From positions 2,908,817-2,947,475 of the forward strand of contig LS998015.1 of the NCBI GenBank assembly GCA_900498245.1: a stretch of 38,659 nucleotides of DNA, given 5' to 3'. Below, piece after piece: positions 1-38,659 of the stretch; positions within the stretch are counted from its first letter, which is position 1; each line of letters opens with the position of its first letter. The stretch is from Candidatus Zixiibacteriota bacterium (GTDB lineage Bacteria > Zixibacteria > MSB-5A5 > GN15 > PGXB01). The notes under the pieces were generated by a model that saw only the letters and a list, made by a program, of their open reading frames with translations, searched no databases and was not told the origin of the DNA. The position numbers and the translations under genes are program-made.

Positions 1-1614
1 GACATTCATGATCCGGATAACAATATCAATAATGTAACTATCCTGCCGACAGGAACCTATAATCCCGTATCAGGAAGAGTCTGCGTAAACATCGACAGTA
101 TCGGCACCTATTGCATGATAATACAGGCCACCGATGCCTGCGGACAATTGGCCGCCGATACGGTTTGTGTGGACATCCATCTTGACGAATGCATCCATGT
201 TCAGATTGAGAAGGTCCATAATGCTTATCAGGGACATCACCAGTTGGTCGATATTCGACTCAACGGCTCAGGAAAGCAGTTGGGTGGGTTCGATTTCTTG
301 GTGGCCTATGATAATAGCGCCCTTTCGCCTGGATCCGTCCTGGGTGGTGATTTATTAAGCGACTGCGGATGGGAATATTTCACTTATCGCTTCGGATATG
401 ACGGCAATTGCACATCCTGTCCCTCGGGCCTTATCCGAATTGTCGGTATGGCCGAGACCAATAATGGAGCGTATCATCCCAGTTGCTATCTTAACGGAAG
501 AGTGGGCGTCCTGGCCTCAATAGATTTTCTTGTCACCAATAATCGCACATTTGAGTGCCAGTATGTTCCGGTCAGATTTTTCTGGGTCGATTGCGGCGAC
601 AATTCGATTTCCTCTAAAGGTGGCGACACCCTCTGGGTATCTCGCGACGTCTACGATTTCCAGAAAAACCTGATAACTGATTACAACTCCCCGTTCCCAA
701 CTTACCTTGGAGCTCAGGACTCATGCCTGGTCGGCGGCGGTTCGGGCAAACCGGCTCCTATTCGCTGTATTGATTTTATCGACGGTGGCGTTGATATCGT
801 CTGTGCCGATAGTATCGATCTCCGGGGCGATATCAATCTGAACGGTGTCGCCAATGAGATCGGCGATGCCGTGGTCTTCACCAACTATTTCATATACGGC
901 TTGAGCGCCTTTGTCGTCAATATTGAGGGTCAGATTGCCGCGACTGATGTCAATGCTGACGGTATGTCCCTGTCGGTCGCCGACCTGGTTTATCTAATCA
1001 GGGTCATCATCGGTGACGCCCAGCCGGCGGCAAAACCGAATCCCGGCGCCTATGCCCGGATTTATACCGATGATGATTTGGTGAAGGTCGAGACCAATTC
1101 ACCCCTCGGCGCAGTACTGCTGATATTCGATGGCGACGCTTGTCCGGTGCTGACGGAAGCGGCTCAGGGAATGGAAATCAAATCCAATTATGAAAACGGC
1201 ATCACCCGGGTGCTGCTCTATAGCATGACCAAAGGGCTGGCCATTAATTCGGGTGACATCCTCAAGATCAGCAGATCGGCCAAACTGGTTTCGGCCGATG
1301 CCGCCGATTACCTCGGTGCCGCAATCAGAGTCAATAGTGATCGTTTGGTTCCCGTTGATTTTTCGCTCGGACAAAACTACCCCAATCCGTTCAACCCAAT
1401 TACTACCATTGAGTTTGCATTGCCGGTGGCCGGTGAATACGAACTGGCTGTTTTCAACATTCTCGGTCAGAAGGTAGAAAGTTGGCGCAAATATGCCGAC
1501 GCCGGGTACCACCGAATCGAGTGGGATGCTTCCCGCTGTGCTTCGGGCGTATATTTCTATCGCCTGACCGCCGGAAAGTTCCAGGCGACCAAGAAGATGA
1601 TTATACTGAAATAG
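1..1614 (+). CDS. Secreted cohesin-like/dockerin protein with C-terminal sorting domain (5' truncated)
   Basis: The frame is open from base 1, so the N-terminus lies outside the window; the first internal ATG (115) is not taken as the start. Numbering from base 1, residues about 67-210 resemble a cohesin-like beta-sandwich (repeated hydrophobic strands, GGFDFLVAYDNSALSPG). Residues about 268-340 form a dockerin-like pair of calcium loops (GDINLNGVANEIGD and TDVNADGMSLSVADLVYLI). From residue 454 there is a FlgD-like/type IX-style domain with the hallmark NYPNPFNP, then a short Ig-like fold ending in YRLTAGKFQATKKMIILK. Such domains route proteins to the cell surface in FCB bacteria. The catalytic or adhesive part, if any, is missing. 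A strong hairpin terminator follows the stop. The domain calls are by eye; the sorting domain is the surest. Confidence 0.85.
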   Translation, partial: DIHDPDNNINNVTILPTGTYNPVSGRVCVNIDSIGTYCMIIQATDACGQLAADTVCVDIHLDECIHVQIEKVHNAYQGHHQLVDIRLNGSGKQLGGFDFLVAYDNSALSPGSVLGGDLLSDCGWEYFTYRFGYDGNCTSCPSGLIRIVGMAETNNGAYHPSCYLNGRVGVLASIDFLVTNNRTFECQYVPVRFFWVDCGDNSISSKGGDTLWVSRDVYDFQKNLITDYNSPFPTYLGAQDSCLVGGGSGKPAPIRCIDFIDGGVDIVCADSIDLRGDINLNGVANEIGDAVVFTNYFIYGLSAFVVNIEGQIAATDVNADGMSLSVADLVYLIRVIIGDAQPAAKPNPGAYARIYTDDDLVKVETNSPLGAVLLIFDGDACPVLTEAAQGMEIKSNYENGITRVLLYSMTKGLAINSGDILKISRSAKLVSADAADYLGAAIRVNSDRLVPVDFSLGQNYPNPFNPITTIEFALPVAGEYELAVFNILGQKVESWRKYADAGYHRIEWDASRCASGVYFYRLTAGKFQATKKMIILK

Positions 1615-1643
1615 CCCCGCCTAACCGGGCATTTAATTCTTGC

Positions 1644-1673
1644 AAGCAGGGCCATAGGGCCCTGCTTTTTTTT
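1644..1673 (+). terminator. Rho-independent terminator after the sorting-domain protein
   Basis: A perfect 10-bp stem (AAGCAGGGCC at 1644-1653 with GGCCCTGCTT at 1658-1667) closes a 4-nt loop and runs into an uninterrupted T tract. It starts 30 bp after the stop codon at 1614. Confidence 0.9.
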
Positions 1674-1863
1674 GGCCGGGCGCGATATAGCACAACTGCG
1701 AAGAGTCGATATTCTCAATAGTTGCTGATTGACAATAAGTGATCGGCCTCTATTCAGAGTCCATTGGTATTATATCCTCTAAGATACTCTTTGAAGCGGA
1801 AATCGGGAAAGGGATCAAAATCGTCAGAATCTCTCGAATGCAACTTGCGATGATCATATATAT

Positions 1864-1907
1864 ATAAAGCGGAGAGGCTGGAATCCCCCAATGCACATTT
1901 CTCCGAT
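1864..1907. repeat. tRNA-Ser 3'-end fragment (direct repeat of 8531-8548)
   Basis: Bases 1864-1881 (ATAAAGCGGAGAGGCTGG) repeat 8531-8548 exactly and in the same orientation. In the intact tRNA-Ser this word covers the acceptor-stem 3' strand, the discriminator, part of the T arm and six flanking bases. After one mismatch the similarity fades. A short CTCCG at 1901-1905 recalls the other acceptor strand, but no complete tRNA can be folded. It is either a decayed gene copy or an attachment-site-like duplication. The rest of the 1674-2120 interval shows no gene or clear promoter. Confidence 0.6.
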
Positions 1908-2077
1908 CTATTGCACACAATGAAATGCGGCGCAACCCCGAAAAGCCCCGGCGATTTAGTTTTTGAGTTTAGTTTTGTCTATTTTGATGCATGATAGGCA
2001 CAGATGGATCACGGCTTTGCCTGGACGTACTGCAATCATTTCACATATCATGTCCAAAAATGTGATTCCGTCATACT

Positions 2078-2093
2078 TTCCCCTACGGGGGAA
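2078..2093 (-). other. Hairpin with UNCG-type loop downstream of the kinase gene
   Basis: TTCCCC (2078-2083) pairs with GGGGAA (2088-2093) across a four-base loop, TACG on the plus strand. It lies about 28 bp past the stop of the minus-strand kinase gene. There is no clear U tract, so it may be a weak terminator or an mRNA 3'-end stabiliser. Confidence 0.4.
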
Positions 2094-2120
2094 GGGACTT
2101 CGGATAGCGGTCCGGATCGA

Positions 2121-4529
2121 TTACATCGCATTTGAATCAGGAATCGAAATAACGTCAAAGAAGTGAGGATCCAGAGCCGCTTCTTTTTCCGATGGTCCGG
2201 CATGCTCCGCGAAGGACTTTTCCAGAAATTCGCGAGCCCTAATTCTATCATCCATTAAGGCATACGCTCGCGCCATGTTATATAGAATTGATCCATCAAT
2301 TGACGGATTGACATCCAATTTTGATATTGTTGCTTGTGAAAGTGACCATTCTCCCGCACCGGCATATGCCATGGCAAGATAGGATACGAAATTTGCATTA
2401 TCTTTATCCTGATCCGACAATTCAACTATTTCCTCAATCGCCAAATTGAAATGGTTGACTGCCTGTGTCTTTTTATCCTGCAGTTTATCAATCAAACCAA
2501 GGAAGTAATTGGCCACAAAAGAGAAACATCCTGCTTTGATGGCATTATTGAATTGCCTCCGGGCATTATCAAAATCTCTCATTAAAAGGTGAACATATCC
2601 GGCATCAATTTGGGCGCTGGGGTCGCCCTTATATTTGACAGCCAGAAGCAAATTGGCCAGGGCCGGCTCCAGAACTCCCAGTTTGAGATAAACCAGTCCC
2701 AAATTATAGTAAGCCCTGCCATAATCGGGCGCCAGTTCCAAAGCCCGATTAAGAGTGGCCATGGCCGGTGTATACTTCTTTAAATCCATATTAATGAGAC
2801 TCAGAAGAAGCAGAGTCTCCAAATCATTGGGGGCATATTTCAGGGAAAAGTTCGCCCAATATAGGGACCGATCATGATCTCCCACCAGTTCCTTAAGCCA
2901 GGCCAGCGTCCTGTATCCGATTGCATATTTGGGGTTAATGTCAATGGCCTTAAGTAGGGACTTTTCTGCCTTCTCATATTCACCCACAAACATGTAGAAT
3001 CTTCCGAGGGATCGATGGGCGTCGGCCAAATCAGGGGCGATCTCGATGGCCTTAAACGCTTCCTCTCTGGCCTGACTGATTTTGAGGGAACTCCGGTCAT
3101 AATAGGCCATATATTGGAAAGCATATAAATCTGAGAGACCGGCATGTGCATAGGCCAAATTTTCATCTACTTCCAGGGCCCTTTTAAACATCTTTTCAGC
3201 CAATTCCAGGTCATCGGGTTTGTTAGTCTGATAGTAGCTGCGGCCCTTCAGGTAAAAATCATAGGCGGCAATATCTGTTTGAAAATAATCGGTCACCTCG
3301 GGTGAACTCGACCCAGTACTTTCAGCAAATTTCAGCGCAATTTCACCGGCAATATTTGATAGTACTGCAAAAACCTCATTCATAGATGAAATGTATTCCT
3401 TGGAGAACACAATTTTATTCCCCCGATCGCCGTGGATCTTTATATAGAATTTCAATTTGCCTTCCCATTGAAGCAATGTCCCGGAAACCACAAAATCGGA
3501 ACGGCATTTTTCGAAAAGTTCCCTGATGTTTCTCGTGTAGATAGTGGATGGCTCGGCGGAAATTATCAAATCGGTGCGGCGGGAAATTTCATTGATTAAT
3601 TCTTCTGTGAATCCCTCGCAAAGGTTATCCCAATTGACGTCGCCCGAGAGATTTTTCAGATCTATTACAGTGACGGTTTGAGGGGGTAGTTTCTTTATGG
3701 TGTCCAGGCATGTCACGTCGCCGCGGATACATTTATTAAGAGCAGTGATGAATTCCTCAATGCGCTGAAACCGTTCAGATGGTTGTTTGCAGAGAAGACC
3801 GACCACCAAACCATCAAACCATTTAGGGAGATCTCGATTGAATTCAGACAGCAGGGCCGGGTTCTCATGAAGTATGGAGTAAAGAATGGCGGCCGGATAA
3901 TCGCCGTCAAAAGGGCGTCGGCCGCTCAGGATTTCATAAATTATGGTACCAAAACTAAAGAGATCCGAAGCATACGAAATCGTTCCGCCCGTCAGTTGCT
4001 CGGGGGCGAGATAATACAGGGTTCCTTCGACATTGCCATATTTATCGACACTATCGGCATTCACTTCCTTAGCCAGACCGAAATCAAGGATTTTGACCGT
4101 TCCTTCCGGGGTGACTTTTATATTCTGAGGTTTGAGATCCCGATGCAGTAATCCCGCCATGTGCGCCGCCTTTAGCCCATCGGCAATCTGGGAGATCAGA
4201 TTGACTTTCGCCGGGAAATCGCAATGGAGGGCAAAATCGGCGAGCGTCACACCATCCACAAATTCCAGGGCGATATAGGAGGTCTCATCGAAATTATTAT
4301 ATTCCAGAACGCGGACTACATGAGGAGATTCGATTCGGGAAGCCTTTCTGGCTTCGGCCTTAAGTTTGTCTTGATATTCGGGGGATCGGGCATACTGCGG
4401 TTTCAAAATCTTAAGAGCCACCTCCGAGTTCCGGTCGATATCTCTGGCCCTATAGACTATCCCCTTTGCTCCTTCCCCGATGATATCCAGGATGTCATAA
4501 TGCCCAAAATGAGAACCTTGAATTAGCAT
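2121..4529 (-). CDS. Hanks-type Ser/Thr protein kinase with TolB/FlgO-like domain and TPR repeats (soluble)
   Basis: The N-terminal kinase domain (about residues 10-270) has a glycine loop (GEGAKGIVY), the ATP-binding Lys40 (VALKIL), the catalytic loop HRDLKPQN (Asp131), DFG (Asp149), an APE-type motif (LAPEQL) and the DLFSFG segment, so it should be active. Residues about 285-400 resemble the FlgO/TolB-N-like module that often follows such kinases (TVIDLKNLSGDVNW, then FTEELINEIS). About 420-780 is a run of TPR units, for example YAHAGLSDLYAFQYMAYYDR. No transmembrane segment separates kinase and TPRs, unlike the paralogue at 22026-24581, so it is probably cytoplasmic. The ATG at 4529 has no clear Shine-Dalgarno site. 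It is divergent from a GAF-PP2C phosphatase, suggesting opposed kinase/phosphatase roles; substrates are unknown. Confidence 0.93.
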   Translation of the reverse strand: MLIQGSHFGHYDILDIIGEGAKGIVYRARDIDRNSEVALKILKPQYARSPEYQDKLKAEARKASRIESPHVVRVLEYNNFDETSYIALEFVDGVTLADFALHCDFPAKVNLISQIADGLKAAHMAGLLHRDLKPQNIKVTPEGTVKILDFGLAKEVNADSVDKYGNVEGTLYYLAPEQLTGGTISYASDLFSFGTIIYEILSGRRPFDGDYPAAILYSILHENPALLSEFNRDLPKWFDGLVVGLLCKQPSERFQRIEEFITALNKCIRGDVTCLDTIKKLPPQTVTVIDLKNLSGDVNWDNLCEGFTEELINEISRRTDLIISAEPSTIYTRNIRELFEKCRSDFVVSGTLLQWEGKLKFYIKIHGDRGNKIVFSKEYISSMNEVFAVLSNIAGEIALKFAESTGSSSPEVTDYFQTDIAAYDFYLKGRSYYQTNKPDDLELAEKMFKRALEVDENLAYAHAGLSDLYAFQYMAYYDRSSLKISQAREEAFKAIEIAPDLADAHRSLGRFYMFVGEYEKAEKSLLKAIDINPKYAIGYRTLAWLKELVGDHDRSLYWANFSLKYAPNDLETLLLLSLINMDLKKYTPAMATLNRALELAPDYGRAYYNLGLVYLKLGVLEPALANLLLAVKYKGDPSAQIDAGYVHLLMRDFDNARRQFNNAIKAGCFSFVANYFLGLIDKLQDKKTQAVNHFNLAIEEIVELSDQDKDNANFVSYLAMAYAGAGEWSLSQATISKLDVNPSIDGSILYNMARAYALMDDRIRAREFLEKSFAEHAGPSEKEAALDPHFFDVISIPDSNAM

Positions 4530-4611
4530 ACCGATCCGATTAAAACAGGTTGTGTCGCCCTATGGCCCCAAAAACAGATATTGCGCCCGACCAAAAATTC
4601 ATTAAATTCAG

Positions 4612-4638
4612 TTGGGCCATCTGTCAGTTAAATATAAT
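4612..4638 (+). promoter_or_regulatory. Candidate promoter of the GAF-PP2C gene
   Basis: A perfect TATAAT lies at 4633-4638, with a poor -35 candidate TTGGGC at 4612-4617 (15-bp spacer). A start site about 7 bp after the -10 would leave only about eight bases before the ATG at 4653, implying a nearly leaderless mRNA. Confidence 0.4.
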
Positions 4639-4652
4639 TGGGCAAAATTCAT

Positions 4653-5957
4653 ATGCCAAGCAGTTTCGAATCGGAATCGGATCGCCTCAAAAGGGCCATG
4701 GACGAATTGGTCGCTCTCAACCGGATAGCCAATGCCATAAATTCCCTCATGTCGGTTGAGGATATTTCGCGCGTTATTATCGATAGTTGCCTCGGACGGA
4801 TAAAGGCCTCGCAGGGGGCCATATTTCTGCTTGATGAGACTGAAAAACAGGCCGACAAAATGGTGACATTCTCCCGAGGGTTTGCGACCGAGGAAGAACG
4901 AACGGCTTTTCATCTCAATATCGGTTTGACAGGATGGATGATTAAGAATAACGATATATTTCTCTGCAATGATGTTACGTCCGATCGGTTCCTCGGAAAA
5001 TTGCATCTGTCCCGGTCCGGAATACATTCCTTACTATCGGCCCCGCTCCTGACCCATCGGGGACTGATAGGCCTGCTGGTTCTGTTCAATAAGAAGAAAG
5101 GCGGCTTCGCTGAAGATGACCGGCGCTTTTTGGGGATTGTCGGAACGCAGGTGGCGAGAGTTATTGAAAACGCTCGTTTGCGAGAGAAAGAGCTGAGGCT
5201 GATTCAATTGGAAGAGGAATTAAGGGTGGCTCACCGAATACAGGAAGGTTTCCTGCCCAAGGAGGATTTAAACCTGAAGGGATGCCAGGTATGCGGGATA
5301 AACTTGCCGGCCAAAGACGTGGGTGGCGACTTTTACGATTACATCAAAATTGATGAGGACAGGCACTTTTTTTCCATTGGTGATGTCTCCGGCAAAGGTG
5401 TTCCGGCCGCCCTATTAATGTCAAACATCCAGGCTTTTTTCCGCTCCCAGGTTCTAAAAGGAACGGACGTCAATCTAATCAATCTGGCTGAAGGCCTCAA
5501 TAATATGATTTGCCAATATGGGCAAAAAGGGCAACCGGAAACACTTCAATTTGTCACTGCAATTTTCGGTCAGTATAATTGTCAAACCGGTTTGCTTCGC
5601 TATATCAACGGAGGTCATCCGGCGCCCATAATAATTCGGAAGAATAATTTCCTCTTTGAACCCGGGCTTCCCGACCTGATAGTCGGGGTTGTCGCCCAAT
5701 ACCAGTTTACGGTTCGCGAAATTCCGCTGCAAGCCGGCGATACGGTTTTTCTTTATTCCGATGGGGTCACGGAAGCATTTAGTCCTGACGGGACGATGTT
5801 CGGAGAGGAAAAATTGATGGAAGCCATTAAGAGTTGCAATAGAGATGAATTGCCGTGCCTTTGCCGCGCGCTGTTGGAAAAAGTCTCGATGCACTGCCAA
5901 AATCTGCCCCGTTCCGATGATATAACCATGCTGGCTATGAAAATCCTTAACGATTGA
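4653..5957 (+). CDS. GAF-domain PP2C-type (SpoIIE/RsbU-like) Ser/Thr phosphatase
   Basis: Two parts are visible. An N-terminal GAF sensor domain spans about residues 15-175 (IANAINSLMSVEDISRVII through LIGLLVLFNKKKGGFAEDD). A short helical linker leads to a SpoIIE-type PP2C phosphatase domain (about 195-433). The metal-binding aspartates are in GGDFYDYI, SIGDVSGKG, YSDGVTEA and SDDITMLAMKI, so the enzyme looks intact. This family dephosphorylates phosphoserine/threonine proteins, classically anti-sigma antagonists in partner-switching. The ATG at 4653 is preferred to an in-frame TTG at 4638 because the TTG overlaps the TATAAT box. Neither has a Shine-Dalgarno site. The gene is divergent from the kinase-TPR gene. 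No anti-sigma or STAS antagonist is nearby. The GAF domain resembles that of the sigma54 activator at 20385. Confidence 0.92.
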   Translation: MPSSFESESDRLKRAMDELVALNRIANAINSLMSVEDISRVIIDSCLGRIKASQGAIFLLDETEKQADKMVTFSRGFATEEERTAFHLNIGLTGWMIKNNDIFLCNDVTSDRFLGKLHLSRSGIHSLLSAPLLTHRGLIGLLVLFNKKKGGFAEDDRRFLGIVGTQVARVIENARLREKELRLIQLEEELRVAHRIQEGFLPKEDLNLKGCQVCGINLPAKDVGGDFYDYIKIDEDRHFFSIGDVSGKGVPAALLMSNIQAFFRSQVLKGTDVNLINLAEGLNNMICQYGQKGQPETLQFVTAIFGQYNCQTGLLRYINGGHPAPIIIRKNNFLFEPGLPDLIVGVVAQYQFTVREIPLQAGDTVFLYSDGVTEAFSPDGTMFGEEKLMEAIKSCNRDELPCLCRALLEKVSMHCQNLPRSDDITMLAMKILND

Positions 5958-6033
5958 TTTCGCCCGGTAAACAGTCTGAATATCCGATAGGGACCCAGCT
6001 AAAACTCTAGAAATCATGGGCCCAAATAATCAA

Positions 6034-6061
6034 TTTACAATTGTAAAGATCTAATTGTAAA
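6034..6061. promoter_or_regulatory. Palindrome plus extra half-site, candidate operator
   Basis: TTTACAATTGTAAA (6034-6047) is a perfect 14-bp palindrome, and AATTGTAAA recurs at 6053-6061, 14 bp downstream of its first copy (6039-6047). The pattern suits a dimeric regulator with an additional half-site. It lies in the 320-bp gap between the phosphatase gene and the dockerin-protein gene, about 110 bp before the candidate promoter. Confidence 0.4.
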
Positions 6062-6153
6062 TACTAGTTTTGAGGCTGATTTCTGGTGCTCTTAAATCCA
6101 AAATCTGTGCGCTGAAGCGAGTAATCTACCGCACTACCACCCCAAATGGCGGC

Positions 6154-6181
6154 TTGACAAGTCCCGAAAATGTCTTATCTT
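6154..6181 (+). promoter_or_regulatory. Candidate sigma70-type promoter of the dockerin protein
   Basis: A consensus TTGACA (6154-6159) is followed after 16 bp by TATCTT (6176-6181). A start near 6188 would give a leader of about 90 nt before the ATG at 6280. Confidence 0.4.
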
Positions 6182-6279
6182 TCGGTGGGTTTGAGCACGC
6201 CCTTCAGGTCGCAATTTGAAAAATTCTTGCCTGATATTTTGTTAAACTGATTTCTTCTTATGACTCCTAAGGAGGAAAT

Positions 6280-8385
6280 ATGCGTTTAATGCTCATTCCT
6301 ATTTTGATCGGCACGCTTCTATTTCCGGCGATTTCCACCGGTGAAAATGCCAATCAGCCAAAGACTATTTCCGAAAGTGATAATGCCGCAACCACAACAA
6401 TGGTCGGCCGCGCCCCCTATGTCTGCGGCGATGCCAACAACAGCGGCAGCGTCCAACTTGCGGATATATCTTATTTATACAACTTTATATTGGGCTCAGG
6501 CGCTTCACCAGTCGATTATCTGGCGGGCAATGCCGATGGAGTGGCCGGCCCCGACACGATCGTCAATATCGCCGACTGCTCGTATCTTATTAATTACATT
6601 TATTATATGGGTCCGGCCCCATTCGGTTGCAGCAATACTGGCGAAAATTGGCAAACCGTTGCGGGTAATAAAATCCGGGTCGGAGCACAGCCCTATACGG
6701 CCTATCCCGGAAATGATTCGGTGGCCATCCCGGTCTACATAACGAATTCCTCTTCTTTAACCGGCTTGACCGCGGGATTTCATTATACCACAACGGAAGA
6801 GTATAAAATTACATCTGTCGATTGGACCGGATCGGTCTTTTCGCCGGATTTCAACCGCAGTGCCAAGTTCGATACCATTGGCGCTACCGTCCTTTTCGGT
6901 GGACTGTACATGATGTCAAGTCTATCGGCGCAAAACGATGCCCTTTTGGTCAAGTTAAACGCCCGATCGATAGGAAACGGCGGAACCGGCAAGATCTCGC
7001 TGGAAAAAGCGTTCGTCCGGCCGGCCGGGGAATTCATATTTGTAAGCGGCGGATCCATTATCGTTCCTGATGTCGACTATTCCGTCGATTCTTTCAAGGT
7101 TATCAATCTTGATGACGACGGTCCGGGATCGCTTCGATTTGCAATTACCAATGCCAATGCCTCCATGGGACTTGATACAATTGACTTTTCCGTTTCAGGA
7201 ATGATTTCGCTGGCCACGTCTCTTCCGGCTTTTATCGATGACAGCACAGTGATTCTGGGTTCGACGGCGCCGAGCGGCGATTACTCTGTAATTGTCGACG
7301 GTTCCGGTCTATCCGGGGGCAATTGCATGGTTCTGCAAAGCCGTAATTGCAGGATTGAGGGATTGACATTCCGGAACTTCCCGGCCAATGCCATATCTAT
7401 AACCGGACCTCTGACCGCATATAATACTATAACCAATAATCTGTTTTATGATAATACCGATCTTGGCATCGACCTCAACAATGACGGGGTTACCATAAAT
7501 GATCCCGGCGACGCTGACTCTGGCCCCAACGACCTTCTGAACTATCCCGAGGTCGATTCGGTTTATATAAACCCCGACAGTTCTTTTATTATTTATGGCC
7601 GTTCGGCTGGCAAATCCCGGATCGAGTTCTTTGTGGCTCACCCGGCCGGAGATCCGATAAAACCGGCCGATCCGTCAGGACATGGGGAGGCCTATTCATA
7701 TATAGGATTTACAGCCGCCGATCCCACAGGGGCTTTCACCAACACCATTCCCAATTCAGTCAAACAGTTTTCAATAATCAGCACCACGGCCACCGATACG
7801 CTGGGCAACACGTCCGAATTCAGTGATAATTTCACTCTGACCCCAGGGCCGCTAATCGTGGTCGCTTATTCTCCGGTTAATCTGAAGGTCACCGATCCGG
7901 ATGGCTACTATATTGGCAAGGATGCCGATGGAAATCTCACCCAAACGCTAATTCCGGCAACGTACGTTGAGATTGTTAATGATTCGATCAATATTCCTCA
8001 TCCCATCTGGGGGCGCTATACGATTGAGATAATTGCTGAAACCGCGGCCCCTCCTAATTCCTATTATGGTGCAGGCATAAGGATTGACGGCTCCAACGAA
8101 TGCATGGTCAAATGGAACGAGCCGGTTCCCGATCCCGGACAGACCGATACCGTGACATATAATGTCGAGGAAGGCTATCATTATCTCAATGCCGATGCTA
8201 ACGACAATGGAACGTTAAACATTCTGGATGTTTCCTTTTTAATAAATTATCTCTATCGGCACGGTCCGGAACCGTATCCGCTGGAGGCCGGTGACGCCAA
8301 CTGTAACGGAAAAATAAACATTCTGGATGTTTCCTTCCTGATCAGTTACCTTTACAAACATGGCCCGGAGCCATGCAGACAATAA
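6280..8385 (+). CDS. Secreted protein with dockerin-like domains at both ends, cohesin-like and beta-helix-like regions
   Basis: The ATG at 6280 follows a perfect TAAGGAGG (6268-6275). The N-terminus is a typical signal peptide (MRLMLIPILIGTLLFPAIS). Residues about 47-117 form a dockerin-like domain (CGDANNSGSVQLADISYLYN, NADGVAGPDTIVNIADCSYL). About 128-268 is a cohesin-like sandwich. About 271-430 begins with the CSLREA-like pattern VINLDDDGPGSLRFAI and continues with short repeats typical of a right-handed beta-helix. The C-terminus (about 634-698) is a second dockerin-like pair (NADANDNGTLNILDVSFLIN, GDANCNGKINILDVSFLISY). It is extracellular or surface-exposed, and a role in assembling or binding surface proteins is inferred. 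There is no C-terminal sorting domain, unlike the protein at 1-1614. No catalytic motif was recognised. Confidence 0.85.
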   Translation: MRLMLIPILIGTLLFPAISTGENANQPKTISESDNAATTTMVGRAPYVCGDANNSGSVQLADISYLYNFILGSGASPVDYLAGNADGVAGPDTIVNIADCSYLINYIYYMGPAPFGCSNTGENWQTVAGNKIRVGAQPYTAYPGNDSVAIPVYITNSSSLTGLTAGFHYTTTEEYKITSVDWTGSVFSPDFNRSAKFDTIGATVLFGGLYMMSSLSAQNDALLVKLNARSIGNGGTGKISLEKAFVRPAGEFIFVSGGSIIVPDVDYSVDSFKVINLDDDGPGSLRFAITNANASMGLDTIDFSVSGMISLATSLPAFIDDSTVILGSTAPSGDYSVIVDGSGLSGGNCMVLQSRNCRIEGLTFRNFPANAISITGPLTAYNTITNNLFYDNTDLGIDLNNDGVTINDPGDADSGPNDLLNYPEVDSVYINPDSSFIIYGRSAGKSRIEFFVAHPAGDPIKPADPSGHGEAYSYIGFTAADPTGAFTNTIPNSVKQFSIISTTATDTLGNTSEFSDNFTLTPGPLIVVAYSPVNLKVTDPDGYYIGKDADGNLTQTLIPATYVEIVNDSINIPHPIWGRYTIEIIAETAAPPNSYYGAGIRIDGSNECMVKWNEPVPDPGQTDTVTYNVEEGYHYLNADANDNGTLNILDVSFLINYLYRHGPEPYPLEAGDANCNGKINILDVSFLISYLYKHGPEPCRQ
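8216..8336 (+). repeat. 22-bp exact direct repeat within the C-terminal dockerin
   Basis: The 22-bp words at 8216-8237 and 8315-8336 are identical and 99 bp (33 codons) apart. Both encode the NILDVSF part of the two calcium-binding segments. Synonymous sites are identical as well, so the two dockerin halves look recently duplicated or gene-converted. Confidence 0.85.
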
Positions 8386-8404
8386 AATTGCAGCTGGATT
8401 AGAA

Positions 8405-8437
8405 AAAAACGATGGCTGCGAAGCCATTCCTTTTTTA
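8405..8437 (+). terminator. Rho-independent terminator after the dockerin protein
   Basis: ATGGCT (8412-8417) pairs with AGCCAT (8422-8427) around a GCGA loop of GNRA type, followed by TCC and six T residues. An A-rich run precedes the stem, so it could also act on the minus strand. Confidence 0.8.
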
Positions 8438-8536
8438 TTGGTGTCACCTAAAAAATCAGGCCGGGATGGTGCACCCGAACAGCCGCCGCCTAACCACCTG
8501 TCAATAGATAAGTTATGGGAACGATAAAAAATAAAG

Positions 8537-8621
8537 CGGAGAGGCTGGGATTCGAACCCAGGGTCCCCGAAGGGACAACGGTTTTCGAGACCGCCCCGTT
8601 CGACCGCTCCGGCACCTCTCC
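8537..8621 (-). tRNA. tRNA-Ser (anticodon CGA)
   Basis: The minus strand reads GGAGAGG at the 5' end and CCTCTCC plus discriminator G at the 3' end. It has a long variable arm (TGTCCCTTCGGGGAC), T arm CTGGGTTCGAATCCCAG and anticodon loop CTCGAAA, so the anticodon is CGA and reads UCG. CCA is not encoded. It sits about 50 bp downstream of the small membrane-protein gene on the same strand and may be cotranscribed with it. Its 3' end is repeated at 1864-1881. Confidence 0.97.
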
Positions 8622-8672
8622 GTCATTTACAGATCGCCGCCAAATAAACCATTTGCTCGCAATTTGTAAAGC

Positions 8673-9185
8673 CTAAATTTTTGCCCCCAGAAATTGACCG
8701 CGTTCCACAAGATTTTCCTGCGCCGCGATTACCTTCTCCATGAATCCATGACGCGGCCGCACCAATTGAAAGGCGACAAAGGACAAAAACACAAAAAAGA
8801 GGAAATTCGCAAATGTTCCTCCCAATAGATACATCACTAATCCATATACGGAAATCGCCGAAGTGAAGGCAAAGCAGATAATTGACGCCGCAAAGGTGCC
8901 CCGAACCAGATCATCTTCAAATGTCTCTCTGGATCGAATCATCGGAGAAAAGAATCTTTTCTGACGAAAATAGATTGCCGCCGCGCCGTCAAGTATTGAT
9001 ATCACCGCCAGAACCCAGAAGAAAATATTGAGATCTTGTGCCGGATTTAACGGTTCCGTGGCTCGCGATCTATCCAGAAAATACGCCGCCGCCAGCAGGG
9101 AGACCGGCACGAATATATTCATCAGGAGTCCCATATATATCGGCTTCACTAAAACATGATTGATATCTACATTAAACTTATTCAA
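8673..9185 (-). CDS. Small integral membrane protein of unknown function
   Basis: A 170-residue protein with four hydrophobic segments at about residues 18-37, 52-71, 94-118 and 122-140 (for example [34 protein letters not shown] and [18 protein letters not shown]). It has a short cytoplasmic-looking C-terminal helix with charged residues. I recognise no family. Its ATG overlaps the tadA stop by four bases (9182-9185), so the two genes are almost certainly cotranscribed and translationally coupled. The tie to tadA may be only positional. Confidence 0.75.
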
Positions 9186-9658
9186 TTGGCTCGCTCCTTT
9201 CCTTGCCGAAGATCCCTGAAAAAATTCTGCATTAATTCCAATGATTCCTTTTCCAGAACCCCGGAAATTATTTCAATCCGGTGATTCAGTCTTTTCTCAA
9301 CCGGGATATTGAATATGGAACCGCAGGCTCCAAAACGGGCATCGCGGCCGCCAAAGATAATCGTCGCGATTCGAGACAAAACCGCCGCTCCGGCGCACAT
9401 AGCACACGGCTCGATAGTGGAATATAAAAGGCAATTTTCAAGGCGCCAATCCCCGATAATCGATGCCGCCGACGTTATCGCGATTATCTCAGCATGAGCG
9501 GTAGCATCCTTCAGTGATTCGGTTCGGTTATGGCCCCGCCCGATAATCTGACCATCTTTGACCACGACCGCCCCCACCGGAACTTCCCCCTCCTCATAGG
9601 CCATTTTGGCCTCTCGAAGCGCCACTTCCATAAAAAATTCATGCGAGTTGAAATTCAT
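9182..9658 (-). CDS. tadA: tRNA-specific adenosine(34) deaminase TadA
   Basis: This enzyme converts A34 to inosine in the anticodon of tRNA-Arg(ACG). The protein shows the cytidine/deoxycytidylate-deaminase zinc site: HAE (His55, catalytic Glu57 in ATAHAEIIAI) and PCxxC (Cys85 and Cys88 in IEPCAMCAGA). Also present are the conserved EVPVGAVVVKDG strand and the FGARDxxxGA-like segment IIFGGRDARFGACGS. With the ATG at 9658 the product is 158 residues, close to the usual length. An in-frame TTG at 9676 would add six residues, but neither start has a good Shine-Dalgarno site. It is the first gene of a two-gene minus-strand operon. Confidence 0.95.
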   Translation of the reverse strand: MNFNSHEFFMEVALREAKMAYEEGEVPVGAVVVKDGQIIGRGHNRTESLKDATAHAEIIAITSAASIIGDWRLENCLLYSTIEPCAMCAGAAVLSRIATIIFGGRDARFGACGSIFNIPVEKRLNHRIEIISGVLEKESLELMQNFFRDLRQGKERAN

Positions 9659-9757
9659 AACTACAATATGAGACAAGAAGATAGAGATGGCAATAGCAAT
9701 TATTCACAGACTCTAATCATGGCGGCAGATCGGCGATATTATCGGCTCTCTTTTGGG

Positions 9758-9786
9758 TTGCAATGCCGATTTTTTATTTGTATAAT
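9758..9786 (+). promoter_or_regulatory. Candidate promoter of the DAACS-like transporter gene
   Basis: TTGCAA (9758-9763), a 17-bp spacer and a perfect TATAAT (9781-9786). The start site would be near 9793, about 34 bases before the ATG at 9827. Confidence 0.55.
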
Positions 9787-9826
9787 AAAGGTTGTATTTT
9801 ATTAACCATATAATAGAATTGAGATT

Positions 9827-11614
9827 ATGAGTAGTAAGACAAGTCAAATATTGTTCTTGGCGATGTTCTTAGCCGCAGTAGCGGGCTGGCTTCTTGGTTT
9901 CTTTGTGCCGGAAGTGGCACCGCCAATTAAATTCCTTGGGGTTATTTTCCTCAATGCTCTAAAAATTGCTGTCATTCCCTTGCTTGCGGTCTCCGTCATT
10001 TTGGGAGTGACATCTCTGGGAGCCATCCGGATCTCTGGAAAGTCGATGGGCAGATACCTTGCCTACTTCTTTCTGGTAAACGGCCTGGCGGTGGCGATTG
10101 GCTTGATTCTGGTGAACGTAGCCAAACCGGGTTTGATTTCAGCCGATCCGGCGAATCTTGTCTCGCAGGGGGTGGGGGGCATGTGGGGCGATCTGGCTAC
10201 AAGCCTGGTTCCATCGAGCCTCTTCCAAGCATGGTCGTGGGGATTTGGATTGGGACTCCTTCTGTTTTCTATCCTTTTCGGAATCGCCCTCGCGGCAATT
10301 GGCAATGCCGGAAGAGCCGTCCATGATTTCCTGGCAGCTCTGGACAAAGCGCTAAAGAGATTTTTTGTATATATACTATATTTCGCGCCGTTGGGTGTTC
10401 TAGCTTTGGTCGCCAATATTGGAGCCGACTATCGCGGTGACTTCAATATTTTTGCCCTCCGACTGGGATTTTTCGCGTTAATCGTCGTAATAGGACTGAT
10501 TGTTGAGAGCGCAATAGTGCTCCCTCTGACCCTTAAGGGAGTCTCCGGAAAAGATCCTCTTCAGTTCCTCTCCAACCGTGGCGATATTATTGCCGAAACC
10601 TTTGTAACCGGAATTGCCTTTCCGGAAAAAAGCGCGCCCGCCGTGCGAACCATGGAAAGCCAGTATAATTTTCTCAGCCGCAGCGGCACGGCCCTATATC
10701 TCGGAGTTGCGGCCGTATTTATCGCTCAGTCATTCAGCATCGCATTATCCCCGGTTCAGCAATTAATAATTTTCGTTGCAGCGATTTTTGGATCAGTGAT
10801 TGCCGCCGGAATTCCCTTCGCCGGGATAATTTCACTGGTTTTCGTTCTTTCTGCCGTTGGCCTACCAATCGAAGGACTCGGATTAATTCTGGCCGCCGAT
10901 TGGCTCCTGGAAAGGTGCCGGGCCACTGTTGATACCTGGTCGGATATGGTCAGCCTCGGCGTTGTCGCGGAAAGTCCCGAAACAAAAACCGTCCCCCATC
11001 CCGTTCCTTCCGCAACTCCGTCAATCGATTCCCGTCCCCAGAAATCGTATGAACCGAGACGTTCTCGTTCGGAACGGTCGGAAAGGGGTAATCGACCCGT
11101 TCGGGGCGGGCGCTACGATACGCGGGGACGCGGCGGCAAGCCCGGAGATTTTCAAAAAAGGGATAGGCGATCGGATCGTAACGACCGCGGGGACCGAAAG
11201 GGCCCGAAGCGGGCGGCCGCTCCCACGGAGCCTTCCCCCAAGGACAAAAATATTCCGCGGGAAAACATAGAGAAAGAACTCGAGAAGTTGAGGAAACAGC
11301 TTCCGCAAATTCAGGGTGTTCCGGATATCCCTTCACAACCTAATACAGAAATTCCGCCGCCGAAAAAAGATGAATTTTTTGAAGAAGGCATCCCAAAATT
11401 TGATTTTTTCCCGGAGGAAACCGGGCCGAAAGAGGAAGAAAAGAGGGAAACCCAGCCTGCTGAGAATTCAACCCCTGTCTCTGGAGAGTCCGATCAGCAG
11501 TCCGCGTCGCAACAGGAGGAAAATTCAGAAAGCGGATCGGATAATGAAGGCGATGAACCCCCGGCAGAGGATGACACCTGGGGCCGGGGCCGCAAAAGAC
11601 ATCCGAGCAAATAA
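9827..11614 (+). CDS. Divergent dicarboxylate/amino acid:cation symporter (DAACS) with long disordered C-terminal tail
   Basis: Residues 1-385 match the DAACS (GltP/GltPh) architecture: eight helices plus re-entrant hairpins, AALKIAVIPLLAVSVILGV-like TM2-3, SGTALYLGVAAVFIAQ in TM7, and the TM8 pattern with Asp358, Arg365 and Asp373. The cation-site motif NMDGT is SRSGT here (284-288), and other family-conserved positions in TM8 also differ (Glu for the second Asp, Ala for Thr after the Arg, Asp for Asn). Transport specificity and coupling are therefore uncertain. From about residue 390 to 595 there is a tail without predicted structure: first RG/RS/RD-rich and basic (RGGRYDTRGRGGKPGD), then a short Glu/Lys helix (ENIEKELEKLRKQL), then proline/acidic sequence ending in a basic GRGRKRHPSK. 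Such tails are not usual in this family. The frame is continuous. Confidence 0.82.
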   Translation: MSSKTSQILFLAMFLAAVAGWLLGFFVPEVAPPIKFLGVIFLNALKIAVIPLLAVSVILGVTSLGAIRISGKSMGRYLAYFFLVNGLAVAIGLILVNVAKPGLISADPANLVSQGVGGMWGDLATSLVPSSLFQAWSWGFGLGLLLFSILFGIALAAIGNAGRAVHDFLAALDKALKRFFVYILYFAPLGVLALVANIGADYRGDFNIFALRLGFFALIVVIGLIVESAIVLPLTLKGVSGKDPLQFLSNRGDIIAETFVTGIAFPEKSAPAVRTMESQYNFLSRSGTALYLGVAAVFIAQSFSIALSPVQQLIIFVAAIFGSVIAAGIPFAGIISLVFVLSAVGLPIEGLGLILAADWLLERCRATVDTWSDMVSLGVVAESPETKTVPHPVPSATPSIDSRPQKSYEPRRSRSERSERGNRPVRGGRYDTRGRGGKPGDFQKRDRRSDRNDRGDRKGPKRAAAPTEPSPKDKNIPRENIEKELEKLRKQLPQIQGVPDIPSQPNTEIPPPKKDEFFEEGIPKFDFFPEETGPKEEEKRETQPAENSTPVSGESDQQSASQQEENSESGSDNEGDEPPAEDDTWGRGRKRHPSK

Positions 11615-11732
11615 ATCGATCGGAGATATTTGCCTAAAACTTTGTTTCAAATCGCATGTTCAATCTTATGAAGTGCCTTAAGTTTGAATATGCATTCGAG
11701 AAAATTTGATAAAGTGAAGAGGTGAATAACTT

Positions 11733-12593
11733 ATGAATAGTCTTAAAGTCGCGATGCTCCTGATCTTGCTCACCGCCCTTTTCATGCTGGTTGGTTATGC
11801 TTTGGGGGGACAGAGTGGTATGCTAATCGCTCTAATAATCGCCGCCATTATAAACTTCATTTCTTATTGGTTTTCGGATAAAATCGTCCTTAAAATGTAT
11901 CGCGCCGTTCCGGTCGATGAAAACACCAATCGACGATTATTTCGAATTGTAAATCTTGCGGCCAAAAAGGCCGGTATCCCGATGCCGAAAGTATATACAA
12001 TTCCGACCAAGGCCCCAAATGCATTCGCCACCGGAAGAAATGAAAACCATGCCGCTGTCGCTGCCACCGAAGGTCTGATGGAAATCCTGAATGACAGCGA
12101 ATTGGAGGGAGTTATCGGCCATGAACTCGCTCATATCTTGAATCGTGACATGCTGATCGGGACTATCGCCGCCACTATCGCCGGCGCTATCGGCATGCTG
12201 GCTTCGATGGCCCGGTGGTCGATGATTTTTGGGGGGTACTCTCGCGACGACGATCGCGGCGGAAACCCTATCGCCCTGATTGTGGCGATGATCGTGGCGC
12301 CGATCGCCGCCTTTCTTATTCAGATGGCAATTTCGCGGACTCGCGAATATAAGGCTGATGCCGAAGGCAGCCGCATAACAGGGCAATATCTGTCCCTTGC
12401 CTCGGCCCTCGAAAAACTTCATAAGACTCCGGTACGATTGAATCTGGACCAGCGGCCCGCCACTGCCCATCTCTTTATTGCCAATCCTCTTTCGGGTAAA
12501 GGATTCGCTTCGATTTTCTCAACTCATCCGCCGGTTGAAGAAAGAATAAAGAGACTGCAGAATCTGGCCATGGGAGGCGGCTATGTCAACTAA
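11733..12593 (+). CDS. htpX: Membrane zinc metalloprotease HtpX
   Basis: HtpX degrades misfolded membrane proteins at the inner membrane and is usually linked to envelope or heat stress. The protein has two N-terminal transmembrane helices (about 5-24 and 28-46). The zinc motif HELAH is at 130-134 (catalytic Glu131), and the third ligand is Glu205 in SRTREYKADAEG. A further pair of hydrophobic segments lies at about 143-160 and 178-199. The ending STHPPVEERIKRLQ is typical of the M48B family. Length (286) is normal. A Shine-Dalgarno AGAGGTG (11718-11724) fixes the start. The next gene begins 21 bp downstream, so these two probably form the head of an operon. Confidence 0.96.
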   Translation: MNSLKVAMLLILLTALFMLVGYALGGQSGMLIALIIAAIINFISYWFSDKIVLKMYRAVPVDENTNRRLFRIVNLAAKKAGIPMPKVYTIPTKAPNAFATGRNENHAAVAATEGLMEILNDSELEGVIGHELAHILNRDMLIGTIAATIAGAIGMLASMARWSMIFGGYSRDDDRGGNPIALIVAMIVAPIAAFLIQMAISRTREYKADAEGSRITGQYLSLASALEKLHKTPVRLNLDQRPATAHLFIANPLSGKGFASIFSTHPPVEERIKRLQNLAMGGGYVN

Positions 12594-12614
12594 GCCGGGT
12601 ATTGCCTGAAAGTA

Positions 12615-13931
12615 ATGTCATCGAATATCTATTTTGAAATCGCAGCCATTTTGTTATTAATACTGGCGAATGGCCTGTTTGTCCTTATCGAATTCTCAGT
12701 CATCGCCAGCCGCAAAAGCAAATTAAAGCGAATGGCCAAACATGGCAACCGGGCGGCTGCCCGGGCCGAAAAACTGCATTCCCGACCCGAGGCTTTTCTT
12801 GCTACTGTCCAGGTCGGGATTACTTTTGTCGGGACCCTGGCGGGCGTTTTCAGCGGCATGACCATTGTCAATTATTTGGCGCCGGTAATAGCCAAAATCC
12901 CTATGGAAAGTGTGGCCAATTCGGCCCGCCCCATATCTTTCATAATCATCGTTGTCGTCATTTCGATTCTCTCCATGATCATTGGGGAACTGGTTCCCAA
13001 ATACATAGCCCTTTCCCGTCCGGAACGGATCGCCTCGTCGCTCTCGGGATTCGTAAATTTCCTTATTTTCCTGACTCATTATCTGATTCGATTTTTATCC
13101 GGGACGGCTCGAATGTTTATCAAACTGCTTGGCCTGAAACCATCGGCTGACGGCGGTGCTGTCACCGAGGATGAAATAAACTACATGATCGCCGAAGGAT
13201 TCGAAAAAGGTATTTTTGATGCCACTGAAAAGGCCATAATCAAATCGGTTTTTGATTTTTCCGATACCGTGGCTCGCCAGGCCATGACTCCCCGGACCGA
13301 TATTATAGGCGTTGATTTCAATTTTGAAACCTCCAAATTACTTCAGATAATTACCGAGAATGGTTTTTCTCGTTACCCTGTATACGACGGCACTCTGGAC
13401 AACATTGTCGGGGTCATTTACACCAAAGACATTATCCGCGTTATGCAGCACTCGGAATTGATCATAATACGCGATATTATTCGTAAACCGCTCTTTGTCC
13501 CCGATTCCATGAAATTGAATATCCTCCTCGGTATGTTCAAACAGAAAAGAATGCATGTCGCTATTGTCCTCGATGAGTTCGGCGGCACCGCCGGACTCAT
13601 TACTCTGGAAGACCTGCTCGAAGAAATAGTCGGCGAGATTCAGGACGAGCATGATACCGATCAAAGCGAATATACGAGAAAATCGGATAACGTGGCTTTC
13701 GCTGCCGGCACTTTCAGAATCGACGATCTCAATGAGCAATTTGAAACGGATCTCCCCGAGGATGGCGCCAATACCCTCGCCGGCCTCGTTTTCGAAAAAT
13801 TGGGGCGTCCCGCCGTCAAAGGCGATGAAATAACGGTGCGCCAGGTAAAATTCACGGTTCTGGAGACGAAAGGTAATCGACTGAGAAGACTTCGCATCGA
13901 GAAAATTCCGGTCAAAAAGGATATTGACTGA
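12615..13931 (+). CDS. CNNM/DUF21-CBS-CorC family membrane protein
   Basis: The family includes magnesium/cobalt efflux-related proteins, often labelled hemolysin-like; the substrate cannot be told from sequence. The DUF21 (CNNM) transmembrane domain covers about residues 1-185 (ILLLILANGLFVLIEFSVIA, and IIGELVPKYIALSRPERIA with the family's GELVPK). It is followed by two CBS domains (about 205-340: QAMTPRTDIIGVDF and VLDEFGGTAGLITLEDLLEE) and a C-terminal CorC/HlyC domain (about 355-430: FRIDDLNEQF, TLAGLVFEKLGR). Length and order are normal. It starts 21 bp after htpX without a clear Shine-Dalgarno site and is followed by the DedA gene, consistent with an envelope-related operon. Confidence 0.93.
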   Translation: MSSNIYFEIAAILLLILANGLFVLIEFSVIASRKSKLKRMAKHGNRAAARAEKLHSRPEAFLATVQVGITFVGTLAGVFSGMTIVNYLAPVIAKIPMESVANSARPISFIIIVVVISILSMIIGELVPKYIALSRPERIASSLSGFVNFLIFLTHYLIRFLSGTARMFIKLLGLKPSADGGAVTEDEINYMIAEGFEKGIFDATEKAIIKSVFDFSDTVARQAMTPRTDIIGVDFNFETSKLLQIITENGFSRYPVYDGTLDNIVGVIYTKDIIRVMQHSELIIIRDIIRKPLFVPDSMKLNILLGMFKQKRMHVAIVLDEFGGTAGLITLEDLLEEIVGEIQDEHDTDQSEYTRKSDNVAFAAGTFRIDDLNEQFETDLPEDGANTLAGLVFEKLGRPAVKGDEITVRQVKFTVLETKGNRLRRLRIEKIPVKKDID

Positions 13932-13989
13932 CTTTGAAGCAAGATACAACTATTTGCCCGACCCGGCGCAGGTCCGACGAGGTACAATA

Positions 13990-14598
13990 ATGTTTGAATC
14001 GATTATTCAGCCCATCGCTCAGTGGATCATTGACATTATCTCGCGTATGGGGTATGGCGGCATTATCCTGACCATGAGCATCGAATCTGCTTGTATTCCC
14101 CTGCCGTCGGAAATAATTATGCCTTTCTCCGGATATCTGGTTTCAACCGGCCGCTTCTCCATGCTGTGGGTATCGGTATCGGGAGCGCTGGGATGTGTCT
14201 TCGGTTCCGTAGCGGCCTATGCCGCCGGATATTACGGCGGTCGCCCTTTTCTTGAAAAATACGGGAAATATATCCTGCTTTCCAAGAAAGATATCGACAA
14301 TGCCGAGCGTTGGACTGTCAAATATGGACAGATGGCCATTTTTATTTCCCGTCTTTTGCCGGTGGTGCGAACCTTTATTTCCCTGCCTGCCGGAATTGCC
14401 CGCATGAATTTCTGGAAATTCATTCTATATACATTCCTCGGTTCCCTGCCCTGGTGTTGGGCGCTCGCTTATGTCGGGAAAATCCTGGGTGATCACTGGA
14501 ACACACTCGGAAAATATTTCCATCAGGCCGACCTGGTAATAATTCTGGCCGTCATAGCGGGAATTGCCATATTTCTCTGGCACAAATTTAAAAAATAA
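13990..14598 (+). CDS. DedA/SNARE-associated-type inner-membrane protein
   Basis: DedA proteins are polytopic membrane proteins involved in lipid carrier or phospholipid recycling and membrane homeostasis. The 202-residue product has the conserved ESACIPLPSEIIMPFSGYL segment, the GYYGGRPFLEKYGKYILL motif, the re-entrant RLLPVVRTFISLPAGIARMN motif with its essential arginine, and a C-terminal helix. The start at 13990 is chosen because GAGGT (13979-13983) lies just upstream. An in-frame TTG at 13924 overlapping the previous stop would add 22 residues unlike the family. It is in line with the upstream CBS-protein gene (58-bp gap). Confidence 0.93.
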   Translation: MFESIIQPIAQWIIDIISRMGYGGIILTMSIESACIPLPSEIIMPFSGYLVSTGRFSMLWVSVSGALGCVFGSVAAYAAGYYGGRPFLEKYGKYILLSKKDIDNAERWTVKYGQMAIFISRLLPVVRTFISLPAGIARMNFWKFILYTFLGSLPWCWALAYVGKILGDHWNTLGKYFHQADLVIILAVIAGIAIFLWHKFKK

Positions 14599-14629
14599 AA
14601 GGTACGCTATTGAATCCTGGTCTTCCCTT

Positions 14630-14658
14630 TTGGTATTCCCTTATTATTGAATTATATT
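14630..14658 (+). promoter_or_regulatory. Candidate promoter of the RlmD-like gene
   Basis: TTGGTA (14630-14635), a 17-bp spacer and TATATT (14653-14658). The ATG at 14666 is only 7 bp after the -10 and has no Shine-Dalgarno site, so the mRNA may be leaderless. Confidence 0.45.
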
Positions 14659-14665
14659 AAAATTT

Positions 14666-16042
14666 ATGTCCGCAACCGATCGCAATTCCAGTCAAAATCG
14701 CAATATTGAGGCTCAGATTACCGATCTGGCTTTCGATGGCAAAGCGGTCGGCCAAATCGATGGCAAAATTACCTTCTTCGATTCCGGTCTTCCGGGCGAA
14801 ACGGTGCGCGGTGAAGTTACCCGCAAGAAGGCGCGTTACAACTATGCGCGCGTTTCACAACTGCTCGTCAAATCACCCGACCGAATTGACGCTCCCTGCC
14901 GCCATTTCGAGATCTGCGGCGGCTGCACCTGGCAGGATCTGAATTATGAAAAACAATTATTTTATAAGCGCAAACAGGTTGTTGATTGCCTGAGACATAT
15001 TGGGCATCTGGACAATGTTCCGATCGGAGAAATAATCGGCGCCGGCAGCCAATTCTTCTATCGCAATAAAATGGAATTCTCTTTTAATACCGATCCTGAA
15101 CAAGGATTTGTTCTGGGATTGCACCGCCGCGGCCAATTCGACCGGATTTTTGATATAAACCAGTGCCTTTTGCAGTCTGAAAATTCCAATCGAATTACGG
15201 TCTGGTTCCGGCAATTCGTCGAGGAGAAAAAGATCCCTGTTTATAACATTATCGATCATTCCGGTTTTGTTCGCTTCCTTGTCATTCGCGAAGGGAAAAA
15301 TACCGAGCAGGTCATGCTGAACATTGTCACGGCCGACGGTGACATGCCATATCTTGACGAATTGATTTCCGAGGCGACATCGCTGGTTCCTTCTATTACG
15401 ACTATAGTTCAGAATATCAATTCTGCCAAGGCCAATATCGCCCGCGGGGACAGGGAAAAAATCTTGTTCGGCCCCGGATTTATCGAGGAAAAATTATTCG
15501 AATACACCTTCCGCATATATCCCAATTCCTTTTTTCAGACCAATACATATCAGGCCGAACGCTTATATGGCCTTATTTACGACATGTTGGAGCCGTCAAA
15601 GGATGATCTCATGCTCGATCTCTACTGCGGGGCCGGGACCATCGGCATCTGTGCGGCCGGCAGGGTGGGTAGCGTCATCGGTGTGGAACTGGAACCGGCG
15701 GCAATCCGGGCCGCCCGCGAAAATGCCGACCTGAATAATATCGGTAATATCGTTTTTCATATCGATTCGGTGCAAAATATCTTGATGCAGAAACGCGGAA
15801 TTTTTGATAGCGCCTCCTGCGCCGTAATCGACCCGCCTCGGGCCGGTCTTCATCCCAAGGCCCTAAAATATCTGGCCGAACTGGCCCTCCCCAGGTTGGC
15901 CTATGTTTCCTGCAATCCGGCGACTTTTGCCCGCGACGCCGCTTTTCTGATGCAGGCTGGCTACAAAATTATCGACATTACACCGATTGATATGTTCCCC
16001 CATACCATGCATATCGAATTGGTGGCGATTCTCAAGAAATAA
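14666..16042 (+). CDS. rlmD: 23S rRNA (uracil-C5)-methyltransferase, RlmD/RumA type
   Basis: This enzyme uses S-adenosylmethionine to make 5-methyluridine, classically U1939 in 23S rRNA. An N-terminal TRAM domain (about 12-68) binds RNA. A [4Fe-4S] cluster is predicted from Cys78, Cys84, Cys87 and Cys167 (PCRHFEICGGC and NQCLLQ). The methyltransferase domain carries LDLYCGAGTIG (SAM site), VIDPPRAGLHP and the catalytic-cysteine segment YVSCNPATFARD. Length (458) and domain order match RlmD. RlmCD-type specificity for a second uridine cannot be excluded from sequence. The ATG at 14666 is the only reasonable start. Confidence 0.92.
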   Translation: MSATDRNSSQNRNIEAQITDLAFDGKAVGQIDGKITFFDSGLPGETVRGEVTRKKARYNYARVSQLLVKSPDRIDAPCRHFEICGGCTWQDLNYEKQLFYKRKQVVDCLRHIGHLDNVPIGEIIGAGSQFFYRNKMEFSFNTDPEQGFVLGLHRRGQFDRIFDINQCLLQSENSNRITVWFRQFVEEKKIPVYNIIDHSGFVRFLVIREGKNTEQVMLNIVTADGDMPYLDELISEATSLVPSITTIVQNINSAKANIARGDREKILFGPGFIEEKLFEYTFRIYPNSFFQTNTYQAERLYGLIYDMLEPSKDDLMLDLYCGAGTIGICAAGRVGSVIGVELEPAAIRAARENADLNNIGNIVFHIDSVQNILMQKRGIFDSASCAVIDPPRAGLHPKALKYLAELALPRLAYVSCNPATFARDAAFLMQAGYKIIDITPIDMFPHTMHIELVAILKK

Positions 16043-16073
16043 TGAATATTAATTCACATATTCGGAGGTCTAA

Positions 16074-17765
16074 ATGAAAAAAATCATTTTCGTCCTTTTG
16101 CTGATTATACTGACATACGCATCGGGTTTCGGACAGAGGTCGCCACAGTCGACCCTGATGCAACTGGGATTCGATATCATGGAGAACCTGCAGAAATTTT
16201 ATCCGGTTCTGGCCACTTCTAAGGGTATTCATAAGTATGATTTCCTCTTTACCGATTACTCCGCTAAATCGATTCGGACCGAAATCGGGCTTCTGAAAAA
16301 ATTCCGTTCTCGGCTCAATCAAATCAAGGAAGCCGATCTGGCGATTAATGACCGCATTGACCTTAAATTGCTTCGCAGCAATGTGGAAGCGGCCCTGCAG
16401 GATCTGGAACGGATCAAATGGCATGAAAAAAGCCCATATCTATATGTCGACAACGCTGTCACCGGAATCTATCTAATCTACATTTCCCAGCATGCTCCTT
16501 TATCGGAACGGGCCCAAAATATGATTGCGCGCATGAAACTTGTCCCCGATCTCCTGGCCCAGGCCAAATTGAACTTGAAGCGGCCGGCGCCGAGCAACAT
16601 TCAAATCTCTTTCGATTTGATTCAGACCGGAATCGATTTCTATCGCTCTCTGGTGACAGAGATCAAAGATACGACTCCTGAATTGTCCTCCGAAGCCGAT
16701 GCCGCCGCCCGCCGGGCTATTGGCGCCATGATCGATTTTCAGAAATTCCTCAAAAGGCTCCCCGCCGGGCCACCGGAATCGTTTGCCATCGGCAAAGAGG
16801 AATTCGATTATAAATTGAAAAACGAATATTTCTTTGATTTTGATTCCGACTCTCTACTAAAAATTGGAGAATCACTTTTTCAGCAATATGATTCTTTGTA
16901 CCGCGATTATGAATTATACCTCGACTCCAATCGGACACCGGTCGATTCGATTTTTGTTCTTGACTGTGTCACCAAAGATGATATGCTGAATTATTATAAC
17001 TGGGAAATAGAGCAGACCAAATTATATTTGACCGAAAAGGAGATTCTGACCATTCCGCCCGATATCGGCTCCTGCACCGCCATCGAGACCCCGGTCTTTC
17101 TGCGCAATATCATAAGTTCCATCGCCTATCAGGATCCAGGACCTTTCAATCCGGTTCAGACCGGGCTTTTCTATGTCCGGCCGATTCCCGATTCTCTTGA
17201 TGAAGGACAGCGCGCCGCCTATTTCAAATTTATCAACCGCCGCGGTTTCAAGGGCTCGGTTGTTCACGAGGCCTATCCCGGTCATCACCTCCAATTCATG
17301 ATGTCGGCCCTGGTTCCCGATGACATAAGACGATGGCAGGCCAACAACTGCTATATCGAAGGCTGGGCCCTCTATTGCGAGGAAATGATGTATAATCAAG
17401 GATTTTACGGTAACGACCAGCGGCGCTATTTGAGCGTTTTGGGCGGAATCCGTTTTCGGGCCGCCCGGATCATTGCCGATGTCAAACTCCATACCAGGCA
17501 ATGGACCATCGATCAGACTGTTTCCTGGATGGCCGATGCTCTTGACAGCGATTCGGAATTTGTCCGGGTCGAAGTCAATCGCTATACTCTCAGCCCTACG
17601 GTTCAAATGAGTTATCTGATGGGTAAACTTGACATCATGAAATTACGTGATGCCCTTAGGACTGCCGAAGGAGATGCTTTCTCGCTAAGGAATTTTCACG
17701 ACCGGTATCTCTCCGCGGGTATGGTCCCTCCCCGCTTGCTGTGGGAAGAATGGAATTTGAAATAA
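16074..17765 (+). CDS. Secreted DUF885 family (peptidase-like) protein
   Basis: The N-terminus is a signal peptide (MKKIIFVLLLIILTYASGFG), so the product is exported. The C-terminal half carries the DUF885 hallmark HEAYPGHH (398-405) and a downstream EGWALYCEEM with Glu429. Together these resemble the zinc ligands of gluzincin metallopeptidases, so peptidase activity is likely but unproven for most members. The N-terminal half is helical with SDSLLKIGESLFQQYD-type segments. Length (563) fits the family. A strong GGAGGT site (16063-16068) precedes the ATG. It lies 31 bp after the rRNA methyltransferase gene and is convergent with the outer-membrane protein gene beyond. Confidence 0.88.
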   Translation: MKKIIFVLLLIILTYASGFGQRSPQSTLMQLGFDIMENLQKFYPVLATSKGIHKYDFLFTDYSAKSIRTEIGLLKKFRSRLNQIKEADLAINDRIDLKLLRSNVEAALQDLERIKWHEKSPYLYVDNAVTGIYLIYISQHAPLSERAQNMIARMKLVPDLLAQAKLNLKRPAPSNIQISFDLIQTGIDFYRSLVTEIKDTTPELSSEADAAARRAIGAMIDFQKFLKRLPAGPPESFAIGKEEFDYKLKNEYFFDFDSDSLLKIGESLFQQYDSLYRDYELYLDSNRTPVDSIFVLDCVTKDDMLNYYNWEIEQTKLYLTEKEILTIPPDIGSCTAIETPVFLRNIISSIAYQDPGPFNPVQTGLFYVRPIPDSLDEGQRAAYFKFINRRGFKGSVVHEAYPGHHLQFMMSALVPDDIRRWQANNCYIEGWALYCEEMMYNQGFYGNDQRRYLSVLGGIRFRAARIIADVKLHTRQWTIDQTVSWMADALDSDSEFVRVEVNRYTLSPTVQMSYLMGKLDIMKLRDALRTAEGDAFSLRNFHDRYLSAGMVPPRLLWEEWNLK

Positions 17766-17781
17766 TCTCCACCTGGCGATA

Positions 17782-17817
17782 GAAAAAACAAAAGGGCCGG
17801 ACAGATGAGTCCGGCCC
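17782..17817 (-). terminator. Terminator of the minus-strand outer-membrane protein gene
   Basis: GGGCCGGAC (17794-17802) pairs perfectly with GTCCGGCCC (17809-17817) around six bases. On the minus strand the stem is followed by TTTTGTTTTTTCT, a clear U tract. On the plus strand there is none, so it acts chiefly on the minus strand, though it may also stop read-through from the DUF885 gene. Confidence 0.85.
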
Positions 17818-17830
17818 CTATTCACGAAAA

Positions 17831-18661
17831 TCAAAACGCAACCGTCAAATCCAGACCATACGATGATCTGATTTCTTCCCTCTGATCACTATCCAGGGGA
17901 ATCTGCAAATGCAATCCCGGACTCAAAACGCCGAGGGAAACCCGGCCCGCCAGTTCCAGGCGGTTGGCAAATCTCTCTCCGAAATCGATATGATCCGCAT
18001 ACGGCGCCGCCGCCAAGAATCGTCCTGCTACACCGCCGCCGACCGTCACCGCCTCGTTCTGATACCATAGGTGCACCGCATAATCCGCCCATAACTCTTT
18101 GTCTTCACCTTTCGGCATGAAAAGCACCGGCCCAAGGAGCCCCCGAATCGCAATTCCGTCGGGAGACATATATTTATACCCCCCCACGGCGCTTAACGTG
18201 AACAGTTCCGGGACAAATGATTCAAACCTGTCCAGAGTCGTCATCATGCCGTAGTACATGGCATAATCTTTCGTGCTTTCGGGACTGATGAGCGGTAGCC
18301 TAGTCCCGGCGCGGAAAATGCCACCGCTCGTCTCTTTCTCATAGCGAATTCCGAAATAGGGATTCCCCAGGAGATTTTCGGCCGTGAAATCATATTCGCT
18401 CTTGGCATCAAAATGGGAAAAAGGTACTTCGACAGCAAAATAAAGATCACGTGCCATTTTAAATTCCCCCGACAGGAACCAGACCGAAGTCATGAAAGAA
18501 ATCCCGGTCAGATGTTTGAAATCCCCCTTGTAACTTTCCAACGTAACTCCGGAACCGGGTCGGAACTTAAGCCATCCCGATTGGGCAAAACCGCTGTCTG
18601 GCGTCAAATATACCGCCAAAACGACTGCCACCCCCAACCATCTTAAAAATTGAATCCTCAT
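17831..18661 (-). CDS. Outer-membrane beta-barrel-type protein, function unknown
   Basis: The start at 18661 is set by GGAGG in the sequence GGATTGGAGGGTCAATTATG and by the signal peptide that follows (MRIQFLRWLGVAVVLAVYL, likely cleaved after GFAQ). A longer in-frame version starting at 18730 lacks both. The mature protein of about 250 residues is made of alternating amphipathic strands with aromatic girdles (LYFAVEVPFSHFD, YFGIRYEKET, LSLGVLSPGLHLQIPL) and ends in Phe (LDLTVAF), the usual outer-membrane insertion signal. I cannot assign it to a family. It lies 65 bp downstream of the lipoprotein gene, with a hairpin between them, suggesting cotranscription. Confidence 0.75.
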   Translation of the reverse strand: MRIQFLRWLGVAVVLAVYLTPDSGFAQSGWLKFRPGSGVTLESYKGDFKHLTGISFMTSVWFLSGEFKMARDLYFAVEVPFSHFDAKSEYDFTAENLLGNPYFGIRYEKETSGGIFRAGTRLPLISPESTKDYAMYYGMMTTLDRFESFVPELFTLSAVGGYKYMSPDGIAIRGLLGPVLFMPKGEDKELWADYAVHLWYQNEAVTVGGGVAGRFLAAAPYADHIDFGERFANRLELAGRVSLGVLSPGLHLQIPLDSDQREEIRSSYGLDLTVAF

Positions 18662-18685
18662 AATTGACCCTCCAATCCTTCCCGT

Positions 18686-18714
18686 CGGCCGGAAAGCCCC
18701 CCGTTTTCCGGCCG
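18686..18714 (-). other. Perfect inverted repeat between lipoprotein and outer-membrane protein genes
   Basis: CGGCCGGAAA (18686-18695) pairs with TTTCCGGCCG (18705-18714) around a nine-base loop that is G-rich on the minus strand. No U tract follows, so it is not a standard terminator. It lies 12 bp past the lipoprotein stop and about 25 bp before the next ATG. Confidence 0.6.
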
Positions 18715-18726
18715 GATTTCGTTTTG

Positions 18727-20037
18727 TCATCTATTCGCGGAGACAGAAGTCAATCCCGAAACCTCAGTCGCTGTCTCCGCCTGCCGCCACTGTTCTCCGG
18801 CACAGCGGATTGATTGCTGAAAACCATTTAGTCCGTTGGAGCGGATCAGGAGCCTCGCAAATAGCTGCCCCCCGCCCGGTTCACCAAGTGATCCCAGTTT
18901 CTGATATTTACTGCTCGATGCCGACCAGTATTGATCCATAAACATCGCCCCGTGTTCTTCGGCGATCTGCGCCGTCATTGGCGCCCCAATCGCTTCTCCG
19001 TTCATTGGATTCACCGGCACCACCACCAGATTGCCGGTGGCCCGGAACGACATCTTATATGTCCCCGTCTCCTGAATTTCTGTCGTTTGTACCAAATGAA
19101 CCGGCCCGGTGATATAAACATAATCGTATGGTCCCGATGAACAGAACGGTTTGGGGGCAACGATATTGTAATTAATGACAAAATCCTGGACTCTTACCCC
19201 CGGGACGGCCGCGGCCTTTGCCGCCAGATTGAGTATCATGGCATGGCCGTCGGTTCCGATGGGAACATCCTCGGTGACATCCCCGATTGGTCCTCCAATG
19301 AAACCCCTGACCTCAGCCGGCAAACCGTTATAGATAATTGACGGTATCGTGCGCCAGGGGGAATCATTTATGAGTGCGGTCGGAACCATCGGCATTTCCG
19401 GATCCAGCAAACCGCTTCTCATGAAATCAACTATCACCAACTGTTCGGCCGCCTCCCAACTGAGGACCTGATGGTCGGAAGTACCGGGTATATTAACTTC
19501 AAAATGGGCGTTGGCCACCGTCCATTTTCCCATTTTAAACAGCCGGATATGAAACCTGATTGGGCCATATTCGCCGCATGCCAGTTGTATGCATCCTCCG
19601 CTCCATCCGTCAGGTTCGCCATATCCGGTTTGAACATCGCCAATGGCATCGTCCCAGGTCGAATTGAATGGTGGCATCGGCGGATACCCAAACGACGTCC
19701 TGTCCCCCGGAAGGGCCATTAACGCCGTTCTGATATCACGCGGATCGGCTTTCCCGAAAAATATTAAGTTGATCGGATCCTGGGCCGTTCCGGAAAAATC
19801 ATTTCCGGTGTAAGGCCAGAATTGCAAGTTATTATCGCCCAGATTAACCGTCACTGTCGGCGACGGTGCCTGGCACGGCGGAACCGGGCATGCCGAGCTT
19901 TGAAGTGTTGACATTTCCTGTTCAAAATTCCCGCTGGCAGGTGTCTCGTAGGGAGCGGGCTCCAATGATTTTTGGCACCCGACAAAAGACAATCCCAATA
20001 GGGCCAGAGCAGTAACAATTAGAATGATCGTCTTCAT
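18727..20037 (-). CDS. Predicted lipoprotein of unknown function
   Basis: The signal sequence ends in a lipobox (LSFVGC, Cys21), so the product should be lipidated and anchored to a membrane. The mature part is rich in Pro/Gly, with DPINLIFFGKADPRDIRTAL followed further on by RFHIRLFKMGKWTVANAHFE. This order loosely recalls the C-terminal domain of LssY-like proteins (a DPxNLxxxG strand, then HxRL). The resemblance is faint and only a hint. A GGAG site 9 bases upstream supports the ATG at 20037. A nine-codon ORF with a strong Shine-Dalgarno site precedes it. The outer-membrane protein gene follows on the same strand, so both may work in the same envelope complex. Confidence 0.75.
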   Translation of the reverse strand: MKTIILIVTALALLGLSFVGCQKSLEPAPYETPASGNFEQEMSTLQSSACPVPPCQAPSPTVTVNLGDNNLQFWPYTGNDFSGTAQDPINLIFFGKADPRDIRTALMALPGDRTSFGYPPMPPFNSTWDDAIGDVQTGYGEPDGWSGGCIQLACGEYGPIRFHIRLFKMGKWTVANAHFEVNIPGTSDHQVLSWEAAEQLVIVDFMRSGLLDPEMPMVPTALINDSPWRTIPSIIYNGLPAEVRGFIGGPIGDVTEDVPIGTDGHAMILNLAAKAAAVPGVRVQDFVINYNIVAPKPFCSSGPYDYVYITGPVHLVQTTEIQETGTYKMSFRATGNLVVVPVNPMNGEAIGAPMTAQIAEEHGAMFMDQYWSASSSKYQKLGSLGEPGGGQLFARLLIRSNGLNGFQQSIRCAGEQWRQAETATEVSGLTSVSANR

Positions 20038-20070
20038 ATTAATTTCTCCATAATTATGATTTTTGAACTC

Positions 20071-20100
20071 CTAATTAGACTCTCTCCATTTTATCTTCAT
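20071..20100 (-). CDS. Candidate nine-codon leader peptide upstream of the lipoprotein gene
   Basis: Directly after a strong GAGGAGGAG site, an ATG at 20100 opens MKIKWRESN followed by TAG. The lipoprotein start codon is 31 bases past this stop. The ribosome-binding site is better than that of the lipoprotein gene itself. It may be a translated leader or merely a short spurious ORF. Confidence 0.3.
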   Translation of the reverse strand: MKIKWRESN

Positions 20101-20323
20101 GCCTTCTCCTCCTCATTAATTGGATTTAAATTGTTTATTGGGTCATTCGCCCGTCTCATATGCAATTGAAATGCCCGATGGATTTATACGGAAATAATTA
20201 TCTATAACTTACTGCGGCGCAACAGAGGTCCCTGTCAAGATCGCATCTTTCGCAGTAGCCAGGCACTAATTCGAGGGTCGGAACTATAACTGATTGGATA
20301 GCAATTATCCACCGCCGGAGGTC

Positions 20324-20351
20324 TTGACTTCAAAACCTGCTTATTTATATT
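20324..20351 (+). promoter_or_regulatory. Candidate promoter of the GAF-sigma54 activator gene
   Basis: TTGACT (20324-20329), a 16-bp spacer and TATATT (20346-20351). A start near 20358 leaves a leader of about 27 bases with a GGGGAG ribosome-binding site. The rest of the 20101-20323 interval shows nothing clear. Confidence 0.5.
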
Positions 20352-20384
20352 TAAAATGATTAAGGCTTCTTCGGGGAGTTTATC

Positions 20385-21965
20385 ATGCCAGAAGATAATC
20401 GTTTGGATGCGGTGCAATCCGCCCTGCAGGAACTTAAAGATATCAATCGGGTGTTAGATCGAATCTGCCGGGTCCGGGAAACCAATCATATTATGTCGAT
20501 AATCATCGATGAATTAATCTCTCTGACAGACGCCGGACAGGGTGTCATAAATCTTATTTCACCGGCGGAGGATTCTGACCTCATAACTGTGATCCGGCGT
20601 CAGGCATCACAGACCGAAGATTTCCCTTACAAAATCAGCAGTCTTATCACCGGATGGGTTTTGAAGAATAACCGATTACTAAAGATTGACAATCTCGATG
20701 CCGACGAACGGTTCGGCGGCCTGTCATCCGAAAATGGCAAATTCAAATCAATAATCTGTTCCCCCATGGTGGTACGCGGCGAAACTATCGGTCTTACGGC
20801 CTTGGTCCGTAATCAGGAACGAGGGCCGTTTACGGAGGATCAGTGCCGCCTGGTCGGCATCATCGTGTCGCAATCTGCGCAAATTCTGAGCAATGCCCTG
20901 CTCCTCGACGAGCTGGCACAGAAAAACAAATTGCTGGAGATTTCCCAGAAAAAATTGCATGACGAAAATATCAGCCTGAAGGCCGAATTGGATGCGCACT
21001 TTTCATTTGAAAACATTATCGGCAATTCGCCGGCCATCAAAAGGGTCCTAACTCTGGCATCGAAAGTGGCTTCCAATGATTCTCCCCTTCTCATCATTGG
21101 CGCTACCGGAACCGGCAAAGAACTCATTGCCCGAGCCATTCATCACAGCAGCCCTCGCGGCCGCAAACCGTTTGTGGTAAAAAACTGTGGCATCAAAACG
21201 GAATCATTGCTTGAGGCGGAACTGTTTGGATATGTCAAAGGGGCGTTTACGGGCGCCGATCGGGATCGTCCCGGGCTATTCCGGGAAGCCAGTGGCGGAA
21301 CTATTTTTCTTGATGAAATCGGCGAGGCCCCATTACCGACTCAAGTGGCTATTCTGAGAGTGATTGAGACGGGCGAAATACGACCCGTGGGTGCGGCTAA
21401 AACCGAATTTGTCGATGTCCGCGTCATTTCCGCCACTAATCGGGATCTTCGCGAAGAAATAAAAAAGGGGACATTCCGGGAAGATTTGTTTTATCGCCTT
21501 AATACTTTCATAATTGAATTGCCGTCCTTGAACCAGAGACGCGAAGATATTCCGCTTCTTGTTCACTATTTCCTGCGGCAACTGCAAGTCAAACTGGGAA
21601 CTGGCGATCTGTCTGTCACTCCGGCAGCGCTCAATCTCCTTTCCAATTATCAATGGCCGGGCAATATCCGTCAATTGGAAAATGAAATCGAACGGGCCGC
21701 GGTCATCAACGACCGGGGCGGCGAAATTGATATTTGCGATTTTTCTCCGGAAATTCTGAGCCGCGCCGGCACGGCGGCGGAGTCACACGAATATCAAGGA
21801 GTATTGAGGGAGGCGGTCGAAAAAGTGGAAAAAGATATTATTCTGTCGACGCTGAGGGAAAATAAGGGAAACATCCTGAAATCTTCCAGGCTTCTCGGCT
21901 TAACTCGCAAAGGTCTCAAAGACAAGATTGCCCGGTACGGCTTAAAAATCGAAATTGATGAATAA
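20385..21965 (+). CDS. GAF-domain sigma54-dependent transcriptional activator
   Basis: This is an enhancer-binding protein that remodels sigma54-RNA polymerase using ATP. It has an N-terminal GAF sensor (about 20-180), a short coiled linker, and the AAA+ domain (about 208-435) with Walker A GATGTGKE (239-246), the sigma54-contacting GAFTGA loop (286-291) and Walker B GGTIFLDE. The C-terminal Fis-like helix-turn-helix (about 485-522: LRENKGNILKSSRLLGLTRK) binds DNA. There is no receiver domain, so the GAF domain probably senses a small ligand or partner. The GGGGAG site before the ATG at 20385 fixes the start. The gene is convergent with a kinase-TPR gene, whose paralogue at 2121-4529 also neighbours a GAF protein. 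Confidence 0.95.
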   Translation: MPEDNRLDAVQSALQELKDINRVLDRICRVRETNHIMSIIIDELISLTDAGQGVINLISPAEDSDLITVIRRQASQTEDFPYKISSLITGWVLKNNRLLKIDNLDADERFGGLSSENGKFKSIICSPMVVRGETIGLTALVRNQERGPFTEDQCRLVGIIVSQSAQILSNALLLDELAQKNKLLEISQKKLHDENISLKAELDAHFSFENIIGNSPAIKRVLTLASKVASNDSPLLIIGATGTGKELIARAIHHSSPRGRKPFVVKNCGIKTESLLEAELFGYVKGAFTGADRDRPGLFREASGGTIFLDEIGEAPLPTQVAILRVIETGEIRPVGAAKTEFVDVRVISATNRDLREEIKKGTFREDLFYRLNTFIIELPSLNQRREDIPLLVHYFLRQLQVKLGTGDLSVTPAALNLLSNYQWPGNIRQLENEIERAAVINDRGGEIDICDFSPEILSRAGTAAESHEYQGVLREAVEKVEKDIILSTLRENKGNILKSSRLLGLTRKGLKDKIARYGLKIEIDE

Positions 21966-21985
21966 TGAAGTCACCTGACAATCCC

Positions 21986-22004
21986 CGGGATACACTCCCG
22001 TTTT
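21986..22004 (+). terminator. Weak terminator after the sigma54 activator
   Basis: CGGGA (21986-21990) pairs with TCCCG (21996-22000) across TACAC, followed by TTTTC. The five-base-pair stem makes it a weak candidate in the convergent intergenic space. Confidence 0.45.
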
Positions 22005-22025
22005 CTTGATCTCCAAATCACGATT

Positions 22026-24581
22026 CTATTGAGGATTGAGTAGCTTTTGGAACTCAATATTATTTTTCAGACCTTTCCATACGGGATCGATTTTTAAATA
22101 GGCCGGCGAAACAAAGCCCGGGATCGAAATCAGAAATCTCAGCTGCTCCACGGCCGCGTCATCCTCACCGAATATGGTCATTATCTCCGCCAGATTTACC
22201 ACCCAGAATGGGGCATCGAATGCCTCCTGCGAGGATGGCAGCAACTTTACAGCCGCTTCCCCATGTAGCAGGGCGCTATCTTTGAACCGCAGTCCCGCAT
22301 AAGCAAGACCCAAATAACTTTCAATTCGAGCATTACCGTTTCGCCCCGGCAGCTGCCGTTGGAGAATCTTCAAAGCCGAATCGGAATATGATCTCTCAAT
22401 TTCCTTCTTTCCGAGAAAACGATTGAATTGCGCAACCTGCAAATAATAGGCAGCGGTATCCGAACCGGGCGAAATCATTTTTTCAGCCTTTCGAAAATCG
22501 GGCTCAATTATCCGCAACAGCCACCAGTAATATTTATTGCCGGAGAGATTGACCCGCCCCGAAGCCTCCCGCAAAATATTTTTCGCCTCGGGAACATCGC
22601 CTTTGTCAATAACTTTCAGCCATGCTTTATATATATATGCCAGGGGCCAGTCAGGAGCCAGCATGACGGCCCGGTCGAGATAATCGGCCGCTTTTTGATA
22701 TTGCCGCATCATTCCATAGCACAATCCGACATCGAAGGCCTTCTGATGCGAACGGGGATCAAGTTCCAATGCTTTCGTGAAATTCTGGACGGACTGTTGC
22801 AGGTTTCCTTCTCGTCTCTGAACCGCACCTATGGCATTATAAAGATCACTACTATTGGGCTGATTTTTTAGAGCTAATTCGAATTCTTCAAGTGCCAGTT
22901 TATAATCCAGATGGCAGTGATAATAATAATACCCCTTCGCCAGGTGCCCTTCCACGAGATCGGGGGCAAGCGTTAATGCTCTGTCCGCAGCAAGTTGCGC
23001 CAGATTCCTTCTATTGTCACTCCGGTCAAAATATTCCCAATACATGCTGGCATGTCCCCGGGCCAACATGGCATAGGCCAGTGCAAAATTTGTGTCCTGA
23101 TGAATCGCCTCCTGATAGAGACGAATCGCGTTTTCGATATCATTCCTATCCCAGGTTTTATTGAAATATTCATTGCCCCTGAGATATAAATCGTAAGCCT
23201 CAAGATTCTTTGTCGGCTCCGGCATCTCTCCGGCCAAATGGGACCAACTGCTTGTCGGTGCCAGGATTTGCAGGATATCGTCCGATATCTTCGTCTGAAG
23301 AGTAAATATCTCATTTATCGGCGGTTCATAAATCTGGGCCCATAGGTATTGGTCTTTGTCGGCTTTAATTAGACTGGCATTAATACGAATCCGATCCGCT
23401 CCGCCGGATTTGTCCCAGAAAATCGTCCCCGTTAATAAATAATCAACGCCCAGTTCTACGCCAATTTCCCGCGTTTTTTTATGACTGTCACGATAGAGCG
23501 CGGCGCTGGCTCGAGATATCACTCCCAATTCCTGATGCCGGGCCAAATTGGTGGTAATGGCGTCGGTCATCCCCTCGGCAAAATATCCCTCTTCCGGAGG
23601 CCCCAGATTCTCAAAGGGAAGTATGGCCACCATTTTTCGCGGCACAGCCGGGGCTCCCGACCTATAGGTAATATTTCTTAATAACAGCGCCGCCAGGATT
23701 GAAATGAGTATCAGTGAGATCCAATAAACGGCTCGCTTCGGCAACGACGGCCTTTTGCTTTCTAGGCCGGTTTTGGCATGAAGACATTTCTCCAAATCGG
23801 TGCCCACCTCGCCGGCGCTCTGATATCTTTCATTCACATTCTTCTTTAGCAGCTTTTCCACGATGAAAATCAAATCTGACGGAGCATCCGGGCAGAGTTC
23901 TTTCAACGGCCGCGGGACTTCATTCACAATGGCAAAAACAATCGCCGCTTCATATTCCCCGCAAAATGGAAGTTCCCCGGACAGCATCTGATATAGGACC
24001 GTCCCGAAAGAAAATAGATCCGATGCCGGCTTAAGCGGCTCGCCTCGTATTTGCTCCGGGGACATGTAACTGATCGTGCCTGTTGTCACACTCGTTTCAT
24101 CCGTCTTCTTTTCATCGTCTGCCCGGGCCAGTCCAAAATCAAGAATCTTGACCCGCCCCTTTTCGTCCAACTGAATATTTGATGGCTTGATATCCCGATG
24201 AATCAATCCGGACGAATGCGCCTCCTCTAACCCGCGGCAGATTTGAACGGCAATTTCAATCGTCCTTTCATAAGGCAATCTGTCCTTAATAATCATATCT
24301 CTTAACGAAGGACCATCGATATATTCCATTGCGATAAAAGGAAGATCCTTATATTCTCCAACTTCATAAATAGTGACGATATTGGGATGATTGAGCGCCG
24401 CCGCCTTTCTGGCCTCATCGGCAAATTGCTTGCGCACTATAGCGTCACGGCTAAATCGCTCTGACATGAATTTGAGGACTACCTGGCGGTGCAGTTTAGT
24501 ATCCTGGGCCAGATAGACTTCACCCATACCACCGGCGCCAAGACGCCTGATTATTTTGAAATGTCCTATTTCAGTATCCAT
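22026..24581 (-). CDS. Membrane-anchored Hanks-type Ser/Thr kinase with TolB/FlgO-like domain and TPR repeats
   Basis: The kinase domain (about 8-270) shows GAGGMGEVY, Lys37 (VVLKFM), HRDIKPSN (Asp130), DFG (Asp148) and MSPEQ, so it should be active. A single transmembrane helix (about 285-302, WISLILISILAALLL) separates it from a TolB/FlgO-like module (about 315-440: MVAILPFENLGPPEEGYFAEGMTD, residues 317-340) and a long TPR array (about 465-800). With the kinase inside, the sensor and TPR parts face the periplasm. Kinase, TolB-like and TPR order is the same as in 2121-4529, but that protein lacks the membrane helix. The gene is convergent with the GAF-sigma54 activator, a plausible partner. 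No clear Shine-Dalgarno site precedes the ATG. Confidence 0.94.
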   Translation of the reverse strand: MDTEIGHFKIIRRLGAGGMGEVYLAQDTKLHRQVVLKFMSERFSRDAIVRKQFADEARKAAALNHPNIVTIYEVGEYKDLPFIAMEYIDGPSLRDMIIKDRLPYERTIEIAVQICRGLEEAHSSGLIHRDIKPSNIQLDEKGRVKILDFGLARADDEKKTDETSVTTGTISYMSPEQIRGEPLKPASDLFSFGTVLYQMLSGELPFCGEYEAAIVFAIVNEVPRPLKELCPDAPSDLIFIVEKLLKKNVNERYQSAGEVGTDLEKCLHAKTGLESKRPSLPKRAVYWISLILISILAALLLRNITYRSGAPAVPRKMVAILPFENLGPPEEGYFAEGMTDAITTNLARHQELGVISRASAALYRDSHKKTREIGVELGVDYLLTGTIFWDKSGGADRIRINASLIKADKDQYLWAQIYEPPINEIFTLQTKISDDILQILAPTSSWSHLAGEMPEPTKNLEAYDLYLRGNEYFNKTWDRNDIENAIRLYQEAIHQDTNFALAYAMLARGHASMYWEYFDRSDNRRNLAQLAADRALTLAPDLVEGHLAKGYYYYHCHLDYKLALEEFELALKNQPNSSDLYNAIGAVQRREGNLQQSVQNFTKALELDPRSHQKAFDVGLCYGMMRQYQKAADYLDRAVMLAPDWPLAYIYKAWLKVIDKGDVPEAKNILREASGRVNLSGNKYYWWLLRIIEPDFRKAEKMISPGSDTAAYYLQVAQFNRFLGKKEIERSYSDSALKILQRQLPGRNGNARIESYLGLAYAGLRFKDSALLHGEAAVKLLPSSQEAFDAPFWVVNLAEIMTIFGEDDAAVEQLRFLISIPGFVSPAYLKIDPVWKGLKNNIEFQKLLNPQ

Positions 24582-24916
24582 ATCTCTTTAGTACAGTTTT
24601 ATTGCTGTCTCATGATGTCCTTTTAAATTCCCCAAATAAGACTTCCGAAATTCATGAAGAGCAGATTAGTCGCTTTCCCAATCGAAAAATAAATAAATTA
24701 AATCGACCCGGCAATGACTATTTGTTCGCGGATGATCCTGAGGCAAGTCTTGAGTACTTTAGGTTTAAAGATAATATTCGGGACAGTTCCCTGATGATCA
24801 GACAGGGATGGCGATTTCATTGCTTGACAAGCACTTACAGTCCCCAAAACGTTTGACAGACTATTGGCGGCTCCAAAAATTGAGTCCTCTCCGGCAAAAA
24901 GATCGGACGATGCTTG
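24582..24916. other. 335-bp intergenic region, no gene seen
   Basis: This space lies between the kinase-TPR gene start and the end of the ABC ATPase gene (both minus strand). An 84-codon plus-strand ORF here (24602-24856) has no ribosome-binding site or recognisable motif. Several TTGACA-like words occur (for example 24823 and 24850), but none is paired with a convincing -10 box. No terminator for the ABC operon was found. Confidence 0.5.
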
Positions 24917-26242
24917 TTAGTTCTCCCCGGTATTCTCTTCCTCATCCAAATACAGCCGTTGTTCATCTTCATCATAAGCGAACAAATCGGCGTAGCGGCC
25001 CCATCCGATGATGGTCTCAAATTGCTCCTCATGATTTTCCTGGGGCATATAAATAACCAAAACCTCTATTACTTCCTCTTTATCCAGCCGATGATTTCCT
25101 TTTCGCTTTAACTGATTATAGACATTATGAAAGATTGTCATATTAAGAAGTCGTTCCCGCCAAATTCGTTTTCGTTCGGCGGCATCGCCCCTCACGAATC
25201 TCATCCCCAGGGACTCAAGAATCACCATGCTCCGGGGAGTATCTACCAGATCCAGAAGTTCCGCGGCTTTCACCACCGAGATTATTCGTCCGAACGGTTG
25301 ATTGGTGTCGGAAGCGATATTGAACAAATCATCTCGGCCGCCGCGGGCATCCAGATATTCCAGCAAACCGACGATTTCGCTCCCTTTGGCCGGAGGGAGA
25401 GGAATAATCCTCGAAAGACCGGCTGGTTCTGCCACAGGAACATCCGGGAGCTCTCCTCCTGATATAATGTCATGTACCCGGTCGACCATTTTTAAAAATT
25501 CCGGCGATCTATAATCTCTCGGCCGCGGCAGGGCATTTTCTATAATCGTGCGGACCTTCGCGGGACGCGTTCCCAGGACCACGATTCGATCCGCCATATT
25601 AATAACTTCCTTGATATCATGACTGACCATTACTATCGAACTGGGATTTTGATCCTCAAGCGACCAGATATCGACAACTTCGGCGCGAAGACTCTCTGCC
25701 GTAAGAGCATCCACCTGACTGAACGGTTCATCCATGAATAGAATTTCGGGATCAACCGATAAAGCCCGCGCGATGCCGACCCGCTGTTTCATCCCGCCTG
25801 AGAGTTCCCGCGGATAAGCCCCTTCAAATCCGTTCAATCCGACTGTCGCTATCACCTTCTCGACTCTCCGCTCTATTTCGGCCGCATCAATCCCGCGCGC
25901 TTTCAGGGCAATGCGAATATTATCCACCACTGTCATCCAGGGATACAGGGCAAAACTCTGAAATACCATGGCCAAATGCTGATTGAGTCCTCTTAATCTC
26001 TCAGCTCGATAATACACTTCTCCTTCAAGGGGTTTTAGTATTCCTGCCAGAATTCTAAGAATAGTTGATTTTCCGCATCCTGACGGGCCCAGAAGCGCCA
26101 ATATTTCATTCGGCCGGACCGCAAAACTGATGTCCTCTAAAACCTTAAAAGTGTTTCCGTTCGGCAGCGCAAATTGATGTGTCACGTTTCTTATTTCACA
26201 GAGCGCCCGGGCACTTATTGAAATTTCATTCTGATTCTGCAT
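24917..26242 (-). CDS. ABC transporter ATP-binding protein (NitT/TauT-like) with C-terminal extension
   Basis: The ATPase domain carries Walker [10 protein letters not shown] (about 47-55), the Q-loop region [10 protein letters not shown], the signature [15 protein letters not shown] and Walker [16 protein letters not shown] with the H-loop VSHD. Sequence style is that of nitrate/taurine/sulfonate-type importers. After about residue 290 there is a domain of about 150 residues ([18 protein letters not shown] onward) resembling the 'AAA-associated' C-terminal domain found on some NitT/TauT-like ATPases, possibly regulatory. The start at 26242 is chosen for GAGGTGAAGAAT directly upstream and begins 15 bp after the permease stop. 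An in-frame start at 26311 would overlap the permease. Substrate unknown. Confidence 0.9.
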
Positions 26243-26259
26243 ATTCTTCACCTCGACCG

Positions 26260-28008
26260 CTATGTGCCGACTGAAAATCTTTCTTCCGCCATCAGATAAA
26301 GGCGTCGCCAAACAGAACGATTAAATGTCACTACAAAAATTGACATAATCAGTATTGATGCCGCCAGGTCCGGGAAATTGGCCGAGGCCGCCGCCTGACT
26401 TATCCTTGCTCCCAGGCCCGAAGTGGCCATAACTCTCCCCTTGTAGGTCACAAACTCCGCCACAATACTGGCATTCCAAGCTCCGCCGGCCGCTGTCACC
26501 CAGCCAGTCACCAGATAGGGGAAAACCGCCGGAAAATATATTTTGGTGAATTTTCTCCATCCTGCAATTTGAAAGCTTCTTGCCGCCTCTCTCAAGTCGG
26601 CCGGGATAGCCATCGCCCCGGCAATCACATTGAACAATATATACCATTGCGTGCCCAAAAGCATTAGGACGATACTGCCCCAACCGAGACTGATCTTTAG
26701 TAGAGCCAGCAACGCAATGACCGCCGGGAAAAGCATCGGCGCGGGAAATGAAGCCAATATCTGCACGACTGGCTGAAATAGGCGCGAAGCCCTCGGAGAC
26801 AGACCGATACCCAGTCCCAGCGGAAGCGCCCAAATTGTTCCCGCAATAGTTGACATCAGCACCCGCCCCAAGGTCATCCCTCCGTCCATAGTCACTCTCA
26901 CCCAGCCCTGTAAAGATTCTCCGGCGAGAATATGAAATAATCTCCACGCCCCCAGTATCATGGCTATGACCATGACGGCAATTAAAAGAAGTGAAACTCT
27001 ATGTGTCGTTTTAGGCTTCATGCCTCCGTTCGTGACAGGCACCAGTTTCTTTCCTCCTTTGCCGCTCTTGACAAATGATCTGAATTTCTCACCCGCTTCT
27101 TCCAGCCACCGGAGCAATTGGGAACGTCGCAGCCAATTTAGAAACCACGATGATACTTGCTCCCCCTGTCCCCCCTCTTCTACTTTGAATTTTTGCGCCC
27201 ACGCGACCACCGGGCGCCATAATATCTGGTCCAGAAAAACTATCATTAGTATCATCGATAATATCGCCAGAATCATGGCGTGCCCATCACCCCTGGCCAC
27301 GGCGACACTCATGTACGAACCGAGTCCAGGAAGACGAAAATCATGATTGCCAAGAACAAACGCCTCGTTGATCATCAGGAAGAACCATCCCCCCGCCATG
27401 CTCATCATACTGTTCCAAACCAGGCTCATGGTCGAAAAGGGAAGTTCTACCCATCTCAATCTCTGCCTCCAATTGAAACCATAAATGGCCGCCGCCTCCA
27501 ATTGATCCTTCGGTACTGATCTTAGGGAATGATAGAAACTGAATGTCATATTCCAGACCTGCCCGGTGAAAATCATGATGACCGATGCCAGTTCCAAGCC
27601 AAAATTGGAATGGGGGAAAAGGGCCGCCAGGGCGATAATCAGGCCCGGCATGAAGCCCAGCACCGGAATACTCTGCAGGATATCAAGAAGCGGTATCAGG
27701 ATACGACGCGCCGCGGAATCATGGGCCGCCCAGTAACCGTAAACCAGCGTAAAAGCCAGCGAAAGACCGTAAGCAATGAGTCCCCGAGACAGGGAGAATA
27801 AAGTATATTTGGGAAGCGCCGATGGCGACAGGTCAATTTCGATGGCCGGCCGTAACTGCCCGGTCCAGCGCTGGGCGAGGCCGATGACACCGTACACCAG
27901 GCCCAAAAAAGCCAGGATTAGGAGGATGTCAATCCAATCGATTCGTCGGCTTCGGTGCAAAAGCGCCACTGCACCACCCCATAATATCTTATATGGACGA
28001 AAGGCCAT
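26260..28008 (-). CDS. Fused double ABC permease (two BPD_transp_1 domains)
   Basis: The protein contains two binding-protein-dependent transport permease domains in one chain, at about residues 75-265 and 385-570. Each has an EAA loop contacting the ATPase ([20 protein letters not shown] and [20 protein letters not shown]). A hydrophilic linker (about 280-335, [20 protein letters not shown]) joins them. Normally two separate subunits form the pore; here the fusion would pair with the dimeric ATPase encoded next. GGAG upstream supports the ATG at 28008. No substrate-binding protein gene lies nearby, so the substrate is not indicated. Confidence 0.92.
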
Positions 28009-28273
28009 TATTGCTGGACTCCATTAACCCGGTACAAACAACCCGATCACCGCTGTCGCAATTCTCTCAAATCGCGCAATTATCCCCAAATTTATAGAAA
28101 ATATACGCCAAAAAGGGTTTTAAAACATTCCTTTGAAGAGGAATAAGAATATTATGGGCTAATTCCGGAAACTATATTTTTATTTGACTGACGCTGTTGA
28201 TGCCGGCAATTATAAATAAACTCAAGCGATATACCTATCCGGCCGCAATCAATTCGGCTGCAGTGAAAGGCGC

Positions 28274-29206
28274 TTATGCCCTATAAACATCCGTACTCAG
28301 ATACTTCAATCCCGAATCGACCACAAGCGTGACTACTCTGGCATCCGGTCCGAGCTTTTCCGCCAACTGAATGGCCGCAATGACATTGGCGCCTGAAGAT
28401 GTCCCCGCGAAAAGACCTTCTTCCCGCGCCAAACGTCTGGCCATCGCTTTTGCTTCATCGGTCTTAACTGCAATAATCTCGTCGATTAACTTCGGTTCCC
28501 AGAGCGGCGGAGTGTATCCTATGCCGACTCCTTCAATCTTATGTGGCCCCGCCTGACCGCCGGATAGCACCGAAGATTCAGCCGGCTCTACCGCCGCTAT
28601 CCTAATTTTCTGATTATGCTGTTTTAATACTGTCGCCACCCCTCGCAATGAAGCCGCCGTCCCGACACACTGCACGAAAGCGTCGACTCTTCTCTCCGTT
28701 TGGTTCCATATCTCTTCGGCCAGGGGATAGTAACCGGCAATGCTGTCGAAATTACTTAATTGATTGGTCCAGAAAGTATGCGACTTCTTGCTGATCTCCC
28801 TCGCCGCTTCAATCATGTCCAGAATCAATTTCTTGGTGGTTAATCCCCCCTCACTGGGAACCATGGTCAGCTCTGCCCCTAATGCGGACATATGTTTCAA
28901 TTTTTCTTTACTAAAAGCGTCGGAAGTGACAATATGAAGATGATAACCCTTGGCGACACAAACTAAAGCCAATGATATCCCGGTACTGCCGCCGGTGTAT
29001 TCCACAATTGTATCCCCCGACTTCAAACGGCCGTCCTCCTCCGCCCGGGCAATCATCGCCTGAGCCGTCCGATCCTTCATGCTTCCGGTCGGATTTTCCC
29101 ATTCGAGTTTGACAAATATTTTTCCGCACCCGGTCGGCACAACACGCTGTAATTGAACCATTGATGTATTTCCAATGGCTTGAAGGATATTGTTGCTAAT
29201 ATTCAT
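28274..29206 (-). CDS. Cysteine synthase (O-acetylserine sulfhydrylase)-like PLP enzyme
   Basis: The fold-type II PLP enzyme motif PTGSMKDRTAQAMI holds the Schiff-base Lys44. The glycine-rich phosphate loop EYTGGSTGISLA and the C-terminal GTSSGANVIAA segment are also typical of the cysteine synthase/cystathionine beta-synthase family. The 310-residue length fits CysK/CysM. The ATG at 29206 aligns with the family N-terminus (NNILQAIGNTSMVQL); a longer frame to 29338 adds 44 unlike residues. CysK-like activity (O-acetylserine plus sulfide to cysteine) is most likely, but a thiosulfate- or O-phosphoserine-using variant is not excluded. It is not next to other cysteine genes. Confidence 0.88.
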   Translation of the reverse strand: MNISNNILQAIGNTSMVQLQRVVPTGCGKIFVKLEWENPTGSMKDRTAQAMIARAEEDGRLKSGDTIVEYTGGSTGISLALVCVAKGYHLHIVTSDAFSKEKLKHMSALGAELTMVPSEGGLTTKKLILDMIEAAREISKKSHTFWTNQLSNFDSIAGYYPLAEEIWNQTERRVDAFVQCVGTAASLRGVATVLKQHNQKIRIAAVEPAESSVLSGGQAGPHKIEGVGIGYTPPLWEPKLIDEIIAVKTDEAKAMARRLAREEGLFAGTSSGANVIAAIQLAEKLGPDARVVTLVVDSGLKYLSTDVYRA

Positions 29207-29372
29207 TTCCTTTTTTCCACGAATTGAATTTACAGACACATAGTCCTGAGTATAGGTTGTTTTTGATGAATTATAATGTTTTCCGCCACCTTTTTCAAAT
29301 CCCCTTATATCAGCAGGACGGGCCCCAAAATCAATCAAATTTCACTATCTGTTGAAAAATTGGGATTTTATA

Positions 29373-29449
<77 letters not shown>

Positions 29450-29461
29450 ATCAGAAACACT

Positions 29462-29489
29462 AATATATTGATTCTCAATCCCTTGTCAA
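29462..29489 (-). promoter_or_regulatory. Promoter of the initiator tRNA
   Basis: On the minus strand TTGACA (29484-29489), a 16-bp spacer and TATATT (29462-29467) place the start site about 29455, just before the tRNA 5' end at 29449. Confidence 0.75.
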
Positions 29490-29588
29490 GGCATTGAAAA
29501 AGTTTTTTTCCGCCTCCGAAAAATATTCTTTTATGGCGAATTCATCCAGAATCCCCCGTCGCCTTACAGGAGTGAAAGTCGCTTGCCT

Positions 29589-29894
29589 CTACGCTCTGAT
29601 CTCATAATGTTGCGAGCGGGCGTCAAATCGCGAAAGTATCTTTCGCGCCTTCTCGGGAACAACAGCCGTCTCGTAATCCTCGCCTGCAAACTCGCGGACC
29701 GCCGCCGCCGAATCAAACTCCATAATGGTCACGAATTCAACTTCCTTTTCAATTTCCCGGCGAAGTAACTGAATACTTCGGAACCCCTGAATCTTTCTAT
29801 TTTTTATTCCAACAAATATCTCCTCTTTGAGAAGCTCCTCATATTTGTCCGCGTTGGCGAATGTGGTCCATCCATGCCAGATCCGACTGATCAT
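29589..29894 (-). CDS. Small dimeric alpha/beta-barrel (ABM-like) protein
   Basis: The 101-residue product begins MISRIWHGWTTFANADKYEE and shows the pattern of antibiotic-biosynthesis-monooxygenase-like proteins: beta strand, helix with YEELLKEEIFVGI, strand IQGFRSIQLLRREI, strand EVEFVTIMEFDS and a helix ending in FAGEDYETAVVPEKARKIL. Such proteins may be quinone- or heme-related oxygenases, or have no known enzyme activity. The start at 29894 follows AAAGGA and matches the family N-terminus; the longer frame to 29996 is not preferred. Confidence 0.8.
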   Translation of the reverse strand: MISRIWHGWTTFANADKYEELLKEEIFVGIKNRKIQGFRSIQLLRREIEKEVEFVTIMEFDSAAAVREFAGEDYETAVVPEKARKILSRFDARSQHYEIRA

Positions 29895-30171
29895 ATTGTG
29901 CCATCCTTTCAATATTTGCCCAAAGTCGATTCGGGCCTCTATTTCAATCCATAAATCAGCTTCATTTAATACGCATATCAGGTAAAGCCGAATCAAATCG
30001 ATCCTGCACTACTGAAATGTAATATAACAAAAGCCCGACAGAAGCCAATTCTTACTTGTAATCGTAACGAATTCAATTACTTATCCCTTATTTGCCCCGT
30101 GCCGATGGCAAGGTGCCGATTCAATCATTTTAAATGCAACCGAATTGGCTTATAATGTGTCAGAGGAATAG

Positions 30172-30735
30172 ATGCAGGTAGATTGCGATAAGTTCTGGAA
30201 GCTTCTGGAACCGGTCCACAGCAAAGCCGAAAATTTCTGTCGGCGGCTGGCCGGTAACCGTGATGACGGCGACGATCTCTATCTGGAATCTATCATGACG
30301 GCCCTCGCGAAACTTGATACTCTCCGCGAGGACGCCGCCTTCAAACCATGGTTTTACCGGATCGTGGTTAACCGCTATAGAAATTATCGACGGGCCTCCT
30401 GGTGGCGATCCGCCGGGTCGGATATACTTGAAAGGTCCGAACCGCCGGCCCATGATCCGTCGGAGAGATATGCCGCGCGCCGGTATCTGAAAATCGCCCT
30501 GTCTGCATTGAAACATGAAGAGCGCGCCCTGATTGTATTGTATGAGTTGGAAGACTGGTCCATCGGAGAACTGGCAGAACTCTTCGTTGCACCGGAGGGA
30601 ACTATTAAGGCCCGGTTGAGTCGGGCCAGACAGAAGATGCGGAAAGCTCTCATCCCGCTGATTCCGCAAGGTTCAAACGATTTAGCAAGGGAGGATGGAT
30701 ATGAATTGCCGGAAAGCTCGGCGACTGCTGAATGA
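30172..30735 (+). CDS. ECF-type RNA polymerase sigma factor
   Basis: The 187-residue protein has a sigma70 region 2 (about 10-80, with FKPWFYRIVVNRYRNYRR) and a region 4 helix-turn-helix (about 100-160: LKHEERALIVLYELEDWSIG, then FVAPEGTIKARLSRARQKMR). Region 3 is absent, as in ECF factors. A GAGGA site lies 6 bases before the ATG and a perfect TATAAT at 30151-30156 is upstream. Its 3' end overlaps the anti-sigma factor gene by 35 bp, so the two are translated from one mRNA. ECF factors typically control their own operon; the upstream -10 is compatible with that, but the -35 here is weak. Confidence 0.95.
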   Translation: MQVDCDKFWKLLEPVHSKAENFCRRLAGNRDDGDDLYLESIMTALAKLDTLREDAAFKPWFYRIVVNRYRNYRRASWWRSAGSDILERSEPPAHDPSERYAARRYLKIALSALKHEERALIVLYELEDWSIGELAELFVAPEGTIKARLSRARQKMRKALIPLIPQGSNDLAREDGYELPESSATAE

Positions 30736-31729
30736 CCAGAACCATGACGGCGAACTGGAACTTATCAGGCACCTGAAAACCTGTCCGTCCTGCGCCCTTG
30801 AAGCCCGCGCCTCTCGAATATTGGAATCTGCCCTGCATTATGAACGAAACCAACAGCCTTCGAACGCGACATCAATCTCGTCGTTGCGCTCGAAGGTTGA
30901 AAATTCCATCAAGCAAATATCTTTAAGGGAGAATACCATTATGTCACGAATTACTTCCGGTATCAGCCATCGTCCCCGCCTCGCCGCCGGATTCGGCTTG
31001 GCAATTGTAGTTCTACTTTTCGCCGTGCTCGTACCCTTGCCTTATACCCGCACCGTCGGATATACGGTATCTTTCACTAACGCCAGCAGTATCAGCAATC
31101 AGGTGCCGAGCCATTTAACAGCAATTCTGGGCGTCATCGGTTATGATAACATTAAACTTGCCAGTGCCGGCGATAATTTCGAAATCTCCGGCCTGCCGAC
31201 CCGTCAGGCCGCCCGGGAAGCCGAGATCGCCTTTCGAAAACTGACCGGCATTCAATCGGAATCTATAATCAGTCCTGTCACCCGGCGGGTTTCCGGGAGT
31301 CTCTATGCTCAGGTTGTCGAGAGCCAGCGAAAGATTGAAGTCGACGCCACCGGCAAGAGCGACGCTGAAATCGAGAGTGAAATTATACAAAAATTGAATG
31401 ACGCCGGTTATCAGGCGAATGTATCCGTTACAACCGACGCATCCGGCGAACGCAAAATCGATGTTAATCTCTCCCGTCAGGCAGGGGATACTGTCCAGCA
31501 GGAAAAGTTGATTATTAGTACTACCGACAGTAATTCTTCTAATATCGCGGTTCCTCTCCCGATACAGGTCAAGGTTGAAACGGAAGGCAAAACCGATGCC
31601 CAGATTATTCAGGAAGTCAAAGACAGACTTGCCGGTCAGGGGATTTCCAACCCGGAGGTGACCGTAACAACCGAACCCGATGGAAAGAAAAAAATTGAAG
31701 TTAAGGTGGAAAAAGAAGAGAAGCGCTAG
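30701..31729 (+). CDS. Zinc-finger anti-sigma factor with transmembrane helix and repeated extracytoplasmic domain
   Basis: The N-terminus carries the ZAS-type zinc site Cys3, His24, Cys28 and Cys31 (HLKTCPSC). A transmembrane helix lies at about residues 94-113 (LAAGFGLAIVVLLFAVLVPL). The periplasmic part ends in two related units (about 31330-31480 and 31560-31726) of the pattern KIEVDATGKSDAEIESEI / VKVETEGKTDAQIIQEV with following VTTD/VTTE and KIDVNL/KIEVKV strands. The start at 30701 is chosen for GGAGG at 30690-30694; an ATG two codons earlier overlaps that site. In this family the ECF sigma factor is held until the anti-sigma is cleaved or changes shape. A terminator follows. An in-frame ATG at 30941 has its own AAGGGAG site. 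Confidence 0.9.
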   Translation: MNCRKARRLLNDQNHDGELELIRHLKTCPSCALEARASRILESALHYERNQQPSNATSISSLRSKVENSIKQISLRENTIMSRITSGISHRPRLAAGFGLAIVVLLFAVLVPLPYTRTVGYTVSFTNASSISNQVPSHLTAILGVIGYDNIKLASAGDNFEISGLPTRQAAREAEIAFRKLTGIQSESIISPVTRRVSGSLYAQVVESQRKIEVDATGKSDAEIESEIIQKLNDAGYQANVSVTTDASGERKIDVNLSRQAGDTVQQEKLIISTTDSNSSNIAVPLPIQVKVETEGKTDAQIIQEVKDRLAGQGISNPEVTVTTEPDGKKKIEVKVEKEEKR

Positions 31730-31751
31730 TTTTTTGCGGGGAAATTCTTTC

Positions 31752-31779
31752 GGGCGGATGTTGCCATCCGCCCTTTTTT
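31752..31779 (+). terminator. Rho-independent terminator of the sigma/anti-sigma operon
   Basis: GGGCGGATG (31752-31760) pairs perfectly with CATCCGCCC (31765-31773) around TTGC, followed by six T residues. It begins about 22 bp after the anti-sigma stop. Confidence 0.93.
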
Positions 31780-31816
31780 ATGCATATAAATTTTCCGGAT
31801 TCAATTTTGACTTACG

Positions 31817-34800
31817 TCAAATGCGATTCAGAACTGCCCGCAAATAGGCCAGGTGCTGCCGTTTCGGAGTCTGTCCCAATTCTATCTTAATTGTGGGATT
31901 CCCTCCAAGCGAGAATTCCATTGGAAACTCCACTGCTCGGCGCCAGCCTTCAATCCCTTTGCGGTCGAATTTTCGCCCGCCCTTAAATTGAAGTTCCACC
32001 CGCCCGCCGCGTAAACGCACTTTTTCTATTTCCTGAGCCCAGGCCGAAATTCTTACCGCCGCGGCTTCAAACAGATTGGCCGTTTCCTCAGGAAGATGTC
32101 CGTAGCGATCCTCGACATCATCGCGGATATTTTCGATTTCCTGCAAGGTCCTGGCCCCGGCGATTTTCTGATAAATCTCAACCTTCTGCTGATTGATATT
32201 GATATAAAAATCGGGGATCGACATATCGATATCGCTTTCCAACCTGGTATCGGGCGCCGAAACCACCGTCTCCCCTTTCAGTTCGGCGACGGCCTGTTCC
32301 AGCAATTTGGTGTACAAATCGAATCCGACTTCTTCGATGAATCCCGATTGTTCCGCCCCCAAAATATTTCCGGCGCCCCGAATCTCCAAATCCTTCATCG
32401 CCAGCGCAAAACCACTGCCCAGATCGGCATGAGCCTCAATGGCCCGCAAACGTTTGCGGGCATCCTCACTCAAGAGCCGATACGGAGGCGTCAAGAGATA
32501 CGCATAGGCACGCACCGAGGAACGTCCCACCCGTCCCCGGAGCTGATACAATTGCGCCAGACCGAAACGATCGGCGCGATTAATGATTATGGTGTTCACC
32601 GAGGGAATATCAAGCCCGGATTCGATAATCGAGGTTGAAAGCAAAACTTGAAATCGACCTGATAAAAAGGCCAGCATGATCCCTTCCAGGGAACGTTCGT
32701 GCATTTGCCCGTGCGCCACCGCTATTTCAACCTGCGGCACAATCTTTTTCAAATAGCGGTACATCGATTCAATGGTCTGAACCCGGTTATGAACAAAAAA
32801 TACTTGCCCGCCGCGATCGATCTCCCTCAAAATCGCTTCGGATATGACCTCTGGTTCAAATTCACTTATTTCCGTAATAATGGGCAGGCGATCCTTGGGT
32901 GACGTATTGATTAGCGACATATCCCTCGCCCCCATTAGGGACATTTGCAGAGTCCTCGGAATCGGCGTGGCCGTCATGGCAATTGTATCGACAGTTGCCC
33001 GCAACTTCCGGAGTGACTCCTTATGCTTCACTCCAAATCGCTGTTCCTCGTCTATGACAAGAAGCCCTAAATCGGCAAATTTGACATCTTTGGAAAGCAG
33101 CCGGTGAGTCCCGATGACAACATCGACTTTCCCCTCGCCTAATTTCCTCACAATTTCCAGCTGTTCCTTGCGGTTCCGAAACCGCGACAGCATCTCTACC
33201 CGAACCGGAAAATCTGCCAGACGCTGAGAAAAAGTATTTAAATGCTGCTGAGCCAGAATTGTCGTTGGAACCAGAACCGCCACCTGTTTTCCCGCCTCTA
33301 CCGCCTTGAAGGCCGCCCGTACCGCCACCTCCGTCTTGCCATAGCCGACGTCACCGCATATCAGCCGATCCATCGGGGTGACTTTCTGCATATCCGTCTT
33401 TATGACTTCAATCGCCTTCAATTGATCCGGCGTTTCATCATAAATGAAAGACGCTTCTAGCTGCTTCATCCAGGTCGTGTCGGGACCGAATCCAAATCCG
33501 GGACGCGTCTTCCTTTCGGCATATATTTTTATCAAATCGGCGGCCATATCGGCAATCGCCTTCTTGGTCCGCGCCTTTATCTTGTCCCAGCCGGTTCCGC
33601 CCAAAACCGATAGTTTCGGCGCCGCATCTTTTCCCGCATATTTGCCCACGCGATTGAATTCCTCAATCGGGACATACAGCTTCCCCCCCTCGGCATAAAT
33701 TAAGTGAAGGCAGTCACGCTCCTTGCCGTCGATCTGAATCGTCTTGAGCCCGGCATAACGGGCAATCCCGAAGTCTTCATGCACCACGAAATCGCCGTTC
33801 ACCAAACTCGTGTAGCTCTGCAGCGCCACGCCCTCCCTGAATTTCTTTCGTCTGGTGCGCCGATAATACTTGCCGAATATTTGATGATCGGTAAGGATCG
33901 CCAGGCGGTTCTCGCGCGACACGAATCCGCCTTTTAAAAGCGCTACTTCGATCGGAATCGGCCCTGCCTGCGGAATTTTTTCCGATAACAATTCGCCCAA
34001 TCGCGACGCCTGCCCGGCATTATCGGTAGCAATGAAAAATTTCACCTGCTCCTTCCGGAAGTTCTCGATGGTATCCGCCAGCAGATCCAACCGGGAGCCG
34101 ATTGCAGGATGCTCCCGGCAGTGAAAATCAATGGCACTATCCCGGTTGCCAAAAGGAAGAATTTTAATTCCGGGGACCTGATCGCGATAGGAGAAAAACC
34201 TTATTGCATTACCATAATAATTTTCAACCGGAGGGGCTCCGTCCAGACGTTCCCGGATCCTCTCCCGGTGACGTTCTCCTGTTTTCTTTATTTCATCGGC
34301 TGTGGCCTCAAGGCTCGCGACATCATTGGCAATAACAATGATCCGATCCTTGTTGAGATAGTCCATAAGCGATCCGTATTCCAGCCCAAAAGGAATCGCC
34401 AGCCATTCCAGCCCGGGAAGTTCCGGATCATTAAGATAACGGGCCCGGATGAAATCACCGTCCTTTTCGTTCAGCCGGCTCAGATATGACTCGAGGGTTT
34501 TGAACGTAATGGGAACTTCGCGTTTTGGCAATAAGGTGACTTCCTCCAATTTTCCGGTCGTCCTCTGGCTCGCGACATCGAATTCACGAATTGTTTCAAT
34601 AATGTCACCGTAAAACTCCAGCCTAATTGGCCCCTCAAAACCGGGCGAAAAAAAGTCAATCAAACCCCCTCGAAGAGCAAAATCACCCACTTCCTCCACC
34701 AGGGGGACCCTCTGAAAACCCATCTCTATCAACTTCTCGGCCAAGCGATCAATTTCCATTTCTTGATCGACCTTCAGCATCAAACTCCCGCGCTCAAAGT

Positions 34801-35236
34801 CCTTCCGAGCCACGGTCGGCTCCATCAGCGCCTCGAGCGAAGCTACCAGGATTTTCGTCTCTCCCTTCACCAAACGGGACAGAGCATATAGCCTTTGCCC
34901 GATAATTTCCGCCGTCGGGGTGCGAAATTCGTATGGGGGGATCATTCGCGGGGGAAAGAGAACCACATCTTTCTCGCCCAGAAGAAAATTCAAATCGTCA
35001 AAAAGATTATTCGCTTCCTCGACTTCGTTGGTGACTGCCAAAATAAGCCGTGAAGTCTCATCTATCAGATTAGCCACCAGAAGTGCCGCCGATGAACCGG
35101 CCAATCCACTGATCGTTATTCGTCCATCATTTTCCTGGCTTAGTCTTTCGACAAGTTTTCGGAAAGACGCTGTCTCGGAAAACCTGCGCTTTATGAGCGC
35201 CTTATAATCGGAATAGGTTTCCTTTTTACTTTCCAT
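31817..35236 (-). CDS. mfd: Transcription-repair coupling factor Mfd
   Basis: Mfd pushes stalled RNA polymerase off DNA and recruits UvrA. The 1139-residue protein shows the N-terminal UvrB-like part, a CarD-like RNA-polymerase interaction domain (about 485-560, VHEDFGIARYAGL and KLYVPIEEFNRVGKY), and a helicase core with Walker A GDVGYGKTEVAVRAA (about 625), the DEEQ box (LLVIDEEQRFGVKHKE, about 730) and TATPIPRTL. Helicase motifs continue with LSTSIIESGLDIPSVNTII and QLYQLRGRVGRS. The C-terminal TRCF domain (about 990-1110) is present with FIEEVGFDLYTKLLEQAV. Length is normal. GGAGG 12 bases before the ATG is a distant ribosome-binding site. It is divergent from gatD. Confidence 0.97.
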   Translation of the reverse strand: MESKKETYSDYKALIKRRFSETASFRKLVERLSQENDGRITISGLAGSSAALLVANLIDETSRLILAVTNEVEEANNLFDDLNFLLGEKDVVLFPPRMIPPYEFRTPTAEIIGQRLYALSRLVKGETKILVASLEALMEPTVARKDFERGSLMLKVDQEMEIDRLAEKLIEMGFQRVPLVEEVGDFALRGGLIDFFSPGFEGPIRLEFYGDIIETIREFDVASQRTTGKLEEVTLLPKREVPITFKTLESYLSRLNEKDGDFIRARYLNDPELPGLEWLAIPFGLEYGSLMDYLNKDRIIVIANDVASLEATADEIKKTGERHRERIRERLDGAPPVENYYGNAIRFFSYRDQVPGIKILPFGNRDSAIDFHCREHPAIGSRLDLLADTIENFRKEQVKFFIATDNAGQASRLGELLSEKIPQAGPIPIEVALLKGGFVSRENRLAILTDHQIFGKYYRRTRRKKFREGVALQSYTSLVNGDFVVHEDFGIARYAGLKTIQIDGKERDCLHLIYAEGGKLYVPIEEFNRVGKYAGKDAAPKLSVLGGTGWDKIKARTKKAIADMAADLIKIYAERKTRPGFGFGPDTTWMKQLEASFIYDETPDQLKAIEVIKTDMQKVTPMDRLICGDVGYGKTEVAVRAAFKAVEAGKQVAVLVPTTILAQQHLNTFSQRLADFPVRVEMLSRFRNRKEQLEIVRKLGEGKVDVVIGTHRLLSKDVKFADLGLLVIDEEQRFGVKHKESLRKLRATVDTIAMTATPIPRTLQMSLMGARDMSLINTSPKDRLPIITEISEFEPEVISEAILREIDRGGQVFFVHNRVQTIESMYRYLKKIVPQVEIAVAHGQMHERSLEGIMLAFLSGRFQVLLSTSIIESGLDIPSVNTIIINRADRFGLAQLYQLRGRVGRSSVRAYAYLLTPPYRLLSEDARKRLRAIEAHADLGSGFALAMKDLEIRGAGNILGAEQSGFIEEVGFDLYTKLLEQAVAELKGETVVSAPDTRLESDIDMSIPDFYININQQKVEIYQKIAGARTLQEIENIRDDVEDRYGHLPEETANLFEAAAVRISAWAQEIEKVRLRGGRVELQFKGGRKFDRKGIEGWRRAVEFPMEFSLGGNPTIKIELGQTPKRQHLAYLRAVLNRI

Positions 35237-35259
35237 TCAGAGTCTATTTCCTCCAAGCA

Positions 35260-35288
35260 CAAAAGCCCCACCCGAATTACGGGAGGGG
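35260..35288 (-). other. Terminator-like hairpin in the mfd leader
   Basis: CCCCACCCG (35266-35274) pairs with CGGGAGGGG (35280-35288) with one mismatch around AATTA. On the minus strand, GGGGC is followed by TTTTG, so it looks like a weak intrinsic terminator only about 30 bp upstream of the mfd start codon. No minus-strand gene lies above it. Confidence 0.4.
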
Positions 35289-35431
35289 TATTTATCTGGC
35301 TAAATTATCGGGTAAGAATCTAATAAATTCACTTCCCAACAGCAAACTATTTATGTCCGGTAATATCTCCTCTTGACATATGGCCGCTTTCCGCTTTCCT
35401 TGACCTGAAACTTGAGAAAGTAGAGAAAGAA

Positions 35432-36817
35432 ATGAATGATACATCGTTGAAAGGTTATAAAGGACGAGCCAAAGAAGTCCTGCAATCGCTGGGGGGGCGG
35501 GTATGGGCCAATGTCGTTCTGCAAACCGATCGGGGTGATTTTGAAGGTGTCATATTGCCCCGTTCCGAGACTGCCGACGGCGATCACATTGTTCTTAAGT
35601 TAAAGTCCGGCTACAATATAGGGATTCGGGCCGATCGCATTCAGAAGATTGTTGAGACCGGTTATAAGGAAGCCATTTACAAGATCCCCGAGAAAGAATT
35701 TCCCCGAAGCCCCGAGAAGCCCAATGTGACCCTCCTCGGGACCGGAGGGACAATTGCCTCGCGGCTTGATTACCGCACCGGGGCCGTTATCCCCGCTTTT
35801 ACCCCGGGCGAACTCTACGGGGCCGTACCGGAATTGGCCGATACCTGCAACCTGGAAACCATAAAATTGTTCGGGGTTTTTTCCGAAAATATGGGTCCGG
35901 CGCAGTGGATCGCCCTTTCCGAAGAAATCGGCCGCCAAATTGAAAAAGGGGCTTCCGGCATCGTTATCGGGCACGGCACCGATACGATGCACCATACTTC
36001 GGCCATTCTTTCCTTCATGGTACAGAACAGCCCCGTCCCTATCGTCATGGTCGGCTCTCAGCGCTCTTCCGACCGTCCGTCGTCCGACGCCGCTTTCAAC
36101 CTTCGCTGCGCCACTTTTACCGCCGGTCATTCCGACATTGCGGAAACGATGGTTTGTATGTTCGGGCCGACTTCCGATGAATATAATCTCTTGCATCGCG
36201 GGACCCGAGTCCGCAAAATGCATTCGTCCTATCGCTCGACCTTTAGAACCATCGGTGATGTCCCCATCGCCATGGTCACACCGGATCATGTTATCCCCAT
36301 AAAAGATGATTATAAACGGCGTCGCAATGACCGGGATGTCACGGTCAAAGCCGTATTCGAGGAAAAGGTGGCCATCGTCTATTACTATCCGAATATGCGT
36401 CCCGATATTATTGAATCACTCATCGATAACGGATATAAAGGCATCGTCATCGCCGGCACCGGTCTCGGCCATGTGAATAAACCGCTCTATCCCGCCCTGA
36501 AGAAGGCCCACGAAAAGGGGATCGCCGTCTATATGACCGTTCAGACCCTCTGGGGATATGTTCAGATGTATGTTTATGATACCGGCCGCGATATGATGGA
36601 ATTGGGAGTTATTCCCGCCGAAAATATGCTCCCCGAGGTGGCCTATGTCAAATTGGGCTGGGTCCTGGCGCAAACTTCCGATCTCGCCCGAGTAAAGGAA
36701 ATGATGCTGGCGCCGATTGCCGGAGAGATTACCGAAAGAGAGCCGTTTGACGGCTATCTTATACTGCAGGGCGGAATACCCGAAGTGGAAAAATTTATAG
36801 GCCAGTATCACCGCTGA
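35432..36817 (+). CDS. gatD: Archaeal-type glutamyl-tRNA(Gln) amidotransferase subunit D (GatD)
   Basis: GatD is the asparaginase-like subunit that releases ammonia from glutamine or asparagine for its partner GatE, which amidates Glu-tRNA(Gln). The 461-residue length, the N-terminal small barrel (about 1-75, WANVVLQTDRGDFEGVILPR, LKLKSGYNIGI) and the catalytic domain all match GatD rather than plain asparaginases of about 330 residues. Catalytic elements are GTGGTIASRLDYRTGAV (Thr107), HGTDTMHHT (Thr183, Asp184) and Lys262 in RGTRVRKMHSSYRSTF. GatDE is regarded as an archaeal enzyme; most bacteria use GatCAB. No gatE is adjacent: the next gene is a convergent histidine kinase. It could also work as a stand-alone asparaginase/glutaminase. 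Confidence 0.88.
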   Translation: MNDTSLKGYKGRAKEVLQSLGGRVWANVVLQTDRGDFEGVILPRSETADGDHIVLKLKSGYNIGIRADRIQKIVETGYKEAIYKIPEKEFPRSPEKPNVTLLGTGGTIASRLDYRTGAVIPAFTPGELYGAVPELADTCNLETIKLFGVFSENMGPAQWIALSEEIGRQIEKGASGIVIGHGTDTMHHTSAILSFMVQNSPVPIVMVGSQRSSDRPSSDAAFNLRCATFTAGHSDIAETMVCMFGPTSDEYNLLHRGTRVRKMHSSYRSTFRTIGDVPIAMVTPDHVIPIKDDYKRRRNDRDVTVKAVFEEKVAIVYYYPNMRPDIIESLIDNGYKGIVIAGTGLGHVNKPLYPALKKAHEKGIAVYMTVQTLWGYVQMYVYDTGRDMMELGVIPAENMLPEVAYVKLGWVLAQTSDLARVKEMMLAPIAGEITEREPFDGYLILQGGIPEVEKFIGQYHR

Positions 36818-36833
36818 TGCTGGGCGGTGAAGC

Positions 36834-38659
36834 TTACTTATTTGGAGAAATAGAGATATTTTTTAAATCAAGGGCCCGACTGTCGGAAAGATCGCTGTGC
36901 AGGGCCTCATACAAAATGCGGCTCAGTTGCTGAACCCGATATGGCTTTCGCGCAAATCCCTTAAAACCGTATTTCAGGTAATCGGATAGTACCGGGGCAT
37001 TGGAGTAACCGCTTGAGACAATCGCCTTTATATCGGGATCAAGTTCGCGGAGCAATTTTATGGTCTCTATCCCTCCCATCCCCCCGGGAATTGTCAAATC
37101 CATTATGACAGCATCATAACCGTTTCCGGATTCCATTGCCTCTTTATATCTTGCGACGGCTTCGATTCCGTCAGCGGCCAGATCAATCTGATACCCAAGT
37201 TCGGCCAGGGCAATTGAAGCAACTGTCCGCACCCCGTCATCATCATCCATAATCAATATTTTTCCGTGGCCGGGGATGGCGACATCGTTATCGGGACTCG
37301 GTAATTGCTTCCCGGTTTCACAGGCCGGCAAGTAAATATGAAAAGTGGTTCCGCTGTTCAGGGTCGATTCCACATCGATATACCCGTCGTGCTTGGCTAT
37401 TATGGAATAGGTCGTCGCCAGCCCCAGCCCGTTACCTTTTGCTTTAGTCGTGAAGAAAGGATCGAATATCTTTCGAAGATTATTATCAGGGATACCTATG
37501 CCTCGGTCCCGGATCGATATTTTTATGCCTTTATTGCCGCTTATCGGTAATGGATTTTCATCGGTACCGTAAACATTATTAGCCGATATGGTGATCTTGC
37601 CCCCTTCCGGCATCGCCTGATCGGCATTTATGACCAGGTTACTTATGACGCGGCTTATCTGCGCGGAGTCAATTTCCACCGGTAATAATCCTTCTTCGAA
37701 ATCAAATTCGCAGGAGACATCGGCTCCTCGCAGGGCAAATTCGGCCGATTCCCGGACTAACTCGGCGATCGATACCGACTTTTTGACGGGCGTCCCGCCC
37801 TTGGCGAAAGTCAATAATTGTTGTGTCAGGTCTTGTGCTCTTATGGCCGCTTTTTCTGCCTCCGCCAATCTTTTGTACATTTCCGAACTATCGTCCAGCC
37901 GCGATAGCGCCAGCGATATATTGCCCGTTACGGCCGTCAGGATATTGTTGAAATCATGCGCAATCCCGCCGGCCAATATCCCGAGAGAATCCAGTTTCTC
38001 GGCCTTGGCCAATTCCGCCTCAATTTTCTCCTTTTCCGTAATATCGCGGAATACCAGTACCGCTCCTATCATCCGGCCCGATTCGTCTTTAATCGGCGCC
38101 ACACTGTCGGCAAGCAATTTTTCCGCACCATCTTTCGATAACAACAGAATGTCGGATGCCAGTTCGACCGGTTCACCACTTTGCAGCACCTTATGGGCCG
38201 GATTTTCGCATCCTTCTCTCGATATCCTGTTTATGATATGAAACACTTCTTCGATATTTCGCCCCACCGCTTCGATATTGCTCCAACCGGTAAGTTCCTC
38301 CGAGACCTTGTTTAATAAAACAATCCTTCCTTCGGTATCGCAGGCAATCACACCGTCACCGATACTCTGCAGCGTAACCGTCAGACGATTGGTTTCCGCC
38401 GCCAGCATCTCTTCTGCCTTTTTGCGTTCGGTTACATCAAGAAGATAGCAGTGAAAATGACTGATATTGCCCTGATTGTCGCGGACGATGCGCGTAAAAT
38501 CCTTGACCCAGCGATATCCGCCCTGAGCATGAATCACCCGATATTCCTGCTCGTACCAGGGCGCCCCGCTTTCCACAAAAGCTCTGGCTTCCGCCATCAC
38601 TCTGGCTTTATCATCAGCATACAGAATATCTCTATAATGTATCTCTTGGGAGAGAAAAT
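36834..38659 (-). CDS. PAS-PAS hybrid histidine kinase with receiver domain (5' truncated)
   Basis: The frame remains open to the window end, so the N-terminus and possibly more sensor domains are missing; an internal GTG at 38600 is not the true start. The visible part begins in one PAS/PAC unit (EYRVIHAQGGYRWVKDFTRI) and continues into a second PAS (ITVTLQSIGDGVIACDTEGR-like, ending LVFRDITEKEK). It then has a HisKA region with the phosphoacceptor GGIAHDFNNILTAVTGN, the ATPase boxes (NLVINADQAMPEGG, GIGIPDNNLRKIFDPFFTTK, GNGLGLAT) and a C-terminal receiver domain (KILIMDDDDGVRTVAS; acceptor Asp in DAVIMDLTIPGGMGG; KPYRVQQL). The receiver is fused at the C-terminus, with no HPt or output domain, so phosphotransfer to other proteins is expected. 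It is convergent with gatD (16-bp gap). Confidence 0.93.
   Translation of the reverse strand, partial: FLSQEIHYRDILYADDKARVMAEARAFVESGAPWYEQEYRVIHAQGGYRWVKDFTRIVRDNQGNISHFHCYLLDVTERKKAEEMLAAETNRLTVTLQSIGDGVIACDTEGRIVLLNKVSEELTGWSNIEAVGRNIEEVFHIINRISREGCENPAHKVLQSGEPVELASDILLLSKDGAEKLLADSVAPIKDESGRMIGAVLVFRDITEKEKIEAELAKAEKLDSLGILAGGIAHDFNNILTAVTGNISLALSRLDDSSEMYKRLAEAEKAAIRAQDLTQQLLTFAKGGTPVKKSVSIAELVRESAEFALRGADVSCEFDFEEGLLPVEIDSAQISRVISNLVINADQAMPEGGKITISANNVYGTDENPLPISGNKGIKISIRDRGIGIPDNNLRKIFDPFFTTKAKGNGLGLATTYSIIAKHDGYIDVESTLNSGTTFHIYLPACETGKQLPSPDNDVAIPGHGKILIMDDDDGVRTVASIALAELGYQIDLAADGIEAVARYKEAMESGNGYDAVIMDLTIPGGMGGIETIKLLRELDPDIKAIVSSGYSNAPVLSDYLKYGFKGFARKPYRVQQLSRILYEALHSDLSDSRALDLKNISISPNK

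Follow-up and report, generated by a model that had tools for sequence, protein, structure and literature searches.

The window, as we call the whole 38,659-nucleotide stretch of DNA analysed here, comes from a Candidatus Zixiibacteriota bacterium and raises the question of what a GatD subunit does in a bacterial genome. Reviews from 2021–2022 consider GatDE exclusive to archaea (PMC8007984, PMC8762117, PMC9499178), and in canonical archaea the enzyme serves hosts that lack GlnRS and recognises the A1-U72 pair of tRNAGln (PMC9499178).

The first-pass annotation described the gene product as a full-length GatD with its N-terminal barrel and its Thr/Thr-Asp/Lys catalytic set, and our analyses bear this out. 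In profile searches, the product scored 526.7 bits with the GatD equivalog TIGR02153 (cut-off 324) and 521 bits with NF003217 (cut-off 310); PF18195 (GatD_N) matched residues 31–73 with 52.6 bits and was over cut-off, as were both asparaginase domains, PF00710 and PF17763. The top solved structures were the GatDs of P. abyssi (1zq1_A, 426 bits) and M. thermautotrophicus (2d6f_A, 419 bits), with asparaginase structures well behind at 140 bits or less. The predicted model, of moderate confidence (mean pLDDT 73.5), also had 2d6f_A and 1zq1_A as best matches, and aligned to GatD chains over ca. 440 columns, barrel included. All four catalytic residues are present, and invariant in an alignment of 63 bacterial-type GatDs. 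The features of the gene are as follows:

35432..36817 (+): gatD, 461 aa, ATG start; bacterial-type GatD subunit of GatDE, as assigned from profiles, tree and fold
35522..35650 (+): GatD N-terminal barrel, residues 31–73 (PF18195); strands of the model lie between residues 26 and 78
35741..35743 (+): T104, first catalytic Thr, motif TGGTIAS (structure matches, alignment)
35978..35983 (+): T183-D184, catalytic Thr-Asp, motif GHGTDTMHH (structure matches, alignment)
36215..36217 (+): K262, catalytic Lys, motif VRKMHSS (structure matches, alignment)
36752..36814 (+): C-terminal extension, residues 441–461, QGG.PE..F (alignment of 63 bacterial-type with 25 canonical archaeal GatDs)

The neighbouring genes are bacterial, as had been noted from mfd and an ECF sigma factor gene, both confirmed in the window:

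30172-30735 (+): ECF sigma factor gene
31817-35236 (-): mfd
35237..35431 (no strand): divergent intergenic region of 195 bp between mfd (-) and gatD (+), without Rfam element

With mfd divergent at 195 bp and a convergent hybrid histidine kinase gene on its other side, gatD is a single-gene unit. An mfd-like gene also adjoins gatD in seven loci of close relatives, and in much of family f1 gatD is apart from gatE and next to mfd. No gatE adjoins gatD in the window, and no Rfam regulatory RNAs were found close to either gene. Also encoded in the window are two fusions of a Ser/Thr protein kinase with TPR repeats (2121-4529 and 22026-24581, both on the - strand), a protein with a dockerin type I domain at its end (6280-8385, +) and one with a Por secretion C-terminal sorting domain in that place (115-1614, +).

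The annotation also presented gatD as lacking gatE, which is correct for the neighbourhood but not for the genome. This is a single contig of 3,508,505 bases (98.9% complete, 0.5% contamination), and gatE lies on it ca. 1.8 Mb from the window:

G000:C1:1120548-1122308 (-): gatE profile match
L043:4435-6348: gatE open reading frame, 637 aa, 405 bits with TIGR00134

The score of this GatE exceeds the TIGR00134 cut-off (320) in a profile search of the contig, and is slightly below that of the stricter NF003107 (454.6 bits, cut-off 456). Its model (pLDDT 87) best matched, among PDB entries, the GatE chains 2d6f_D and 1zq1_C and then GatBs, and its catalytic-domain motifs are invariant across 46 GatEs. 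PF02637 (GatB_Yqey) was a poor probe for gatE in this genome, matching only GatB and missing GatE because of the divergent tail of the latter, whereas the full GatE model succeeded.

Because an intact gatE exists elsewhere on the same contig, the window gene is, as judged from its sequence, the GatD half of a dispersed GatDE rather than a lone asparaginase. The annotation had entertained that GatD alone might serve as an asparaginase, and a cytoplasmic L-asparaginase/glutaminase would fit with GatD being the only protein of the genome to match PF00710, with its intact asparaginase catalytic residues and with the distance between gatD and gatE. We find this quite improbable, since the same genome codes for a GatE above the family cut-off, most relatives have gatE linked to gatD, and both genes are broadly lost or kept as a pair among 132 genomes of the phylum. 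Moreover, the protein has the barrel that sets GatD apart from type I asparaginases of the AnsA type, and groups apart from them in profiles and tree.

The label "archaeal-type" holds for membership in the GatD family but not for the position of the protein within it. In a tree rooted on asparaginases, the window GatD branched separately from the type I enzymes, in a distinct and mainly bacterial clade that comprised all bacterial GatDs plus eight from Thermoplasmatota, with the canonical archaeal GatDs outside. This bacterial-type clade received an SH-aLRT of 100 with 91 rows and bootstrap/SH-aLRT values of 100/100 with 42 rows. Its stem measures 2.2 changes per column, and a constraint uniting all archaeal GatDs was rejected (p-AU 0.0075). 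It differs from 25 canonical archaeal GatDs at ca. 40 diagnostic positions, and the C-terminal extension occurs in 63/63 of its members and is absent at residue 455 in 25/25 canonical archaeal GatDs. The base of the clade is unsupported, and thus the tree does not tell which way the gene passed between Thermoplasmatota and bacteria. Two Thermoplasmatota genomes, G200 and G191, contain two full GatDs each, and one of those in G200 is of the bacterial type.

Since most of the genomes concerned are metagenome-assembled, an assembly artefact or archaeal contamination might be suspected. This is barely conceivable: gatD and gatE share a 3.5-Mb contig of high completeness among bacterial genes, the window GatD is outside the canonical archaeal clade, and there are GatD matches in 85/132 genomes of the phylum. 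Above cut-off, profile searches retrieved GatD from 78/132 Zixibacteria genomes and GatE from 69/132, and each model exceeded its cut-off in four of 14 control genomes. gatD is a phylum-wide feature and not an oddity of one genome.

A sequence scan of GTDB species genomes retrieved at least 563 related stretches, of which we kept 80 loci (69–90% identical). By record title they belong to Zixibacteria, Ignavibacteria, Aminicenantes, Calditrichota, WOR-3/Stahlbacteria, KSB1, Neomarinimicrobiota, Cloacimonadota, Eisenbacteria, Latescibacteria, Fermentibacteria, Coatesbacteria, CSSED10-310, Myxococcales and others, with a few Thermoplasmata; GatD relatives thus span ca. 15 bacterial phyla according to titles that, for metagenome-assembled genomes, can be wrong. 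In 68/80 loci gatE was in the flank of gatD, mostly immediately upstream and overlapping it head to tail. In the genome G129 (L312:3683-13640; G129:C28), gltX, glnS, gatE and gatD are all within 10 kb, with a 20-base overlap of gatE and gatD. The 80 neighbourhoods gave no hint of another substrate, with no aminoacyl-tRNA synthetase or glutamine synthetase gene near gatDE at all but four loci: L101 and three from Thermoplasmata have a glutamine synthetase gene there, and one of these three also has an AsnRS-like gene. Among plasmids, the sole GatE-like match across most of the query was from the archaeon Natrinema, and GatD yielded only distant asparaginase-type matches. The gatD matches of two relatives contain one in-frame TGA each (G043:C156:2931-4133, L030; and G081:C15:12106-13308), which may mark a pseudogene or be a sequencing error.

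Purifying selection on gatD is strong, with a dN/dS of ca. 0.012 against a same-genus relative at a dS near saturation; in GatE, dN/dS is higher in the tail (0.18) than in the core (0.09). The tail of the GatE from this genome is only 11–19% identical to those of other lineages, against 56–69% over the first 250 residues; it is predicted to form helices, and PF02637 did not match it, although it matched 25/46 GatEs. We rejected a tail loss special to this family, because tail divergence is about equal between all lineages compared, this one included. In archaeal GatDE the tail is the domain that faces the tRNA, and its fast evolution could reflect tRNA recognition that has been relaxed or altered. 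Together with the position of gatD, apart from gatE and beside mfd across much of family f1, the rate of the tail would also suit an inherited GatDE that is now being lost in its own family. We deem such a relict very improbable in view of the extremely strong purifying selection on gatD, the many invariant residues in 46 GatEs and the confidently predicted fold of the GatE from this genome.

The contig that carries gatD also codes for a full GlnRS (776 bits in a profile search), one bacterial GluRS, AsnRS, a bacterial AspRS, gatA and gatB. The first-pass suggestion of acquisition by transfer, or of the use of both systems, therefore withstood our searches, as GlnRS, AsnRS, gatA, gatB and GatDE coexist on one contig. 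One cluster (L179:4421-9465; G000:C1 ca. 2313420-2318464) holds gatA, gatB, glnA (glutamine synthetase) and an alpha/beta-hydrolase-like gene. The genome also encodes a 332-aa AsnRS-like protein (G000:C1:3245156-3246124, -; L007) in which the N-terminal part of AsnRS is missing and which is below all NCBIfam cut-offs; it resembles the archaeal AsnRS-derived asparagine synthetase.

Among Zixibacteria genomes at least 90% complete, hand-counted from profile searches, 56 had GlnRS and GatD, 11 only GlnRS, three only GatD and 13 neither (Fisher p 1.6e-6, a value that overstates independence because genomes share ancestry, on counts in which genes missing from metagenome-assembled genomes are noise). 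GatD is thus found in 56/67 near-complete genomes with GlnRS and in 3/16 without it, the reverse of the archaeal pattern, and counting by genus gave 42/9/2/7 (p 8e-4). GlnRS was above cut-off in 27/41 GatD-bearing genomes reached via named loci. In several near-complete GatDE genomes (e.g. G116, G039), the GatE-profile search found no second, GatB-like match, which suggests that GatDE may be the only amidotransferase in some genomes. GlnRS has been reported missing from all archaea (PMC9499178). Three Thermoplasmata-labelled genomes with bacterial-type GatD encode GlnRS above cut-off plus an archaeal GluRS, and have a glutamine synthetase gene near gatDE (L112/L317/L314 in G132, CP070751.1; L122/L318/L315 in G134; L119/L316 in G133).

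The tRNAs of the host differ from those read by the archaeal enzyme. Its two tRNAGln genes (one TTG, one CTG) both have U1-A72 with G73, U1-A72 was also found in the 15 Zixibacteria relatives examined rather than the archaeal A1-U72, and none of the 44 tRNA matches in the genome was an A1-U72 tRNAGln dedicated to GatDE. The single tRNAAsn is also U1-A72, from its sequence. The archaeal substrate is thus not simply transferable to bacterial GatDE, and with the fast GatE tail this means that recognition must differ in detail from the archaeal form.

These differences lend some credit to the idea that bacterial-type GatDE kept its catalysis, lost the archaeal tRNAGln specificity and now acts on Asp-tRNAAsn, on another mischarged tRNA or on a tRNA-bound precursor outside translation. 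The fast-evolving tail, the long stem of the clade with its diagnostic positions and the U1-A72 of bacterial tRNAGln would all agree with a changed substrate, and a GlnRS alongside makes a role in Gln-tRNA formation appear redundant. We consider this rather unlikely, however, because the gltX-glnS-gatE-gatD cluster of G129 indicates Glu/Gln-tRNA metabolism, this GatD clade extends to Thermoplasmatota with an A1-U72 tRNAGln, and the genome has just its one TTG and one CTG tRNAGln, with no extra dedicated one.

The simplest reading, by analogy with the archaeal enzyme, would be amidation of Glu-tRNAGln beside GlnRS, and we think it probable that the genome encodes a complete GatDE with this activity. 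Sequence, fold or phylogeny show the identity of both subunits, their intact catalytic residues, the single bacterial-type GatD clade, gatE-gatD linkage in relatives, strong purifying selection and co-occurrence with GlnRS, whereas we infer the complex in this species, its tRNA substrate, its amide donor and the reason for which it is kept beside GlnRS. A chemistry like that of archaeal GatDE would follow from the conserved residues and the modelled folds: the Thr/Thr-Asp/Lys site of GatD would carry out the hydrolysis of glutamine (or asparagine), ammonia would pass to GatE, and GatE would phosphorylate and then amidate the glutamate borne on tRNAGln. As the host has GlnRS, AsnRS, one GluRS, gatA and gatB, GlnRS would supply the direct route to Gln-tRNAGln and GatDE a second, indirect one or, alternatively, GatDE would clean up the Glu-tRNAGln that arises if GluRS still mischarges tRNAGln. 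Arg358 of GluRS, tried as a marker of tRNAGln discrimination, was invariant in 50/50 Zixibacteria GluRSs with or without GlnRS; it is thus uninformative and gives no support to mischarging, and in H. pylori, too, it is reported not to have the expected effect (PMC3927822).

Compared with archaeal GatDE (TIGR02153/TIGR00134; 1zq1, 2d6f), the bacterial type has the same two subunits, GatD catalytic residues, GatE catalytic domain and folds. It differs in its mainly bacterial hosts, with GlnRS and U1-A72 tRNAGln, in its distinct GatD clade with diagnostic positions and a C-terminal extension of its own, and in its gene order, usually an overlapping gatE-gatD that is dispersed in this genome. With bacterial GatCAB it has in common the catalytic fold of GatB and GatE, and the same chemistry would be expected; however, GatD, a glutaminase of the asparaginase type, is not related to the amidase GatA, GatE exceeds GatB in length and has an inserted region, and gatA and gatB exist separately in this genome. 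The window GatD shares superfamily and catalytic set with type I L-asparaginase (AnsA; TIGR00519, 383.6 bits), but has the GatD_N barrel, nearly 100 extra N-terminal residues, its higher GatD score and a separate branch. Dual direct and indirect routes are known from Bdellovibrio, Thermus and Deinococcus, which have GlnRS, AsnRS and GatCAB (PMC4206432); they likewise combine direct synthetases with an amidotransferase, theirs being GatCAB on Asp-tRNAAsn and the one here GatDE.

We found no published report of bacterial GatDE among open-licence papers. The GatD sequences are not unannotated, since existing NCBI profiles would assign the name GatD to them; the novelty lies in the pattern. A survey of bacterial Gln-tRNA routes sorted genomes by GluRS, GlnRS and GatCAB only (PMC3927822), a classification that would miss bacterial GatDE. 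It is plausible, if short of probable, that in many bacterial phyla and some Thermoplasmatota bacterial-type GatDE is a companion of GlnRS, a parallel or quality-control amidotransferase for the repair of Glu-tRNAGln from a GluRS which has never gained discrimination. This would explain how GlnRS could enter bacteria before any change in their GluRS, and GatDE would no longer be an archaeal signature.
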